From Acidovorax temperans (GTDB taxonomy: Bacteria; Pseudomonadota; Gammaproteobacteria; Burkholderiales; Burkholderiaceae_C): DNA of 64,000 nucleotides. Below are positions 1 to 64,000 of the stretch, piece by piece. Position 1 is the stretch's first letter. The number at the start of each line of letters is the position of its first letter. The stretch spans positions 1,144,501 through 1,208,500 of the forward strand of contig NZ_VFPV01000002.1 in NCBI RefSeq assembly GCF_006716905.1, read 5' to 3'. The notes beneath the pieces are model-generated. The model had not been told where the DNA came from, did not search any database, and worked only from the letters and a program-made list of their open reading frames with translations. The position numbers were made by a program, and so were the translations under genes.

Positions 1-521
1 TTTTGATAAGCCAGTTCCGACTGCAGCAGCGCAGCCTGGGCGGCGTCCAGGTGCGGTAGCACCACGGGCACGGTTTCGTTCCACCAGGGCAGGCCGCGCA
101 GATTGGGCTGGTGGCGGTCAAAGTCGCGCCCCACCAGGTGCATGCGGGCCAGCATGGCGCCCACGGCCGCGCAGTGCACGGGCTCGGGGGCCAACTGGCT
201 CTTGCCGCGCAGCTTGCTCACCACCGCCGCGGGCTTGCCCGCCACGGTGTGCAGGATTTCGCCGTATTTGTCGGCCCGGGGCTCGGGCACGGGGATGCCG
301 CCGTGCGCCAGGTGCTTCATCAGGTGCAGGTAAAACGGCAGTTGCTCGGCCGTCAGGCGCTCGAACAGCGTGAGCACGAATTCACCCTGCGTGCTGGTGA
401 GGAAGTAGTTGGTGTTTTCAATCCCGCCCTCAATGCCGCGCAGTTCGACCAGCTCGCCAATTTGCAGGCGGCGCAGCACTTCGCGTGCATCTTTTTTGGA
501 GACTTCGGTAAAAACGGCCAT
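1..521 (-). CDS. thrB: Homoserine kinase (ThrB), C-terminus outside window
   Basis: Phosphorylates L-homoserine with ATP on the way to threonine, in the cytoplasm. The translation begins MAVFTEVSKKDAREVLRRL and continues with the G-I-E-G-G-I-E-N-T-N-Y-F segment typical of the aminoglycoside-phosphotransferase-fold ThrB of proteobacteria. About 173 of the usual ~315-320 residues are visible; the catalytic C-terminal half lies beyond position 1. The ATG at 519-521 is chosen because the family N-terminus starts there. The neighbouring DUF2782 gene and polA are common companions of this thrB in Comamonadaceae (family knowledge). Confidence 0.9.
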   Translation of the reverse strand, partial: MAVFTEVSKKDAREVLRRLQIGELVELRGIEGGIENTNYFLTSTQGEFVLTLFERLTAEQLPFYLHLMKHLAHGGIPVPEPRADKYGEILHTVAGKPAAVVSKLRGKSQLAPEPVHCAAVGAMLARMHLVGRDFDRHQPNLRGLPWWNETVPVVLPHLDAAQAALLQSELAYQ

Positions 522-631
522 CGTTCAGCTCAGCGGGGGAAAAGCAGGGGCGGGGGAAAAGAGGCAAGCCAAAGCCAGGGGGTAGGCTCCGGCGCCTGCA
601 ATGCAGCACGGGCACAGGCGCCCGCGCAGGC

Positions 632-991
632 TCAGAACTTCATCACGTTCCAGACACGGGGCGCGGTGTTGGTTTCAGCACCGCTGTTGCTGCCGCTGCG
701 GCTGCGTGCGCCGTCGGGCGACTTCACTTCGTAGGCGGGCATGTCGCTGCCCTTGGGCTGCACGTTGATGCTTTGCGTTTGGCCGCCCACGCGCAGCTCG
801 TCCACGCGGCTGCCGCCGTCTTCCACCCGAATGCGTTCAGCGCGCTGGTTGCCACGGCCGCCAAGTTGCTCTGGATTTGATAGCTGCTCGCGCTTTTCCA
901 CATTGCCCTGGGTGGCATTTTGGTTGGTATTTTGGGCCAGCAGGGGGCTGGACGCCAAGCCCAGCAAGAGAAAAAGTTGAAGTGCGCGCAT
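632..991 (-). CDS. DUF2782 small exported protein
   Basis: A 119-residue protein with a signal peptide (MRALQLFLLLGLASSPLLA, cleavage probably after AQA/LA-Q around residue 19-20), followed by an Asn/Gln-rich segment and a core with R-I-R-V-E-D-G-G-S-R-V-D-E-L-R-V-G-G. This matches the DUF2782 family of small periplasmic proteins, of unknown function, usually encoded beside thrB and polA. I start it at the ATG at 989-991, because an upstream in-frame start would put 31 residues in front of the signal peptide. It is co-directional with thrB, 110 bp upstream of it, so the two may share a transcript. Confidence 0.8.
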   Translation of the reverse strand: MRALQLFLLLGLASSPLLAQNTNQNATQGNVEKREQLSNPEQLGGRGNQRAERIRVEDGGSRVDELRVGGQTQSINVQPKGSDMPAYEVKSPDGARSRSGSNSGAETNTAPRVWNVMKF

Positions 992-1095
992 GGCGCCGAT
1001 TGTAGGCGGGGCAGGCTGCGCGCCTGGGGGCAGCGGGCAGAGCCAGTGTTTGCCTGCCGCTGCTGTGTGGCGCGCCGGGGGCAACCGTCAGGCCA

Positions 1096-1515
1096 TCAGG
1101 GGTGCTTGGGGCACACGCCCGCTTCGCACGGCACCGTGCGCTGCGCGATGAAGGCGCCAAACTTCTTGCCCAGCTGCCCCATCTGCACGCACACATCGCC
1201 GCGCGCGTCAAAGGCATAGCCCTGCTGGCCCGACGCGTTGAGCAGTTCCACCTTGGCCAGTGCCAGTTTGGCGAACTGGTCGGGGTGGTGCCACTGCTCG
1301 GCGCAAATGTTGTGGAAGACGAAGGTCGAGTACACCAGCTCGCTCACGGCGGGCTTGTCCATCTGCAGCCGCAGCACGCCGTTGTCCAGTTGCGCAGATT
1401 TGATTGCGTTGCCGCGCAGCGACTTGTTCAGTGGCGCGGGCAGGTGGTTCAGATCCGTCTCAGCCACCGCCAGGGTGCACGCAGCGCTGAGCAGCAATGC
1501 CAGCATTTTTTTCAT
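1096..1515 (-). CDS. Hypothetical secreted protein
   Basis: A 139-residue protein with a clear signal peptide (MKKMLALLLSAACTLAVA, cleavage after A-V-A near residue 18). The mature part has four cysteines (the N-I-C-A-E-Q segment, the G-D-V-C-V-Q segment, and two in the C-terminal P-C-E-A-G-V-C-P), consistent with an oxidised periplasmic protein. I do not recognise a named family. It lies divergently from polA with a 142-bp gap holding both promoters, and co-directionally upstream of the DUF2782 gene. Start is the ATG at 1513-1515. Confidence 0.7.
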   Translation of the reverse strand: MKKMLALLLSAACTLAVAETDLNHLPAPLNKSLRGNAIKSAQLDNGVLRLQMDKPAVSELVYSTFVFHNICAEQWHHPDQFAKLALAKVELLNASGQQGYAFDARGDVCVQMGQLGKKFGAFIAQRTVPCEAGVCPKHP

Positions 1516-1657
1516 GGTTGACCTTTGTCCGTTGAACTGCCGCAGCAGCGGGTGGCGAAGTGCCAGCGCCGTGGGGCGCGTTATTTTGCCGGCTTTCGGG
1601 CCCCGCGCCGCTGCCAAGCGCCTGCGGTGGCTGGCGGTTCGTGTGCACAATCCGTGC

Positions 1658-4456
1658 ATGACTGACAAAAAGACCTTGGTGCTGGTGGATGGCTCCAGCT
1701 ACCTCTACCGCGCCTTCCACGCCATGCCCGACCTGCGGGCCGTGCCGGGCGACCCTACCAGCCCTGCCACCGGTGCCATTCGCGGCATGATCAACATGAT
1801 GCAGGCCCTGCGCAAAGAGGTGGTGGCCGACTACGCCGTGTGCGTGTTCGACGCCTCGGGCCCCACCTTCCGCGACGCGCTGTACACCGAATACAAGGCC
1901 ACGCGCTCGCCCATGCCCGACGACCTGCGCAGCCAGATCGAGCCCATCCACCAGGTAGTGGACTTGCTGGGCTGGAAGGTGGTGGCTGTGCCCGGCGTGG
2001 AAGCCGACGACGTGATCGCCACCCTGGCCCACACGGCCGCCGCACAGGGCATGGAGGTCATCGTGTCCAGCGGCGACAAAGACCTGAGCCAACTGGTCAA
2101 CGAGCACATCACCATCATCGACACCATGAGCGGCAAGCGCCGCGACGTGGCGGGCGTGACGGCCGAGTTTGGCGTGCCCCCTGCACTGATGGTGGACTAC
2201 CAGGCCCTGGTGGGCGACACCGTGGACAACGTGCCCGGCGTGACCAAGGTCGGCCCCAAAACCGCCGCCAAGTGGCTGGAAGAATACGGCTCGCTCGACA
2301 ACCTGATTGCCAACGCCGATGCCATCAAGGGCGTGGCGGGCAACAACCTGCGCGAGGCCATTGCAAGCGGCCAACTGGCCTTGAGCCGCCAGCTCGTCAC
2401 CATGAAGACCGACTGTGCGCTGGCCGACTACATTCCCGGCCTGCCCGCGTTTGACGACATCACACTGGATGCGCCCGACAACGAGGGCCTGCTGCCGTTT
2501 TACGAAAAGTACGGCTTCAAGGGCCTGGCCGCCGCCATCAAGGGCGCTGCAGCCCCGGCCACAGCAGCCCCCACCGTCGCCATGCCCGGCCAAAGCGGCG
2601 ACCTGTTCGCGGACCACTCCGCCAGCACCGTGGCCGAAGAAGCCCAGCACCGCACGGTGGTGTACGACACCATCCTCAACTGGGCCGACTTTGACCAGTG
2701 GCTAGAGCGCCTGCACAAAGCCCCGCTCACGGCCATCGACACCGAGACCGATTCGCTGGACGAGATGCGCGCGCAAATCGTCGGCATCAGCTTCAGCGTG
2801 CAGCCCGGCGAAGCCGCCTACATCCCCCTGCGCCACGAAGGCCCCGATGCGCCCGCGCAGTTGCCGCTGGATGAAGTGCTCGCCCGCCTCAAGCCCTGGC
2901 TGGAAGACCCCAAGCACCCCAAGCTGGGCCAGCACATCAAGTACGACCGCCATGTGTTCGCCAACCACGGCATTGAGGTGCAGGGCTACGCGCACGACAC
3001 CATGCTGCAAAGCTACGTGCTCGAAGTGCACAAACCCCACAACCTGACCAGCCTGGCCGAGCGCCACACTGGCCGCAAAGGCATCAGCTACGAAGACCTG
3101 TGCGGCAAAGGCGCGCACCAGATCCCGTTTGCGCAGGTGCCCGTGGACAAAGCTGCCGCCTACTCGTGCGAAGACTCTGACCAGACGCTGGACGTGCACA
3201 ACGCCCTGTGGCCCCTGCTGCAGGCGGACGACAAATTGCGCTTCATCTACGAGCTGGAGATTGCGAGCAGTGAGGCCCTGTACCGCATCGAACGCAACGG
3301 CGTGCTGATTGACGCACCCACGCTGGCCGCCCAAAGCCACGAACTGGGCCAGCGCATCCTGCAGCTCGAAACCGAGGCGTATGAGATTGCCGGCCAGCCC
3401 TTCAACCTGAGCAGCCCCAAGCAGCTGGGCGAAATCTTCTTCGACAAGCTGGGCATGCCCGTGGTGAAGAAGACCGCCACCGGTGCCCGCAGCACCGACG
3501 AAGAAGTGCTGGAAAAACTGGCCGAGGACTACCCCCTGCCCGCCAAGCTGCTGGAGCACCGCAGCCTCGTCAAGCTCAAAGGCACCTACACCGACAAGCT
3601 CGCCCAACTGGCCCTCCCACGCACCGGCCGCGTGCACACCCACTACGCGCAGGCCGTGGCCGTGACCGGGCGGCTGTCCAGCAACGACCCCAACCTGCAG
3701 AACATCCCCATCCGCACCCCCGAAGGCCGCCGCGTGCGCGAGGCCTTTGTGGCCCCCGCAGGCCGCGTGATCGCCAGCGCCGACTACTCCCAAATCGAGC
3801 TGCGCATCATGGCCCACCTGAGCGGCGACCACTCGCTGCTGCACGCCTTCCACGCCGGGCTGGACGTGCACCGCGCCACCGCTGCCGAAGTGTTTGGGGT
3901 GGAGGTCGATCAGGTCACCAGCGAGCAACGCCGCTACGCCAAGGTCATCAACTTTGGCCTCATCTACGGCATGAGCAGCTTCGGCCTGGCCAAAAACTTA
4001 GGCATCGAAACCAAGGCCGCAGCCGCCTACATCGACAAATACTTCCAGCGCTACCCCGGCGTGAAGCAGTACATGGACGACACCAAGGCCGCCGCCAAAT
4101 CCATGGGCTATGTCGAAACCGTGTTTGGCCGCCGCCTGTACCTGCCCGAAATCAACTCCCCCAACGGCCCCCGCCGCGCCGGGGCCGAACGCGCCGCCAT
4201 CAACGCGCCCATGCAGGGCACAGCGGCCGACCTCATCAAGCTGGCCATGGTGGCGGTGCAGAAGGAGCTGGACGCCCACAAGCCGGACATCAAGATGATC
4301 ATGCAGGTGCACGACGAACTGGTGTTCGAGCTGCCCGAGAGCGAGGTGGACTGGCTCAAAACCCACATCCCGCGCCTGATGGCGGAGGTGGCTGCGCTGA
4401 AGGTGCCGTTATTGGCTGAGGTGGGGGTGGGGGCTAATTGGGATAAGGCGCATTGA
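1658..4456 (+). CDS. polA: DNA polymerase I
   Basis: 932-residue family A polymerase used for Okazaki-fragment processing and repair. The N-terminal 5'-3' exonuclease starts LVLVDGSSYLYRAFHAMP and carries the E-A-D-D-V-I-A and S-G-D-K-D-L-S-Q acidic motifs. The 3'-5' proofreading domain has an intact D-x-E motif (A-I-D-T-E-T-D, D361/E363). Polymerase motif A (D-Y-S-Q-I-E-L-R, ~709), motif B (R-R-Y-A-K-V-I-N-F-G-L-I-Y-G) and motif C (V-H-D-E, ~884-887) are all present. Length is normal. The ATG at 1658 is chosen over longer in-frame starts because homologues begin just before T-L-V-L-V-D-G. It is transcribed alone, away from the secreted protein gene. Confidence 0.98.
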   Translation: MTDKKTLVLVDGSSYLYRAFHAMPDLRAVPGDPTSPATGAIRGMINMMQALRKEVVADYAVCVFDASGPTFRDALYTEYKATRSPMPDDLRSQIEPIHQVVDLLGWKVVAVPGVEADDVIATLAHTAAAQGMEVIVSSGDKDLSQLVNEHITIIDTMSGKRRDVAGVTAEFGVPPALMVDYQALVGDTVDNVPGVTKVGPKTAAKWLEEYGSLDNLIANADAIKGVAGNNLREAIASGQLALSRQLVTMKTDCALADYIPGLPAFDDITLDAPDNEGLLPFYEKYGFKGLAAAIKGAAAPATAAPTVAMPGQSGDLFADHSASTVAEEAQHRTVVYDTILNWADFDQWLERLHKAPLTAIDTETDSLDEMRAQIVGISFSVQPGEAAYIPLRHEGPDAPAQLPLDEVLARLKPWLEDPKHPKLGQHIKYDRHVFANHGIEVQGYAHDTMLQSYVLEVHKPHNLTSLAERHTGRKGISYEDLCGKGAHQIPFAQVPVDKAAAYSCEDSDQTLDVHNALWPLLQADDKLRFIYELEIASSEALYRIERNGVLIDAPTLAAQSHELGQRILQLETEAYEIAGQPFNLSSPKQLGEIFFDKLGMPVVKKTATGARSTDEEVLEKLAEDYPLPAKLLEHRSLVKLKGTYTDKLAQLALPRTGRVHTHYAQAVAVTGRLSSNDPNLQNIPIRTPEGRRVREAFVAPAGRVIASADYSQIELRIMAHLSGDHSLLHAFHAGLDVHRATAAEVFGVEVDQVTSEQRRYAKVINFGLIYGMSSFGLAKNLGIETKAAAAYIDKYFQRYPGVKQYMDDTKAAAKSMGYVETVFGRRLYLPEINSPNGPRRAGAERAAINAPMQGTAADLIKLAMVAVQKELDAHKPDIKMIMQVHDELVFELPESEVDWLKTHIPRLMAEVAALKVPLLAEVGVGANWDKAH

Positions 4457-4515
4457 GCGACCGTGGCCGACGGACTGGAACTGTCTGTCGCGCTCCATAG
4501 CATGGGAGGGAACGT

Positions 4516-5718
4516 ATGCCGAATCAGCTCTACAAAATTCCGCGTGTGACAGACGTTCAAATCGTGCACGCGTTGACCAAACTTGGCAAAGAGTTTGGCG
4601 ATTTCGATGTCTCCGCCAATGCGATGCAGCATGGGCTGGGATCTGTGAGGTTTCCCGGTGAACCAGCGCTGCCTGCCTGGCAGCAGGTCATTGCACTAAA
4701 TAGTGAACTCATTGACCATTTCACTGCAGGTATTGTCGGCATATCTGTAACTTACTACAGGGGCGGAAGTACTGGAGACCCAGTTCAAAAGTCCCCCGTG
4801 CTTGACGACCTTTTTATTGACCTTAATGGCGTCGATCCAGGACGCCTGAAGGCGGCGGCTGCGGTTCTTGCAGCTTTTCGCCCGGTATCTGTACCGAAAT
4901 CAGCCAAAGCCAGTGAAGCAGTTTTGGCGCAACAGGCCATTCAAGAGTCGACGTTTGCCCGACTTCAAAAGCAACTCGAAGAGCTTTTTGCGCAGACGAT
5001 CCAAGTTCGCCAGCAGCTTGATGATTCTGTGCGGCAGAAAACTGAAGAGTTGGAGGCGGCGTTTTTAGCCAAGCAGCATGCTGCTGATGAGGAGATCAAC
5101 AGACGGCAAGCCGACTTGCAAGAAAGGCATGACGAGCTTCAGCGTCGCGCTCAGGAGTTGGATGACAGCGACAACACCTTTGCGCGTCGAAAGATTCGTG
5201 ATGGCATGCTCAATGATGTAACCGAGCGAGTCAAAAATTTTGACGTGTCCAACGCTACGCGGAATGCTCGTAGGCCTGTGGAATGGGGTATGCGAAGCTT
5301 GATCTTTCTTTTTATTCTGTTGATGGCATGGACGGGGTTCGAGCTGTTCACGAGTCGTGCGGCGCAGACGTCAATCGAAGCAGCCGTTACACACATCCGA
5401 GAAGCCGCGTCACCGGCAGCGTCTCCCGCATCCTCTGTGTCTGCAAATCTGGGGCTTGCTACATCAATGCTGCACGACGCGTCGACTGAACGTATTGCAC
5501 TTTGGATTCGCTTCTCCTTGTTAACGATCGGTCTCGTTGGAGCAATCCTTTACTACATCCGCTGGCAGAGCCGTTGGGCGGAGCAATTCGCGGCTACCGA
5601 AAACTCCCTCAAGCAATTTCACTTAGACGTGAACCGTACGAATTGGGTAGTGGAAACGTGCCTAGAGTGGCGAAAAGAGTCTGACTCTGCTATCCCACTT
5701 TCTCTAGCAGGCCGTTGA
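4516..5718 (+). CDS. Coiled-coil membrane protein, 3' end replaced by IS5
   Basis: 400 residues as it reads now. Residues ~1-120 form a globular N-terminal part. Residues ~125-225 are a long charged, Gln/Glu-rich coiled coil. Two hydrophobic segments follow (about 268-286 and 343-361) with a ~55-residue loop, and then a soluble tail. I do not recognise the family. Base use is clearly less GC-rich than polA, suggesting acquired DNA. A good ribosome site (GGGAGG, 4506-4511) precedes the ATG. The last native codons end at the CTAG at 5704-5707; the final Ala-Gly-Arg and the stop come from the IS5 terminal repeat, so the natural C-terminus is lost. A membrane-anchored sensor or scaffold is possible, but this is inference. 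Confidence 0.6.
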   Translation: MPNQLYKIPRVTDVQIVHALTKLGKEFGDFDVSANAMQHGLGSVRFPGEPALPAWQQVIALNSELIDHFTAGIVGISVTYYRGGSTGDPVQKSPVLDDLFIDLNGVDPGRLKAAAAVLAAFRPVSVPKSAKASEAVLAQQAIQESTFARLQKQLEELFAQTIQVRQQLDDSVRQKTEELEAAFLAKQHAADEEINRRQADLQERHDELQRRAQELDDSDNTFARRKIRDGMLNDVTERVKNFDVSNATRNARRPVEWGMRSLIFLFILLMAWTGFELFTSRAAQTSIEAAVTHIREAASPAASPASSVSANLGLATSMLHDASTERIALWIRFSLLTIGLVGAILYYIRWQSRWAEQFAATENSLKQFHLDVNRTNWVVETCLEWRKESDSAIPLSLAGR

Positions 5719-7029
5719 AAAAGTGGGCATCGAACGCATCAGGGACGCTGTTTTCGAAGAAACGAGTGGCCCAGACGCGTCTGCGCAGCGATTGCACCGG
5801 CCAATCTGGCCTGTTTGCAGGCCATCTCGCCCATTTCGGGCGCACGTATCCCCGGGCTCACGCATGATGCGCGTCCCACCAGCCACCCAGACTGCCCATG
5901 CGCACCAGGTTGTAGGTGGCAAAGCACAGCAGCGCCTGGCCCGCGAGCTTGGCCTGACCGATCAGCTTGGTCTTGGCCAGACCACCCACGGTCTTGATCC
6001 AGCCAAAGGCCTCCTCGATGCGCTTGCGCACCTTCAGGCTGGTCTTGTAGCTCTCGTGCCGCGTGACTCTGGCGTCGACCGCCGAGTGCTTGTCCTTGGC
6101 CGCCACGTGTGGCGTGACCAAAAGCCGGCGGCAGCCCTTGATGAAGGCCTTGCTGTCGTAGCCCTTGTCGGCCCCGACCGTGGCCCGCTTGTTCCTGTTG
6201 CCCCGGCGCCCCAGCATGGCCAGCGCCGCTTCGCGCTCGGCGGTGCCACTGGCGTGGGTGATCTCAACATCCACGATCAGCCCGTTGCGGTTTTCCATGA
6301 GGATGTGCCCCATGTGGCACAGGCGGGACTTGTCACCCGCGCTCTTCTTGAACAACCGTGCATCAGCGTCCGTGGTGCTTTGGTGGGTGTCGTTGCAGCG
6401 CTCCTGTCCTTTGAAGTCCACCTCGGGATTGCGTCCGGGCGGCGTGTCGCTGTCATCGTCTTTGCGCTTGAAGCTCTTGTGCGAGGCCCAGGCTTCGATG
6501 AGCGTGCCGTCCACGCTGAAGTGCTCGTCGCTGGCAAGCCGCCCCCACTGGGCGCTGAGCTTGACGCGCTCGAAGAAGGCACGGGCGAGGTCTTCGTTGA
6601 ACAAGCGTTCGCGGTTGGCGCTGAAGGTGGAGTGGTCCCAGACCTTGTCTTCGATGTTCAGGCCCACGAACCAGCGGTACAGCAGGTTGTAGCTGACCGC
6701 CTCGACCAGTTGGCGCTCGCTGCGGATGGAGAACAGGATCTGCAGCAGCAAGGCCTTGAGCAGCATCTCCGGCGGCACCGAGGGGCGGCCCCGGCGGGCG
6801 TACACCGCGTCGAACTCGCGGTTCATCGTCGCCAGCAGCGCATCGACTGCGGCGCGCAGTTTGCGCAGCGGGTGTGTCGCCGGTACCCGCTCTTCAAGGC
6901 TGATGTAGCTGAACATCGCCCCCTGGAAGTCTTGGTTGCCTCTCATCGTCCTCGTCTGGGTTGTTCGCCGATGGCTTCAGATCGTACTGGCCGAGGCCAG
7001 CGTCGGCGGGGGATTTTTTCAACGGCCTG
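5708..7029 (-). mobile_element. IS5-family element, copy 1
   Basis: 1322 bp bounded by 15-bp perfect terminal inverted repeats (CAGGCCGTTGAAAAA at 5708-5722 and its complement at 7015-7029). The 4-bp sequence CTAG lies on both sides (5704-5707; on the right it is C-T-A at 7030-7032 plus G at 8215, split by the IS630 element). CTAG fits the YTAR targets of the IS5 subgroup. Because the flanking sequences on the two sides are unrelated, this could be a true duplication or the result of recombination between two IS copies. Confidence 0.9.
5858..6946 (-). CDS. IS5-family transposase (copy 1)
   Basis: 362-residue DDE transposase, full length. It has the N-terminal DUF772-like segment found in IS5 proteins and the catalytic blocks S-V-D-G-T-L-I-E-A-W (first Asp), V-G-A-D-K-G-Y-D-S (second Asp) and R-I-E-E-A-F-G-W-I-K (Glu). 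It is almost identical to the copy at 8533-9621, differing at a few N-terminal residues (for example NREFDAV here against HSEFEAV there). It occupies most of the element and reads in the opposite direction to the second copy. Confidence 0.93.
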   Translation of the reverse strand: MRGNQDFQGAMFSYISLEERVPATHPLRKLRAAVDALLATMNREFDAVYARRGRPSVPPEMLLKALLLQILFSIRSERQLVEAVSYNLLYRWFVGLNIEDKVWDHSTFSANRERLFNEDLARAFFERVKLSAQWGRLASDEHFSVDGTLIEAWASHKSFKRKDDDSDTPPGRNPEVDFKGQERCNDTHQSTTDADARLFKKSAGDKSRLCHMGHILMENRNGLIVDVEITHASGTAEREAALAMLGRRGNRNKRATVGADKGYDSKAFIKGCRRLLVTPHVAAKDKHSAVDARVTRHESYKTSLKVRKRIEEAFGWIKTVGGLAKTKLIGQAKLAGQALLCFATYNLVRMGSLGGWWDAHHA

Positions 7030-7032
7030 CTA

Positions 7033-8212
7033 GTGTGGTGTCTCAAAAGTAAGCATCAAATAATGGTACTCGCTGCCCGCGCCACAGATGCCAAGATGGT
7101 GTCCGCACTTTTATGCCACACGAACGGCTTGGGATCCTCGTTGTGACGATCAATGTATTCCCGTATGGATTGCTCCAGCTGAGCAACGCTGGTGTGGGCG
7201 CTGCGCTTGATCCACTGCTCGCTGATCTGGCTAAAGAAACGCTCGACCAGATTGAGCCAGGACGCTGAGGTGGGCGTGAAGTGAACGTGGTAGCGAGGAT
7301 GGGCTGCTAGCCAGGCCCGCACTGCCTGCGTCTTGTGCGTGCCGTAGTTGTCCATGATCAGGTGAATGTCTTGTTCGCCAGGCACCGCTGCATCGATGGC
7401 TTTGAGGAACTGCAGGAATTCCACACTGCGGTGACGGCGCTTGAGCTGTCCTATGACTTTGCCAGTGGCCACATCCAGCGCTGCAAACAGCGACGTTGTG
7501 CCATGGCGCTTGTAATCGTGCGTGCGCATGCTGGGTTTGCCAAACGTCAGTGGTAACCCTGGTTGGGTGCGATCCAGAGCCTGGATCTGGCTCTTCTCGT
7601 CCACGCACAGCACCAAGGCGCGATCGGGTGGTGCCATATACAGCCCCACCACATCCCGTACCTTGTCCACGAAATGGGGATCCGTCGATAGCTTGAAGGT
7701 TTCTTGCAGGTGCGGCTTCAGCCCAAAGGCATGCCAGATGCGCTGCACCGTCGCGGGCGATACGCCAGCGTGCCGACTCATCTGGCGCACGCTCCAGTGC
7801 GTGGCGTTGTCAGGCTTGCTCTGGCGAACCTTGTCCACAATGAGCTGAACCTGCTCGTCGCCCACACTGCGCGGGCGGCCAGCGCGCGGGGCATCGGTCA
7901 AACCCGCCAGACGATACGCCCGGTAGCGCCGCCGCCACTTGGAGACAGTTTGCACCGTCGTGCCCAAGCGTTGGGCAATCATGGTGCCCGACTCCCCATC
8001 TGCGCAGCCCAGCACGATTCGCATGCGCAGCTTCTCGTCCTCGGGCGCTTTGCGTACGCGCAGTCGCGCATGCAGCTCTGCCCGCTCGGCATCGGTGATC
8101 TGCAGCTTCGTGGCGGGGCGTCCAGGGTGGGCCATCAGCGTAGTCTCCTATAAGGAAGCTGATTCGACCAACACCGGTCAAAATAGTTCTATCTATTTTT
8201 GAGACACCACAC
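7033..8212 (-). mobile_element. IS630-family element
   Basis: 1180 bp with 16-bp perfect inverted ends (GTGTGGTGTCTCAAAA at 7033-7048 and complement at 8197-8212). It is flanked by a TA dinucleotide on each side (7031-7032 and 8213-8214), the duplication expected of IS630/Tc1-type elements. The target TA is the centre of the CTAG that borders IS5 copy 1, so the IS630 arrived after that IS5. Confidence 0.92.
7056..8135 (-). CDS. IS630-family transposase
   Basis: 359 residues, complete. An N-terminal helix-turn-helix half (residues ~20-140, with [12 protein letters not shown] and [12 protein letters not shown]) precedes the DDE catalytic domain: [10 protein letters not shown] (Asp), [10 protein letters not shown] (Asp) and [11 protein letters not shown] (Glu). 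The start at 8133-8135 gives the usual M-A-H-P-G-R-P-A N-terminus. Nothing suggests that it is inactive. Confidence 0.93.
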
Positions 8213-8214
8213 TA

Positions 8215-8446
8215 GGCCAATGGGCGGGCGGCCGTTGCCTGCCTTGGGGTAGTGCGGCTCTATCACCTGACACAGAGCGGCCCATGGCACTATTGTCTGC
8301 ATGGTCCGCAAGAACTCTTCGCGTCGGGTGGGTTTGCGCGAATGCTCGAATCCGTTGTCTTGATCTGCGGCCATTGCCAGGGTCTGCTGCTTCATCTGCG
8401 GATAACGTTTGACCCCCCTCAACGGTGGACCTTAATCAGCGTTGCC
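8215..8446 (-). pseudogene. Remnant of a different IS5-type element
   Basis: On the minus strand from 8395 the DNA encodes MKQQTLAMAADQDNGFEHSR, then a segment with I-V-P-W-A-A-L-C and the signature I-E-P-H-Y-P-K-A-G-N-G-R-P-P-I-G-L. This is the N-terminus of a well-known IS5-group transposase, quite distinct from the 362-residue one next door. It stops after ~60 residues at the CTAG junction, so most of the gene is lost. The outer edge (GGCAACGCTGATTAAGGTCC read from 8446 leftwards on the minus strand) is probably its terminal repeat, followed by TTAA at 8447-8450. Confidence 0.75.
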
Positions 8447-8450
8447 TTAA

Positions 8451-9771
8451 CAGGCCGTTGAAAAATCCTTCGCCGCCGCCCGTGTGGGCCGCTACGATCT
8501 GAAGCCATCCAAGAACGACCCAGACAAGAAAGATGAGAGGCAACCAAGACTTCCAGGGGGCGATGTTCAGCTACATCAGCCTTGAAGAGCGCGTGCCAGC
8601 GGCACACCCGCTGCGCAAGTTGCGCGCCGTGGTCGATGCGCTGCTGGCGACGATGCACAGCGAGTTCGAAGCGGTGTATGCCCGCCGCGGGCGCCCCTCG
8701 GTGCCGCCCGAGATGCTGCTCAAGGCCTTGCTGCTGCAGATCCTGTTCTCCATCCGCAGCGAGCGCCAACTGGTCGAGGCGGTCAACTACAACCTGCTGT
8801 ACCGCTGGTTCGTGGGCCTGAACATCGAAGACAAGGTCTGGGACCACTCCACCTTCAGCGCCAACCGCGAACGCTTGTTCAACGAAGACCTCGCCCGTGC
8901 CTTCTTCGAGCGCGTCAAGCTCAGCGCCCAGTGGGGGCGGCTTGCCAGCGACGAGCACTTCAGCGTGGACGGCACGCTCATCGAAGCCTGGGCCTCGCAC
9001 AAGAGCTTCAAGCGCAAAGACGATGACAGCGACACGCCGCCCGGACGCAATCCCGAGGTGGACTTCAAAGGACAGGAGCGCTGCAACGACACCCACCAAA
9101 GCACCACGGACGCTGATGCACGGTTGTTCAAGAAGAGCGCGGGTGACAAGTCCCGCCTGTGCCACATGGGGCACATCCTCATGGAAAACCGCAACGGGCT
9201 GATCGTGGATGTTGAGATCACCCACGCCAGTGGCACCGCCGAGCGCGAAGCGGCGCTGGCCATGCTGGGGCGCCGGGGCAACAGGAACAAGCGGGCCACG
9301 GTCGGGGCCGACAAGGGCTACGACAGCAAGGCCTTCATCAAGGGCTGCCGCCGGCTTTTGGTCACGCCACACGTGGCGGCCAAGGACAAGCACTCGGCGG
9401 TCGACGCCAGAGTCACGCGGCACGAGAGCTACAAGACCAGCCTGAAGGTGCGCAAGCGCATCGAGGAGGCCTTTGGCTGGATCAAGACCGTGGGTGGTCT
9501 GGCCAAGACCAAGCTGATCGGTCAGGCCAAGCTCGCGGGCCAGGCGCTGCTGTGCTTTGCCACCTACAACCTGGTGCGCATGGGCAGTCTGGGTGGCTGG
9601 TGGGACGCGCATCATGCGTGAGCCATGGGATACGTGCGCCCGAAACGGGCAAAACGGCCTGCAAACAGGCCGAAATGGCCCTCGAATTTGATTCGTGGGC
9701 GCGTCTGGGCGACTTGCTTCTTCGAAATCCACGACCTTGATGCGTTCGAAGAGCACTTTTTCAACGGCCTG
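8451..9771 (+). mobile_element. IS5-family element, copy 2
   Basis: 1321 bp with the same 15-bp inverted ends as copy 1 (8451-8465 and 9757-9771), in opposite orientation. A perfect 4-bp target duplication TTAA lies at 8447-8450 and 9772-9775, matching the YTAR preference. The TTAA on the left directly abuts the end of the older IS5 remnant, so it probably landed in that element's own target duplication. On the right it interrupts the DUF4041 gene. Confidence 0.93.
8533..9621 (+). CDS. IS5-family transposase (copy 2)
   Basis: 362-residue DDE transposase, near-identical to the one at 5858-6946, with all three catalytic blocks intact (D-G-T-L-I-E-A-W; A-D-K-G-Y-D-S; E-E-A-F-G-W-I-K). The start ATG at 8533 is followed by R-G-N-Q-D-F-Q-G-A-M-F-S-Y. 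The element seems functional as judged from an open frame and intact ends. Confidence 0.93.
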   Translation: MRGNQDFQGAMFSYISLEERVPAAHPLRKLRAVVDALLATMHSEFEAVYARRGRPSVPPEMLLKALLLQILFSIRSERQLVEAVNYNLLYRWFVGLNIEDKVWDHSTFSANRERLFNEDLARAFFERVKLSAQWGRLASDEHFSVDGTLIEAWASHKSFKRKDDDSDTPPGRNPEVDFKGQERCNDTHQSTTDADARLFKKSAGDKSRLCHMGHILMENRNGLIVDVEITHASGTAEREAALAMLGRRGNRNKRATVGADKGYDSKAFIKGCRRLLVTPHVAAKDKHSAVDARVTRHESYKTSLKVRKRIEEAFGWIKTVGGLAKTKLIGQAKLAGQALLCFATYNLVRMGSLGGWWDAHHA

Positions 9772-9775
9772 TTAA

Positions 9776-10201
9776 CCCTCGTGCTGTTTGCTTCTGATCT
9801 TCTCGAATTTCATCAAGGCGTTTTTTGTAATCAATGCTGTGTGTGAATTGGTACTTGGGCGTATAGAGTCCAAACGACTCCAGTAAAACGGTATCTTCCG
9901 CGCCCAAAATTTGCTGTTGAACTACCCGTAGTTGGGCGCGTACCGCATCCAGATCTGTATGCGCTGAGGCCACCTGTGCTTTTATGTTGGCAAGCTGTGT
10001 TTCTTCAGCCTGAATTTGCTTTTTTACTGCCAGCAGATCCAGTATCCCGATCTCCCGGGCCTTTGTCTCGAGATCGTCGAACTTGGCTTGAAGCGCATTT
10101 AGCTCGGCGTGACCTTGCTGCCGTTGCGCTTCCAATTCGACTTCCAGCCGCGCCGCCACAGCCTTGTATTCAGGACCTTTGAAGTAGTCGCCTAAAGCCA
10201 T
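9776..10201 (-). pseudogene. DUF4041 protein, truncated by IS5 insertion
   Basis: About 142 native residues remain. Residues ~15-100 are a coiled coil (L-E-V-E-L-E-A-Q-R and A-V-K-K-Q-I-Q-A-E-E segments). The block E-S-F-G-L-Y-T-P-K-Y-Q-F-T-H-S-I-D-Y-K-K followed by L-D-E-I-R-E-D-Q-K-Q matches the start of DUF4041. In known proteins that domain continues and is often followed by a T5orf172/Mug113 GIY-YIG-like nuclease domain; both are missing. The frame runs into the IS and ends after L-T-G-R at 9761. The strong ribosome site GGAGGGAG precedes ATG 10199-10201. The gene faces the coiled-coil membrane gene at 4516 across the IS cluster. DUF4041 is a confident call; the function is unknown. Confidence 0.7.
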
Positions 10202-10424
10202 ATTGCTCCCTCCTGCTTTTGCTCAAGTGTATGGGGGTAAAACGCCAGTCGTACCAGGTGCCGACGTTAACCATGGCCATGGATGATCTTTGCCTTCGTC
10301 TCCTCAGTAGGTCTGCTCCCAAGGCCATTCGTGAGGGCCCAGCAGACCCTAAATCGCGTCGTTAAACTCACTCGGCAATCGCTAGCAACTTCGCTAGATC
10401 CCCACTTTTCTCTCGGAGTCCCGC

Positions 10425-11309
10425 ATGGCTACCCCCACCCCCTACACCCCACCCTCCATCTGGCAATGGAACAAAGAAAACGGCGGCCAGTTCGCCAGCA
10501 TCAATCGGCCCATTGCAGGGGCTACGCACGACAAAGAGCTGCCCGTGGGCAAGCACCCGCTGCAGCTCTATTCGATGGGCACGCCCAATGGCGTGAAGGT
10601 CACGATCATGCTGGAAGAGCTGCTGGCGCTGGGCCACAGCGGGGCGGAGTACGACGCGTGGCTGATCCGCATTGGCGATGGCGACCAGTTTGGCAGCGGG
10701 TTTGTGGGCATCAATCCCAACTCCAAAATTCCGGCGCTGCAAGACCGCACGGACCCTGCCAACCCTGTGCGGGTGTTTGAGTCCGGAGCCATCCTGATGT
10801 ATCTGGCCGAGAAGTTTGGTGCCTTTTTGCCCAAAGATGGCGCGGCTCGGGCCGAGTGCCTGTCGTGGTTGTTCTGGCAGATGGGCAGTGCGCCGTTTGT
10901 GGGTGGCGGGTTTGGGCATTTTTATGCCTACGCGCCGGTCAAGATCGAGTACGCGATTGACCGTTATGCCATGGAAACCAAGCGCCAGCTGGATGTGCTG
11001 AACCAGCGCCTGGCCGTGACGGAATACGTAGCGGGCAATGAGTACACCGTGGCCGACATGGCGATCTGGCCCTGGTATGGCCTGATGGTGAAGGGCGAGG
11101 CCTACGACGCAGGCGAGTTTTTGCAGGTGCATGAGTACTCCCATGTGCTGCGCTGGGCTGAGCAGATTGCACAGCGCCCAGCAGTGCGCCGTGGCCGCAT
11201 GGTGAACCGGGTGCGCGGTGACCTGGCCAGCCAGTTGCATGAGCGGCATGATGCGAGCGACTTTGAGACGAAGACGCAGGACAAGCTGACGGCCAAACAG
11301 GCGGCTTGA
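10425..11309 (+). CDS. yghU: Glutathione-dependent disulfide-bond oxidoreductase (YghU type)
   Basis: 294-residue nu-class glutathione transferase relative with disulfide-bond reductase activity using two bound glutathiones. The long N-terminal extension (P-S-I-W-Q-W-N-K-E-N-G-G) before the thioredoxin-like fold (L-Q-L-Y-S-M-G-T-P-N-G-V-K) is diagnostic of YghU, as are N-S-K-I-P-A-L and V-F-E-S-G-A-I-L-M-Y-L in the glutathione-binding site. The C-terminal helical domain (A-D-M-A-I-W-P-W) is complete. GGAG at 10415-10418 sets the start. It appears monocistronic, ending at a strong hairpin. Confidence 0.93.
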   Translation: MATPTPYTPPSIWQWNKENGGQFASINRPIAGATHDKELPVGKHPLQLYSMGTPNGVKVTIMLEELLALGHSGAEYDAWLIRIGDGDQFGSGFVGINPNSKIPALQDRTDPANPVRVFESGAILMYLAEKFGAFLPKDGAARAECLSWLFWQMGSAPFVGGGFGHFYAYAPVKIEYAIDRYAMETKRQLDVLNQRLAVTEYVAGNEYTVADMAIWPWYGLMVKGEAYDAGEFLQVHEYSHVLRWAEQIAQRPAVRRGRMVNRVRGDLASQLHERHDASDFETKTQDKLTAKQAA

Positions 11310-11377
11310 GGCGGCGTGAGGCGGGCGGCCCGCCTGGGCTTGGCGGGGCTGCCGAATTGGCTTTGTGCATGAAAACG

Positions 11378-11419
11378 GCTGCTGGCGCTTGATAATCAAG
11401 CGCCAGCAGCTATCTTTTT
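11378..11419 (+). terminator. Terminator formed by a repeat-family palindrome
   Basis: A perfect 16-bp inverted repeat around one central base (11378-11410; arm GCTGCTGGCGCTTGAT) followed by TATC and a run of nine T. It lies 68 bp after the yghU stop codon and would work as a Rho-independent terminator. It is also the core of the interspersed palindromic repeat (family A) seen at nine other places in the window, so a repeat copy has taken the terminator role. Confidence 0.7.
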
Positions 11420-11428
11420 TTTTGATAG

Positions 11429-11845
11429 TGATGGAATGGGTGGCGATGGCACCGCTGCGATGTGTGGTGTGCCGCAACCGCCATCACGCAACTGCCTTGG
11501 GCCGCACTGCGCGGGCTTTGACAGGGAAAAGGGAGGCACACTGGCTGCTGAAAAAAAGTGTTGAAAAAGTTCTGCAGGGCCTATTGACACGATTGCTAAG
11601 ATGAAATCAGCCCTCGCCAGCGGCTTTGCTGCAGCCAAGGTTTTCGAATTTGTGGTGCCCTCAAACGCCGCGCACTTTTCACGCCAACCACCGCTCCTGC
11701 CGCTGCAACGGCGCAGCGGAATGCGGCTTGCAGTGCGCGCAGGCCTGGTTCAAAACAGATGACGCAGTTCACGCTTCACCAGTGGTTTGCCAAGGGCTGC
11801 CCTGGCGTGGTCAGCGAAGTGGGCTGGGGGTGTGCAGATGTTTAA
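11429..11845. other. Gene-free stretch upstream of the ZIP gene
   Basis: About 420 bp without a gene I can support. Short frames exist (for example a 53-codon plus frame from 11601 and a 28-codon frame from 11759) but show no family features. A weak TTGACA lies at 11585-11590. I see no riboswitch-like fold, tRNA or convincing Zur or Fur box here. Confidence 0.4.
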
Positions 11846-11847
11846 TA

Positions 11848-11905
11848 AAAAATGCCTCTAGGGCAATACTGATAAGCGCTAATAGCTATGACATTGATAG
11901 CAATC
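11848..11905 (-). repeat. Interspersed palindromic repeat, family A
   Basis: In reverse orientation: GCCTCTAGGGC, then AAGCGCTAATAGCTAT and the ATTGATAGCAAT end. The ATG of the ZIP transporter (11888) and its first six codons lie inside this copy. Confidence 0.65.
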
Positions 11906-12742
11906 TTGATCGCCACGCTGGCTGCGGGCATAGGCAGCGTGTGGGCTGCAGCACTGTTGATGCGTATGGGCCTGGGTGGGCGCCACGATGGCGTGGGCCC
12001 GCAGCACCTGCTCAGCCTGGCCGCAGGGGCCTTGCTGGCCACAGCCTTCATGCACTTGCTGCCCGAGGCGTTTGAGAGCCAGGCGGGCGCGCACGACCTG
12101 TTCGCCACCTTGCTGGTGGGGGTGGTGTTTTTCTTTCTGCTGGACAAGGCCGAGCTGTGGCACCACGGGCATGAGCACAGCCATGCAGAGCCCGCCGCGC
12201 ACGACCCCCACCATGGGCACCACCACGGTCATCACCATGGGCACGATCATGGGCACGATCATGGCCACGCGCACCATCACCACAGCCCGCGTGCGGGCGG
12301 CTGGGCGCTGCTCACGGGCGACAGCGTGCATTGTTTTGGCGATGGCATTCTGATCGCATCGGCCTTCATGGCCGACATGCGCCTGGGGGTGATTGCCGCC
12401 GTATCGGTGATGGCGCACGAGGTGCCGCACCACATGGGCGACCTGGTGGTGCTGCGTCAGAGCAGCGCCAACCGGCGCATGGCGCTGCTGAAGGTGTCGC
12501 TGGCCGGAGCCGTGACCGCGCTGGGCGGGGCGGTGGGCTACTTCCTGGTGGGGCAGTTGCAGGACTTCTTGCCGTACTTCCTGGCCGTGGCGTCCAGCAG
12601 CTTTGTGTACGTGGCACTGGCCGATTTGATCCCTCAGCTGCAAAAACGGCTCACGGCGCGCGAAACCATCGCGCAGATCGCATGGCTGATCGCCGGGATG
12701 GTCGTGGTGATGATGGTGAGCGGGGTGGCGCACAGCCATTGA
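11888..12742 (+). CDS. ZIP-family metal transporter with His-rich loop
   Basis: 284-residue inner-membrane protein, probably importing Zn2+ or another divalent metal. Eight hydrophobic segments can be placed, with the family's H-L-L-P-E-A-F in TM2, H-C-F-G-D-G in TM4 and A-H-E-V-P-H-H-M-G-D in TM5; these His/Asp/Glu residues line the metal site. A cytoplasmic loop (~residues 95-136) is extremely His-rich (H-G-H-H-H-G-H-H-H-G-H-D-H-G-H repeated), a likely metal buffer or sensor. The start ATG lies within a family A repeat and has no obvious Shine-Dalgarno site. The arsA gene follows after 123 bp in the same direction. Confidence 0.88.
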   Translation: MTLIAILIATLAAGIGSVWAAALLMRMGLGGRHDGVGPQHLLSLAAGALLATAFMHLLPEAFESQAGAHDLFATLLVGVVFFFLLDKAELWHHGHEHSHAEPAAHDPHHGHHHGHHHGHDHGHDHGHAHHHHSPRAGGWALLTGDSVHCFGDGILIASAFMADMRLGVIAAVSVMAHEVPHHMGDLVVLRQSSANRRMALLKVSLAGAVTALGGAVGYFLVGQLQDFLPYFLAVASSSFVYVALADLIPQLQKRLTARETIAQIAWLIAGMVVVMMVSGVAHSH

Positions 12743-12865
12743 GCGGCGGCAGGCCCGGGCCGCGCAGCGCCGCGGCTTTGACGCAGGCCAATGTGCATTT
12801 GCAGCGCTGGGCCACGGCGGCCTTGGCAGCGCGACAAAGCCACGCTGTTGTGCCATGCTGGCGGC

Positions 12866-14710
12866 ATGAACGCCGCAGCCGCTTCCACTTCTTCCCCTTC
12901 CTCACCCGCGCGCCTGGGCTTGCTGGCCCAGCCCACCCGCTTTCTGTTCTTCACCGGCAAGGGTGGTGTGGGTAAAACCTCCTTGTCGACCGCTACTGCC
13001 ATCGCTTTGGCAGATGCTGGGCGGCGCGTGCTGCTGGTGAGCACTGACGCAGCCTCGAACCTCGATGAGATGCTGGGTGTGCCGCTGTCCAACCAGCCGG
13101 TGCCCGTGCCCGGTGTGCCGGGGCTGAGCATGCTCAACATCGACCCCGACAACGCCGCCGAGGCCTACCGCCAGCGCGTGCTGGCGCAACTGGAGGCCAC
13201 GGCCACCGAAGACGAGCGCGCCACGGTGCGCGAGCAGCTCTCGGGCGCCTGCACCACCGAAATCGCCGCGTTCGATGAATTTGCCGCCCTGCTGGCCAGC
13301 GAGGGGGCGGATGCCGACCACACCTTCGACCATGTGGTGTTTGACACCGCGCCCACCGGCCACACGCTGCGCCTGCTGAGCTTGCCCAAGGCCTGGACGG
13401 GATTTTTGGCGGGCAACGACCGGGGCGCCTCCTGCCTGGGGCCGCACTCGGGGCTGAAGATGCAGGAGGCCCGCTTCAACGCGGCCCTGGCGGCACTGAG
13501 CAACCCTGCGCTGACCACCGTGGTGCTCGTCACCCGCCCCGATCCCCGCCCCATGCAAGAGGCCGCCCGCACCGCCGTAGAACTGCGTGCCCTGGGGCTT
13601 GCCAACCAGCGCCTGGCCATCAACGGCGTGTTCCGCGCCAGCCAGCCGGGGCAAGACCCGGTGGCCGACGCCATCGAGCGCCTGGGCCGCGAGGCCATGG
13701 GCCAGATGCCTGATGCCCTGGCGCAACTGCCGCGCGACGAAGTGCCCCTGCGTGCCTTCGATACCGTGGGCCTGCCAGCCCTGCGCGCCTTGCTGGGTGG
13801 GGATGTCGTACCCCCCGCTACGCCAGCGGCTGCGGCTGGCGCCGCTTTGCAGGCCGAACCGCTGGCCGCCATGGCCGACGCACTGGCTGCCAAGGGCCAC
13901 GGGCTCATTATGGTGATGGGCAAGGGTGGCGTGGGCAAAACCACCATTGCCGCTGCCCTGGCCGTGGGCCTGGTTCAGCGGGGCCACAGCGTGCACCTCA
14001 CCACCACCGACCCGGCGGCCCACGTGCAAAGCCAGCTCGACGGCAGCCTGCCCGGGCTGAAAGTGGGGCGCATCGACCCCCGGGCCGAAACGCAGGCCTA
14101 CATCGACAAGATCATGGCCACGCGCGGCAAGGCTCTGGATGACGCAGGCCGCGCGCTGCTGCTGGAAGATTTGCAGTCGCCCTGCACCGAAGAGGTGGCC
14201 GTGTTCCATGCCTTCAGCCGCGTGGTGAACGAAGCCCGCACGGCCTTTGTGGTGCTGGACACCGCCCCCACCGGCCACAGCCTGTTGCTGATGGACGCCA
14301 CCGGGGCCTACCACCGGCAGATGACTCAGCAATACCAGGGCAGCGCCGGGGGCGCGATGGCCAAGCACATCATCACCCCGCTGATGCGCCTGCAAGACGC
14401 CGACATGACCCATGTGGTCATCGTGACGCTGCCCGAGGTGACACCCGTGAGCCAGGCCGCAGCCCTGCAGGAAGACCTGCGCCGCGCCCACATCGAGCCC
14501 TGGGCATGGGTCATCAACAAAAGCGTGGCCGCCACGGGTACGTCTGACCCGCTGCTGCAAGCACGCCTGGTGGGCGAGCGGAAGCAGTGCGAGCGCATAG
14601 CCCAGGGCTTGGCCCAACGCACCTTCGTACTGCCCTGGCTGACCGAGCCACCCGTGGGGGTGGAAGCTCTGGGTGGGCTGGTCACTGCGGATGGTTTGCT
14701 ATCTCATTGA
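12866..14710 (+). CDS. arsA: ArsA-type arsenite/anion-transporting ATPase, tandem domains
   Basis: 614 residues made of two homologous ATPase halves. Each has a deviant Walker A loop, F-T-G-K-G-G-V-G-K-T-S (~30-39) and M-G-K-G-G-V-G-K-T-T (~351-360), and a D-T-A-P-T-G-H switch II/signal motif. The three metalloid-binding cysteines of classic ArsA are present at C129 (G-A-C-T-T-E-I), C190 (A-S-C-L-G-P) and C440 (S-P-C-T-E-E), so arsenite or antimonite activation is plausible. Classic ArsA drives the ArsB pump, but no arsB, arsD, arsC or arsR is nearby. The ATG at 12866 avoids a 25-residue non-conserved extension. The stop codon lies inside a family A repeat. Confidence 0.9.
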   Translation: MNAAAASTSSPSSPARLGLLAQPTRFLFFTGKGGVGKTSLSTATAIALADAGRRVLLVSTDAASNLDEMLGVPLSNQPVPVPGVPGLSMLNIDPDNAAEAYRQRVLAQLEATATEDERATVREQLSGACTTEIAAFDEFAALLASEGADADHTFDHVVFDTAPTGHTLRLLSLPKAWTGFLAGNDRGASCLGPHSGLKMQEARFNAALAALSNPALTTVVLVTRPDPRPMQEAARTAVELRALGLANQRLAINGVFRASQPGQDPVADAIERLGREAMGQMPDALAQLPRDEVPLRAFDTVGLPALRALLGGDVVPPATPAAAAGAALQAEPLAAMADALAAKGHGLIMVMGKGGVGKTTIAAALAVGLVQRGHSVHLTTTDPAAHVQSQLDGSLPGLKVGRIDPRAETQAYIDKIMATRGKALDDAGRALLLEDLQSPCTEEVAVFHAFSRVVNEARTAFVVLDTAPTGHSLLLMDATGAYHRQMTQQYQGSAGGAMAKHIITPLMRLQDADMTHVVIVTLPEVTPVSQAAALQEDLRRAHIEPWAWVINKSVAATGTSDPLLQARLVGERKQCERIAQGLAQRTFVLPWLTEPPVGVEALGGLVTADGLLSH

Positions 14711-14761
14711 TAGCTGCTGGCGCTTTCCACGTCTGGCTTGGAGGCCGAAAACGCTTGAAAC
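14697..14761 (+). repeat. Interspersed palindromic repeat, family A
   Basis: TTTGCTATCTCATTGATAGC, then TGCTGGCGCTTTCC and CTTGGAGGCCGAAAACGC. It overlaps the last four codons and stop of arsA. Confidence 0.7.
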
Positions 14762-14856
14762 AGTAGGCAGCCCTCTGAGCCTGCGAAGGGGTTCAGCCGC
14801 ACATTGCTACGCAGTGCATGCGTCGGGGGCCGCCGCAGCAAAGCGGGCCAGAAACA

Positions 14857-14890
14857 AAAAACCCTGCGTGGCGTACCATGCAGGGTTTTT
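14857..14890. terminator. Bidirectional terminator
   Basis: A-rich run, CCCTGC stem, short loop, GCAGGG and T-run: AAAAACCCTGC at 14857-14867 pairs with GCAGGGTTTTT at 14880-14890. It can end arsA transcription on the plus strand and tRNA-Met transcription on the minus strand. Confidence 0.75.
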
Positions 14891-14894
14891 GATT

Positions 14895-14971
14895 TGGTGG
14901 TGGTACCGGGACTTGAACCTGGGACATCAGCATTATGAATGCTGCGCTCTAACCAACTGAGCTATACCACC
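14895..14971 (-). tRNA. tRNA-Met (CAT), elongator
   Basis: 77 nt including an encoded CCA (14895-14897 on the plus strand as TGG). The acceptor GGTGGTA pairs with TACCACC, the D-arm has AGCTCAGTTGGTTAGAGC, the anticodon loop reads TTCATAA with anticodon CAT, and the T-arm has GGTTCAAGTCC. A paired first base and no run of G-C pairs in the anticodon stem point to elongator rather than initiator Met. The overall sequence is closer to Met than to lysidine-modified Ile(CAT). Confidence 0.93.
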
Positions 14972-14981
14972 GAAGCCTCAA

Positions 14982-14987
14982 ATTATA
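14982..14987 (-). promoter_or_regulatory. Probable -10 box of tRNA-Met promoter
   Basis: A perfect TATAAT on the minus strand, 10 bp before the tRNA 5' end. The -35 region is weak (GTGCAC at 17-bp spacing or TTGTGC at 19 bp). It lies between the tRNA and the enoyl-CoA hydratase stop codon. Confidence 0.5.
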
Positions 14988-14998
14988 GACCAAAAAAA

Positions 14999-15778
14999 TC
15001 ACTGGTGCACAAAATTGGCTTTGCGTTTGCCCAGGAAGGCGTCCATGCCTTCTTTTTGGTCTTGCGTGGCAAACAGTGCGTGGAACAGGCGGCGCTCAAA
15101 CATCACGCCATCGGCCAGCGTGCCTTCAAAGGCGCGGTTCACCGATTCCTTGGCAGCCATCACGGCGATCTGCGAGAAGTCGGCAATGATCAGCGCGGCG
15201 CCCAGGGCTTCGTCCATCAGCTTGTCGAACGGCACCACGCGGCTCACCAGCCCAGAGCGCTCGGCTTCGGTGGCGTCCATCATGCGGCCTGTCAGAGCCA
15301 TGTCCATGGCCTTGGATTTGCCCACCGCGCGTGGCAGGCGCTGCGTGCCGCCCGCGCCGGGGATCACGCCCAGCTTGATTTCAGGCTGGCCAAACTTGGC
15401 GTTGTCGGCGGCGATGATGAAGTCGCACATCATGGCCAGTTCGCAGCCGCCACCCAGCGCAAAGCCGCTCACAGCAGCAATCACGGGCTTGCGGATGCTG
15501 CGAATGGCTTCCCAGTTGCGGGTGATGTAGTCGCCCTTGTAGGCATCGGCAAAACTGTACTTGGCCATGGCGCCAATGTCGGCCCCTGCGGCAAAGGCCT
15601 TTTCGCTGCCGGTGATGATCATGCAGCCGATCTTTTCGTCGGCATCAAACGCCTTCAGGGCTTCGCCCAGCTCGTTCATGAGCTGGTCGTTCAGTGCGTT
15701 GAGTTGCTTGGGGCGGTTGAGCGTGATGATGCCAACCTTCTCGCCTTCGGTGCGCACTTCAATGGTTTCGTAGGCCAT
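14999..15778 (-). CDS. Enoyl-CoA hydratase
   Basis: 259-residue crotonase-fold enzyme that hydrates short-chain trans-2-enoyl-CoA in fatty-acid or amino-acid beta-oxidation. Oxyanion-hole and active-site segments are present: [21 protein letters not shown] (first catalytic Glu) and [20 protein letters not shown] (second Glu). Length is typical. The ATG at 15776-15778 follows a good AGGAGACAAC site. No other beta-oxidation gene is adjacent, so the precise substrate cannot be told. Confidence 0.9.
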
Positions 15779-15869
15779 GTTGTCTCCTGGTTTGGGGTTT
15801 TGAAATGGGGGGCTGGTTCAGTCCAGCAGGGCAGCCGCTGACTATATCCAAGCAGCTTGCACCTTGCTG

Positions 15870-17681
15870 TCACGCAGCGCCGGCTAGCCAGCGGCTGGCG
15901 GCGGCAGTGTCTGTGGCGGTCAGGGTCACGGTATCCGGCTGGGGCTGGCGGCGGGCTTTGCCTTGGGCGGCGCCGCCCGGTGGCACCGCAGCGGGCAGGG
16001 TCAGGGGCAGCTCCAGCAAACGGCCGTCGCGCGCCACCACGGCCACCAGTTGGGTTTGGGGGCCGGCGTAAAACGCCACGTCATCGAGCTTGCTGATGCG
16101 CCAGGCCTGGGTTTTCACCCGCAGGCCAAGCCATTCGTCACCCGCAGCAAAACCAGCCTGTTCAGCCGCGCTGCCGCGCAGCACGGTCTTGATCTGCACA
16201 CTGTGGTTTTCGGCCACCCGAATGCCCAGGCGCTGCGCAAGCTGGGCAGTGTCGGGCTTGAGGGTCACGCCGTGTGCGGCCAGCAAGGCGGCCAGCGGCA
16301 GCTCGTCGGTGCTGTGCACCCACTGCGCAATTTCGGCGGCGTAGCTGCGCCCGGTCAGCTCCTCCAGCACGGTCAGCAAATCTGCTTCGCTCATGGGGCC
16401 TGCCTTGCAGCGGCTCCACAGGCCACGCATCACGTCGTCCAGCGTGGCCTTGCCGTGCTGGCGCAGGTGCAGGTCCAGGCACAGCGCCACCAGCGAGCCT
16501 TTGGTGTAGTAGCTCACCGTGGCGTTGGGGGTGTTTTCGTCCTGGCGGTAGTACTTCACCCAGGCATCAAAGCTGGCTTGTGCCACCGTTTGCACCTGGC
16601 GGCCAGGCGTTTGCAGCACCTGGTTGATAGTCTTGGTGATGAACTTGAGGTAGGTGGCGTCGTCAATCAGGCCCGCACGGCGCAGCAGCAGGTCGTCGTA
16701 ATAGCTGGTAAAGCCCTCGAAGAACCACAGCAGCTGCGTGTAGTTTTCCTGGTCGTAGTCGTAGCCGGCAAACTCGGCGGGGCGCAGCCGCTTCACGTTC
16801 CAGGTGTGGAAATATTCGTGGCTGATGAGGCCGAGCAGGGTGGTGTAGCCCTCACTCTGGCGCGCTTCGCCTTGGCGGGGAAGGTCGCGGCGACCACAGA
16901 TCAATGCGGTGGAGTTGCGGTGTTCCAGCCCGCCGTAGCCGTCGTTCACGGCGTTAAGCATGAACAGGTAACTGGTGAATGGGGCCTTGCCTTGGCCGTG
17001 CCAGAAGCGAATGGCGGTTTCGCAAATCTTCTGGGTGTCGGCCAGCAGTCGCTGGCCGTCAAACGATGGCGCGGCCCCGGCCACCACAAAGCGGTGGGGC
17101 ACACCGCATGCGGTGAACTTGCCCACCCAGAAGTCGCCCATTTCCACGGGGCAGTCCACCAGTTCGTCGTAGTCGGCTGCGGCGTACAGGCCAAAGCCTT
17201 TCTTATCGACCTTCAGCGCAGCCAGCCCGGTGGCCAGGGACCAGGTGGGCGCTGCCGGGGCGGACACCTCCAGGGTGTGAGGCTGCTGCTCTTGCCCGTG
17301 CACGCGCAGGCACAGGCTGGTGCCGTTGAAAAAGCCGCGCGATGCATCGAGCCACGCCGTACGCACCGAGTTGTCGTAGGCACAGACCTCGTACGTCAAG
17401 ACCAGGGGTGCCTTGCCATGGCAATCGGCCACCCAGGTGTGCTTGTCGGTCTGCTGCAGGCTGACTTCGCGCTTGCCCTGGCGGGCGCGCAGGTTCTGCA
17501 GGTTTTTTGCAAATTCACGCACTAGGTAGCTGCCGGGAATCCACACGGGCAGCGACACCGTTTGCTGTGCCTGGGGCTGGGCAATGGTCAGGGTCACCTG
17601 AAACAAATGCGCCTGCAGGTGGGCAGCAATCACCTCGTAGTGGACGCCCGCGCGGGCGGCGGCTGCTGTGGGCTTGGGCAT
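15870..17681 (-). CDS. M61-family metallopeptidase with PDZ domain
   Basis: 603 residues. The zinc motif H-E-Y-F-H (288-292) lies in the signature L-I-S-H-E-Y-F-H-T-W-N-V-K-R-L-R-P, with the third ligand Glu in F-F-E-G-F-T-S-Y-Y-D-D (~320). The N-terminal ~230 residues are the beta-sandwich domain of M61 (glycyl aminopeptidase family), and a PDZ-like domain occupies ~490-560. No signal peptide is evident, so it may be cytoplasmic. It is followed, in the direction of transcription, by the enoyl-CoA hydratase gene with a 91-bp gap. Substrate is unknown. Confidence 0.9.
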   Translation of the reverse strand: MPKPTAAAARAGVHYEVIAAHLQAHLFQVTLTIAQPQAQQTVSLPVWIPGSYLVREFAKNLQNLRARQGKREVSLQQTDKHTWVADCHGKAPLVLTYEVCAYDNSVRTAWLDASRGFFNGTSLCLRVHGQEQQPHTLEVSAPAAPTWSLATGLAALKVDKKGFGLYAAADYDELVDCPVEMGDFWVGKFTACGVPHRFVVAGAAPSFDGQRLLADTQKICETAIRFWHGQGKAPFTSYLFMLNAVNDGYGGLEHRNSTALICGRRDLPRQGEARQSEGYTTLLGLISHEYFHTWNVKRLRPAEFAGYDYDQENYTQLLWFFEGFTSYYDDLLLRRAGLIDDATYLKFITKTINQVLQTPGRQVQTVAQASFDAWVKYYRQDENTPNATVSYYTKGSLVALCLDLHLRQHGKATLDDVMRGLWSRCKAGPMSEADLLTVLEELTGRSYAAEIAQWVHSTDELPLAALLAAHGVTLKPDTAQLAQRLGIRVAENHSVQIKTVLRGSAAEQAGFAAGDEWLGLRVKTQAWRISKLDDVAFYAGPQTQLVAVVARDGRLLELPLTLPAAVPPGGAAQGKARRQPQPDTVTLTATDTAAASRWLAGAA

Positions 17682-17753
17682 GAAAGCTCCTTGGTCGGGG
17701 CAGGGGCTGAAATGGCGTGCTAGCGGCCATGCGTCAGCGCCCAGCCCTCAGGT

Positions 17754-18482
17754 TCAGTTGGCGCTGGGGGCTTCGCCAGCCACTTCGGCCAGGCGTTTTT
17801 CCACTTCTTGGGCGCTGATGGCGCCGGGCACGCGCGAACCATTGGCAAAAATCAGCGTCGGGGTGCCGGTGATCTTGTGCTTGCGGCCAAAGGCCAGGTT
17901 GCGCTGGATGGCGGCGGTGTCGCAGCTGGCGGCGGCGGGCACCTTCTCGCGCACCATCATGTCTTGCCAGGCGGCCACGCGGTCTTTGGCGCACCAGACG
18001 TTGCGGGACTTTTCGGCCGAGTCGGGGCTCAGGATCGGGTACAGGAACAGGTACACCGTGATGTTGTCCACGTTCTGCAGGTCGCGTTCGAAGCGCTTGC
18101 AATAGCCGCAGTTGGGGTCTTCAAACACGGCCACCTTGCGTTTGCCGTCGCCGCGCACGATGGTGAAGGCATCCTTCAGGGGCAGCTCCGAGAAGTCCAC
18201 GGCCGTGAGCTTGTTGATGCGGTCTTCGGTCAGGTTGCGCCGGGCCTTGGTGTCAATGAGTTCGCCCTGGATGACGTAGTTGCCCTTGGCGTCGGTGTAG
18301 AACACGTCAGTGCCAATGCGCACCTCGTACAGGCCCTGCATGGCGGTGGGCCGCACTTCGTCGATCTTGCCCATTTGCGGGATGCGTTCGCCCAGCGTTT
18401 TGCGGATGGTGGATTCTTGAGCCTGGGCCGACAGGCCGAAGGCCAAAGTGGCCGCAGCCAGCAGGGTAGGGATGAGTTTCAT
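17754..18482 (-). CDS. dsbC: Thiol:disulfide interchange protein DsbC
   Basis: 242-residue periplasmic disulfide isomerase. A signal peptide (MKLIPTLLAAATLAFGLSAQA) is followed by the DsbC dimerisation domain (~22-85, with Y-E-V-R-I-G-T-D-V-F-Y-T-D) and a thioredoxin fold with active site C-G-Y-C (125-128, in F-E-D-P-N-C-G-Y-C-K-R-F). A second Cys pair (N-V-W-C and A-S-C) and the cis-Pro loop G-T-P-T-L are present. The ATG at 18480-18482 is preferred because it starts the signal peptide; a longer frame upstream would bury it. It is co-directional with the monooxygenase gene upstream. Confidence 0.95.
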   Translation of the reverse strand: MKLIPTLLAAATLAFGLSAQAQESTIRKTLGERIPQMGKIDEVRPTAMQGLYEVRIGTDVFYTDAKGNYVIQGELIDTKARRNLTEDRINKLTAVDFSELPLKDAFTIVRGDGKRKVAVFEDPNCGYCKRFERDLQNVDNITVYLFLYPILSPDSAEKSRNVWCAKDRVAAWQDMMVREKVPAAASCDTAAIQRNLAFGRKHKITGTPTLIFANGSRVPGAISAQEVEKRLAEVAGEAPSAN

Positions 18483-18567
18483 AGCGAATCGAGTCAAAAG
18501 TTGGCTGGCTGCCGCCCTGTGCGTTGTGCGATGGTGCGGCGTCGGTTTCTGTCGGAGTGCGCAGGCG

Positions 18568-19701
18568 TCAATGGGTTCCCATGGCCTGGCGGACGATCCA
18601 GTTTTTGAGAAGGCTGTTGCGTTCAAAGCCGCGCATCCCCCAGTTGCGCAGGGTTTGCAGCGGGTTCTCGGTGCGCGAAAACAGCTGCTGCAGCCCGTCG
18701 GTGGCCAGGCTCATGGGCAGCATGGCGGCCTTGCGCTCGCGTTCGTAGCTGCGCAGCAGGCGCATGTCGGCCACGCTGCGCCAGTAGTCGCGGCCATGCA
18801 GCACACGGGCCAGGGTCTGGGCATCGGCCAGCCCCAGGTTCAGGCCCTGGCCTGCCAGGGGGTGGATGTTGTGGGCCGCGTCGCCCGCCAGCACCCAGCT
18901 GTGCGGGGTTTTGCCAGGGCTGGGCAGCGGGCCGCACCAGCGGGACGCCTGCGCCTGCTGCAGCGGCCACGAAGAGCGGGCGGAGGTGAGTTCGAGCCGC
19001 CCCAGCGCACCCTGGCTGGCGGTTTCGAGCTGCTCGGCAAACGCTTCGGGCTCCAGCGCCAGCAGCGGGGCGACTTGCTCGCGGTCTACCGACCAGACCA
19101 CGGCCACCGACCGACCCTCTGGGCCATCCAGCGGCAAGAAGGCGAGGATGCCATCGGGCAAAAACCACTGCCGGGCCACCTGGCCGTGCGGGTGTTCGCA
19201 CTCCAGCCGGGTGGCGATGGCGTGCTGTGTGTAGGGGGTGACTTCGAAATCCACGCCGAACTCTGCCCGGGTGCTGCTGGCGCGCCCTTCGCACACCACC
19301 GTCAGGGCAGCGTTCACGGCGGCTTGCACCACTTCCACCTGGGGCTGGTAGCGCACGGCTTCGGCCAGACGTTGCTCCAGGGCGGGCACGTCCACAATCC
19401 AGGCCAGCGCCTCGGCGCCCTGGGCGGCTGCGTCGAAGTGCACTGCGCCATCCTTGTCGCCAAACACGTCCATGCGGGCTACGGCCGTGGCGTGCTGTGC
19501 GTCGGGCCAGCTGCGCAACGATTCAAGCAGGGTGCGGGATGCGGTGTTCAGTGCGTACGCGCGCACATCGGGTGCTGCGGCAGCCTGCGGTGTGGGGTTG
19601 GCCACCAGTGCCACACGCAAGCGCTCGCGTGCCAGCAACAGGGCCAGGGTGCGGCCGACGATGCCGGCCCCACGGATACAAATGTCAAAGGTGTGCGCCA
19701 T
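18568..19701 (-). CDS. UbiH/UbiF-type FAD-dependent monooxygenase
   Basis: 377 residues. The N-terminal dinucleotide fold has G-A-G-I-V-G-R-T-L-A-L-L-L-A and the C-terminal FAD/ribityl motif is V-L-A-G-D-A-A-H-N-I-H-P-L-A-G-Q-G-L-N-L-G-L-A-D, the signature of UbiH/VisC ubiquinone hydroxylases. Which ring position it hydroxylates cannot be told from sequence. The C-terminus has the usual R-N-W-G-M-R. Start at ATG 19699-19701 puts the Rossmann motif at residue ~10. dsbC lies 85 bp downstream. The ubi cluster 6 kb away makes ubiquinone synthesis the likeliest role. Confidence 0.85.
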   Translation of the reverse strand: MAHTFDICIRGAGIVGRTLALLLARERLRVALVANPTPQAAAAPDVRAYALNTASRTLLESLRSWPDAQHATAVARMDVFGDKDGAVHFDAAAQGAEALAWIVDVPALEQRLAEAVRYQPQVEVVQAAVNAALTVVCEGRASSTRAEFGVDFEVTPYTQHAIATRLECEHPHGQVARQWFLPDGILAFLPLDGPEGRSVAVVWSVDREQVAPLLALEPEAFAEQLETASQGALGRLELTSARSSWPLQQAQASRWCGPLPSPGKTPHSWVLAGDAAHNIHPLAGQGLNLGLADAQTLARVLHGRDYWRSVADMRLLRSYERERKAAMLPMSLATDGLQQLFSRTENPLQTLRNWGMRGFERNSLLKNWIVRQAMGTH

Positions 19702-19826
19702 GCGGGCATTGTAGGAGCGCACTGACGACCACAGGCGCGGTGCAGAATCTCCGACTTTGCCGTGTGCCGCAGGCAACCAGCCTGACCAGGTGGCGTGAAC
19801 GAATCAATGAAAGGGAGTGTGGGGCC

Positions 19827-20708
19827 GTGTCTTTAGAAACCGAATTCGATGTGACGGGAACCATTGCGCGGCTGTTTATCTACCCCGTGAAATCGTGCGC
19901 CGGTATCGAGGTGCAGGAGGCTGTGCTGACCGAAACAGGCCTGGATCTGGACCGCGCCTGGATGGTGGTGGATGCGCAGGGGCATTTTCTGACCCAGCGC
20001 ACCTTGCCGCGCATGGCCTTGATCCGCCCGCAACTCAAATCCTCTGAAATGGTGCTGCGGGCACCGGGCATGCTGGCATTGCATGTCGCTCTGGACCTGG
20101 TGGAAGGCCCGGCCACCGTCACCGTGTGGGATGACACCGTGCCCGCGTGGGACATGGGCGCCTTGGCGGCCCAGTGGTTCAGCGATTTTCTGGGGCAGCC
20201 GTGCCGCCTGGTGCGTTTTGACCCGGCACACCTGCGCCTGTCCAGCAAAAAGTGGACGGGTGACCTGGATGCGCACACCCAGTTTGCCGACGGGTTTGCG
20301 GTGCTGGTGACGAGCGAGGCCTCCATCGACGACCTGAATGAGCGACTTGTTGTCAAAGGGCACGAGGCGGTGGGCGTGGAACGTTTTCGGCCCAATGTGG
20401 TGCTGGGCGGTGTGGACGCCCATGACGAGGACCGCATCGACGGTGTGCACATTGCCGTGGGGCAGGGTGACGAAGCCGACACCGCCGAGCTGCGCCACGT
20501 CAAGCCCTGTGCCCGCTGCCCGATTCCCAACATCGACCCGGCCACCGCGCAAAGCAGCCCTGCCGTGAGCGATACGCTGAGCACCTACCGCAGCGACAAG
20601 CGCCTGGACGGGGCCATTACCTTCGGCATGAATGCCGTGGTGGCCCGTGGGGCAGGCCAGGTGCTGCGGGTGGGCCAGCGTTTTGGCGCCCATTACTGTT
20701 TTGACTGA
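19827..20708 (+). CDS. MOSC domain protein (YcbX-like)
   Basis: 293 residues with the MOSC N-terminal beta-barrel (I-A-R-L-F-I-Y-P-V-K-S-C-A-G-I) and a C-terminal MOSC domain containing R-F-R-P-N-V-V and the conserved cysteine segment K-P-C-A-R-C-P-I-P. These proteins bind molybdenum cofactor; YcbX-type members help detoxify N-hydroxylated compounds. The start is taken as GTG 19827, which has AAGGGAG at 19811-19817; the frame is open further upstream but that sequence is not conserved-looking and overlaps the divergent monooxygenase gene. Confidence 0.85.
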   Translation: MSLETEFDVTGTIARLFIYPVKSCAGIEVQEAVLTETGLDLDRAWMVVDAQGHFLTQRTLPRMALIRPQLKSSEMVLRAPGMLALHVALDLVEGPATVTVWDDTVPAWDMGALAAQWFSDFLGQPCRLVRFDPAHLRLSSKKWTGDLDAHTQFADGFAVLVTSEASIDDLNERLVVKGHEAVGVERFRPNVVLGGVDAHDEDRIDGVHIAVGQGDEADTAELRHVKPCARCPIPNIDPATAQSSPAVSDTLSTYRSDKRLDGAITFGMNAVVARGAGQVLRVGQRFGAHYCFD

Positions 20709-20852
20709 GGGCATGCTGTGCCGCACCCGCTGAGCGAGGGGTGGGCAGGGCGCGGCGGTCAAAGGCCTCTGTGCCCCCTTTCTGCGCCCGGGAAGCCGCT
20801 GGCATAAAATCACGCCCCCGAGGCTCACGGGCGCGTGGCGCCCACCCCAGGT

Positions 20853-21123
20853 TTAGAGCGTGTTATGCATTTTTACGTACCCACGTTGGACCCTGAGGTT
20901 AGTGATCGCAAGGCACGGACTGCTGGCAAGGCTCAAGCCTTGGCAAGGTCTGCAACGCCGCGAGCGCTAACCTCAGGGCCCAACCCTCCGGGAAAGCCGG
21001 AGACAGGCCCGGCCACTTTGTTGCACGCCGCTGACGGTACACGTACCGCTGCGCGTCTTGCGCCTCGTTGCCGGGCCTTTCTCCGGTTTTCGTGGGCACG
21101 TAAAAGTACATAACACGCTCTAA
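20853..21123. repeat. MITE-like element with ~30-bp inverted ends
   Basis: 271 bp whose ends are imperfect inverted repeats of about 30 bp (TTAGAGCGTGTTATG, then TTTTACGT and CCCA, at 20853-20883; complement at 21094-21123). Inside are two further long stems: GTTGGACCCTGAGGTTAG (20885-20902) against CTAACCTCAGGGCCCAAC (20967-20984), and CCGGAGACAGGCCCGGC against GCCGGGCCTTTCTCCGG. It encodes no transposase. Its right end stops 3 bp before the ATG of the next gene. Confidence 0.75.
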
Positions 21124-21126
21124 CCC

Positions 21127-24100
21127 ATGAATGTTCCGATCGCGTTGGCTGCCTTGCAGACGCAGGCCGCCGAGCCTGCCCGTCTGCGTGAAATTCCGTA
21201 CAACTACACCTCGTTCTCTGACCGGGAGATCGTGATCCGTTTGCTGGGTTCCTCCGCCTGGGACCTGTTGGACCAGCTGCGCAAAGAGCGTCGCACCGGC
21301 CGGTCGGCCCGCATGCTGTATGAAGTGCTGGGCGACATCTGGGTGGTGCAGCGCAACCCCTATTTGCAGGACGACCTGCTGGACAACCCCGACCGCCGCA
21401 AGCTGCTGGTCGATGCGCTGAACCACCGCTTGGGCGAAATCGAAAAACGCCGCACCCCCGCTGATGATGCCGAGCGCGACCGCCTGGTGGGCGAACTGGT
21501 GGTGGCCGCGCGCCGCGCCGTGGTGGAGTTCAACGCCACGTTCGAGCAGGCCAGCAAGCTGCGCCGCCAGATTCAAAAGACGCTGGGCCGCCTGACCGCC
21601 AAGGACAACATCAAGTTCGACGGCCTCTCACGCGTGAGCCACGTGACCGACGCGACCGACTGGCGCGTGGAATACCCCTTTGTCGTGCTCACGCCGGACA
21701 CTGAGGCCGAGATGGCTGCGCTGGTCAAGGGCTGCATCGAGCTGGACCTGACCATCATCCCGCGTGGGGGTGGCACGGGCTACACGGGTGGCGCGATTCC
21801 GCTGACCTGGAAGAGCGTGGTTATCAACACCGAAAAGCTCGAAGCCATGACCGAGGTGGAGATGCGCCGCCTGCCGGGTCTGGACCGGGAGGTGGGCACC
21901 ATCTGGACCGAAGCCGGTGTGGTCACGCAGCGCGTGGCCGATGCGGCCGAGCGCGCAGGCTTTGTGTTTGCGGTGGACCCGACCAGCGCCGAGGCATCGT
22001 GCATTGGCGGCAACATCGCCATGAACGCAGGCGGCAAGAAGGCCGTGCTGTGGGGCACGGCGCTGGACAACCTGGCCAGCTGGCGCATGGTCACGCCCGA
22101 CGCCCAGTGGCTGGAAGTGACGCGTCTGGACCACAACATGGGCAAGATCCATGACGTGGAGACGGCCACCTTCGAGCTGCAGTATTTCGAGGCCGACGGC
22201 AAGACGCCCGTGCGCACCGAGCGCCTGAGCATCCCAGGCCGCACCTTCCGCAAGGAAGGTCTGGGCAAGGACGTGACGGACAAGTTCCTGGCCGGTCTGC
22301 CCGGCATTCAGAAGGAAGGCTGCGACGGCCTGATCACCAGCGCCCGCTGGGTGGTGCACCGCATGCCCGAGCACACCCGCACCGTGTGCCTGGAGTTCTT
22401 TGGCAACGCCAAGGATGCTGTGCCCAGCATCGTGGACATCAAGGACTACATGTTTTCCCTGCAAAAGCGCAGTGGCGAAGGAGGGAATGAACAGGGCCCC
22501 TCCCCCGTTCTTCTGGCGGGCCTCGAGCACCTGGATGACCGCTATCTGAAGGCCGTGGGCTACGCCACCAAGAGCAAGAAAGGCAACGGCGGCCTGCCCA
22601 AGATGGTGCTGATTGGCGACATTGCGGGCGACGACGCCGACGAAGTGGCCCGCGTGACCAGCGAAGTGGTGCGCCTGGCCAACACCCGCAGCGGCGAGGG
22701 CTTTATTGCCATCAGCGCCGATGCGCGCAAGAAGTTCTGGGCCGACCGCAAGAAGACGGCCGCCATCAGCCGCCATACCAACGCCTTCAAGATCAATGAA
22801 GACGTGGTGATCCCGCTGCCGCGCATGGCCGAGTACACCGACGGCATCGAGCGCATCAACATCGAGCTGAGCCTGCGCAACAAGCTCAAGCTGTGCGACA
22901 CCCTGACTGAGTTTTTTGAGCGTGGCAATCTTCCGCTGGGCAAACAGGATGCGGCCGATGACGTGCCCGCTGCCGAGCTGCTGGAAGAGCGCGTGGCCCA
23001 AGCCATTGCCCTGGTGGCGGAAGTGCGTGCCCTGTGGCAAGGCTGGCTCGACAACGTCGAAACCCTGTTCCCGCAGTTGCAGGACCACACCCTGCGCGCC
23101 AGCTGGAAGACACAGCTGCGCACGCCGCTGCAAGGCATCTTCACGGGTGCGGCATTCAAGCCCATCCTGGACGAGGCCGTGGCTATCCACAAGCGCGTGC
23201 TCAAGGGCCGCGTGTGGGTGGCGCTGCACATGCACGCGGGCGACGGGAATGTGCACACCAACATTCCCGTCAACAGCGACGACTACGAGATGCTGCAGAC
23301 CGCGCACGAGGCGGTGGCCCGCATCATGGTGCTGGCCCGCAGCCTGGACGGCGTGATCTCGGGCGAACACGGCATCGGCATCACCAAGCTGGAGTTCTTG
23401 ACCGACGCGGAGCTGCAGCCCTTTGCCGACTACAAGCGCAAGGTGGACCCGGAAGGCCGCTTCAACAAGGGCAAGCTGCTACGAAATCAGGAGCTGCCCG
23501 CGCTTGCTGGACAAGCGCCAGAGGCCAAAAACGCTTCAAACGCTGCACTCATGCATGCCGATTTGACCAATGCCTACACGCCCAGCTTCGGGCTGATGGG
23601 GCACGAGTCGCTCATCATGCAGCAAAGCGACATTGGCGCCATTGCCGATTCGGTGAAGGACTGCCTGCGTTGCGGCAAGTGCAAGCCCGTGTGTTCCACC
23701 CATGTGCCACGCGCCAGTCTGCTGTACAGCCCTCGCAACAAGATTCTGGCTACTTCGCTGCTGGTCGAAGCCTTCCTGTACGAAGAGCAGACGCGCCGCG
23801 GTGTGTCCATCAAGCACTGGCAAGAGTTTGAAGACGTGGCAGACCACTGCACGGTGTGCCACAAGTGCTACACGCCTTGCCCGGTCAAGATCGACTTTGG
23901 CGATGTGACCATGAACATGCGCAACCTGTTGCGCAAGATGGGCAAGAAGAGCTTCCGCCCCGGCAACAAGATGGCCATGGCCATGCTGAACGCCACCAAC
24001 CCCGACACCATCAAGCTGCTGCGTTCGGGCATGGTCAACGTGGGCTTCAAGGCCCAGCGCATGGCGGTGGATTTGCTGCGCAAGGTGGGCCGCAAGCAGA

Positions 24101-25074
24101 CGGCCAAGCCTCCAGCCACGGTGGGCACCGCTCCGATCAAGGAGCAGGTGATCCACTTCATCAACAAGAAGCTGCCCGGCGGCCTGCCCAAGAAGACGGC
24201 ACGCGCGCTGCTCGATATCGAGGACAAGGACTACGTCCCGATCATCCGCGACCCGCAGACCACCACGGCCGAGACCGAGGCGGTGTTCTACTTCCCCGGC
24301 TGCGGGTCCGAACGCCTGTTCAGTCAGGTGGGCCTGGCCACGCAGGCCATGCTGTGGCACGCGGGCGTGCAGACCGTGCTGCCTCCGGGCTACCTGTGCT
24401 GCGGCTACCCGCAGCGCGGCAGCGGCCAGTTCGACAAGGCCGAGAAGATGATCACGGACAACCGGGTGCTCTTCCACCGCGTGGCGAACACGCTGAACTA
24501 CCTGGACATCAAGACGGTGGTGGTGAGCTGCGGCACCTGCTACGACCAGCTGCAGGGCTACCAGTTCGACAAGATCTTCCCCGGTTGCCGCATCATCGAC
24601 ATCCACGAGTACCTGCTGGAAAAGGGCATCACCCTGCAAGGCAAGGGCGCCTACCTGTACCACGAGCCCTGCCACAACCCGATGAAGCAGCAGGACTCGA
24701 TGAAGACGGTGAAGGCGCTGGTGGGCGAGCAGGTGCTCAAGAGCGACCGCTGCTGCGGCGAATCCGGCACCCTGGGCGTGACCCGGCCCGATGTGTCCAC
24801 CCAGGTGCGCTTCCGCAAGGAAGAAGAAATCCGCAAGGGCGAAGCCCTGCTGCGTGCCAGCGGTGCCGTGGGCGAGAAGGAAAACGTCAAGATCCTGACC
24901 AGCTGCCCCAGCTGCCTGCAGGGCCTGAACCGCTACCAGGACGACTTGCAAAACGGCCTGCTCGAAGCCGATTACATCGTGATCGAAATGGCCCGCGAGA
25001 TCCTGGGCGAGAACTGGATGCCCGAATACGTGCACCGTGCCAACCAGGGCGGTATCGAGCGGGTGCTCGTCTGA
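21127..25074 (+). CDS. FAD/FMN-binding oxidoreductase fused to Fe-S/CCG domains (DUF3683 type)
   Basis: 1315 residues. An N-terminal DUF3683-like region (~15-150, [17 protein letters not shown]) is followed by a PCMH-type FAD domain (~190-375, [11 protein letters not shown] and [15 protein letters not shown]), a GlcD/Dld C-terminal domain ([12 protein letters not shown], ~702-713), two 4Fe-4S motifs (C-x2-C-x2-C-x3-C at ~845 and C-x2-C-x2-C-x3-C-P at ~907) and two CCG domains (C-C-G-Y-P ~1088, C-C-G-E-S ~1209). This is a one-chain equivalent of GlcD plus GlcF, probably oxidising D-lactate or a similar 2-hydroxyacid. Residues ~784-805 come from a family A repeat. No Shine-Dalgarno site is visible because the MITE abuts the ATG. 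Confidence 0.9.
23477..23541 (+). repeat. Family A palindromic repeat inside a coding region
   Basis: TGCTACGAAATCAGGAGCTG, then CGCGCTTGCTGGACAAGCGC and CAGAGGCCAAAAACGCTTCA. It matches the intergenic copies along their whole length but is translated in frame as the linker between the flavin half and the Fe-S half of the oxidoreductase. Confidence 0.75.
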
Positions 25075-25526
25075 TGGCTGCGGACCGCGCCCCTGCCTGC
25101 CCTTTGTGCGCCGAAGACGGTGGTGCGCTGGTGTGGCGCGGCGCGCGGTTGCGCGTGATCCGTGCCAACGAGGCGGGCTTTCCGGCCTTCTACCGGGTGG
25201 TGTGGAATGCGCACGTTGCCGAATTTTCTGACCTCTCGGCCGAGGATCGGGTGCACTGCATGGACGCAGTGACCGTGGTGGAGCAGGCCTTGCGCCAGCA
25301 CCTGGCCCCCACCAAGGTCAATATTGCAGCCCTGGGTAACATGGTGCCGCACCTGCACTGGCATGTGATTGCCCGGTTTGACTGGGACAGCCACTTCCCC
25401 GCGCCCGTGTGGGCAGCCGCCCAGCGGCTCAGCCCTGCGGCACAGGAAGGCGCTGTGCGCGACCGGCTGCCAGCGCTGGAGGCTGATCTGCGCACCCATT
25501 TACAGGCGGCATTGGTCGCTGGCTGA
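25074..25526 (+). CDS. HIT-family protein
   Basis: 150 residues with the histidine triad H-L-H-W-H-V-I-A-R-F (residues ~93-102) and an N-terminal C-P-L-C pair. HIT proteins hydrolyse or transfer nucleotidyl groups from dinucleoside polyphosphates or AMP conjugates; the exact substrate is unknown. The ATG overlaps the oxidoreductase stop (TGATG), which indicates translational coupling and a shared transcript. Confidence 0.88.
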   Translation: MAADRAPACPLCAEDGGALVWRGARLRVIRANEAGFPAFYRVVWNAHVAEFSDLSAEDRVHCMDAVTVVEQALRQHLAPTKVNIAALGNMVPHLHWHVIARFDWDSHFPAPVWAAAQRLSPAAQEGAVRDRLPALEADLRTHLQAALVAG

Positions 25527-25584
25527 ATGCGCCACGCACAGTCGGAGTAGGGCAGTCGTTTTAAATTTTTGAACAGGTGAACGC

Positions 25585-25998
25585 ATGGCAGGTTTGAAAT
25601 CGGGCGCACCCGCGCCCACCGCACTGACGGTGCACGAGGCTTCCCGCGTGCTGGAGGTGGCTTTTTCGGACGGCGCTTCTTTCCGCATTCCGTTCGAGCT
25701 GATGCGCGTGTACTCGCCGTCTGCCGAAGTGCAGGGCCACGGCCCGGGGCAGGAAGTGCTGCAAACCGGCAAGCGCGACGTCACGCTGGTCAACCTGGAG
25801 CCCGTGGGCAACTACGCGGTCAAGCCGACTTTTTCGGATGGGCACGACAGCGGCATCTTCAGCTGGGATTACCTCTACGAGCTGGGTCAGCAGCAGGATG
25901 CGTTGTGGAAGCAATACGCCGAGCGCCTGGCCGCAGCGGGGGTGGACCGTGACGCACCGATGGCCGCCAAGGGTGGGCATGCCTGCGGCAGCCATTGA
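25585..25998 (+). CDS. DUF971 (gamma-butyrobetaine hydroxylase-like N-terminal domain) protein
   Basis: 137 residues. The core T-A-L-T-V-H-E-A-S-R-V-L-E-V-A-F-S-D-G, F-R-I-P-F-E-L-M-R-V-Y-S-P-S-A-E-V and S-G-I-F-S-W-D-Y-L-Y-E-L-G is the DUF971/GBBH-like fold found alone in many proteobacteria and at the N-terminus of carnitine-synthesis hydroxylases. A C-terminal G-G-H-A-C-G-S-H tail has a possible metal-binding Cys and two His. In betaproteobacteria this gene commonly precedes ubiE, as here. Molecular role is not settled; Fe-S or ubiquinone-related functions are guesses. Confidence 0.85.
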   Translation: MAGLKSGAPAPTALTVHEASRVLEVAFSDGASFRIPFELMRVYSPSAEVQGHGPGQEVLQTGKRDVTLVNLEPVGNYAVKPTFSDGHDSGIFSWDYLYELGQQQDALWKQYAERLAAAGVDRDAPMAAKGGHACGSH

Positions 25999-26036
25999 TG
26001 GCTGGGCCGCGTGCTGGATGACGATGTGCACAATCG

Positions 26037-26094
26037 GTTGCTATTGAAAAGATAGCTGCCTGCGCTTGTATATCAAGCGCTAGAACCCATTTTT
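26037..26094 (+). repeat. Interspersed palindromic repeat, family A
   Basis: GGTTGCTATTGAAAAGATAG, then CTGCCTGCGCTTGTATATCA and AGCGCTAGAACCC. It lies between the DUF971 gene and ubiE; the palindrome may act as a transcript-end hairpin. Confidence 0.75.
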
Positions 26095-26175
26095 ATATCA
26101 ATTTTGCGACGGATGCCCCAGATGAGCACGGGGTTGTCGCTGTACGGCAGGTGCGCAGGCGCCTAGCATGACCCT

Positions 26176-26907
26176 ATGAGCACCACCCATTTTGGATTCC
26201 AGTCGGTAGACGAAAAAGAAAAAGCACAGCGCGTACGCGGCGTGTTTGACTCGGTCGCGTCCAAGTACGACGTGATGAACGACCTGATGTCCGGCGGCCT
26301 GCACCGCGCCTGGAAGGCCTACACCGTGATGGTGGCCAACCTGCGCGAAGGCAGCCAGGTGCTGGACATTGCAGGCGGCACGGGCGACCTTTCTCTGGCA
26401 TTTGCCAAAAAGGTGGGCACCACCGGGCGCGTGGTGCACACCGATATCAACGAAGCCATGCTGCGCACGGGGCGCAACCGGCTCATTGATGCTGGCGTGA
26501 TCTTGCCCACCCTGGTGTGCGACGCCGAACAGTTGCCTTTTCCCGACGCGCATTTCGATGTGGTGAGCGTGGCGTTTGGTTTGCGCAACATGACGCACAA
26601 GGACCGCGCGCTGACCGAAATGTGCCGTGTGCTCAAACCCGGCGGCAAACTGCTGGTGCTGGAATTCTCCAAAGTGGCCAAGCCGCTGGAGAAGGTTTAC
26701 GACTGGTATTCCTTCAAAATCCTGCCCCAGCTGGGCAAGATGGTGGCGGGCGATGACGCCAGCTACCGTTACCTGGCAGAGTCCATTCGGATGCACCCCG
26801 GTCAGGAAGAACTCAAATCCCTCATGCAACAAAGCGGCTTTGGGCATGTGGACTATCACAACATGACTGGCGGAGTAGTGGCTTTGCATGTTGGAATCAA
26901 GTGCTGA
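26176..26907 (+). CDS. ubiE: Ubiquinone/menaquinone C-methyltransferase UbiE
   Basis: 243-residue SAM-dependent methyltransferase that methylates the benzoquinol ring. SAM motif I is [13 protein letters not shown] (~64-76). The UbiE signatures [18 protein letters not shown] and [11 protein letters not shown] are intact. Length equals the family norm. It heads a run of same-strand genes (Tim44-like, ubiJ, ubiB) all likely tied to ubiquinone synthesis. Confidence 0.97.
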
Positions 26908-26954
26908 GAGCAATGATTGCGCTCAACGCTGACGAATGACACAACGGAGATGAC

Positions 26955-27959
26955 ATGATGAAACTATGGTCTGTGGTTTTGGTCGCGCTGATGGCGGTGG
27001 TCCATGTGGACGCTGAAGCCAAGCGCATGGGTGGCGGTAAATCCGTTGGGCAGCAATCGAGCAACGTTACCCAGCGCGAATCCGCCGGAGGTGCTCCTTC
27101 GCAAGGTGGCGCCGCCACGAACAGCGCAGCCGCTGCCAAACCGGCAACGCCTGCTGCCGCTCCCGCCGCTGCTGCGCCCAAGCGCCCCTGGGGTGCCATG
27201 CTGGGTGGCTTGGCCGCTGGCCTGGGCCTGGCCTGGCTGGCCAGCTCGCTGGGCCTGGGCGCCGAGTTCGCTCAGTTCCTGTTGATTGCTCTGGTGGCCT
27301 TGGCCGTGGTGGCGGTCATCGGCATGGTGATGCGCGCTCGCCGCTCTGGCGCTGCCAACCAGTCGGGCGCTTCGCCTTTCGCCTTCCAGGGCGCTGGTGC
27401 TTCCAACCCTGCGGCAGCGCAGGCGCCTCACACCTATCGCCCTGAAAACGTCGGCAACGACGCATCGGCCCGTCCTTGGGAGCGCAGCAGTATGGCGTTT
27501 GACGCTTCGCGCCAAGCCCAGGGTTCGGGCGTGGTGATCGGTTCTGGCCTGGCAGGCTCGCAAAACTGGGGCATTCCAGCAGGCTTCGACGCCGAGGGCT
27601 TCGTGTCTGCCGCCAAGCGCAACTTCGTGACCTTGCAGGCCGCCTGGGATCGCTCGGACATCGCCACGCTGCGTTCCATGATGACCGACGGCATGCTCGA
27701 AGAAATCCGTGCACAGCTGGCCGAACGGGAGTCCCAACGGGGCGCTGAGCCCAACCACACCGACGTGGTGATGATCGAGGCGCAGCTGCTGGGCATTGAA
27801 GAGATGGACGATCGCTACATGGCCAGCGTGGAGTTCTCCGGCATGATCCGCGAAGAACTGTCTGCAGGCCCCAGCCCCTTCCGCGAGGTGTGGAACATGA
27901 CCAAGAGCAAGTCGGGTAACGGCGGTTGGCTGGTGGCAGGCGTGCAAGCCTTGCAGTAA
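26955..27959 (+). CDS. Tim44-like domain protein
   Basis: 334 residues. A signal peptide or first membrane segment (residues ~3-20) precedes an Ala/Pro-rich low-complexity stretch (~35-75). Two hydrophobic segments follow (~78-98 and ~100-117). The Tim44-like domain occupies ~200-330 (F-V-S-A-A-K-R-N-F-V-T-L-Q-A-A-W-D, M-D-D-R-Y-M-A-S-V-E-F-S-G-M-I-R-E). Membrane-bound bacterial Tim44-like proteins are of uncertain function; placement between ubiE and ubiJ is conserved in this family. CGGAGATGAC before the ATG supports the start (ATG ATG doublet). Confidence 0.85.
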   Translation: MMKLWSVVLVALMAVVHVDAEAKRMGGGKSVGQQSSNVTQRESAGGAPSQGGAATNSAAAAKPATPAAAPAAAAPKRPWGAMLGGLAAGLGLAWLASSLGLGAEFAQFLLIALVALAVVAVIGMVMRARRSGAANQSGASPFAFQGAGASNPAAAQAPHTYRPENVGNDASARPWERSSMAFDASRQAQGSGVVIGSGLAGSQNWGIPAGFDAEGFVSAAKRNFVTLQAAWDRSDIATLRSMMTDGMLEEIRAQLAERESQRGAEPNHTDVVMIEAQLLGIEEMDDRYMASVEFSGMIREELSAGPSPFREVWNMTKSKSGNGGWLVAGVQALQ

Positions 27960-28000
27960 ATACCGAAGGGCTTTCCCAGTTCAGGGAATAATCGGGGACT

Positions 28001-28576
28001 ATGGCAACACAGTCCCCTTTTTCATTTCTGGACAGCATTTTTGATCGCGTCACCTCTGGGCCGCAGCCGCCTCAATGGCTTGTCCATGAAGTGCACCAGC
28101 GCGCCGTGCTGTTCATCAACCATGTCTTGATGCAAGAGCCCGAGGCCATGGAGCGCATGCGCCGCCAAAAAGGCCGCGTTGCCCTGGTGCAATGGCGCGC
28201 CTATTCGATGGCGCTGCTGGTGACTCCTGCGGGCCTGTTCAACGTGGCGCCCGAAGGCGTTTCGCCCGACTTGCGCCTGGAGGTGACCGAGCTGTCGCCC
28301 CTGGCCCTGGCGCAGAGTGCCTTGCGTGGTGACAAGCCCGCCATTCGCATCGAGGGCGATGTGCAGTTGGCGGCAGAGATCAACTGGCTGGTAGACCATG
28401 TCCGCTGGGATGTGGAAGAAGATCTGGCCCGCTTGATGGGTGACGCACCTGCGCACCAGGTGGCCCAGGTGGCCCGCCGCGCAGCGCAGGCCCTGCGGCA
28501 GTTTGTGGGCGCGCGCATGCCCACCGGCAGCGTGGTTCCTGCGCCTGTGACCAGCACGGAGCGGACGGCGGCATGA
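28001..28576 (+). CDS. ubiJ: Ubiquinone biosynthesis accessory factor UbiJ
   Basis: 191 residues with an SCP2-like lipid-binding fold at ~40-115 (R-L-E-V-T-E-L-S and [18 protein letters not shown]) and a helical tail that includes [15 protein letters not shown]. UbiJ binds hydrophobic ubiquinone intermediates in the soluble Ubi complex. It overlaps ubiB by 4 nt (ATGA), and the ubiE-ubiJ-ubiB order matches that of other proteobacteria. Confidence 0.9.
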
Positions 28577-30138
28577 AGCGCTTTTTGCGCGGCTGCACCA
28601 TTCTGTGGGTGGTGTTCCGATATGGGCTGGATGCCCTGGTGCTGGACAGCTTTCAAAAGCCCTGGTTGCGCACGTTCTCTCGCATCCTGTCCGTCGGGCG
28701 CAATCTGGACGCCCCGCGGGGCCAGCGCTTGCGCGAGGCGCTGGAGCAGTTGGGCCCGATCTTCGTGAAGTTTGGCCAGGTGCTGTCCACGCGTCGCGAC
28801 CTGTTGCCGCCCGACATCGCCAACGAACTGGCGCTTCTGCAAGACCGCGTACCGCCTTTCGACCCTGGTGTGGCCATTGCCACCATCGAGCGCGCCTTTC
28901 AGAAGCCGGTGGATTCGGTATTTCTGTCGTTTGAGCGCACGCCGGTCGCCAGTGCATCCATTGCCCAGGTGCACTTCGCCACCCTGCTCGACAGGGACGG
29001 TGTGGAGCGTGAAGTCGCAGTGAAGGTCTTGCGGCCGGGCATGCTGCCCGTGATTGAAAAAGACCTGAGCCTCATGCGCATGATGGCCGGTTGGGTGGAG
29101 AGCCTGTCGGCCGACGGCAAGCGTCTCAAGCCCCGTGAGGTGGTGGCCGAGTTTGACAATTACCTGCACGATGAACTGGACCTGATCCGCGAAGCATCGA
29201 ATGCTGCGCAGCTGCGCCGCAACATGGATGGCCTCGATCTGGTGCTCATTCCCGAGATTTTTTGGGACTTTTGCCGCCCCGAGGTGATGGTCATGCAGCG
29301 CATGACCGGCGTGCCGATCAGCCAGGTTGAGCGTCTGAAGGATGCTGGCGTAGACATCCCCAAGTTGGCCCGTGATGGCGTCACCATATTCTTCACCCAG
29401 GTGTTTCGCGATGGTTTTTTCCATGCCGATATGCATCCGGGCAACATCCAGGTCAGCCTGGAGCCTGAAACCTTCGGGCGCTACATCTCACTGGACTTCG
29501 GTATCGTGGGCACCCTCACCGAGTCTGACAAAGAGTATCTGGCGCAGAACTTCGTGGCGTTTTTCCGCCGCGATTACAAGCGGGTGGCCGAGTTGCACAT
29601 CGAAAGCGGCTGGGTGCCGCCTGAAACCCGCGTCAACGACCTGGAGTCGGCTATCCGTGCGGTGTGCGAGCCGTACTTTGATCGTCCACTCAAAGAAATC
29701 TCTCTGGGCATGGTGCTGATGCGCCTATTCCAGACCTCCAGGCGCTTCAATGTCGAGATCCAGCCCCAACTGGTGTTGCTGCAAAAAACCCTGCTCAACA
29801 TCGAAGGCCTGGGCCGCGAGCTGGATCCGGACCTGGACCTGTGGAGCACAGCCAAGCCCTTCCTCGAAAAATGGATGCTGGAGCAGATGGGCCCGCAGCG
29901 CTTTTGGCGTGAGTTGCGCGCCGAGGCGCCACATTACGCCAAGCTGCTGCCAGAGCTGCCGCGCCTGCTCTATGACGCGCTGCGTCAGCGGCCTGCGGAC
30001 CAGCAACATCTGATCAAGGACCTGCTGGAAACCCAGAAGCGCACCAATCGGTTGCTGCAGTCCATCCTTTACGGCGGTGCTGGGTTTGTGCTGGGCTTGC
30101 TGGCCATGCAGCTATTCATACGGATCCGGGTTTTCTGA
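28573..30138 (+). CDS. ubiB: UbiB atypical kinase/ATPase for ubiquinone synthesis
   Basis: 521 residues. The ABC1/UbiB kinase-like core holds K-x-G-Q ([11 protein letters not shown]), the Ala-rich loop segment ([11 protein letters not shown]), the V-A-V-K-V-L-R-P-G lysine, H-A-D-M-H-P-G-N and L-D-F-G-I-V-G. Two C-terminal transmembrane helices (~497-517) anchor it in the inner membrane. Start overlaps the ubiJ stop. Family length and motifs are complete. Confidence 0.97.
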
Positions 30139-30283
30139 GGCGCGAAACTTGCCCTCATAATCCGCACCGACTTTTGTCACACATTTGAAAAGGGGGTTGA
30201 GCCCCTTGCTTTCCCTGGTGCAGTAGCGCGGCTCGCTGCGCGCCCTGTTTTTTCGCAACCCCCTTGGAGCTCCGGAGCAGCCC

Positions 30284-31735
30284 ATGCTGTTGTCATTCAT
30301 TGTTCTGTATCTGCTGGCCTCGATTGGTGTGGGGCTTTACGCCGCAACCCGCGTGCACAACACGGCGGACTATGCAGTGGCTGGGCGCAGTCTGCCCCTG
30401 GCTGTGGTGATTGCCACCACGTTTGCGACCTGGTTCGGTTCAGAGACGGTGCTTGGGGTCTCTGCCCGCTTCATTGATGGAAATCTTGGCGCCGTGGTTG
30501 AGGATCCCTTCGGGGCGTCGATGTGCCTGGTGCTGGTCGGCCTTTTCTTTGCCTACAAGCTCTACCAGAAGAACCTGATCACGCTGGGCGATTACTACCG
30601 CCAGCGCTATGGGCGGGTGATTGAGGTGTCCTGTTCGGCCATCATCATGTTCAGCTACCTGGGCTGGGTGGCTGCCCAGATCACGGCCCTGGGCCTGGTG
30701 TTCAATCTGCTCACCCAAGGGGCTGTATCGGTCACCATGGGCATGGTCATTGGCACGCTGGTGGTGCTGATTTACACCTTGTACGGCGGCATGTGGTCTG
30801 TGGCCATGACCGATTTCGTGCAGATGATCGTGATTGGCGTGGGCTTGCTGGCGATTGCCTGGTTTGCTGCCGACCTGGCAGGCGGTGCAGGCAAGGTGGT
30901 GGAATACGCCGCACGCGAGGGCAAGTTCCAGTTCTTCCCCAGCGGCGGAGTCAAAGAATGGACGTTCTTTATCGCTGCCGCTATCACGATGATGCTGGGC
31001 TCTATTCCCCAGCAGGACGTTTTTCAGCGTGTAATGTCTTCCAACAGCCCTGCCACAGCGCGCAAGGGCCCTGTCATCGGCGGTGTGCTGTACCTGCTGT
31101 TTGCCTTCATTCCCATGTTTGTCGTGACGGCCGCCGTGCTGGTGATGCCAGAAACTGCTCAGACTCTGCTCAAGGAAGATCCGCAGAAAGTGCTCCCGAC
31201 CTTGGTGATGGAGCACATGCCGATCATGTTGCAGGTGGCTTTCTTTGGTGCGCTGCTCTCGGCCATCATGTCCACGGCCTCTGCCACCTTGCTGGCGCCC
31301 TCCACGACGTTTGTCGAGAACATCCTGCACAACCTGCGTCCCGGCATGACAGACCAGCAGACCCTCAAGGCCATGCGAATCTCTGTGCTGGTGTTCACGG
31401 CCTGCGTGCTGACCTACGCCATCACCATGCAGGGCACCTCGATCTATGAACTGGTGTCTGGCGCCTACCAGGTGCCGTTGGTGGGTGCGTTTGTGCCTCT
31501 GGTGTTTGGCTTGTACTGGAAACGTGCCACCACCCAGGGCGCATTGCTCGCGGTGACCATGGGCTTGGGAGTCTGGTTGCTGTTTGTGGCCAGCCCCATG
31601 CTCTCGGAGGCCTTCCCGCAGCAACTCGCTGGGGTGCTGGCTGCACTGGTGGGTATGCTGGGCGGCTCGCTGGCGCCACAGTGGATTGACGATCACAAGG
31701 GCCACGTTACTCACTACGAAGGCAGCGCCTGTTAA
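30284..31735 (+). CDS. Sodium:solute symporter family transporter
   Basis: 483-residue inner-membrane protein with about 13 hydrophobic segments and the SSS-family features: A-D-Y-A-V-A-G-R-S-L-P near the N-terminus, F-A-T-W-F-G-S-E-T-V-L-G in TM2 and S-A-I-M-S-T-A-S-A-T-L-L-A around the Na2 site in TM8. It imports an organic solute with Na+; proline, pantothenate or a carboxylate are all possible and I cannot choose. GGAG before ATG 30284. It stands alone with its own 145-bp leader. Confidence 0.88.
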   Translation: MLLSFIVLYLLASIGVGLYAATRVHNTADYAVAGRSLPLAVVIATTFATWFGSETVLGVSARFIDGNLGAVVEDPFGASMCLVLVGLFFAYKLYQKNLITLGDYYRQRYGRVIEVSCSAIIMFSYLGWVAAQITALGLVFNLLTQGAVSVTMGMVIGTLVVLIYTLYGGMWSVAMTDFVQMIVIGVGLLAIAWFAADLAGGAGKVVEYAAREGKFQFFPSGGVKEWTFFIAAAITMMLGSIPQQDVFQRVMSSNSPATARKGPVIGGVLYLLFAFIPMFVVTAAVLVMPETAQTLLKEDPQKVLPTLVMEHMPIMLQVAFFGALLSAIMSTASATLLAPSTTFVENILHNLRPGMTDQQTLKAMRISVLVFTACVLTYAITMQGTSIYELVSGAYQVPLVGAFVPLVFGLYWKRATTQGALLAVTMGLGVWLLFVASPMLSEAFPQQLAGVLAALVGMLGGSLAPQWIDDHKGHVTHYEGSAC

Positions 31736-31766
31736 CTACCCCGTCTCTGCGCTCATGGCGCAGGGG

Positions 31767-31793
31767 TTGATAGGTGGATGGGCCGCCTATAAT
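31767..31793 (+). promoter_or_regulatory. Sigma70-type promoter for fmdB-DUF502-aspS
   Basis: TTGATA (31767-31772), 15-bp spacer, perfect TATAAT (31788-31793). A start near 31800 would give a ~27-nt leader before the FmdB ATG. The spacer is short, so strength is uncertain. Confidence 0.55.
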
Positions 31794-31826
31794 TGAGGGC
31801 TTTGCACTTTCCCTCAACACACTGAC

Positions 31827-32132
31827 ATGCCTATTTACGCCTACAAATGCGGCACCTGCGGCCATGCCAAGGATGTGCTGCAAAAAATCTCCGACGCCCC
31901 GCTCACCACATGCCCCGCCTGCGGTGCAGAGGCTTTCTCCAAGCAGGTGACTGCGGCGGGCTTCCAGCTCAAGGGTTCCGGCTGGTACGTCACCGATTTC
32001 CGTGGCGGCAGCGGGGGTAGCTCCGCTCCAGCCACCGAAGCCAAGTCTGAATCTGCTGCGCCTGCCGCTGCACCGGCTGCGGCCCCCGCGCCAGCAGCCC
32101 CCAGCAGCACGCCATCGTCTTCTTCTACCTGA
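31827..32132 (+). CDS. FmdB-family zinc ribbon protein
   Basis: 101 residues. M-P-I-Y-A-Y-K-C-G-T-C-G-H begins a zinc ribbon with two C-x2-C knuckles (8/11 and 35/38), followed by the family's K-Q-V-T-A-A-G-F-Q-L-K-G-S-G-W-Y-V-T-D-F and a disordered Ala/Pro/Ser tail (~75-101). FmdB proteins are putative regulators with no firm role. It starts an operon with DUF502 (9-bp gap) and aspS. Confidence 0.9.
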   Translation: MPIYAYKCGTCGHAKDVLQKISDAPLTTCPACGAEAFSKQVTAAGFQLKGSGWYVTDFRGGSGGSSAPATEAKSESAAPAAAPAAAPAPAAPSSTPSSSST

Positions 32133-32141
32133 CAGGCTGTA

Positions 32142-32762
32142 ATGTCCGCTTTGCGCAAATGGCTGTTCACGGGTTTGCTGGTCATCGTGCCCGGCGTCAT
32201 CACCGCCTGGGTGTTGAACTGGATTGTGAGCACGCTGGACCAGACCTTGCAAATCCTGCCGGGCGCATGGCACCCCGACAAGTTGCTGGGTATCCATATC
32301 CCCGGCTTCGGGGTGCTTCTCACCCTGCTCATCTTGCTGGTGGTGGGCGCCGTGGCCAGCAATTTTGCGGGTCGCAAGCTGGTGCAGTGGGGCGATGCCC
32401 TGGTACACCGCATCCCTGTGGTGCGTTCCATCTACTCCAGCGTCAAGCAGGTTTCCGATACCTTGTTTTCTGAAAGCGGCAACGCTTTCCGTACCGCGGT
32501 GCTGGTGCAGTGGCCGCGTGAGGGGGTCTGGACTGTGGCGTTCGTCACCGGGGCCCCGAACGGCGAAATTGCCGCGTATCTGCGGGATGAGTTTGTGAGC
32601 GTGTACGTGCCAACGACGCCCAACCCCACGGGCGGGTATTTTGTGATGGTGCGCAAAAGCGATTGCGTCGAGCTCGACATGAGCGTGGACGCGGCGCTGA
32701 AATACATCGTCTCGATGGGGGTGGTGGCTCCTGCCGACCCGACCCAGTTACCTCTCAAGTAA
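32142..32762 (+). CDS. DUF502 membrane protein
   Basis: 206 residues. Two transmembrane helices (~8-28, with G-L-L-V-I-V-P-G-V-I-T-A-W, and ~57-78) are followed by a soluble domain containing P-V-V-R-S-I-Y-S-S-V-K-Q-V and the conserved T-P-N-P-T-G-G-Y-F. This is the DUF502 family, function unknown, regularly found between fmdB and aspS in betaproteobacteria. Gap to aspS is 45 bp. Confidence 0.9.
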   Translation: MSALRKWLFTGLLVIVPGVITAWVLNWIVSTLDQTLQILPGAWHPDKLLGIHIPGFGVLLTLLILLVVGAVASNFAGRKLVQWGDALVHRIPVVRSIYSSVKQVSDTLFSESGNAFRTAVLVQWPREGVWTVAFVTGAPNGEIAAYLRDEFVSVYVPTTPNPTGGYFVMVRKSDCVELDMSVDAALKYIVSMGVVAPADPTQLPLK

Positions 32763-32807
32763 TTTTCTTTTCATTCATTGCGCCACAGCGGCGCCGGAAG
32801 TAATGCC

Positions 32808-34622
32808 ATGGCCATGCGCTCTCACTATTGCGGTCTTGTGACCGAAGCCCTGATGGGCCAAACCGTGACCCTGTCGGGTTGGGTGAATCGCCGCCGTGAC
32901 CACGGCGGTGTGATCTTCATCGACCTGCGTGACCGCGAAGGCTACGTGCAGGTGGTGTGCGACCCTGATCGCGCCGAGATGTTCAAGACCGCCGAAGGCG
33001 TGCGCAACGAGTTCTGCGTGCAGGTCAAGGGCCTGGTGCGTGCCCGCCCTGAGGGCACCACCAACGACAGCCTCAAGAGCGGCAAGATCGAAGTGCTGTG
33101 CCACGAGCTGAATGTGCTCAACCCCTCGGTTACGCCTCCCTTCCAGATGGATGACGACAACCTGTCGGAAACCACACGCCTGACCCATCGCGTGATGGAC
33201 CTGCGCCGCCCGCACATGCAGCGCAACATGATGCTGCGCTACAAGACGGCCATCCAGGTGCGCAACTTCCTGGACAAGGAAGGCTTCATCGACATCGAAA
33301 CCCCCATGCTGGGCAAGAGCACGCCCGAAGGCGCGCGTGACTACCTGGTGCCCAGCCGCGTGCATGACGGCCAGTTCTTCGCGCTGCCCCAGTCGCCCCA
33401 GCTCTACAAGCAGATGCTGATGGTGGCTGGCTACGACCGCTACTACCAGATCACCAAGTGCTTCCGCGACGAAGACCTGCGCGCTGACCGCCAGCCCGAG
33501 TTCACGCAGATCGACTGCGAAACCTCGTTCCTGGACGAAGAAGAAATCCGCGCCATCTTCCAGCGCATGATCACCGAGGTGTTCCAGACCCAACTGGGTG
33601 TGGACCTGGGTGAGTTCCCGATCATGACGTATCAGGAAGCCGCTCACCGTTTTGGCTCCGACAAGCCTGATCTGCGCGTGAAGCTCGAATTCACCGAGCT
33701 GACCGATGTGATGAAGGACGTGGACTTCAAGGTGTTCTCTGGCGCCGCGAACATGAAGGGTGGCCGCGTGGTGGCCCTGCGCGTGCCCGGTGGCTCTGCC
33801 GAAAACGGCGGCATCAGCCGTGGCGAGATCGATGCCTACACCGAGTTCGTCAAGATCTACGGTGCCAAGGGTCTGGCTTACATCCGTGTCAATGAACTGG
33901 CCAAGGGCCGTGACGGCTTGCAGTCGCCCATCGTGAAGAACATTCACGACGCTGCGCTGGCCGAAGTGCTCAAGCGCTCTGGCGCGCAGGATGGCGACTT
34001 GCTGTTCTTCGGTGCCGACAAGGAGAAGATCGTCAACGACGCCATCGGTGCACTGCGCATCAAGATCGGCCATAGCGAATTCGGCAAGAAGAATGGCCTG
34101 TTCGAAAACCGTTGGGCTCCCCTGTGGGTGGTGGACTTCCCCATGTTCGAGCACGATGAGGAAGAAGACCGCTGGACGGCTGTGCACCACCCTTTCACCA
34201 GCCCCAAGGATGGCCACGAGGACCTCATGGACACCGACCCAGGCAAGTGCCTTGCCAAGGCCTACGACATGGTGCTCAACGGCTGGGAGCTGGGCGGCGG
34301 CTCGGTGCGTATCCACCGTGCTGATGTGCAAAGCAAGGTGTTCACAGCACTCAAGATCACGCCTGAAGACGCGCAGGCCAAGTTTGGCTACCTGCTCGAC
34401 GCCCTGCAGTACGGCGCGCCTCCACACGGTGGGCTGGCCTTTGGCTTGGACCGCCTCATCACGCTGATGACAGGTGCCGAATCGATCCGCGACGTGATCG
34501 CCTTCCCCAAGACCCAGCGTGCCCAGGACCTGTTGACCCAGGCCCCCTCGCCAGTGGACGAGAAGCAACTGCGCGAGCTGCACATTCGTTTGCGCAACCC
34601 AGACGCTGTCAAAGCCAACTGA
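32808..34622 (+). CDS. aspS: Aspartyl-tRNA synthetase
   Basis: 604-residue class II synthetase of the bacterial type: N-terminal OB fold ([12 protein letters not shown]), catalytic core with motif 1 region ([13 protein letters not shown]), motif 2 ([18 protein letters not shown]), an inserted GAD domain, and motif 3 (G-L-A-F-G-L-D-R). ATG 32808 has GGAAG 7 bp upstream and gives the standard M-x-M-R-S-H-Y-C-G start. Whether it also charges tRNA-Asn cannot be told here. Confidence 0.97.
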
Positions 34623-34662
34623 TCGGGCGCAAAGTACCCCCTGTTGCATGATGTAGCAGGAG

Positions 34663-34700
34663 CCAAAGCGGCACAGACTTCAGGTCTGGGCCGCTTTTTT
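34663..34700 (+). terminator. Rho-independent terminator of the aspS operon
   Basis: AAAGCGGC (from 34665) pairs with GCCGCTTT after a loop containing CAGACTTCAGGTCTG, itself a small hairpin, followed by a T-run ending near 34700. It lies 42 bp after the aspS stop. Confidence 0.8.
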
Positions 34701-34734
34701 GTTGGAGCGTTCAAAAGAATACAGGGAGTAAAAA

Positions 34735-35559
34735 ATGAAGAATTCTGTGTATGGCACACCCCCAAGACTGAGTGCTGTGGCTTTGCTGGTGGCGGCCTTG
34801 GTGGTAGCGGGTTGCGGTGAGAAAAAGACCGAGTTGGGGGAAGGTGGCTCGGTCGTCTCCGGCTCTGCCGGCCCTGCCGGGGCGCAAGGTGCCGATAAAT
34901 CCCTCACCCGGTGCGACGCTCCGGTGGCCACGCTGGCGCTGGCAGAGAACCCGAACGGCTATACCGTCTCCAGCGCCTACCACCTGCCTGCGTCTCCAGT
35001 GCCGCTGATTCGACTGATAGCCCAGCAAAGCGGTTGTTTTCGGGTGGTAGACCGATCTGCTGGGTTGCGTGCCACCGTCCGAGAGCAAGAACTCAAGGAG
35101 GCCGGGGTGCTGCGGCAGAAATCTACGGTGGCCAAGGGGCAGGGTTATGAGGCGCAGTACACCCTGGTGCCCAGCCTCACCTTCAGCGAGCAAGATGCCG
35201 GGCGCAGCATTGCGGGGGTGATTGCGATGATTCCTGTACTGCGTGACATCGCGGGGCTGATTGGCTTGGCGGAGCAGGTCAAGCTCAAGGAGGCGCAAAC
35301 CGCGCTGCTGTTGACCGACAATGAAACCACCGAGCAGGTGGCGGCCGCTACCGGCTCGGCACGCACCACCGACCTGGGCGCTGCTGGCGCATTGTTTGGG
35401 CGCCTGGGCGGTGGAGCGGGTGCGGGCTGGAGCAATACCAACGAGGGTAAAGTGATTGCCGCGGCCTTTCTTGATGCCCACAACAAGCTGGTAGCCCAGG
35501 TGCGCATGTTGCAGGCGAAGGGGCTTCCACCGCCCGTGGCCACTCAACGTCGGCCCTGA
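34735..35559 (+). CDS. CsgG/HfaB-like lipoprotein
   Basis: 274 residues. A lipoprotein signal ends in L-V-V-A-G-C (Cys ~26). The segment I-R-L-I-A-Q-Q-S-G-C-F-R-V-V-D-R with downstream E-Q-E-L and Y-T-L-V-P-S-L-T-F resembles the CsgG/HfaB fold of outer-membrane secretion channels and anchors. A hydrophobic stretch (I-A-G-V-I-A-M-I-P-V-L) and a Gly-rich loop (G-R-L-G-G-G-A-G-A-G) could be the membrane hairpin. No curli or holdfast genes are adjacent, so its substrate is unknown. The family call is by motif resemblance only. Confidence 0.6.
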   Translation: MKNSVYGTPPRLSAVALLVAALVVAGCGEKKTELGEGGSVVSGSAGPAGAQGADKSLTRCDAPVATLALAENPNGYTVSSAYHLPASPVPLIRLIAQQSGCFRVVDRSAGLRATVREQELKEAGVLRQKSTVAKGQGYEAQYTLVPSLTFSEQDAGRSIAGVIAMIPVLRDIAGLIGLAEQVKLKEAQTALLLTDNETTEQVAAATGSARTTDLGAAGALFGRLGGGAGAGWSNTNEGKVIAAAFLDAHNKLVAQVRMLQAKGLPPPVATQRRP

Positions 35560-35592
35560 GGCGGGGCCTCCTTCTTTCTTCACGTGGGAGCG

Positions 35593-36087
35593 ATGGCGCG
35601 GTTACACATGGTTCACAAGCCTTACAAGATTCCGGAGTCGGTGCTGGTGGTCATCCACACGCCCGCGCTGGAGGTGTTGTTGATCCAGCGTGCGGACACG
35701 GCGCAGGGGGTGGAGCATTGGCAATCGGTCACGGGTAGCAAAGACCACTGGGGTGAGCCGTGGGACGTCACGGCTGCCCGTGAGGTGCAGGAAGAAACCG
35801 GAATTGATGTGCAGGCGCCCGGTTGCAGGCTCACGGATTGGGGGCTGGAGAACCATTACGACATCTGGCCACAGTGGCGCCACCGCTATGCGCCTGACGT
35901 GTCGCGCAACCGCGAGCGGGTGTTTGGCTTGCGCGTCCCTGCTGCGGTGCCTGTGGTGCTCAATCCACGCGAACACGTGCGCTTTCAGTGGCTGCCTTGG
36001 CTCGATGCTGCCGACCTGTGTTTTTCTGCTTCCAATGCCGAAGCCTGCCTCTGGTTGCCGCGTTTGTCGGTGGTGGATGTAGGCTAA
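35593..36087 (+). CDS. nudB: Dihydroneopterin triphosphate diphosphatase (NudB)
   Basis: 164-residue Nudix hydrolase removing pyrophosphate from dihydroneopterin triphosphate in folate synthesis, the step after FolE (folE is 4 kb away). The Nudix box is E-P-W-D-V-T-A-A-R-E-V-Q-E-E-T-G-I with the NudB-style S-V-T-G-S-K-D before it. K-I-P-E-S-V-L-V-V-I-H-T near the N-terminus is typical. The start is uncertain: GTG 35584, ATG 35593 or ATG 35608 are all possible. Confidence 0.85.
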   Translation: MARLHMVHKPYKIPESVLVVIHTPALEVLLIQRADTAQGVEHWQSVTGSKDHWGEPWDVTAAREVQEETGIDVQAPGCRLTDWGLENHYDIWPQWRHRYAPDVSRNRERVFGLRVPAAVPVVLNPREHVRFQWLPWLDAADLCFSASNAEACLWLPRLSVVDVG

Positions 36088-36130
36088 CTTCTCTGGCTAC
36101 AACCAGCGATTCCTTGTAGGAACCGCTGTG

Positions 36131-37915
36131 TCAGTTGGGGCGCAGACGAAGTTTGTCGAGGGGATCTGCCGGGTCGGGTGGCGGCTGTTTGCTGTCTGCG
36201 CCCGAGGTCTGCACTGTGCCAGCGCGCTCGGCGCGCAAACGTTGCTGGGCGGCGATGTCGCTGTCGGCAGAGCGGGCGCGGGTTCGAATAACAACTCCGC
36301 CGGGGTGCCGTTCACTGTCTTGCCCCAGGACGGCCTTGGTGGGCGCCGCGCCGCACCGCTCGCGCAGCGCGTCAATTTCCTGCTGAAGGGCTTCTTGCTC
36401 TTCAATGCGGTCGCGGTGGCGCAGCAGCACTTGCTGCGACAAGTCCACCAGCTTCGTGTTCAGCGTTTGTGCGCCATAGCGTAGCAAGCTGCGCACGGCG
36501 CCGGTTGCGTCGCCCGAGAGGCTGCGCGCCATGGCTTTTTCGGCCGTTTTGTTGATTTCCAGCAGGCATTCCCGGATGGACTCTGAATACGGCGGGAACA
36601 TGTTGCACGCGTTGGCCATCAGCTCACACAGCCCGCGCGTGTTGGCGTAGCGCATGCCCAGCGACCTGATCCATACCGCGCCTTCGCTCAAATCAATCGA
36701 CGTTGTGGTCAGCACGGCCAGCAGGCTGCCAAGGTTGCAGGCCGCCTCAAAATCAAAGCTGCTGGCATTGATCTCGTTGGCCATGGTTTTGACCGCTTCC
36801 ACCGCCTGTGAAATCTGCCGCTGCTGGATGAGCTGCAGCGTACGCGATACCTCCACAAAGCGCAGGATGCGGGGGCTGTCGGTGTTTTCGTGGCGCTCCA
36901 GCAGCCGCGCAAAGTCGGCCATGCAGCGCTCAATGCCCTTGCGATCGTTATCGGCAAAGTACGCGAAAGTGAGCAGCACCAGCGACTGGCAGTCAAACAG
37001 CTTGGAGTCCAGCCCCAGCATCGCGGCGCGCGACAAGACACGGGTGGCGGTGGCCCGCTCTCCCATGTAATACGACATCATCCCCAGCTTTTGCAGGCGC
37101 ACCACTGAGTCGGGCGTGAGTTCGCTGGCGGTGCGGTAGGTCTCGATGGCTTCCGCAAACTGCCCCAGCTCCACCTGCGCGCGGCCCAGCACATCGTAGG
37201 CGTCGGCAAACGAGGCGTCTTCACCCAGCAGGCCCTGCAGGGTGGTGATGGCCCGCGCTGCCTGGCCGGATTCGATCTGCGCACGCGCCACGCCCAGCTT
37301 GGCCCAGGGCAGGGCGCGTGCGGCGATCACGGCTTCAAACAGCGTGCGTGCCTGCGCGTGGCGGCCCAGCCGCAGCAGCAGTTCGGTGCCAATGCGTGCG
37401 GCGTAAAGCCAGTAGGGCTGGCGTGCTTCAAAGCGCTCGGTGCACAGGGCTGCGGCCGTTTCAAAGTCCTCCTGCTCAATGGCATCGAAGATCGGCTTGA
37501 GGTGGACTTTTCGCAGCCGGGCCAGGCTCAGCCGCTCGAACAGTGTGCTGGGGGTGAAGGGCTTGAGCAAATAGCCGTCCAGCGCCGACTCGGCGGCTTC
37601 CGCCACTGCGGCATACGAGGACTCGGCGGTGACCATGAAAAACACGGTGGAAAAGGGCAGCAGCTGCGCGCGGCGAAGGTCGTCCAGCAGGGTTTGGCCA
37701 GAGTGGTTGGACTCGGTGAAATACTGCTCGCACAGCACGTAGTCGAACACCGTGTGCTCCAGCCGGCTGCGGGCGTCGCGCACCCTGCTGCACTGAACCA
37801 CCTTGGTCACCCCGTATTCACGCAGTTGTGCCACCAAAATGCTGCGTGAGGTGGCGTTGCTGTCAATGACCAACGCCTGGACTTCTTGTGGTTCCGAATC
37901 TTTGCCTGTGGCCAT
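36131..37915 (-). CDS. Response regulator receiver with TPR region, degenerate phosphosite
   Basis: 594 residues. A CheY-like receiver at ~10-130 has D18, T95 and K117 in the expected places, but the phosphorylated Asp is Glu (E63 in F-D-Y-V-L-C-E-Q) and the second acidic-pocket residue is Ser19. Residues ~140-420 contain tetratricopeptide-type helices (A-Y-D-V-L-G-R-A-Q-V-E-L-G-Q-F-A-E-A-I). The tail is a coiled coil, then disordered. There is no DNA-binding or enzymatic output domain, so it probably acts by protein contact. It is divergent from the EEP gene across a 123-bp gap, with no histidine kinase nearby. Confidence 0.85.
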   Translation of the reverse strand: MATGKDSEPQEVQALVIDSNATSRSILVAQLREYGVTKVVQCSRVRDARSRLEHTVFDYVLCEQYFTESNHSGQTLLDDLRRAQLLPFSTVFFMVTAESSYAAVAEAAESALDGYLLKPFTPSTLFERLSLARLRKVHLKPIFDAIEQEDFETAAALCTERFEARQPYWLYAARIGTELLLRLGRHAQARTLFEAVIAARALPWAKLGVARAQIESGQAARAITTLQGLLGEDASFADAYDVLGRAQVELGQFAEAIETYRTASELTPDSVVRLQKLGMMSYYMGERATATRVLSRAAMLGLDSKLFDCQSLVLLTFAYFADNDRKGIERCMADFARLLERHENTDSPRILRFVEVSRTLQLIQQRQISQAVEAVKTMANEINASSFDFEAACNLGSLLAVLTTTSIDLSEGAVWIRSLGMRYANTRGLCELMANACNMFPPYSESIRECLLEINKTAEKAMARSLSGDATGAVRSLLRYGAQTLNTKLVDLSQQVLLRHRDRIEEQEALQQEIDALRERCGAAPTKAVLGQDSERHPGGVVIRTRARSADSDIAAQQRLRAERAGTVQTSGADSKQPPPDPADPLDKLRLRPN

Positions 37916-38038
37916 TGACGGCTGCGGTGTCCTGTAGGCACACCAATGTGGGGTGAATTCGCGCTAGTGTAGGCCCATTGGGGCCCTGCGGCGGATGCGG
38001 GAAAGCCCGTTGTCCCGGGTTGCGACACAATCGGTGGC

Positions 38039-38776
38039 ATGGAGCACACCGATATTTTGCGCGTCGCCACATACAACATCCACAAGGGTGTGCAGGGCCT
38101 GGGCCCTGCGCGCAGGCTGGAGATCCATAACCTAGGCCTGGCCGTGGAGCAGCTGGACGCTGACCTGGTCTGCCTGCAAGAGGTGCGCAAGCTGCACCGG
38201 CGCGAACAGCGCTACTTTCACCATTGGCCTGAACTGCCCCAGGCCGACTTTCTGGCCCCGGAGGGCTACGAAGCCGTCTACCGCACCAATGCCATCACCA
38301 AGCATGGTGAACATGGCAATGCGCTGCTGACCCGCTGGCCGGTGGTGGGGCACCAGCACGAAGACATCTCGGACCACCGTTTCGAGCAGCGCGGCCTGCT
38401 GCATGTGCAGGTGCAGGTGCAAAACCGCCTGGTGCACGCCATCGTGGTGCATCTGGGCTTGATCCCGGGCAGCCGGGTGCGGCAGGTGCAGCGCCTGCAC
38501 CAATTCATCGAGCGTGAGGTGCCCCCAGGCGAGCCCGTGGTGGTGGCCGGAGATTTCAACGACTGGGGCCCTCAGCTCAAGCGCATTCTGGGGGGCTATG
38601 GGCTGTTGGAATTTGAGGCGCCCAGGGCCTACACCTACCCGGCCCGGTTGCCGCTGGCGCAGCTGGACCATGTGTACGCGCGGGGGCTCACGCCTGTGAG
38701 CCTGCATGTGCCGCGCGGGCGCATCTGGTGGCGCATGTCCGACCATTTGCCGCTGATTGCCGAATTCCGGCTCTGA
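38039..38776 (+). CDS. Endonuclease/exonuclease/phosphatase family protein (YbhP-like)
   Basis: 245 residues with the EEP-fold catalytic blocks: R-V-A-T-Y-N-I-H-K-G (Asn), V-C-L-Q-E-V (Glu), H-L-G-L, V-A-G-D-F-N-D-W (Asp/Asn) and S-D-H-L-P-L (Asp-His). It is followed after 38 bp by clsB, the same pairing as E. coli ybhP-clsB, suggesting a phospholipid- or membrane-related phosphodiesterase rather than DNA repair. Substrate unproven. Confidence 0.88.
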   Translation: MEHTDILRVATYNIHKGVQGLGPARRLEIHNLGLAVEQLDADLVCLQEVRKLHRREQRYFHHWPELPQADFLAPEGYEAVYRTNAITKHGEHGNALLTRWPVVGHQHEDISDHRFEQRGLLHVQVQVQNRLVHAIVVHLGLIPGSRVRQVQRLHQFIEREVPPGEPVVVAGDFNDWGPQLKRILGGYGLLEFEAPRAYTYPARLPLAQLDHVYARGLTPVSLHVPRGRIWWRMSDHLPLIAEFRL

Positions 38777-38814
38777 TGTGTGCGCGTTGATCCCCTGGGG
38801 CGATTTGCAAGGCC

Positions 38815-40044
38815 ATGAGTCCCACGCCTGAGTTTGCGCATGACCACGATGTGCGCCTGTACCAGGGCGCACAGGAGCTGTTCCCGGCGCTGGTCGAAGC
38901 CATGGATGCAGCCCTGTCTGACATTCAATTTGAAACCTACATCTTCGACTTCACCGGCGCGGGCAGCAGCGTGGGTGAAGCGCTGGCCCGTGCGGCGCAG
39001 CGCGGCGTGCGCACGCATCTGGTGGTGGACGGTGTAGGCACCGGTCGCCTGCCTGCCCTCTGGGCTGCCCGCTTCACTGCGGCCGGTGTGCAGTGGCGGG
39101 TGTACTCCCCCCTGGGCCGACTGGGCCTGCTGCTGCCCAGCCGCTGGCGGCGCCTGCACCGCAAGCTGTGCGTGGTGGACGGGCGGGTGCTGTTTTGCGG
39201 CGGCATCAACGTGCTCGATGATTTTCACGACCCCAACCACGGCGCGCTGGACGCCCCGCGCTTTGACTTTGCGGTGCGTGCCACCGGCAGCCTGGTGGTT
39301 CAGGCCAGCGATGCCATGGAGCAACTGTGGTGGCGCATGCAGGCCGTGCGCGATGTGCGCAAGCGCCGCCTGCCCGAAGCCCTGCAGGCGCTGCGCACCG
39401 CCAGCGCCCAGCGCCATGCCGAGCAGCAAATCGGTCAGCTGCGCGGCAGCGGTGCCAAAGTGCGCGCAGCCCTGGTGCTGCGCGACAACGTTCGCAACCG
39501 CGCCCGTATTGAAAAGACCTACCTGCGTGCGATTGGCTCCGCGCGGCACGAGGTCATCATCGCCAACGCCTACTTCGTGCCGGGCCGCAAGCTGCGCAAG
39601 GCCTTGCTGATGGCGGCCCGCCGGGGCGTGCGGGTGCGCCTGCTGCTGCAGGGGCGTTACGAATACTTCATGCAGTACCACGCAGCGCGCCCCGTGTATG
39701 GGCCGCTGCTGGAGGCGGGGGTGGAGATCCACGAATACGCGCCGAGCTTTTTGCACGCCAAAGTGGCAGTGGTGGATGCGCTGGGCGATCGGCCCTGGGC
39801 CACGGTGGGCTCGTCCAACCTGGATCCCTTGAGCCTGCTGCTGGCCCGCGAAGCCAACGTGGTGGTGGAAGACACGGCCTTTGCCCGCGACCTGCGCCAG
39901 CGCCTGGTGCACGCAATGCAGCACGCCGGCCACCGCATGGACCCCGCCCGCTACGCCGGTCGCCCCCTGCGCCAGCGCGTGCTCGACCGGCTGGCCTTTG
40001 GCTTGATGCGGTTGGCCCTGTGGCTCACCGGCCACCGGTACTGA
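38815..40044 (+). CDS. clsB: Cardiolipin synthase B (PLD family)
   Basis: 409 residues with two phospholipase-D H-x-K-x4-D motifs: H-R-K-L-C-V-V-D (~118) and H-A-K-V-A-V-V-D (~316), each followed by the G-G-I-N or G-S-S-N-L-D element. No N-terminal membrane helices, as in ClsB rather than ClsA. It transfers phosphatidyl groups to make cardiolipin at the inner membrane. The YbhP-like gene upstream supports the ClsB assignment. Confidence 0.9.
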   Translation: MSPTPEFAHDHDVRLYQGAQELFPALVEAMDAALSDIQFETYIFDFTGAGSSVGEALARAAQRGVRTHLVVDGVGTGRLPALWAARFTAAGVQWRVYSPLGRLGLLLPSRWRRLHRKLCVVDGRVLFCGGINVLDDFHDPNHGALDAPRFDFAVRATGSLVVQASDAMEQLWWRMQAVRDVRKRRLPEALQALRTASAQRHAEQQIGQLRGSGAKVRAALVLRDNVRNRARIEKTYLRAIGSARHEVIIANAYFVPGRKLRKALLMAARRGVRVRLLLQGRYEYFMQYHAARPVYGPLLEAGVEIHEYAPSFLHAKVAVVDALGDRPWATVGSSNLDPLSLLLAREANVVVEDTAFARDLRQRLVHAMQHAGHRMDPARYAGRPLRQRVLDRLAFGLMRLALWLTGHRY

Positions 40045-40060
40045 TCGGTCCAAAAACCCT

Positions 40061-40124
40061 GTTGCTATTGATTTGATAGCTGCTGGCGCTTGTTGGTAAA
40101 GCGCTAGAGGCCTAAAACCCTTGC
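40061..40124 (+). repeat. Interspersed palindromic repeat, family A
   Basis: GTTGCTATTGATTTGATAGC, then TGCTGGCGCTTGTTGG and AAAGCGCTAGAGGCC. It is between clsB and folE, 16 bp after the clsB stop. This is the copy closest to consensus. Confidence 0.8.
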
Positions 40125-40160
40125 AACGCCTGCCCATCCGTTCGCTGTTACGATCTGCCC

Positions 40161-40889
40161 ATGTCCAGTCAACCCGCCGCCGTTATGACGACCACCTTGC
40201 CGGATGAAGAAGGCACCCCCGTTTCCGTGAAGATCCGCGAGCGGATCAACGCCGCACGCAAACGCTTTAACGCCAACGACAACATCGCTGAATTCATCGA
40301 GCCCGGCGAGCTGGAAAAGCTGCTGGACGAGGTGGAAGAGAAGATGCAGGGCGTGCTCGACAGCATGGTGATCGACACCGCTGGCGACCACAACACCAAC
40401 AACACCGCGCGCCGCGTGGCCAAGATGTACCTGGGCGAGGTGTTCCGCGGCCGCTACGTGGCGCAGCCGCCCATCACCGAATTTCCGAACGCCGAGCACC
40501 TCAACGAGCTGATGATCGTCGGCCCGCTCACCGTGCGCAGCGCCTGCAGCCACCACTTCTGCCCTGTGATCGGCAAGATCTGGATCGGCGTGATGCCCAA
40601 CGAGCACACGAACGTGATCGGCCTGTCCAAGTACGCCCGCCTGGTGGACTGGATCATGGGCCGCCCGCAGATCCAGGAAGAAGCCGTGGTGCAACTGGCC
40701 GACCTCATCATGGAAAAGACCCAGCCCGATGGCCTGGCCATCGTGATGGAGGCTAGCCACTTCTGCATGTCCTGGCGCGGCGTGCGCGACATGGACAGCA
40801 AGATGATCAACTCGGTCATGCGTGGCGTGTTCCTCAAGGACAGCGCCCTGCGCCGCGAATTCCTCTCCCTCATCCCTGGAAAGAACTGA
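40161..40889 (+). CDS. folE: GTP cyclohydrolase I
   Basis: 242 residues. Catalyses GTP to 7,8-dihydroneopterin triphosphate, first step of folate synthesis. Zinc ligands and active-site segments are present: R-S-A-C-S-H-H-F-C-P-V-I-G (first Cys and His), I-G-L-S-K-Y-A-R-L-V, and E-A-S-H-F-C-M-S-W-R-G-V (second Cys). It is somewhat longer than the common ~200-220 residues because of the N-terminus. The BLUF gene begins 2 bp after its stop. Confidence 0.96.
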   Translation: MSSQPAAVMTTTLPDEEGTPVSVKIRERINAARKRFNANDNIAEFIEPGELEKLLDEVEEKMQGVLDSMVIDTAGDHNTNNTARRVAKMYLGEVFRGRYVAQPPITEFPNAEHLNELMIVGPLTVRSACSHHFCPVIGKIWIGVMPNEHTNVIGLSKYARLVDWIMGRPQIQEEAVVQLADLIMEKTQPDGLAIVMEASHFCMSWRGVRDMDSKMINSVMRGVFLKDSALRREFLSLIPGKN

Positions 40890-40891
40890 AC

Positions 40892-41314
40892 ATGTTGGTA
40901 CGCCTGCTTTACGCCAGCCGCGCGGTAGACACCTCGGCCCAGGCCATCGAAGCCATCCTCACGCAGTCTCGCCAGCACAACCCCGGCTCGGGCATCACCG
41001 GCGTGCTCTGCTATGGCGGCGGCGTGTTCCTGCAAGCCATTGAAGGCGGCCGCTCTGCGGTGAGCGAGCTGTACGGCCACATCCAGCGCGACCCACGCCA
41101 CAAGAATGTGGAGCTGCTGCACTACGAAGAAATTGCCGAGCGCCGCTTTGGTGGCTGGACCATGGGGCAGGTCAATCTCTCCAAGATCAACCACTCCATC
41201 TTGCTCAAATACTCTGAAAAGCCCGAGCTGGACCCGTACACCGTGTCGGGCAAGGTGTCGTTTGCGTTGCTCGAAGAGCTGATGGCCACGGCCTCCATCA
41301 TCGGAAGGGCATAG
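40892..41314 (+). CDS. BLUF-domain blue-light sensor
   Basis: 140 residues forming a single short BLUF protein. Flavin-binding and photochemical residues are in place: Y7 (L-L-Y-A-S-R-A), N30 (H-N-P-G-S-G-I-T-G-V-L) and Q48 (F-L-Q-A-I-E-G), with W89 and M91 (F-G-G-W-T-M-G) on the switch strand. After ~95 there is a C-terminal helical extension but no EAL or cyclase output, so it should signal through a partner. It starts 2 bp after folE and shares its transcript. Confidence 0.92.
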   Translation: MLVRLLYASRAVDTSAQAIEAILTQSRQHNPGSGITGVLCYGGGVFLQAIEGGRSAVSELYGHIQRDPRHKNVELLHYEEIAERRFGGWTMGQVNLSKINHSILLKYSEKPELDPYTVSGKVSFALLEELMATASIIGRA

Positions 41315-41318
41315 AGAT

Positions 41319-41450
41319 CACCCCCCTGAGGCGCTGCGCGCCTTCCCCCCGCTCTCGCACCGCTGCGCGGTGCGGGCAGGGGGACGCCACCAGTGCGGCG
41401 GGGCGGCCCTTGCACGGTGGCCTCCGGCTTGGGCCGCGCCAGTGGCGTAT
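41319..41450 (+). repeat. Long interspersed repeat, family B
   Basis: Begins CACCCCCCTGAGGCGCTGCG 5 bp after the BLUF stop codon; continues CTTCCCCCCGCTCTCGC and GCGGGCAGGGGGACGC and ends near GCGCCAGTGGCG. Same order of blocks as the copies at 52216-52359 and 56011-56160. Confidence 0.75.
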
Positions 41451-41499
41451 GCCTTGAGCGGCATGCAGCCCCTCAATCGTTAGGTCCTTTCACGCTACA

Positions 41500-41535
41500 C
41501 CGAGCCGCAGCCCACAGGCGCTGCGGCTTTTTGCA
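41500..41535 (+). terminator. Probable terminator after the folE-BLUF transcript
   Basis: GAGCCGCAGC stem, loop CCACAGGC, then GCTGCGGCTTTTT. Good stem and five T; it lies between repeat B and the EamA gene. Confidence 0.7.
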
Positions 41536-41559
41536 TTCAAGCTGCGCTTTTTTCCACCC

Positions 41560-42441
41560 GTGAGTCTCAACGCCTTCGCCCTCATCATCCTCGCCGGGCT
41601 CATCCATGCCTGCTGGAACATCGCTGCCAAAAAGGCGGGGGGCGACTCGCGGTTTGCGTTTTTTACCTCGGTGCTCATGATGTTCTTCTGGGCACCGCTG
41701 GGCTGGTGGCTGGGGCGCGATGCCGTGCCGCTGTGGGGCGCGGTGGAGTGGGGCTTTGTGGTGGCCAGCGGCGTGCTGCATGTGGTGTATTACGTCATCT
41801 TGCTGCGTGGCTACCGCAAGGCAGACCTCACGGTGGTGTACCCGCTGGCGCGGGGCTCGGGGCCGCTGTTGTCGTCGCTGGTGGCCATCACGCTGTTGGG
41901 TGAGCAGATTTCAGCGCTGGGGGCTTTGGGCATTGCTGGTGTGGTGGGCGGGGTGTTTCTGATTGCCGGTGGCCCCGGGCTGCTGCGCGCCGCGCACGAC
42001 CCTGCCGCGCGCCAGCGGGTGCACAAGGGCATCGCCTACGGGCTGCTCACGGGGGCGTTCATCGCCAGCTACACGGTGGTGGATGGCTATGCCGTCAAGG
42101 TGCTGCTGATGTCGCCCATCCTCATCGACTACATGGGCAACTTCGTGCGCGTGGGCCTGCTGGCCCCCGTGGTGCTGCGCGACTTGCCCACGGCCCGCAC
42201 GCTGTGGCTGGCGCAGTGGCGCTTTGCTTTGCTGGTGGCTGTGGTCAGCCCGGTGGCCTATGTGCTGGTGCTGTATGCCATGCAGCAGGCACCCCTGTCG
42301 CACGTGGCCCCGGCGCGTGAGGTGTCCATGCTGTTTGCCGCGCTAATCGGCGGGCACTTGCTGGGCGAGGGCGACCGGCTGGCGCGCGTGTGCGGGGCGG
42401 TGTGCATTGCCGCAGGCGTCACGGCGCTGGCCTTAGGATGA
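41560..42441 (+). CDS. EamA/DMT-family transporter
   Basis: 293 residues with ten hydrophobic helices in two repeats (G-L-I-H-A-C-W-N-I-A-A-K-K near the start; R-G-S-G-P-L-L-S-S-L-V-A-I in repeat 1; H-V-A-P-A-R-E-V-S-M-L-F-A-A-L-I-G in repeat 2). This is a drug/metabolite exporter of unknown substrate. GTG at 41560 is the start that gives the complete first helix; no clear ribosome site. It overlaps the DUF429 gene by 4 nt. Confidence 0.85.
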   Translation: MSLNAFALIILAGLIHACWNIAAKKAGGDSRFAFFTSVLMMFFWAPLGWWLGRDAVPLWGAVEWGFVVASGVLHVVYYVILLRGYRKADLTVVYPLARGSGPLLSSLVAITLLGEQISALGALGIAGVVGGVFLIAGGPGLLRAAHDPAARQRVHKGIAYGLLTGAFIASYTVVDGYAVKVLLMSPILIDYMGNFVRVGLLAPVVLRDLPTARTLWLAQWRFALLVAVVSPVAYVLVLYAMQQAPLSHVAPAREVSMLFAALIGGHLLGEGDRLARVCGAVCIAAGVTALALG

Positions 42442-43316
42442 GCGCTGCCATGTCTTCCGCCGTTGTTTTTGATTTGATCGGCTGCGACTTCTCCAGCAGC
42501 CCCAGCCGCCGCAAACCCATCGTGCTGGCACTGGGCCGCCGCGATGGTGCGCGCGTGCAATTGCTGGGGTTGGAGCGCATCGAGACCTTGCCTGCTTTGG
42601 CCCAGTGGCTGGCCCAGCCCCAGCCCTGGGTGGGCGGGTTTGACTTGCCCTTTGGCCTGCCGCGCGAACTGGTCACCACGCTGGGCTGGCCCACCGATTG
42701 GCGTGCTTGCATGCAGCACTACCGCAGCCTCACGCGCGAGCAGATCCGCGAGGCCTTTGCAGGGTTTTGCGATGCCCGCCCCGTGGGCGGCAAGTTTGCC
42801 CACCGCGCTACAGACGGCCCCGCGGGTTCCAGCCCCTCGATGAAATGGGTGAACCCGCCCGTGGCCTACATGCTGCACGCCGGCCTTCCGCTGTTGCTGG
42901 ATGCCGGCGTTTACCTGCCGGGCCTGATGCCGCCCGGCACAGGCGATGCACAGCGTGTGGCGCTGGAGGCCTACCCCGGCCTGCTGGCGCGCGAGGTGCT
43001 GCGGCGGCGCAGCTACAAAAGCGATGACCGCGCCAAGCAGACGCCTGATCGCCTCATTGCCCGCAAGGACCTGGTGAACGCGCTGGAACTGGGCCAGACC
43101 CGGCTTGGCCTGCGCCTCAAACTCAGCCATGCCCAGCGTGATGCGCTGGTTCAGGACGCCAGCGGCGACAGCCTGGACGCCGTGCTGTGCCTGCTGCAAG
43201 CCGCGTGGGCACAGCAGCAGCACGATCAAGGCGATGCTTTGTACGGCCTGCCACCGCGGCTGGATGCGCTGGAAGGCTGGATCGTGACCGCGCCCTGGGG
43301 CGCATCCGGCGCATGA
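42438..43316 (+). CDS. DUF429 family protein
   Basis: 292 residues. It has an RNase-H-like look, with D-L-I-G-C-D-F-S-S-S-P at the N-terminus, G-G-F-D-L-P-F-G-L-P-R-E-L, and a C-terminal D-A-S-G-D-S-L-D-A-V-L-C-L-L-Q-A-A-W block typical of DUF429 (acidic residues could bind metal). Function unknown. Start ATG overlaps the EamA stop (ATGA), and it in turn overlaps the next small gene the same way, so the three are one translationally coupled operon. Confidence 0.8.
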   Translation: MSAAMSSAVVFDLIGCDFSSSPSRRKPIVLALGRRDGARVQLLGLERIETLPALAQWLAQPQPWVGGFDLPFGLPRELVTTLGWPTDWRACMQHYRSLTREQIREAFAGFCDARPVGGKFAHRATDGPAGSSPSMKWVNPPVAYMLHAGLPLLLDAGVYLPGLMPPGTGDAQRVALEAYPGLLAREVLRRRSYKSDDRAKQTPDRLIARKDLVNALELGQTRLGLRLKLSHAQRDALVQDASGDSLDAVLCLLQAAWAQQQHDQGDALYGLPPRLDALEGWIVTAPWGASGA

Positions 43317-43591
43317 AGCCCATCAAACCCCTCGGCTGCCGTGCAGCCCGTTCTGGGGGCCGCACCCGCCGCTCGCCCGCTGCCTTGCTCGTATTGGCCG
43401 CGTGGTTACTTTGGCTGGCGCTACCCTTGCACGCCGCCCCAGCACCTTGGTATTACTGGCGCAGCAAGGTCGATGGGGCACGGGTGTGCGCCCAGACCTC
43501 GCCCGGCCCCGGCTGGGAGCGCGACAGCCCGCCTTACGAGGGGCCTGGCTGCCAGCCGCGCACCAAGGTCATCGTGGTGCGCATGCGCTGA
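43313..43591 (+). CDS. Small secreted protein, unknown
   Basis: 92 residues. A basic N-terminus (~1-21) is followed by a hydrophobic signal (A-A-L-L-V-L-A-A-W-L-L-W-L-A-L-P-L-H-A, cleavage near residue 42). The ~50-residue mature part has W-Y-Y-W-R-S-K and two cysteines (V-C-A-Q-T and G-C-Q-P-R-T) that could form a disulfide. The start codon overlaps the DUF429 stop by 4 nt, which supports its being real. No family recognised. Confidence 0.65.
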   Translation: MKPIKPLGCRAARSGGRTRRSPAALLVLAAWLLWLALPLHAAPAPWYYWRSKVDGARVCAQTSPGPGWERDSPPYEGPGCQPRTKVIVVRMR

Positions 43592-43805
43592 GAGCGCCTA
43601 ACACCACCCCCCTGGCGTTGTCGTCCCGTCTTGTCGCACTACGCGTACTGCCTGCGACGGAACACTTGGCCAGGGCCAGCTTCGCTGGGGCGTGTTAGTC
43701 GCTCAACCCCTCCGCCGCCTCCCGCGTTGGCCCGTAGCCGCATGGCACCGCACACCCGGCACAATGGTTGTCTGTTTGTGTCACCTGCCTTTGCCAACTT
43801 TCGCC

Positions 43806-44453
43806 ATGCCTTCTGCCGATACCCTGATTGCCTTTTTGGGCGTGTCCATCCTGCTGGGCCTCACTCCCGGGCCCGACAACATTTTTGTGCTGCTGCAGTC
43901 GGCCCAGCGTGGCTGGCGCGCCGGCATGGCCGTGGTGGTGGGTCTGTGCTGCGGGCTGGTGGTGCACACGGGCGCGGTGGCGCTGGGTCTGGCTGCGGTG
44001 TTTGCGGCGTCGGCCGTGGCGTTCACCGTGCTCAAGCTGCTGGGGGCGGCCTACCTGGCGTACCTGGCGTGGCAGGCCTTGCGGGCACCGTTGTCGTCTG
44101 CCGGGCCTGATGCTGGCGCGCAGGGCACTGCGCCCACAGCCGCACCCAGCCTGTGGCGCATGGTGGGGCGCGGCATGGCGATGAACCTCAGCAACCCCAA
44201 GGTGCTGGTGTTCTTCCTGGCCTTCCTGCCCCAGTTTGCTGACCCCGCGCGCGGTGCCATGGGCGGCCAGCTCATGGTGCTGGGCTTGGTGTTCATCGTG
44301 GCCACCTTGCTGGTGTTTGGGGCCATCGCCTGTTTTTCGGGCGTGTTCGGGTCTTTGCTGCTGCGCTCGCCGCGCGCGCAGCAGTGGCTCAACCGGGTGG
44401 CGGGGGTGGTGTTCCTGGGGCTGGCCGTGCGTCTGGCCACATCGCAACGCTGA
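43806..44453 (+). CDS. LysE/RhtB-family amino-acid exporter
   Basis: 215 residues, about six transmembrane helices. The N-terminal signature G-L-T-P-G-P-D-N-I-F-V-L and the N-L-S-N-P-K-V-L-V-F-F-L-A-F-L-P-Q-F motif are those of the LysE/RhtB exporters. Substrate (amino acid or homoserine lactone) is unknown. ATG 43806 is used because the P-S-A-D-T-L-I-A-F start matches the family; longer frames run into the gene-free 214-bp gap upstream, where I see nothing. Confidence 0.9.
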   Translation: MPSADTLIAFLGVSILLGLTPGPDNIFVLLQSAQRGWRAGMAVVVGLCCGLVVHTGAVALGLAAVFAASAVAFTVLKLLGAAYLAYLAWQALRAPLSSAGPDAGAQGTAPTAAPSLWRMVGRGMAMNLSNPKVLVFFLAFLPQFADPARGAMGGQLMVLGLVFIVATLLVFGAIACFSGVFGSLLLRSPRAQQWLNRVAGVVFLGLAVRLATSQR

Positions 44454-44462
44454 TGGTCTCTT

Positions 44463-44520
44463 TTGCTATGAAAAGCATAGCTTCTGGCGCTTTTTCCAAT
44501 TGCGCTAGAGCCGTTTTTTT
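44463..44520 (+). repeat. Interspersed palindromic repeat, family A
   Basis: TTGCTATGAAAAGCATAGC, then TTCTGGCGCTTTTTCC and TTGCGCTAGAGCCG, ending in a T-run. It lies 9 bp after the exporter stop and may end its transcript. Confidence 0.72.
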
Positions 44521-44550
44521 CTTGTAATAAGCGCACTGCACCATTCCACC

Positions 44551-45222
44551 ATGACCGAACTCATCCTCATCCGCCATGGCGAGACCGACTGGAACCGCGA
44601 GCTGCGCTTTCAAGGCCAGGTGGATGTGACGCTGAACGCCACGGGCCGGGAGCAAGCCCGCCGCGTGGCGCAGCGGTTGCTGGCTGAGCGGTTCGGTGTG
44701 GAGCACCTGGTGTGCAGCGACCTGCTGCGCACGCGGCAGACGGCCGAGCCTGCGGCGCAGGCGCTGCTGCCCCACCTGTCGCTGGACGCCGTGGGAGACC
44801 CCGGGCTGCGCGAGCAAAACTTTGGCATTGTGGACGGGCTGCGTGTGCAAGACGTGAAAACCGATTACGCCGAGGCCTGGGAGCGCTGGGTGCGCTTTGA
44901 AGCCGACTACGGCATGCCCGGTGGCGAAACCACCCGCCAGTTCCACACCCGCGTGATGGACGCCGTGCAGCGCATTGCGCAGCAGTACGCGGGCAAGACG
45001 GTGCTGGTGGTCACGCACGGCGGCGTGCTCGACATGGTGTGGCGCACCGCCCAGGGCCTGGGGCTGGACGGGCCCCGCCAAAGCGATATTCCCAACGCAG
45101 GCCTGAACCGCGTGCGCGTGCAGGGCGGCGCTATCGAAGTGCTGCACTGGGCCGACACGCGCCACCTGCAGGACTTGCCCGCACAGCCGGTGTACGACCA
45201 GACCAAGCTGGTGGTGCGTTAG
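44551..45222 (+). CDS. Histidine phosphatase family protein
   Basis: 223 residues of the phosphoglycerate-mutase-like fold. L-I-R-H-G-E-T-D-W-N (His9) is the catalytic signature, with a second conserved His in V-V-T-H-G-G-V-L-D-M and R-T-R-Q-T-A-E-P-A-A-Q. It is more like broad-specificity or alpha-ribazole-type phosphatases than a glycolytic mutase, but the substrate is unknown. It converges with the MOSC gene with a 6-bp gap. Confidence 0.88.
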   Translation: MTELILIRHGETDWNRELRFQGQVDVTLNATGREQARRVAQRLLAERFGVEHLVCSDLLRTRQTAEPAAQALLPHLSLDAVGDPGLREQNFGIVDGLRVQDVKTDYAEAWERWVRFEADYGMPGGETTRQFHTRVMDAVQRIAQQYAGKTVLVVTHGGVLDMVWRTAQGLGLDGPRQSDIPNAGLNRVRVQGGAIEVLHWADTRHLQDLPAQPVYDQTKLVVR

Positions 45223-45228
45223 CCCTGT

Positions 45229-45915
45229 CTACCCCTGCAGGCGCGCAGACCAATCTTCGGCCTGCCCCTGATCGCGCCGCCGGGTGAACAGCTTGTGCCA
45301 GGAAGGCGGCAGCGGTAGCGCCAGCACTTCGTTGAGCACGGCGGGGTGGCATTCGCGGTCGCGGATCAGGGCCAGCAGGCGCTGCACCGTCCAGCCGGGG
45401 TGGGGCCGCTCCAGCAGTTTCAGTGCGTCCCCTGCCTGCACCACGCCGTCTTGTAGCGTGCGGCAGTACCAGCCCGCGCGCAGCGTGTTTTGCACGCGTG
45501 CCGACATGTCGGGCACGCCAAAGCGCAGGTTCAGCTTCCAGCAGGGCTGGCGGCCCTGGGTGACTTCCAGCACCGCGCTCCCTGCGCGCCAGTGGTCGCC
45601 AATGCAAACGCCCGCTTCGTCCAGCCCCGCCACCGCCAGGTTCTCGCCAAACGCGCCTGGCGCTTGCAGCACCGGGGCAGCGCCCAGTTCTGCGCGCCAT
45701 GCTGCGTAATGTGCCCAGGCGTACAGGTGCACCGCCTTGTCGGGCCCGCCGTGCACGCGCAGGTCGGCCTGTGCATCCCCCTGCAGCCCCAGCGGGCCGA
45801 TGGCCACTGGGCCAGCCACCGGCTGCTTGGCAATCGCGCTGGTTTTGCCAGTCGCGCCCAGCGGGGCCACGGTGCCGGTGAGCACTTGCAGGATATGGGG
45901 GGAGGCGGAGGTCAT
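45229..45915 (-). CDS. MOSC domain protein (YiiM-like)
   Basis: 228 residues. The MOSC core G-L-Q-G-D-A-Q-A-D-L-R-V-H-G-G-P-D-K-A-V-H-L-Y and G-A-F-G-E-N-L-A-V, and the cysteine in G-R-Q-P-C-W-K-L-N, are typical of YiiM, a molybdenum-cofactor protein reducing N-hydroxylated purines. The C-terminal 3-alpha domain is present. I prefer ATG 45913-45915; an 11-residue longer start at 45948 is possible. Confidence 0.85.
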   Translation of the reverse strand: MTSASPHILQVLTGTVAPLGATGKTSAIAKQPVAGPVAIGPLGLQGDAQADLRVHGGPDKAVHLYAWAHYAAWRAELGAAPVLQAPGAFGENLAVAGLDEAGVCIGDHWRAGSAVLEVTQGRQPCWKLNLRFGVPDMSARVQNTLRAGWYCRTLQDGVVQAGDALKLLERPHPGWTVQRLLALIRDRECHPAVLNEVLALPLPPSWHKLFTRRRDQGQAEDWSARLQG

Positions 45916-46034
45916 GCAGCGTCCAATGTCATCAGGGTTCTGTGGCAAGTATCGGCGGTGCCTGCGTCACGCTCGGGCCCGGCACCAACATTGCTGTGGA
46001 GTCGGTGTTGGGCCAGTGGGCGTCTGAAGTAATT

Positions 46035-46092
46035 TTGCTATTGAATCAATAGCTGGTGGCGTTTATCCCATAAGCGCCAGGTGCCAAAATCA
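46035..46092 (+). repeat. Interspersed palindromic repeat, family A
   Basis: TTGCTATTGAATCAATAGC, then TGGTGGCGTTTATCC and TAAGCGCCAGGTGCC, then AAAATCA. Its 3' edge includes the 8-bp target duplication of the adjacent ISL3-like element. Confidence 0.75.
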
Positions 46093-46109
46093 GGCTCTTC
46101 TAGCGAATG

Positions 46110-46785
46110 CTAGCTACCAAAAGGAGGCCCCCCGGCTCTGCCGGGGAGGCAGTAGAAGTTTGACTTTTCAGGAGGTTGTCCACCGTAGAGACTTTCAATC
46201 GTGAGCCGCCAAGCAAACGAAAGGAAGAAACACGATGGACAAGTATGAAAGTTTGAGTCACACGGCCTGGGATTGCAAATATCACGTGGTCTTCATCCCC
46301 AAGTGTCGAAGGCGAACGCTGTACAAGCAGCTACGCGAACACCTGGGTGAGGTATTCAGAAAGTTGGCCGCGCAAAAGGAATGCAGGGTTGAAGAGGGGC
46401 ATCTGATGCCCGATCACGTGCACATGATGCTGTCGATCCCACCGAAGTACTCGGTGTCGCAGGTGGTGGGCTTTATCAAAGGCAAGAGCGCAATCCACCT
46501 TGCGCGGGTGTACGGAGAGCGAAAGCGCAACTTCGTGGGTCAGCACTTCTGGGCGCGAGGGTACTTCGTCTCGACGGTGGGACGCGACGAAGCGGTGATA
46601 CGGGAGTACATCCGAAACCAGGAGAAGGAAGACGAGAGGTTGGACCAACTCGGTCTATGGAGGTGAGTAGCCACCGATAGGTGGCCCCAAGAATGAGGGG
46701 CCGCGTTAGCGACCCCTTACAGCCGCTTTGAGCGGCTCACATCCCGAATGCCCCCGGCTTTGCCGGGGGATGGTTACTGATGCAC
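46110..46785 (+). mobile_element. IS200/IS605-type element (approximate ends)
   Basis: Carries a single Y1 transposase gene. Subterminal hairpins CCCCCGGCTCTGCCGGGG (left, ~46126-46143) and CCCCCGGCTTTGCCGGGGG (right, ~46749-46767) are the expected end structures of this family, which has no inverted repeats or target duplications. Exact ends cannot be fixed from one copy. Confidence 0.7.
46235..46666 (+). CDS. tnpA: IS200/IS605-family Y1 transposase TnpA
   Basis: 143-residue HUH-superfamily single-strand transposase. H-V-H (61-63, in M-P-D-H-V-H-M-M-L) is the metal-binding pair and Y125 (E-Y-I-R-N-Q-E) is the likely nucleophile. The Y-H-V-V-F-I-P-K-C-R-R-R start and F-W-A-R-G-Y-F-V-S-T-V-G block are standard. 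It seems intact. GGAAGAAACACG precedes ATG. No tnpB or guide RNA accompanies it. Confidence 0.92.
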   Translation: MDKYESLSHTAWDCKYHVVFIPKCRRRTLYKQLREHLGEVFRKLAAQKECRVEEGHLMPDHVHMMLSIPPKYSVSQVVGFIKGKSAIHLARVYGERKRNFVGQHFWARGYFVSTVGRDEAVIREYIRNQEKEDERLDQLGLWR

Positions 46786-46867
46786 TCGATAAATGTCGTA
46801 CGTCGAAATCGTCGTTTACAGACGTGCGGCGATTTCCATCACTACTATTCGCTAGAAGAGCCCAAAA

Positions 46868-48220
46868 TCATTCAAAATCTGGAGGCGTGGGGTCAGGCAA
46901 GCCCAGCGCCTGGTTCACCCGCCGCACCTGCCTTGCCAGGCGTGCGGATTGCGGTTGCGCGTTGCACAGCGGCTGCAGCAGGTTCTGCCCCGCGGCCCAC
47001 TGGCCGTTGCGCTGCAGCGCGTCCAGCCTGATCTGGTGAAACAAATCCCGCTGCGCGTGGCTACCGCCAATCTCCACCAGCCGGGGCAGGGCCACGCCCA
47101 GCTGCTCCACGGCAGTAGCCCAGTCGCCCTGCGCATGGGCCAGCAGGCCGTGGGCGGTGGGCACACATACTTGCTGCCACACAGTGCGTTCGTGCGCCTC
47201 GGTGCGGGTGGCGGCGTGGGTGGTGGTGTTATCAAGCAGCGCGCGTGCTGCCACTGTGCGCCCGGCGCGGGCCAGGCCGTAGAGGTATTGCAGGTCTAAA
47301 AAGGGCAGTACATGGTCTGCCAGGCGCAGGGCCAGGTGGTCGGCCACCTCGGCCCAGCGCGGCCCCACATCCACGCCCGCCAGCTCCAGCCGGGCCAGGA
47401 GCGAGATGGCGTTGATCTGGTCTTGCGTGTACTCCTTGACCACGCCCCAGACCTGCTGGTCGTACAGCGCCAGCACCTCGGCGTGGCGGTCCTGCTCCAG
47501 CAAAAACAGCGCCTGGTGCCACCAGTTGTGGGTGACCATGAAGGAGTTCAGCCCCGTCCAGGTGTCGCTCACGCTAGCCATGAAGTCGATGCCTTCCGCA
47601 ATACGGCCCTGGGTCAGCATGACGTGGGCCAGTGCGTGGTGGGCCCACGGCTCTTTGCGGCACCGGTGGATGGCGTGGCGGGCGGCGGCTTCGGCTTCTT
47701 TGAGCCGGTGGCATTGTTCCCAGCCAAAGGCCAGCATGCCGTGCAGGTAGGGCACATCGGCAGCGGCGTGCTGCGCTTGCAGGGCCAGCCGCAGCATGGC
47801 GGGCGAGTCGCCGCGGTTGAAGCAGTGGTATTGCCCCAGCTTGAGCGAGGCCAGGTCGCGCGGGTGCAGGCGGGCCTGTTCTTCGTGCAGGGCGATGGCG
47901 CGGGGCAGGTCGCCATCGACCCACGCGGCCACAGCAGCCACAAAGCGCTGCTCGCGTTCGCTGGCCTGGTGCGCGTGGGCCCGGGCTTGTTCGATGAAGG
48001 GCCGGGCGTTGCGGGGTGCGTCGGCCGATTCGGCAAACATGTGCAGCGCCGCACAATAGGCATGCACCAGCGGGCTGGCATCGGCCTGTGCTTGCAGCAC
48101 ATTCACGGCCCGGGCTTCGCAGGCGATGAAGCCCTCCACAAAGTCGTTGATGGCCGCGAGGCTGCTTTCATCCCGCAGCGTGACGGGGTTGCCCAGGCTG
48201 TCGGTGAGGGGTGCGGTCAT
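46868..48220 (-). CDS. TPR-type protein, TTC38-like
   Basis: 450 residues, almost all helical, with TPR-like helix pairs. The W-A-H-H-A-L-A-H-V-M-L-T-Q-G-R and N-W-W-H-Q-A-L-F-L-L-E blocks resemble the tetratricopeptide protein 38 family, whose function is unknown. The stop codon (46868-46870) lies in the right-hand target duplication of the ISL3-like element, so that element landed exactly at the gene's end without altering the protein. The hypothetical gene at 48247 reads into it with a 26-bp gap. Confidence 0.75.
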   Translation of the reverse strand: MTAPLTDSLGNPVTLRDESSLAAINDFVEGFIACEARAVNVLQAQADASPLVHAYCAALHMFAESADAPRNARPFIEQARAHAHQASEREQRFVAAVAAWVDGDLPRAIALHEEQARLHPRDLASLKLGQYHCFNRGDSPAMLRLALQAQHAAADVPYLHGMLAFGWEQCHRLKEAEAAARHAIHRCRKEPWAHHALAHVMLTQGRIAEGIDFMASVSDTWTGLNSFMVTHNWWHQALFLLEQDRHAEVLALYDQQVWGVVKEYTQDQINAISLLARLELAGVDVGPRWAEVADHLALRLADHVLPFLDLQYLYGLARAGRTVAARALLDNTTTHAATRTEAHERTVWQQVCVPTAHGLLAHAQGDWATAVEQLGVALPRLVEIGGSHAQRDLFHQIRLDALQRNGQWAAGQNLLQPLCNAQPQSARLARQVRRVNQALGLPDPTPPDFE

Positions 48221-48246
48221 GTTGCAACCGGTAGGGCCTTGCAGCC

Positions 48247-48855
48247 TTAGTGGCCCTGGATCAGCGCCAAGTAGGCCTTGCGCGTGGGCTCGGACACCGA
48301 GTTGACCAGCTGTTCGTGCGGCGTCTGGTGGCGGGCCATCATGCGGGCGGAGGCGATGGTCTTGGACTTGCAGTACCAGTGGCAGGTGTGCTGCATCAGG
48401 AACAGTTCGGCCGTCATCATGTAGGCCCGGTCTTTGGCGCTGAGGTGGCCGGTGTTCTGCATCACATGGGTGATGCCTTTGGCATGGATGGCCAGCGCCT
48501 TGCGCATGTCAAACGTGGCGGCAGGAAACAGCTTGTCGGCAAAGGGCAGGGCGATGGGCAGGCGGCTCACGCGTGCATCTTCGTCGCTTACTTTGGCAAA
48601 GTCGGCGGCAAAGCGGTTGAATTGTTCGCAGAGCTGCTGCTCGGTGGTGCTCAGCAGGGCCCACACCTGGTCGCGCCGCTCCGGGGTGTTTTCGCCAAGC
48701 GCGCGCAGGTAGCCCTCGGTCAGCGCTTCCATGAGCTTTTCGATTTGGTATTGGCTCAGGTGCATCCCCAGAATGGCGATGCGCTTGCGTTGCTCTTTGG
48801 CATTGAGCATGTAGGTGCCAGAGGCGATGAGGATCGCCATGAGAAGAAGGTCCAT
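48247..48855 (-). CDS. Hypothetical membrane-anchored protein
   Basis: 202 residues starting MDLLLMAILIASGTYMLNAK, one N-terminal hydrophobic helix followed by a basic stop-transfer segment (E-Q-R-K-R). The rest is a soluble helical domain with several His, Cys and Met residues (H-T-C-H-W-Y-C-K-S-K). I do not recognise a family. The ATG at 48853-48855 is used because upstream sequence in frame is not conserved-looking. Probably co-transcribed with the TTC38-like gene. Confidence 0.7.
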   Translation of the reverse strand: MDLLLMAILIASGTYMLNAKEQRKRIAILGMHLSQYQIEKLMEALTEGYLRALGENTPERRDQVWALLSTTEQQLCEQFNRFAADFAKVSDEDARVSRLPIALPFADKLFPAATFDMRKALAIHAKGITHVMQNTGHLSAKDRAYMMTAELFLMQHTCHWYCKSKTIASARMMARHQTPHEQLVNSVSEPTRKAYLALIQGH

Positions 48856-49152
48856 GGGGTGGCTGGATGGGTGAAAGGGGGAGACAAGTCGCCCGGCCAT
48901 GCCGGGCTGCAGGCCCAAAGATAGCGGATATTGCCACCGAGTCAACGCAAGCCGTTTCAAAGAAGCCCCAGCGCGTTAAGTGGGGCTCTGCCCATGGGGC
49001 TGCGCTGCGCGGCCGGATTTTGGCAGCGCAATGCCTACAAATGCACATCTGCTTGCACAAGTTTGCAGGGGCAGAGGTGTGGGAATGGGAGGCGCTGGTA
49101 TTCTCCCGCGCACCATCCGAGGGGGGTGGGGTTAACTACATCAAGCAATCCA

Positions 49153-50580
49153 ATGAATAAGAAAACAGCTTTGGGCGCCGCTGTGGCGCTGGCAGTGGTG
49201 GCCTATGGGGGAGCCACCTGGTACCTGTGACAACGGGCACAGGCCAGTTACCAGGAAGCCCTGGAGGAAGTGCGCAAGGTGCTGGGCGCCGAGACCGTGG
49301 TGTCTCAGGACTATCAAAAGGGATTTTTCACATCGCAGGCCAAGGTGGTTTTGCAGTGGACGCCGCCTGCCTCGGCCGATGCCAGCGAGCCAGCACCCCA
49401 GCCTTTGCGCGTGGTGGTGAACAGCGCGGTACGCCACGGCCCCCTGGCGGGTGGCGCGCTGGCCGCCGCCGTGGTGGAGTCGCGCTTTGCGCTGGAAGGC
49501 CTGGACGCAAAGGCGGGCACCCTGCTGGCCAAGGCGCAGGCCCCCACGCTGACCACCGTGCACGGCCTCACGGGCAGCCACAACATGAAGCTGATAGTGC
49601 CTGCGGGCGAGCTGGGTGACGAAGAAGTGACGATGCGCTGGCAGGAGATGAAGACCGAGTTCTCCGTCAGCGGTGACCGCACGCAGGTCAAAGGCAACTT
49701 CCAGTGGCCTGAGCTGGCCTTCTCGGGCGTGAAGAAGGCGTCGGACGAGGAAGAAGCACAGGACGAAGCACCCAGCCGCTTCGCCATGTCGTTCAAGGGC
49801 ATGAACGGCGATTTCGAGAGCCAGATCATCGACGACCTGTGGATGATGGCGCCCGGCAAGGGGTCTATCCGTTTTGCGCAGATTGATGCCAGCAACACCC
49901 CCCAGGGCGGCACGGCCAGCACCCTGCTGGCCCTCAAGGATTTGCTGGGCACCACCACCATCGAGCGCAGCGGCAAGTTGTTGAGCATGGCGTCCTCGCT
50001 CAAGGGCAAGGGCCTGGTGGGGCCGGTGGATTTTGAATCGATCGGCTTTGAAGAAAAGTTCCAGCGCATTGATGCCGACGTGGTCAAGACCCTGCAGGTG
50101 GCGATGGTGGAGAGCTACCGCAAAGACGGCCTCAAGGCCATGGCGAGCGAAGAAGACAGCGGCAAGTTGTTCGGCCTGCTGGCGGACAACGCCCAGCGCC
50201 TGGCGGCTGCGCTGCCCGCGTATTCCATGAAGTTTGTGGCCACGCTGGGCGGGCAGCAGGGCGAGGTGTCCTACGGCGGCGAAATCACCCGTGCTCCTTC
50301 CGCAGAAGAAGTGACCCAGGCCGGCTGGGGACCGGTGCTGCTCAAGAACGCGACCTTCCATGCCGACGTGCGCCTGCCCAAGGCCTGGCTGCCCCAGCTG
50401 GCCAAGGCCGCAGGCCAGGAGGAGTTCAAGAGCGAAGACGTGGACGGCATGATCGGCATGGCCCAGGCGGCAGGCTATGTGCGCCAGGAGGGCGACAACC
50501 TGACCAGCTCACTGAAGATGGAAGGCGGCCAGGCCAAGCTCAACGGCCGCGTGATGGACTTGCCCAACTTCATGCGCTGA
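49153..50580 (+). pseudogene. DUF945 (YdgA-like) gene with in-frame TGA at codon 26
   Basis: The reading frame from ATG 49153 gives a membrane anchor (T-A-L-G-A-A-V-A-L-A-V-V-A-Y-G-G-A-T-W-Y-L), then TGA (49228-49230), then Q-R-A-Q-A-S-Y-Q-E-A-L in the same frame and 450 codons more without a stop. Without the TGA it would be a 475-residue DUF945 protein, whose members have exactly this anchor followed by G-Q-R or T-G-x. A single G-to-T change in a GGA glycine codon would explain it. The alternative start GTG 49270 would lack the anchor. It may be a recent pseudogene, a readthrough case or a sequence error. Confidence 0.75.
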
Positions 50581-50631
50581 TCTGACGCGATGAGCTTGCG
50601 CGAGGGGCGCTGAATACGCCCTTGCCCCACA

Positions 50632-50672
50632 AAAAAAGCCCCGGTGGCCATGCAGGTTGCCGGGGCTTTTTG
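50632..50672. terminator. Bidirectional terminator
   Basis: AAAAAAAGCCCCGG ... CCGGGGCTTTTT between the convergent DUF945 and amidase genes: a GC-rich stem with A-run and T-run on its two sides. Confidence 0.8.
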
Positions 50673-50693
50673 CTGCCTTGCGCGAAGAAGTTT

Positions 50694-52097
50694 TCAGCTC
50701 TGGGGCGGCTGCGGCCAGGGGCGTTGCGGGCCGCGGATCTGCTCGAAGGCGTGCGCCACCTGCAGCACGCCCAGGTCGTCAAAGCGTGCGCCGGCAATCT
50801 GCAGCCCGATGGGCAGGCCGCTGGCGGTGTAGCCGCAGTTGACCGAAGCAGCGGGTTGCTCCGACATGTTGAACGGCACCGTGAAGCCAATGTGCTCCAG
50901 CGGGCGCAGCGGGTCGTTGGTGGGGGAGGGCAGCTCGGCCGCGAATGCGGGCATGGGGGCCACGGGCGAGAGCACGTAATCAAACCCGCTGCACGCCTTG
51001 ACGGTGGCCACGCGTGTGGTGTGGAACTGCTGGCTGGCTTGGAAGACCTGGGTGCCAGTCATGCCCGCAGCGCTCTCGGCCCAGGCGCGGATGTAGGGCA
51101 GCACCTTGGCGCGCTGCGCTTCGGGCAAGGCCTGCAGGTCAGTGTACGAGCGCATGCGCCAGAAGTGGTCCATGCCGTCGAGCATGGCCTGGGTCATGAA
51201 GGGCTGCATCAGGCTCACCTGGGCACCGGCCTGCTCGAACAGGCGGGCGGCATGCTCCACAGCGGCGCGCACTTCGGCCTCTACTGGCAGGCCGCAGCCA
51301 GCGTCCAGCAGCAGGCCCAGGCGCAGGCCGCGCAGGCGTTGCACGCCCTGGTCGTATTCGCCCCAGGCAATGGGCTGGTAGGGCAGGCTCATGCTGTCGC
51401 GCGCATCGGGCAGGCTCAGCACCTGCATCACCAGCGCGGCGTCTTGCACGGTGCGTGTCATGGGGCCCGCTGCGCGGCCGGTGTAGGGTGGGTCGATGGG
51501 AATGCGCCCCAGGCTGGGCTTGAGGCTGAAGATGCCGCACCAGCTGGCGGGCAGCCGCAGCGAGCCACCGATGTCGGTGCCAATGTGCAGCGGCCCATAG
51601 CCTGCCGCCGCGGCAGCGCCACCACCGGCGCTGGAGCCGCCCGGGCCCTTGCTCACGTCCCACGGATTGCGCGAGAGGGGGTGAAAGCTCGACAGCCCGG
51701 AGGACAGCATGCCGTAGTCGGGCATGGTGGTTTTGGCCACCATCACCGCGCCCGCTTCGCGCAGGCGGGCTGCGGGGGGCGCATCGGCTGCGGCAGGCAC
51801 CAGCGGCACGGCGGCGGTGCCCAGCGGTGTGGGGTCGCCCTGGGTGGCGATGTTTTCCTTGATGGTGACGGGCACCCCGTCGAGCAGCCCCTGGGGCTCG
51901 CCGCGCTGCCAGCGGGCTTCGCTCTGGCGGGCCTGCGCCAGCGCGTGCTCAGGCCGCAGCAGGTAGGTGGCGCGGATGTGGGGCTCCCAGCGCTCCATGT
52001 GTGCCAGCACAGCCTGCGTGACCTCCACGGGGGACAGCGTGCGCTGGCGGTAGGCGGCCAGCAGGTCTTGGGCGGGCAGGTCGTGCAGTGCGGTCAT
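50694..52097 (-). CDS. Amidase (amidase signature family)
   Basis: 467 residues. The Ser-cisSer-Lys triad is visible: Lys in V-T-I-K-E-N, Ser in G-G-S-S-A-G-G-G, and the nucleophile Ser in G-T-D-I-G-G-S-L-R. It cleaves an amide of unknown identity; the sequence does not include GatA-specific features I could name. ATG at 52095-52097 is chosen over a TTG six codons upstream. It lies downstream of the ABC binding-protein gene on the same strand, separated by repeats, so it may process what that transporter brings in. Confidence 0.88.
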   Translation of the reverse strand: MTALHDLPAQDLLAAYRQRTLSPVEVTQAVLAHMERWEPHIRATYLLRPEHALAQARQSEARWQRGEPQGLLDGVPVTIKENIATQGDPTPLGTAAVPLVPAAADAPPAARLREAGAVMVAKTTMPDYGMLSSGLSSFHPLSRNPWDVSKGPGGSSAGGGAAAAAGYGPLHIGTDIGGSLRLPASWCGIFSLKPSLGRIPIDPPYTGRAAGPMTRTVQDAALVMQVLSLPDARDSMSLPYQPIAWGEYDQGVQRLRGLRLGLLLDAGCGLPVEAEVRAAVEHAARLFEQAGAQVSLMQPFMTQAMLDGMDHFWRMRSYTDLQALPEAQRAKVLPYIRAWAESAAGMTGTQVFQASQQFHTTRVATVKACSGFDYVLSPVAPMPAFAAELPSPTNDPLRPLEHIGFTVPFNMSEQPAASVNCGYTASGLPIGLQIAGARFDDLGVLQVAHAFEQIRGPQRPWPQPPQS

Positions 52098-52119
52098 GGC
52101 TGGGGAAGTTTTCAATGAA

Positions 52120-52175
52120 AATGGCCGCTAGCACTTATTAATAAAGCGCTTGTAGCTATTATTTTGGTAGCAAAT
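52120..52175 (-). repeat. Interspersed palindromic repeat, family A
   Basis: Reverse orientation: GGCCGCTAGCACTTATTAAT, AAAGCGCTTGTAGCTATTAT and TTGGTAGCAA. It lies just upstream of the amidase start codon, so it forms part of its leader. Confidence 0.7.
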
Positions 52176-52215
52176 GATTCTGGTTATCCATTGCGCCGCG
52201 CACCACCCGTGGCCT

Positions 52216-52359
52216 GTGAAACTGGCGCGACCCATGCGCGGGCAGCCGAGCAAGGGCCTACGCCGGCCGCACCGCCCCGCAGCGAGGGCTGCGTCCCCCT
52301 GCCCGCGTGGCGCAGCCAGGCGAGAGCGGGGGGAAGACGCGGAGCGGCTCAGGGGGGTG
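52216..52359 (-). repeat. Long interspersed repeat, family B
   Basis: On the minus strand it starts CACCCCCCTGAGCCGCTCCG nine bases after the binding-protein stop, then CTTCCCCCCGCTCTCGCC, GCGGGCAGGGGGACGC and ends GCGCCAGTTTCAC. Same direction relative to the upstream gene as the other two copies. Confidence 0.78.
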
Positions 52360-52368
52360 TTGCTCATC

Positions 52369-53859
52369 TCAGGACCAGGACAGTGCCGAGAGGTCGTTCA
52401 CGAACACCGGCATGTCCTTCCACAACCCCTTGAGGTTCTTGTTCGCCACGGTGATCCACTGCGGCTGGTACAGGAAGGCGTGCACGGCGTTGTCGGCCAG
52501 CAGCTTTTGCGCCTCGCCCAGCAAGCGGGCGCGGTCTTGGGGGCGCGCGGCATTCTTGATCTGGTTGAACAGGTCGTTGAACTTGGCCGACTGGTAGCCC
52601 CAGTAGTAGTCGGGCTTGGCGAAGTTGGCCAGGTCAAACGGCTCCACATGCGAGATCAGCGTGAGGTCGTAGTTCTTGTTGCCGTAGGTACCGCTGAGCC
52701 ACTGCGCCCATTCCACGTTCTGCGTCTTGGCCACGATGCCCACCTTGGCCAGCTGGGCCACGATGACTTCGCCACCCTGGCGCGCGTACGGCGTGGGCGG
52801 CAGGGTCAGCGTCAGCTCCAGCGGGGTCTTGATGCCCGCTTCGGCCAGCAGCTTCTTGGATTTTTCAATGTCGAACGGATTGACGCCCGTGGTGTCCACA
52901 TAGCCAAACGCTCCGGGCACGTAGTGGCTGCCGATGGGGGCGCCGTAGCCATCGCCCGCACCCTCGATCACGGCCTTGCGGTCAATGGCGGCTGCGATGG
53001 CGCGGCGCACGCGCACATCGTCCAGTGGCTTTCTGGCGTTGTTGATGGCCAGGATGGTCTTGGCGCGCGAGCCACTGACCAGCACCTGAAAGCGCGGGTT
53101 GGTCTTGAACTGCGGCACGCTACGCGGCGTGACGCGGGGGAACAGGTCCACATCGCCCGCCAGCAGGGCGGCGACTTGCGCAGCAGGGTCGGAGATGAAG
53201 CGGAAGGTGGCGCGGCGCAGCTTGATGGTGCTTGCCGCCCGGAAACCATCCCAAGCCGTCAGCACCACCGAGGAACCCTTGTTCCACGCGCCCAGCTGGT
53301 AGGGGCCGGTACCCACGGGCTTGGTGGCATTGGTATCGGCGCTCTTGGGTTCCACGATGATGGCCGTGGCCTGGCCCAGGGCGAACAGCAGGTCGGGGTC
53401 GATGTCTTTGTTCAGCACCACCAGGGTGTGTTCGTCCACCACCTGCGTGGTCAGGTTGGCAAAGGTGCGCTTGTCTTTGTTGGTGCTTTTCTCGCCGCCA
53501 GCACGGTCGTAGGAGAACTTGACCGCAGCGGCGTTGAAGGGCTCGCCGTTCTGGAACTTGACGCCCTTGCGCAGCTTGAAGGTGTAGGTCTTGAGGTCGG
53601 GTGAGACTTCCCAGCTCTCGGCCAGCAGGGGCGAGACCGAGCCGTCGGGGTTGATCTTGGTGAGCGTTTCAAAAATGTTGTACTGCACGATCTCGGCAAT
53701 GGCCGATGCCGCACCTGCCGTGGGGTCCAGGCCTGGGGGCTCCAGGGTCATGGCCAGCACCACCGCATCTTTGCGGTTTTGCGCCAGGGCACCGACGGGC
53801 GCGGCCAGAGGAATGGCAGCCAGTGCGCCAGTGGCAAGAACGGATCGGCGATTCAGCAT
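52369..53859 (-). CDS. ABC transporter substrate-binding protein, family 5 (peptide type)
   Basis: 496 residues. The N-terminus M-L-N-R-R-S-V-L-A-T-G-A with a hydrophobic stretch and A-L-A-Q is a Sec or possibly Tat signal. The SBP_bac_5 core begins A-M-T-L-E-P-P-G-L-D-P-T and includes L-A-E-S-W-E-V-S-P-D-L-K-T-Y-T-F-K-L-R-K-G-V-K-F and D-V-R-V-R-R-A-I-A-A-A-I-D-R. It should capture peptides or similar solutes in the periplasm for the permeases at 56161-58062. ATG 53857-53859 is used; TTG two codons upstream is also possible. Confidence 0.92.
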   Translation of the reverse strand: MLNRRSVLATGALAAIPLAAPVGALAQNRKDAVVLAMTLEPPGLDPTAGAASAIAEIVQYNIFETLTKINPDGSVSPLLAESWEVSPDLKTYTFKLRKGVKFQNGEPFNAAAVKFSYDRAGGEKSTNKDKRTFANLTTQVVDEHTLVVLNKDIDPDLLFALGQATAIIVEPKSADTNATKPVGTGPYQLGAWNKGSSVVLTAWDGFRAASTIKLRRATFRFISDPAAQVAALLAGDVDLFPRVTPRSVPQFKTNPRFQVLVSGSRAKTILAINNARKPLDDVRVRRAIAAAIDRKAVIEGAGDGYGAPIGSHYVPGAFGYVDTTGVNPFDIEKSKKLLAEAGIKTPLELTLTLPPTPYARQGGEVIVAQLAKVGIVAKTQNVEWAQWLSGTYGNKNYDLTLISHVEPFDLANFAKPDYYWGYQSAKFNDLFNQIKNAARPQDRARLLGEAQKLLADNAVHAFLYQPQWITVANKNLKGLWKDMPVFVNDLSALSWS

Positions 53860-54035
53860 GTTCAACGACTCCTGACAAAGAGCAGACTTGGAATTCAGTC
53901 AACACCTGCGCGCATCGGGGCAGAAGGCTGCAGGCAATGTGCAAAAGCGCTTTGTACACCATTGATTGCGCACAGCACGCGGTATCCCATGGCGTACTGA
54001 CTGCTACGCGACTTCAGCGGCCGCCTTGGCAAGCC

Positions 54036-54920
54036 CTACGGGTTGCCCGATGCCATCGCTGCTACAGCCATGCGCCGCGCACGGGCCCGCCCTGGCTGCA
54101 CATGGGGCACCGCAGCCACCAGGGCCTGGGTGTAGGGGTGCTGCGCGTGGTGGAACAGATCGGACGGTGCCCCGCGCTCCACGATTTGCCCTTGGTAGAG
54201 CACCACGACCTCGTCGCACAGGTGGTTCACCACGGCCAAATCGTGGCTGATGAGCAGGAAGCTCACGCCAAATTTCTGCTGCAGGTCTTGCAGCAGGTTG
54301 AGCACCTGGGCCTGCACCGACACGTCCAGCGCGCTCACGGGCTCATCGGCCACGATGAGCCGGGGCCGGGTGATCAGGGCGCGGGCAATGGCAATGCGCT
54401 GGCGCTGGCCGCCGGAGAATTCGTGCGGGTATTTGTCCAGGTCTTGGGGGCGCAGGCCCACCTGGGCGAGAACTTTAGCGGCTTGCTCACGCTGCTGTGC
54501 CCGCGTGGTGTGGCCCTGGGCTTGCAGCGGTTCGCTCACGATCCGCGCCACGGTCTGGCGTGGGTCCAGCGATCCGTACGGGTCCTGGAACACCATCTGA
54601 AAGTCGCGCCGGGCTTCGCGCAGCGCGGCCGCTGGCAACTGGTGCAGATCGCGCCCCAGCAGGCGCACGCTGCCGGAGGTGGGCGCGTCCAGCGCCATCA
54701 CGGTGCGCGCCAGGGTGGATTTGCCAGAGCCCGATTCACCCACCACGCCCAGGCTGCGCCCACCATGTAGCGTGAAGCTTACGCCCTTGAGTGCCTGCAC
54801 TTTGGCGGGCGGGCGCAGCAGGTGCTCGCGGGGCAACGTGTATTCGCGAACCAGGTCGGTCACTTCCAGCAGCGGGGCTGTAGGCGCTTGCGAGGCTGGG
54901 GTGTGCGGGAGCGAAGTCAT
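54036..54920 (-). CDS. Peptide-type ABC transporter ATPase (OppF/DppF-like)
   Basis: 294 residues: Walker A G-E-S-G-S-G-K-S-T, signature L-S/F-S-G-G-Q-R-Q-R, Walker B L-I-V-A-D-E-P, and the H-switch I-S-H-D-L-A-V. The C-terminal oligopeptide-transporter extension is cut short compared with some homologues (it ends V-A-A-M-A-S-G-N-P). Start ATG overlaps the upstream OppD-like stop by 4 nt, so the two ATPase subunits are translated together. Confidence 0.92.
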   Translation of the reverse strand: MTSLPHTPASQAPTAPLLEVTDLVREYTLPREHLLRPPAKVQALKGVSFTLHGGRSLGVVGESGSGKSTLARTVMALDAPTSGSVRLLGRDLHQLPAAALREARRDFQMVFQDPYGSLDPRQTVARIVSEPLQAQGHTTRAQQREQAAKVLAQVGLRPQDLDKYPHEFSGGQRQRIAIARALITRPRLIVADEPVSALDVSVQAQVLNLLQDLQQKFGVSFLLISHDLAVVNHLCDEVVVLYQGQIVERGAPSDLFHHAQHPYTQALVAAVPHVQPGRARARRMAVAAMASGNP

Positions 54921-55960
54921 GAACGGGAATGCACGGGCAGTGCGCTCTCTACAACGTGGGCAGGGGTTGCGGCGGGCACCATGGCTTCGGGGCGCAGGCA
55001 GCGCACCAGGTGGTCGCCATCGGCATCCTGGGCGACCAGCGTGGCCTCAGGCCGGGTGTGGTGGCAGGCCTGTGCGGTGAAGGCGCACCGCCCGGCAAAC
55101 GGGCAGCCAGCGGGCAGGTCCACCAGCTCGGGCACCGTGCCTGCAATGGTCGATAGCCGCACGGGCTGCGCTGTTCGGGGCGCCAGTTGCGGCCGCGCCG
55201 CCAGCAGGCCCCTGGTGTAAGGGTGGGCCATGGCGGCAAAGACCGATGCGGTGGGCCCGCTTTCGACCACGCTGCCGCCGTACATCACCAGCATGCGATC
55301 CACGTTTTGGGAGATCACCCCCAGGTCGTGCGAGATGAGGATGAGCGCCATGTTGCGCTCGGCCACCAGGTCGCTGATGAGGTCGAGGATCTGCTGCTGG
55401 ATGGTCACATCCAGCGCCGTGGTGGGTTCGTCGGCAATCAACAGGTCGGGCCCGCAGGCCAGCGCCATGGCAATGGTGATGCGCTGGCGCTGCCCGCCCG
55501 AGAACTGGTGGGGGTAGGCATCAAAGCGCTGCGCTGCCTGGGGAATGCCGACGCGGTCCAGCAGCGCAATCGCCCGCTGCCGTGCGGTGGTCTTGTCCAG
55601 GCCCAGGTGCAGCCGCAGGGGCTCTGCCACCTGGCGGCCAATGGTGTGCACGGGGTTGAGGGCCGTCATGGGCTCCTGAAACACCATGCCGATGCGGTGG
55701 CCGCGCAGCCGGCACATTTGCGCGTCGCTGGTACCTACCAGTTCCTGCCCGTCAAAGCGGATGCTGCCGGAGACTTCTGCGCTTTCAGGCAGCAGGCCCA
55801 TGAGTGCCATGGCGGTGAGCGACTTGCCGCAGCCCGATTCGCCAATCAGGCCCAGGGTTTCGCCGCGTTCCAGCGCAAAGCTCACGCCGCGCACCGCATC
55901 GGCCGGGCCGCGGTGGGTCTGCAGGCGCACGCGCAGGTTGGATACTTCAAGCAAAGGCAT
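54917..55960 (-). CDS. Peptide-type ABC transporter ATPase (OppD/DppD-like)
   Basis: 347 residues: Walker A G-E-S-G-C-G-K-S, signature F-S-G-G-Q-R-Q-R, Walker B L-L-I-A-D-E-P-T-T-A-L-D, H-switch I-S-H-D-L-G-V. The C-terminal oligo_HPY part has the four-Cys Fe-S-type pattern seen in DppD: C (P-A-G-C-P-F), C (G-R-C-A-F), C (Q-A-C-H-H) and C (V-R-C-L-R-P). A family B repeat separates it from the permease gene upstream. Confidence 0.92.
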   Translation of the reverse strand: MPLLEVSNLRVRLQTHRGPADAVRGVSFALERGETLGLIGESGCGKSLTAMALMGLLPESAEVSGSIRFDGQELVGTSDAQMCRLRGHRIGMVFQEPMTALNPVHTIGRQVAEPLRLHLGLDKTTARQRAIALLDRVGIPQAAQRFDAYPHQFSGGQRQRITIAMALACGPDLLIADEPTTALDVTIQQQILDLISDLVAERNMALILISHDLGVISQNVDRMLVMYGGSVVESGPTASVFAAMAHPYTRGLLAARPQLAPRTAQPVRLSTIAGTVPELVDLPAGCPFAGRCAFTAQACHHTRPEATLVAQDADGDHLVRCLRPEAMVPAATPAHVVESALPVHSRS

Positions 55961-56010
55961 GGCTGCAGGTTTTCATCGGTTGCGGTACTTCATGCGTGTG
56001 TCTACTGTGC

Positions 56011-56160
56011 ATGAAACTGGCGGGGCGTATTGCGCGGCGGCCGCGCAAGGGCCGCCAACCCGCGCAGGCGGCGTACGGCTTGCGTGCGCTGGCTGCGTCC
56101 CCCTCCCATAGCGCGCAGCGCGTAGAGAGAGGGGGAAGGCGCGAAGCGACTCAGGGGGAG
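56011..56160 (-). repeat. Long interspersed repeat, family B
   Basis: On the minus strand it begins CTCCCCCTGAGTCGCTTCGC immediately after the permease stop, then CGCCTTCCCCCTCTCTC, GGAGGGGGACGCAGCC and ends GCCAGTTTCAT. It interrupts the ABC operon between permease and ATPase genes. Confidence 0.78.
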
Positions 56161-57096
56161 TCATCTTTTTCTCGCCAGGCGGGGGTCAAGCAAATCGCGC
56201 AGGCCATCGCCCAGCAGGTTCAGCCCCAGCACGGCCAGCGCAATCGCTACACCGGGCCACACCGCCAGCAGGGGGGCCTGGAACATGAGGGTCTGCGCCT
56301 CGCTCAGCATGCGGCCCCACGAGGGCTCTGGCGGCTGCGTGCCCAGCCCCAGGTACGACAGCGCCGCTTCGGCCAGGATGGCCAGCGCAAACTGGATGGT
56401 GGCCTGCACGATCAGCACCGAGAGGATGTTGGGCAGCACATGCTCCAGCGTGATGCGCCAGGGCCCTTTGCCGCAGGCACGCGCGGCCAGAATGTATTCG
56501 CGCGCCCACACTGCGTTGGCCGACGCCCGTGTGACCCGCGCAAACGTCGGGATGTAGAAAATGCCAATGGCGATGATGGAGTTGACGATGCCCGCCCCGA
56601 ACACGGCGGTGAGCATGATGGCCAGCAGCAGGGCAGGGAAGGCAAACGTGAAGTCGGCCAGGCGCATGATGGCTTCTTCCACCCAGCCCTTGCGTGCCGC
56701 CGCCAGCAGCCCCAGCGCCGTGCCCACGCCCATACCGATGCCCACGGCGATCACCCCCACCAGAATGGAATTGCGCGCACCCACCATGAGGAGCGAGAGG
56801 ATGTCGCGCCCGAACGCATCAGTGCCCAGCCAGTGGACTGCCGAAGGGGGCTGCAACTTGGCGGCCAAGTCCACCTCGTAGGGCGACCAGGGCGTCCACA
56901 CTAAGGAGATGGCGGCCATGCCCAGCATGAGCATCGTCAGCACGGCACCCAGCACAAAGCTGCGGTGGCGCAGGGCCCGATGCCAGCCTTGCCGCCCACG
57001 TGAGCTTGCACCCGCCGAAGGCACCTGCCCTAAGGAGGTGGAGGCGGCGGAGGCAGAGGCGGGGTCCATCGCAGAGGAGTCTTTCAACAGGCTCAT
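56161..57096 (-). CDS. Peptide-type ABC transporter permease (DppC-like)
   Basis: 311 residues with a ~45-residue disordered N-terminus, then six transmembrane segments and the permease E-A-A motif region (A-A-R-A-C-G-K-G-P-W-R-I-T-L-E-H-V-L-P-N). L-G-T-D-A-F-G-R-D-I-L-S is the DppC signature. The gene begins 3 bp downstream of the DppB-like stop codon. Confidence 0.93.
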   Translation of the reverse strand: MSLLKDSSAMDPASASAASTSLGQVPSAGASSRGRQGWHRALRHRSFVLGAVLTMLMLGMAAISLVWTPWSPYEVDLAAKLQPPSAVHWLGTDAFGRDILSLLMVGARNSILVGVIAVGIGMGVGTALGLLAAARKGWVEEAIMRLADFTFAFPALLLAIMLTAVFGAGIVNSIIAIGIFYIPTFARVTRASANAVWAREYILAARACGKGPWRITLEHVLPNILSVLIVQATIQFALAILAEAALSYLGLGTQPPEPSWGRMLSEAQTLMFQAPLLAVWPGVAIALAVLGLNLLGDGLRDLLDPRLARKR

Positions 57097-57099
57097 GGC

Positions 57100-58062
57100 T
57101 CAGATATCGCTGGCTTTGACGCGTGGATCGATCACCGCGTACAGCACGTCCACCACAAAATTCACCACGATCACCATGGCGGCCAGCAGCATGACGCAGT
57201 TGCGCACCACGATGAGATCGCGGTTGGAGATGGACTGGAAGATCAACCGGCCCAGGCCCGGCAGGTAGAACACGTTTTCCACCACGATGGTGCCTGCCAG
57301 CAGCGATGCAAACTGCAGCCCCATCACCGTGACCACCGGGATCATGGCATTGCGCAGCACATGCCCCCACAGTGCCGCGCGCTGCGACAGACCTTTGGCA
57401 CGCGCAGTACGCACAAAGTCTTCACGCAGCACTTCCAGCACGGCAGAGCGTGTGATGCGCGCCAAGATGGCCGCCTGCACGACCGCCAGGGCAATGGCCG
57501 GCAGCAGCAGGGCCTTGAGCGCTTCGAGTGGGCTGCCGCCACTGGCTTGTGTCCAGCCCGGAAAGCCACCGGCGGAAAACCATTGCAGCTTCACCGAAAA
57601 GAGCAGGATCAGCAAAATGGCAAACCAGAAGTTGGGGATGGCAATGCCGATCTGCGCCAGGGCCATCACGCCCACATCCCCCCAGCGGTTGTGGCGCGAT
57701 GCGGCATACACGCCCGCCAGCAGGGCCAGCACAGCGGTGATGACCATGGCCAGCAGCGCCAGCGGGATGGTGAGCGCTAACCGCTCCAGCACCAGGTCCA
57801 GCACCGGGGTGCTGTAGGCGTAGCTCTCGCCCATGTTGCCCACCAGCAGCCCGCCAATCCAGTCGCCGTAGCGCTGCAATGCCGGTTGGTCCAGACCCAG
57901 TTTGGTGGCCAGGGCCGCCACGGCCTCGGGCGATGCATCGGGGCCCATCAGCATCTGCGCCGCATTGCCCGGAAGAATTTCCAGCACCAGGAACACCACC
58001 GCCGAGGCTCCCAGCAGGGTGGCCATGAGGGTCAACAGGCGTTTGAGGAGAAACAGGCCCAT
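57100..58062 (-). CDS. Peptide-type ABC transporter permease (DppB-like)
   Basis: 320 residues starting MGLFLLKRLLTLMATLLGAS, with six transmembrane segments and the E-A-A-type loop (R-T-A-R-A-K-G-L-S-Q-R-A-A-L-W-G-H-V-L-R-N-A-M-I-P). First gene of the operon dppB-dppC-dppD-dppF-binding protein-amidase. ATG at 58060-58062 is used; the longer frame upstream lacks family features. A 173-bp gap to the divergent ferredoxin gene should hold the promoter. Confidence 0.93.
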   Translation of the reverse strand: MGLFLLKRLLTLMATLLGASAVVFLVLEILPGNAAQMLMGPDASPEAVAALATKLGLDQPALQRYGDWIGGLLVGNMGESYAYSTPVLDLVLERLALTIPLALLAMVITAVLALLAGVYAASRHNRWGDVGVMALAQIGIAIPNFWFAILLILLFSVKLQWFSAGGFPGWTQASGGSPLEALKALLLPAIALAVVQAAILARITRSAVLEVLREDFVRTARAKGLSQRAALWGHVLRNAMIPVVTVMGLQFASLLAGTIVVENVFYLPGLGRLIFQSISNRDLIVVRNCVMLLAAMVIVVNFVVDVLYAVIDPRVKASDI

Positions 58063-58064
58063 AG

Positions 58065-58490
<426 letters not shown>

Positions 58491-58519
58491 ATGGACAGGC
58501 GTCAGTAGTTCACAGTGTT

Positions 58520-58577
58520 TTAGGGCTCTAGCGCTTATACAGAAAGCGCTAGCAGCTATCAAAAAAATAGCAAATCA
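58520..58577 (-). repeat. Interspersed palindromic repeat, family A
   Basis: Reverse orientation: AGGGCTCTAGCGCTTATACA, then GAAAGCGCTAGCAGCTATCA and AAAAAATAGCAA. It sits between the convergent ferredoxin and pth genes; a strong palindrome (CTAGCGCTT/AAGCGCTAG) could end both transcripts. Confidence 0.78.
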
Positions 58578-58581
58578 ATCG

Positions 58582-59193
58582 TCAACCTGCTGCAGCGGGG
58601 CGTGGTGGCTTGGGCCGTTGCGGCTTGGTGGTGTGCACCAGCAAGGTGGCCTTGTCCATGTCACCTGCGAGCATGGCCGTGTGTGCCTTGAGCGAATGGG
58701 CAATGCTGTCTTCGATCAGCGTGCGTTGGTCGGGCGCGGGTTTTTTGAGCACCCAGTTGGCAACTTCTGATTTTTCGCCGGGGTGTCCAATGCCAATGCG
58801 CAGGCGCCAGTAATTGGGCGAACCCAGCTGGGCGTGGATATCACGCAGTCCGTTGTGCCCCGCGTGGCTGCCGCCGCGCTTGAGTTTGACCTGCCCGGGG
58901 GGCAAGTCCAGCTCATCGTGCACCACCAGAATCTCTTCCGGCTGGATCTTGAAAAAGCGTGCCAGCGAGGCCACTGACTTGCCCGACAGGTTCATGAAGG
59001 TCTGCGGCTGGAGCAGCCACACGCTTTGGCCATTCACGCTGGTGCGGCCCGCCAGCCCGTAATAGCTGCGCTCGGGTACCAGGTTCACCTTCAACTCGCG
59101 GGCCAGCGCATCAATCCACCAGAACCCGGCGTTGTGGCGCGTGGCCTCGTAATCTGGCCCGGGATTGCCCAGGCCCACAAACAGCTTGATCAT
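58582..59193 (-). CDS. pth: Peptidyl-tRNA hydrolase
   Basis: 203 residues. Releases tRNA from stalled peptidyl-tRNA. Signature blocks [19 protein letters not shown] (catalytic His ~20), and [27 protein letters not shown] are present. C-terminal Lys/Arg/Pro tail. It follows rplY in the same direction, the usual prs-rplY-pth order. Confidence 0.97.
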
Positions 59194-59220
59194 GCGAACA
59201 ATTATCGGTGGTGGTGCTCA

Positions 59221-59254
59221 AAAAAAACGGCCCACCGAGGTGGACCGTTTTGAT
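59221..59254 (-). terminator. Terminator between rplY and pth
   Basis: AAAACGGCCCACC paired with GGTGGACCGTTTT around a short GAG-type loop, with A-run upstream (T-run on the minus strand). Suggests rplY transcripts end before pth, or attenuate. Confidence 0.65.
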
Positions 59255-59306
59255 GGCCAACCCCGCGAAGAGGTTGGCACAGGAGGATTCAAGCAGAAGC
59301 CGAGGC

Positions 59307-59939
59307 TTACTTCTTGCCCTTGCCCTTGCCCTTGGCATCGGCTGCAGGAGCGGCGTCAGCAGGGGTTTCCACCACAACCACTGGAGCCACCACGGACACC
59401 AGCACAGGGTTTTGCTTGTTGCCGCGGATCACAGCGCTCACGCCCTTGGGCAGCTTGATGTCCTTCAGGTGCAGGGAGGTACCCTTTTCCAGCTTGGACA
59501 GGTCCACCGCGATGAACTCTGGCAGGTCGGAAGGCATGCAGGTCACGTCGAGTTCGTTCACGACGGGGTTGACCATGCACTTGTCCACCTTCACGGCTGG
59601 GGACTCTTCAGCGCCGCTGAAGTGCAGTGGCACCTTCATGTGCAGCTTGGTCTTTTCATCCACGCGCTGGAAGTCGATGTGCAGCACCAGTTGCTTGAAG
59701 GGGTGGTATTGCACGTCGCGCAGCAGAACCTTGGAGGTCTTGCCGTTCAGTTCCATGTCCAGCACGCTGGAGTGGAACGCTTCCTTCTTGAGGGCGTGCC
59801 ACAGAGCGTTGTGGTCCACTTCGATCAGTTGGGGTTCGGCGGAACCACCGTAGACGATACCAGGCGTGCGGCCCGAAATACGCAGACGGCGGCTCGCACC
59901 CGTACCCTGCTTGGCGCGCTCAAAAGCGACGAAGTTCAT
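59307..59939 (-). CDS. rplY: 50S ribosomal protein L25/general stress protein Ctc
   Basis: 210 residues, the long form with an N-terminal 5S-rRNA-binding L25 domain ([28 protein letters not shown]) and a C-terminal TL5 beta domain (~98-190), then an Ala/Lys-rich tail (K-G-K-G-K-G-K-K). AGGAG before the ATG. It is downstream of prs. Confidence 0.95.
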
Positions 59940-60041
59940 AGTTAGCTCCTGAAAAGGGTCGACCGCGACCAGTCGTTCCCTGTTTAAAAAAGGCTTGTTG
60001 GCGTATGGACGCTGTACAAGCCAGGGGTTGTTCCCGAACAG

Positions 60042-60066
60042 ACAAGCCTCCCGAAGGAGGCTTGGT
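60042..60066 (-). terminator. Hairpin after prs
   Basis: AAGCCTCC, loop TTCG (minus strand), GGAGGCTT: 8-bp perfect stem (60044-60051 with 60056-60063) with a UUCG-type tetraloop. The following T content is low (GTCTGTTC), so it may be a partial terminator or a processing/stability hairpin between prs and rplY. Confidence 0.55.
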
Positions 60067-60113
60067 GCAACACCGATGCTGCGTGCCGCCCGCCATGGGG
60101 AAGCACCACAGTG

Positions 60114-61085
60114 TCAACTGTCGTCTTGCTCGGAGAACAGGCTCATCACCGACTCGCCCTTGGCAATGCGCTGGATTGTTTCTGCAATCAGCGGCGCCAC
60201 AGACAGTTGGCGAATTTTGGTACATCCCTTGGCAGATTCGCTCAGGGGAATGGTGTTGGTCACCACGATTTCATCCAGGGCAGAACCCTTGGAGATGCGT
60301 TCGATGGCAGGGCCCGAGAAAATGGGGTGCGTGCAGTAGGCGTACACCTTCTTAGCGCCACGCTCCTTGAGCACTTCAGCGGCTTTGACCAGTGTGCCCG
60401 CCGTATCAATCATGTCGTCCATGATGACGCAGTTGCGACCTTCAATCTCACCGATCACATGCATCACTTCGGAGACGTTGGCCTTGGGACGACGCTTGTC
60501 GATGATGGCCAAATCGCAACCCAGTTGCTTGGCCAAAGCGCGTGCGCGTACCACGCCTCCAACGTCAGGCGACACGACGATCAGGTCTTCGTAATTCTTT
60601 TGACGCAGATCGCCCAGCAAGACTGGCGAAGCGTAGATGTTGTCGACCGGAATGTCGAAAAAGCCTTGAATCTGGTCAGCGTGCAGATCCATGGTCAACA
60701 CACGCGCCACACCCACAGCTTGCAGCATGTTGGCCACCACCTTGGCGGTGATTGGCACACGTGTGGAGCGAGGACGACGGTCTTGGCGAGCGTAGCCGAA
60801 ATAGGGGATCACGGCGCTGATGCGCTCAGCCGATGCACGCTTGAGCGCATCAACCATGATCAGCAATTCCATGAGATTGTCGTTCGTAGGAGCGCAAGTG
60901 GATTGCACTACGAAGACATCGCGAGCACGGACGTTTTGTTTGATTTCGACGGTGACTTCACCGTCAGAGAAGCGACCCACATCGGCTGCGCCCAGTTGGG
61001 TGCCTAGGTGTTTGGCGATTTCAGCTGCCATGCCAGGATTGGCATTGCCGGTGAAAACCATGAAGTCGGGTTGGTTGGCTTGCAT
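60114..61085 (-). CDS. prs: Ribose-phosphate pyrophosphokinase
   Basis: 323 residues. Makes PRPP from ribose 5-phosphate and ATP for nucleotide, His and Trp synthesis. [10 protein letters not shown], the ATP site F-G-Y-A-R-Q-D-R, the divalent-ion signature [11 protein letters not shown] and the PRPP loop D-D-M-I-D-T-A-G-T are complete. ATG at 61083-61085 follows the tRNA-Gln gene by 46 bp, as in many betaproteobacteria. Confidence 0.97.
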
Positions 61086-61131
61086 GAGCGTCCCAGCAGT
61101 CTGAAAAAAAAGCCCGTACGCGAAAGAAATT

Positions 61132-61208
61132 TGGCAGGGGAAGAAGGATTCGAACCTTCGCATGCCGGAATCAAAATCCGGTGCCTTAACCAGCTTGGCG
61201 ACTCCCCT
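61132..61208 (-). tRNA. tRNA-Gln (TTG)
   Basis: 77 nt with encoded CCA (61132-61134). The acceptor AGGGGAG pairs with TTCCCCT (one G-U), the D-loop contains AAGCTGGTTAAGGC, the anticodon loop TTTTGAT gives TTG (reads CAA/CAG), and the T-arm has GGTTCGAATCC. It lies between ispE and prs on the same strand, so it is probably cut from an ispE-tRNA-prs transcript; I see no clear promoter of its own. Confidence 0.93.
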
Positions 61209-61238
61209 ACACAGGTCAACTGTCGATGACAGTCAGCC

Positions 61239-62096
61239 TTAATTTGACTCTGCAACCCACCCTGCCAGAGGATGAATCATCAGATTGCCGCACGTTTTAA
61301 TTTTCCATGCGCTTGGCGCATCTTGAAAATTAACTTCGTTTGGCATTTGTGCAAACACTGCACTACCCGAGCCCGTCATTCTAGCATGTAATCCTTTGGA
61401 TTTAAGCCAGTTGATGACTTTTTTTACCTCAGGGCACAGACTTTCTGCGACTGGCTGCAAGTCGTTACGACCGAAATCGTAGTGTGCTGCAGCAAAGCCT
61501 AAGATTGTAGCATGATCAGAATCACGTTTTAGAAGCTTGGAAGAAAAAATTGCTTTTGTCTCCAATCCCGCTTCTGGCTTGATCACCACAAACTGGCTGC
61601 TGGGCGGCTGTTCATGCTTCTCAAGCGGGCGGATTGTCTCACCAATTCCTTCCACCCAGGCGTTCTGACCTCGCAGAAAGAACGGTACGTCGGCGCCCAG
61701 CGTGAGGCCAATACGTTCAAGCTCCGACCCCGTTAGTTTCAACTTCCACAAACGATTCAGTGCGATCAGGGTAGACGCCGCATCGGACGAGCCGCCACCC
61801 ATGCCTGCTTGGGCGGGGATGCTTTTGTGGACTCCTATGTGCGCGCCAGTCCGGCAGCCTGTGGCTTCCTTGAGCGCGTGGGCGGCACGCAGCACGAGAT
61901 CAACGGGTGGCAGTGGCGTATTGATGTCTTCCCGGCTGAGTTGCCCGTCAGCGCGGATCTCAAAGTGAAGCGTGTCGCACCAATCAATCAGCATGAAGAC
62001 AGATTGCAGCAGGTGGTACCCATCGTCTCTGCGGCCTGTGATGTGCAGGAACAAATTCAGTTTGGCGGGGGCTGGGACGTCGTAAAGCGCAAGCAT
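61239..62096 (-). CDS. ispE: 4-diphosphocytidyl-2-C-methyl-D-erythritol kinase
   Basis: 285-residue GHMP kinase of the MEP isoprenoid pathway. D-V-P-A-P-A-K-L-N-L-F-L-H-I (catalytic Lys), R-R-D-D-G-Y-H-L-L, the ATP loop P-A-Q-A-G-M-G-G-G-S-S-D-A-A-S-T, G-A-D-V-P-F-F-L-R-G and M-T-G-S-G-S-A-V-F are all present. GC is slightly lower than in neighbours. lolB ends 9 bp upstream, so lolB-ispE is an operon. Confidence 0.97.
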   Translation of the reverse strand: MLALYDVPAPAKLNLFLHITGRRDDGYHLLQSVFMLIDWCDTLHFEIRADGQLSREDINTPLPPVDLVLRAAHALKEATGCRTGAHIGVHKSIPAQAGMGGGSSDAASTLIALNRLWKLKLTGSELERIGLTLGADVPFFLRGQNAWVEGIGETIRPLEKHEQPPSSQFVVIKPEAGLETKAIFSSKLLKRDSDHATILGFAAAHYDFGRNDLQPVAESLCPEVKKVINWLKSKGLHARMTGSGSAVFAQMPNEVNFQDAPSAWKIKTCGNLMIHPLAGWVAESN

Positions 62097-62105
62097 GAGA
62101 AAAGA

Positions 62106-62642
62106 CTAATGGGAAAAGGCGATGCGCAAGATAGCCTTGGGCTTGGGGTCTGAACGTTGTGCGGTGATGCGCCCTTGCGAGAGTGCGCTCAGATCGGCTA
62201 CCCAACCAGCTGCATTCGTCTCGATACCGCGTAGCCAATCAAAAATCGCCTTGATTGGGATGGCTTCTCCCGTAACCTGGGTGAGCAGTGCATCCAATGA
62301 GTGCGAGGCCTGTTGCTGTTGGCCTGTCTGTAGCGTTGCGCCAAATGCGCTCCACTTAAATTTACCAAGGGTGTTTCCGAGGGGGCTCAGCAAGATCAAT
62401 TCGCCTTGATCTTCCGAGCCCTCAAGTTCAAACAAGGCGGAAAAAGACTGCGCGCTTTCCTCTTCTATCTGCAGTGCAAGGCGCCCAGACCAATAGGGCC
62501 GCTCGGGCTTCGCGACCAAGCTCGCAGAGGTGCAGCCGAATAGACCCAGCCCCAGCAGACCGGCCGTGCCTGCTGCGAGGAGCGTACGCCGTTGCTGGGC
62601 TGAAGACCGCTTGCCGTGTTCGGTGGCGTGAGCTGGGGTCAA
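62106..62642 (-). CDS. lolB: Outer-membrane lipoprotein LolB
   Basis: 178 residues. A basic N-terminus is followed by T-L-L-A-A-G-T-A-G-L-L-G-L-G-L-F-G-C (lipobox L-F-G-C, Cys ~37) and the LolB core (W-S-G-R-L-A-L-Q-I-E, L-L-S-P-L-G-N-T-L-G-K, Y/D-W-L-R-G). LolB inserts lipoproteins into the outer membrane. The frame has no ATG before the signal, so TTG 62640-62642, overlapping the TPR stop (TTGA), is the likely start; CGGAG lies ~10 bp upstream. Confidence 0.9.
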   Translation of the reverse strand: MTPAHATEHGKRSSAQQRRTLLAAGTAGLLGLGLFGCTSASLVAKPERPYWSGRLALQIEEESAQSFSALFELEGSEDQGELILLSPLGNTLGKFKWSAFGATLQTGQQQQASHSLDALLTQVTGEAIPIKAIFDWLRGIETNAAGWVADLSALSQGRITAQRSDPKPKAILRIAFSH

Positions 62643-64000
62643 AGCGACACTCCGAGGCGCTTGAGCGTGCCCTTCAGTGTTGAATTGTTTGGGTTGAGTC
62701 GCAAACCTTCTTGCCAGATGGCTTTTGCTTCGCTCGTGTTTCCTTGGCTCCAGAGAACTTCGCCCAGATGTGCAGCGATCTCTGAATCAGGCTTTTTCGC
62801 AAAAGCGAAGCGCAAAAGGCGCGCTGCCTCGGCCTTGTTTCCCAGTCTGAACTCGACCCAGGCCAGACTGTCGGTGATGAAGGGGTCCTCCGGCGCGAAT
62901 TCCAATGCCTTTTGAATCAGTCGCTTGGCTTCTTCCAGTCTTACTCCTCGGTCGGCAAAGGAATACCCCAGGGCGTTGTACGCATGATGGTAGTCAGGCT
63001 GGCGCGCGATCACTTGCCGCAGCAGCGTCTCCATCTCGTCCAGCCGGCCAGTCTTTTCCGCAAGCATGGCTTGGTCGTAGACCAAATCGTTGTCCTCAGG
63101 GGTGAGGGCAATCGCTTCGCTTTGCAGTCTGTATGCTTGCTCATTCTCCCCGCTGTCCTTGAGCAGTTGCACTTCCGCCAAAAGTTTCAGGCGACGTTCG
63201 TCTGCCGTACTGCCAGGTAGATTGCGCAAAAGCGTCCGTGCTTCAGAGATTTGGCCCTGTTTGGCAAGCAGGGAAGCGCGCTGCCGTTGCACGCTGAAGA
63301 TCTCGCCAGCGTTTTCAATCCGATCCAGCCAGCTGCGGGCGGCCTCCAAATCGCCTTGCTTTTCGGAAATTTGCGCTGCAAGCGCATAGGCTTGTGTCAT
63401 CAGCCGTTGGTTGCGTTGAGCCTCTCCCGCGGCATCCGTCAGCTCAAAAAATTTTCGCAATGATCCTTGTGCGCGTTGCATTTCCTGGTTCTGGGTCTGC
63501 AAGCTTGCAAGCAAGAGCCAGGCTTCCGGCATATCGGGCTTTTCCTGCGTCACCTTGGTGAGCTGGTCGGATGCTGCAGAGAAATTTGAACGGCTCAGCA
63601 GTACCCTCGCATACAGCATGCGAATCTCTGTATTGGAGTGCTTCTCCAAATACTGTTGCACGAAAGGCTCGGCCGCGCTGATTCCTTCGTCCATGAGTTC
63701 CAGCGCGAGTCGTGCTTGGCCCTCATAAGCCGGATCCATGGCTTTTGATTTGGCAAGGCTCTGCAGGGATCCGGCTTTGTCATCGGCGGCAAGTTGCAGG
63801 CGTCCTAGTGAGATCCATGCAGCAGCTCCAGTGGAACGGTTTTCCAGTTCGCCTTTAAACGCTTCTTTCACAGCGCTCACTGCGGCAGCCTTGTCTGCGA
63901 TACGTCCGTACATTTGCGGTACGGCACTCAGAATGCCCGCTCTGTTCGGAAGCGGTGCTTGCTCAATGAACTGGCGCAGAGGGCCTGCTGTTTCTCCCAC
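62639..64000 (-). CDS. Tetratricopeptide repeat protein, N-terminus outside window
   Basis: 453 residues visible, open to the window edge. Repeated TPR helix pairs run the whole length (for example A-Y-N-A-L-G-Y-S-F-A-D-R-G-V-R-L-E-E-A-K-R-L-I-Q-K-A-L and A-A-H-L-G-E-V-L-W-S-Q-G-N-T-S-E-A-K). Such a TPR gene directly upstream of lolB is conserved in betaproteobacteria; the missing start probably has a signal peptide. Stop and lolB start overlap by 3 nt. A cell-envelope role is likely but unproven. Confidence 0.85.
   Translation of the reverse strand: MGETAGPLRQFIEQAPLPNRAGILSAVPQMYGRIADKAAAVSAVKEAFKGELENRSTGAAAWISLGRLQLAADDKAGSLQSLAKSKAMDPAYEGQARLALELMDEGISAAEPFVQQYLEKHSNTEIRMLYARVLLSRSNFSAASDQLTKVTQEKPDMPEAWLLLASLQTQNQEMQRAQGSLRKFFELTDAAGEAQRNQRLMTQAYALAAQISEKQGDLEAARSWLDRIENAGEIFSVQRQRASLLAKQGQISEARTLLRNLPGSTADERRLKLLAEVQLLKDSGENEQAYRLQSEAIALTPEDNDLVYDQAMLAEKTGRLDEMETLLRQVIARQPDYHHAYNALGYSFADRGVRLEEAKRLIQKALEFAPEDPFITDSLAWVEFRLGNKAEAARLLRFAFAKKPDSEIAAHLGEVLWSQGNTSEAKAIWQEGLRLNPNNSTLKGTLKRLGVSL

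Follow-up and report, generated by a model that had tools for sequence, protein, structure and literature searches.

Host gene and translated repeat

The window (the whole 64,000-nucleotide stretch of Acidovorax temperans DNA under analysis) contains a long gene with a copy of a short repeat inside it:

21127..25074, + strand: host gene, encoding a DUF3683 - FAD_binding_4 - FAD-oxidase_C - Fer4_8 - CCG - DUF3400 protein of 1315 amino acids (ORF, Pfam)
23478..23529, + strand: translated repeat copy, 52-nt core (profile match of 43.0 bits, E 4e-12 in the sequences searched; covariance model match)
23473..23541, + strand: extended similarity, with 83% identity, to the copy in a TrmJ-like gene of the same genome (blastn)
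23478..23494, + strand: 5' arm of the copy, GCTACGAAATCAGGAGC, retained at the nucleotide level across genera (codon comparisons, 17-mer search)

Judged by the best stretch for each Pfam domain, the order DUF3683, FAD binding, FAD oxidase C, 4Fe-4S, CCG, and DUF3400 is that of the DUF3683 FAD-linked oxidase connected with serine synthesis. A role in serine synthesis has been proposed for proteins of the DUF3683/FAD/4Fe-4S/CCG build in Burkholderia and Herbaspirillum, and the same account, as excerpted, states that they failed to complement an E. coli serA strain (PMC5764234).

Since Pfam places FAD-oxidase_C at residues 690-784 and Fer4_8 at residues 843-922, the copy, which encodes residues ~784-805, begins at the end of the flavin domain, immediately C-terminal to it and before the ferredoxin domain. 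An earlier reading made from the sequence alone (the sequence-only reading) had claimed that a whole repeat copy is translated inside this FAD/Fe-S protein and that it occupies the linker joining the flavin module to the ferredoxin module. The first of these claims is upheld by blastn, profile, covariance model, and ORF, and the second by the Pfam limits, so the observation of a translated repeat copy is confirmed. The linker copy is not merely the naturally open frame of the repeat, since the family consensus has the stops TGA, TAG, and TAA where the linker copy has CAG, GAG, and CAA. An AlphaFold model of residues 640-960 (20 alignment rows) had a mean pLDDT of 35.5 and was set aside.

Upstream, a 277-bp element at 20850-21126 with 36-nt terminal inverted repeats (89%) abuts the ATG of the host gene. 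It is absent from that place in the six relatives examined (L009-L012, L090, L091), and its exact tip was found, among the loci examined, only at the host gene's own locus. The element looks like a MITE that separated the gene from its former leader.

The repeat family in A. temperans

When positions 23440-23580 were compared to their own genome by blastn, at least 39 further places were matched at E<=1e-3, the best match (E 2e-12) covering about 23473-23541. An iterated profile grown from one intergenic copy gave a 52-nt core, roughly GCTATTGATTTGATAGCTGCTGGCGCTTGTTGGATAAGCGCTAGAGGCCAAA. A covariance model with 9 base pairs, built from 38 copies including the linker copy, found at least 150 places in the 4.65-Mb genome, all those listed having E<=2e-7, so the genome holds at least 150 copies; the linker copy, itself part of the model, ranks 10th among the 150 best places. 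The repeat is palindromic, about 52-66 bp in size, and mostly intergenic. The G+C content of the listed model matches is 30-62%, mostly 43-59%. The window holds these other copies:

868..900, + strand: partial copy, 19 bits (profile)
11377..11419, - strand: intergenic copy (profile)
11854..11901, - strand: weak copy, 23 bits (profile)
14698..14744, + strand: weak copy, 23 bits (profile)
26040..26089, + strand: intergenic copy upstream of ORF 26176-26907 (profile, covariance model, locus comparison)
40064..40114, + strand: intergenic copy (profile)
44465..44511, + strand: intergenic copy (profile)
46037..46088, + strand: intergenic copy, about 180 bases from an IS200-like tnpA at 46265-46621 (profile)
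52122..52171, - strand: intergenic copy (profile)
58522..58571, - strand: intergenic copy (profile)

The copy upstream of ORF 26176-26907, a gene that we take to be ubiE-like, is matched by corresponding copies in three Acidovorax and two Rhodoferax loci (L009, L010, L011, L033, L048), and the best-kept part of the otherwise altered spacer is the 5' arm (GCTATTnAAA...AGC) together with the first GCGC. Intergenic copies lie near gene ends: with genes called by codon use, none of the 21 copies for which both neighbors could be called lies between divergent genes. There is no bias of orientation relative to both neighbors (9 same/same, 8 opposite/opposite). Rfam, at gathering scores, finds only two tRNAs in the whole window. 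In a test for a conserved hairpin, the stem bases proved to be preserved at the level of sequence; the second hairpin's loop-side pairs were not preserved, and there was no support from covariation. No mover of the repeat was found; as for mobilization by RAYT, no copy of the repeat lies within the 5 kb read around the only RAYT-like match.

Other repetitive DNA was encountered in the course of these comparisons. The genome has 34 equal-scoring copies of the IS200-like tnpA, that at 46265-46621 being one of them, and at 5 of 20 such loci (L312-L317, L349-L362) the end of the element contains, touches, or is close to a copy of the repeat (E<=2.1e-8), with two more cases recognized by eye; because of these, the IS200-like element may favor the repeat as a target. 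A tandem array of about six copies of a 319-bp unit in L126 (G000:C3:284500-290500) carries copies of the repeat at the same spacing, and there is a second cluster of copies in L123. Within the window, 5705-7018 and 8461-9774 form an inverted pair whose 1314-nt arms are 95% complementary and 1442 nt apart, and 41319-41406 and 52272-52359 belong to a different family of G+C-rich repeats (88 nt, 83%) that may be BRE-like.

The linker in related organisms

All 20 loci drawn from other families of the order (18 families) cross the linker in one frame, and none is of the repeat type. Their linkers are of 7 amino acids (such as LPGADLx) in 17 cases and of 5, 11, and 19 amino acids in the rest. Because these loci are fused and lack the repeat, the fusion predates it. 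In the window's own GTDB family, the linker ranges from 11 to 49 amino acids and is crossed in one frame in 130 of 130 loci, consisting of 110 plus 20 picked among lower-scoring ones. Loci were kept only if both anchors were in one frame, and all 150 examined passed.

A repeat-type linker was recognized by the residues R-N-x-E, or near variants, after the first residue. This motif is found in 46 of the 110 family loci (which are not all distinct genomes, L020 and L094 being identical) and in 1 of the 20 lower-scoring ones; the remaining 64 of the 110 are without it. Among loci from named organisms, 25 of 80 have the residue motif and 10 of 80 have a match of the covariance model at the linker (E<=0.01), the latter including Acidovorax, Giesbergeria, Polaromonas, and Rhodoferax. 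Repeat-type linkers sit at the same place in all the family loci that have them, with varying decay. When 120 genomes of the order were searched, every one gave a match, some of these weak and not necessarily to orthologues, and the strong matches among those listed fall mostly in ORFs of about 1260-1420 amino acids.

These results support one of the two proposals of the sequence-only reading, that the repeat was inserted into the linker: repeat-type linkers occur at one place within the family, and those of the other families lack the repeat. An alignment of orthologues, which that reading had suggested, finds the residues encoded by the repeat in 0 of the 20 other-family loci, so the outcome that it had named as refuting its view did not arise. 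Two separate genes with the repeat between them, also to be looked for, were seen at none of the 150 loci examined, all of which are fused in one frame.

On a tree made with FastTree from the gene without its linker, the Acidovorax and Rhodoferax/Polaromonas parts consist largely of rows with repeat-type linkers; such linkers are absent from most Hydrogenophaga, from all rows named Limnohabitans, and from most of the lower-scoring family rows. The repeat-type label requires 22 changes on this tree, which implies either numerous losses or repeated insertion, copies having undergone decay, replacement, or more than one arrival. The 5' arm is the same at this site across genera, while the 3' part of the insert is strongly diverged. 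The 3' end comes in two forms, GGCCAAAAA and GGCCGATTT, which to the eye do not cleanly follow the tree, a pattern compatible with multiple insertions or with local conversion.

Other sequences occupy the place in some relatives. The linker of L105 holds a C/T-rich palindrome, a different repeat, and that of L076 a longer insert; L076 and L307 have unrelated long linkers. From the inserts in L105 and L076, it is as if the host linker accepts such additions readily.

Other translated copies

At least nine further genes of the A. temperans genome carry copies of the repeat in frame. Together with Pfam identifications, the hosts are MutS, UvrA, XdhA, TrmJ, YgiQ, an SDR, YhhN, PxpBC, and a PHP/PolIII-alpha protein, where the names MutS, UvrA, XdhA, TrmJ, YgiQ, and PxpBC go beyond Pfam and are our presumption. 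The sequence-only reading, correct in placing a translated copy in the linker and in offering insertion as an option but not in its account of the fusion, had noticed neither these genes nor the retention of the 5' arm described below.

A six-frame search of the genome with the translated peptide, using a profile built from the same five matches that it returned, gave five strong matches and no more, each free of stops and lying in a long ORF: MutS (916 amino acids), the host protein, an XdhA-like protein (603), UvrA (1968), and a TrmJ-like protein (275). The match ranked after these was much weaker, and most of the others hold stops. The copies in a Radical_SAM_N protein (YgiQ-like), the SDR, and the YhhN protein are read in another frame. 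In a sample chosen without regard to similarity to the linker (20 places hand-picked along the covariance model list, giving 21 copies), two copies lie within genes, the CT_C_D/CT_A_B fusion (PxpBC-like) and the PHP/PolIII-alpha protein. When the window is added to that sample, 3 of 29 copies of at least 30 bits are inside genes. Four of the ten in-gene copies lie between Pfam domains (those of the host protein, the XdhA-like protein, UvrA, and the PxpBC-like protein), and all ten run in the repeat's sense direction; a single antisense candidate, in L125, is doubtful.

A clean insertion, visible as added length, was seen only for the host linker and TrmJ. The TrmJ peptide is present in most rows of the same genus (L258 lacks it), and in the alignment all 11 loci of other families (11 of 11) are without it; by this comparison, the copy in TrmJ is indeed an insertion. 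In UvrA, 19 rows of the same genus have the peptide, which is heavily altered in two. Spacers with the copy are 36-39 amino acids long, and those of other families are 26, 26, 35, and 39, a variation that leaves UvrA ambiguous as an insertion. The region in MutS is 40 amino acids in 18 rows versus 41, 41, 41, and 45 in the four measurable other-family rows, similar lengths that imply no net insertion, and that in XdhA is 34 versus 36 in one other-family row; in these two proteins, either the repeat replaced sequence or the lengths mislead. MutS and TrmJ rows with a misplaced anchor (values such as 4, 155, and 187) were left out of the length comparison, and the case of TrmJ rests on the alignment.

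At the PxpBC-like junction, a copy, more or less changed, is found in all four same-genus genomes with a strong match, out of 24 searched. Two of the four matches have a stop somewhere, though not within the junction as read. One relative from another family is fused, with a different linker, and other relatives have the two domains as separate matches. In the A. temperans genome, the fusion is present twice, at L400 (G000:C2:1420410-1421710) and L431, with identical search scores.

Retention of the 5' arm

The 5' arm (GCTACGAAATnnnGAGC) is kept nearly letter for letter across genera. Its retention was assessed in 45 repeat-type genes (L094 being dropped as a duplicate), which were chosen by their residues; the amino acids are therefore conserved by construction, and codons are what must be compared. 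At the start of the insert, leucine is encoded by CTA in 28 of 42 rows with leucine, versus 0.6% of leucine codons in these genes. CGA appears in 26 of 45 rows versus 2.3% in these genes, AAT in 36 of 39 rows with asparagine versus 16%, and GAG in 44 of 45 rows. In 56 linkers without the repeat, the same columns have CTG in 49 and CGC in 44. The columns with CTA and CGA rank first and second for unusual codons among 985 columns with conserved residues.

The unusual codons are shared between distant genes. At tree distances above 0.24, a second row shares the CTA of a first in 64% of linker comparisons (634 of 987) versus 1% elsewhere in the gene (12 of 937), CGA in 544 of 980 (56%) versus 62 of 2130 (3%), and AAT in 1056 of 1146 versus 2622 of 9222, such comparisons being mutually non-independent. 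Within the genus, sharing of CTA amounts to 272/306 in UvrA versus 4/234 elsewhere, 240/272 in MutS versus 6/206, and 210/255 in TrmJ versus 6/57 (sums over distance bins). The GAG column shows 1 third-base change versus a mean of 10 over 51 glutamate columns, itself included. In the codon following GAG, the second base changes 16 times and the first base (C) only twice, and among the 21 columns with at least 14 second-base changes, no other shows so few changes at the first base. In the CTA and CGA codons, the third bases have 15 parsimony changes each, versus a gene median of 8; what is unusual about them is the preferred state, not slow change.

Conservation profiles of in-gene copies are weakly correlated with that of intergenic copies (Spearman 0.40 for UvrA, 0.12 for MutS, 0.37 for TrmJ, and 0.28 for the host gene). 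Of 120 family genomes, 21 contain the exact 17-mer of the arm, with 35 occurrences in total; the reversed control does not occur. Of 31 matches that were read, 11 are in the host linker, 3 resemble by eye other translated copies, and 17 do not.

Discussion

The history that we consider quite probable is a single early insertion that kept the frame, into the linker of an already fused protein, followed by vertical descent with the 5' arm kept at the nucleotide level. A short palindromic repeat, mostly intergenic, would have entered the linker at an early stage of Comamonadaceae evolution. To survive, a copy had to be free of stops in that frame; the linker would have tolerated it, presumably with no effect on the enzyme, and the copy would have been inherited vertically since. 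The 3' part may then have decayed or been lost in many lineages while the 5' arm was held. The copy in the linker is one of about ten translated copies in the A. temperans genome. Shared descent is supported by the same 5' arm at the same site across genera and by an exact 17-mer for which there is no large genomic pool.

The sequence-only reading had also seen in the repeat a possible explanation of the fusion, as the scar left when glcD-like and glcF-like genes were joined through an intergenic repeat. The copy does lie exactly between the two modules defined by Pfam, and the CT_C_D/CT_A_B (PxpB/PxpC-like) fusion in the same genome also has a copy at its junction, but the same fused frame is found without any repeat in 20 of 20 loci from other families, which rules out this origin for the host protein, and the PxpBC-like fusion occurs in another family (L419) without a recognizable repeat. 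We give the idea almost no chance. Several independent insertions of the same repeat family into a permissive linker would account for the 22 label changes on the tree, for the two forms of the 3' end, and for the other palindromic repeat in L105 and the unrelated long linkers in L076 and L307. Against such repeated arrivals, the lineages share the same 5' arm, loop included, and this loop is absent from the intergenic copies listed. Independent insertion is improbable to our minds.

What has kept the 5' arm is a separate matter, for which selection on the nucleic acid is the cause that we favor. The retention might instead be translational, a cluster of slow codons kept as a pause site at a domain border. 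CTA and CGA are, after all, the most unusual codons in the conserved columns, and four of the ten in-gene copies lie between domains. But GAG, which is not rare, is scarcely allowed to change its third base, the codon following it varies in its second base and hardly in its first, and an intergenic copy keeps a like arm across genera. A pause site seems a poor prospect. There is rather more to be said for the notion, still unlikely, that the retention is an artifact of youth or of conversion with other copies: the third bases of CTA and CGA do change and are not slow sites, and there is the weak correlation with the conservation of intergenic copies. However, the insert has diverged strongly in its 3' part, the loop of the arm differs from that of the intergenic copies listed, and at equal distances just 1-3% of comparisons share background rare codons. 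From the occurrences of the exact 17-mer, too, conversion with other copies is unlikely. Selection on the nucleic acid may go further, in that the arm GCTA-nn-AAA/T-nnnn-GAGC may be under purifying selection as DNA or RNA in at least four protein genes, as a second, non-protein message, with linkers adapting to the element and not the reverse. This we put forward tentatively, at somewhat less than an even chance.

Among known systems, the closest in behavior are the Rickettsia palindromic elements (RPE), which, as described in the sections available of PMC2229807, are palindromic and mostly intergenic but are also found in frame in conserved protein genes, where they are translated and apparently tolerated. 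The A. temperans repeat, too, is inserted in frame into protein-coding genes. It differs by description and length, being 52-66 bp with a model of 9 base pairs rather than a long stem-loop of 105-146 bp with terminal inverted repeats (PMC2229807), in belonging to another class of bacteria (the named relatives in the comparison are Comamonadaceae), and in having one arm retained at the nucleotide level. It appears to behave like RPE but to be another family. The betaproteobacterial repeat element (BRE) is known from Burkholderiales, including Comamonadaceae, and has some copies wholly within coding sequences, but the parts of its description considered here (PMC3110155) give a length of about 90 bp, an average G+C of 69% in Bordetella, and 4 and 1 copies in the two Acidovorax genomes listed. 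Compared by description, the A. temperans repeat has neither that length nor that composition, with a 52-nt core, mostly 43-59% G+C, and at least 150 copies. REP elements (PMC3733652, in part) and the enterobacterial RU/ERIC elements are likewise short palindromes in many copies, and RU-1 also occurs in frame in genes (PMC2229807, in part), but no GTAG or CGTC tag, as in REP elements, was recognized by eye at the 5' end of the A. temperans repeat. Among the open-licence publications listed in searches for repeats of this kind, we recognized none on this repeat family.

The best-known examples of translated palindromic repeats come from Rickettsia and are viewed as tolerated selfish DNA. The Comamonadaceae would have a separate repeat family, translated in housekeeping genes such as mutS and uvrA, with a depth from genus to family. 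The nucleotide-level retention of the 5' arm is the part most worth following. If it does reflect selection, then the repeats are not inert but act as DNA or RNA even within genes, and they would provide a direct handle on the long-standing question of what purpose small palindromic repeats serve.
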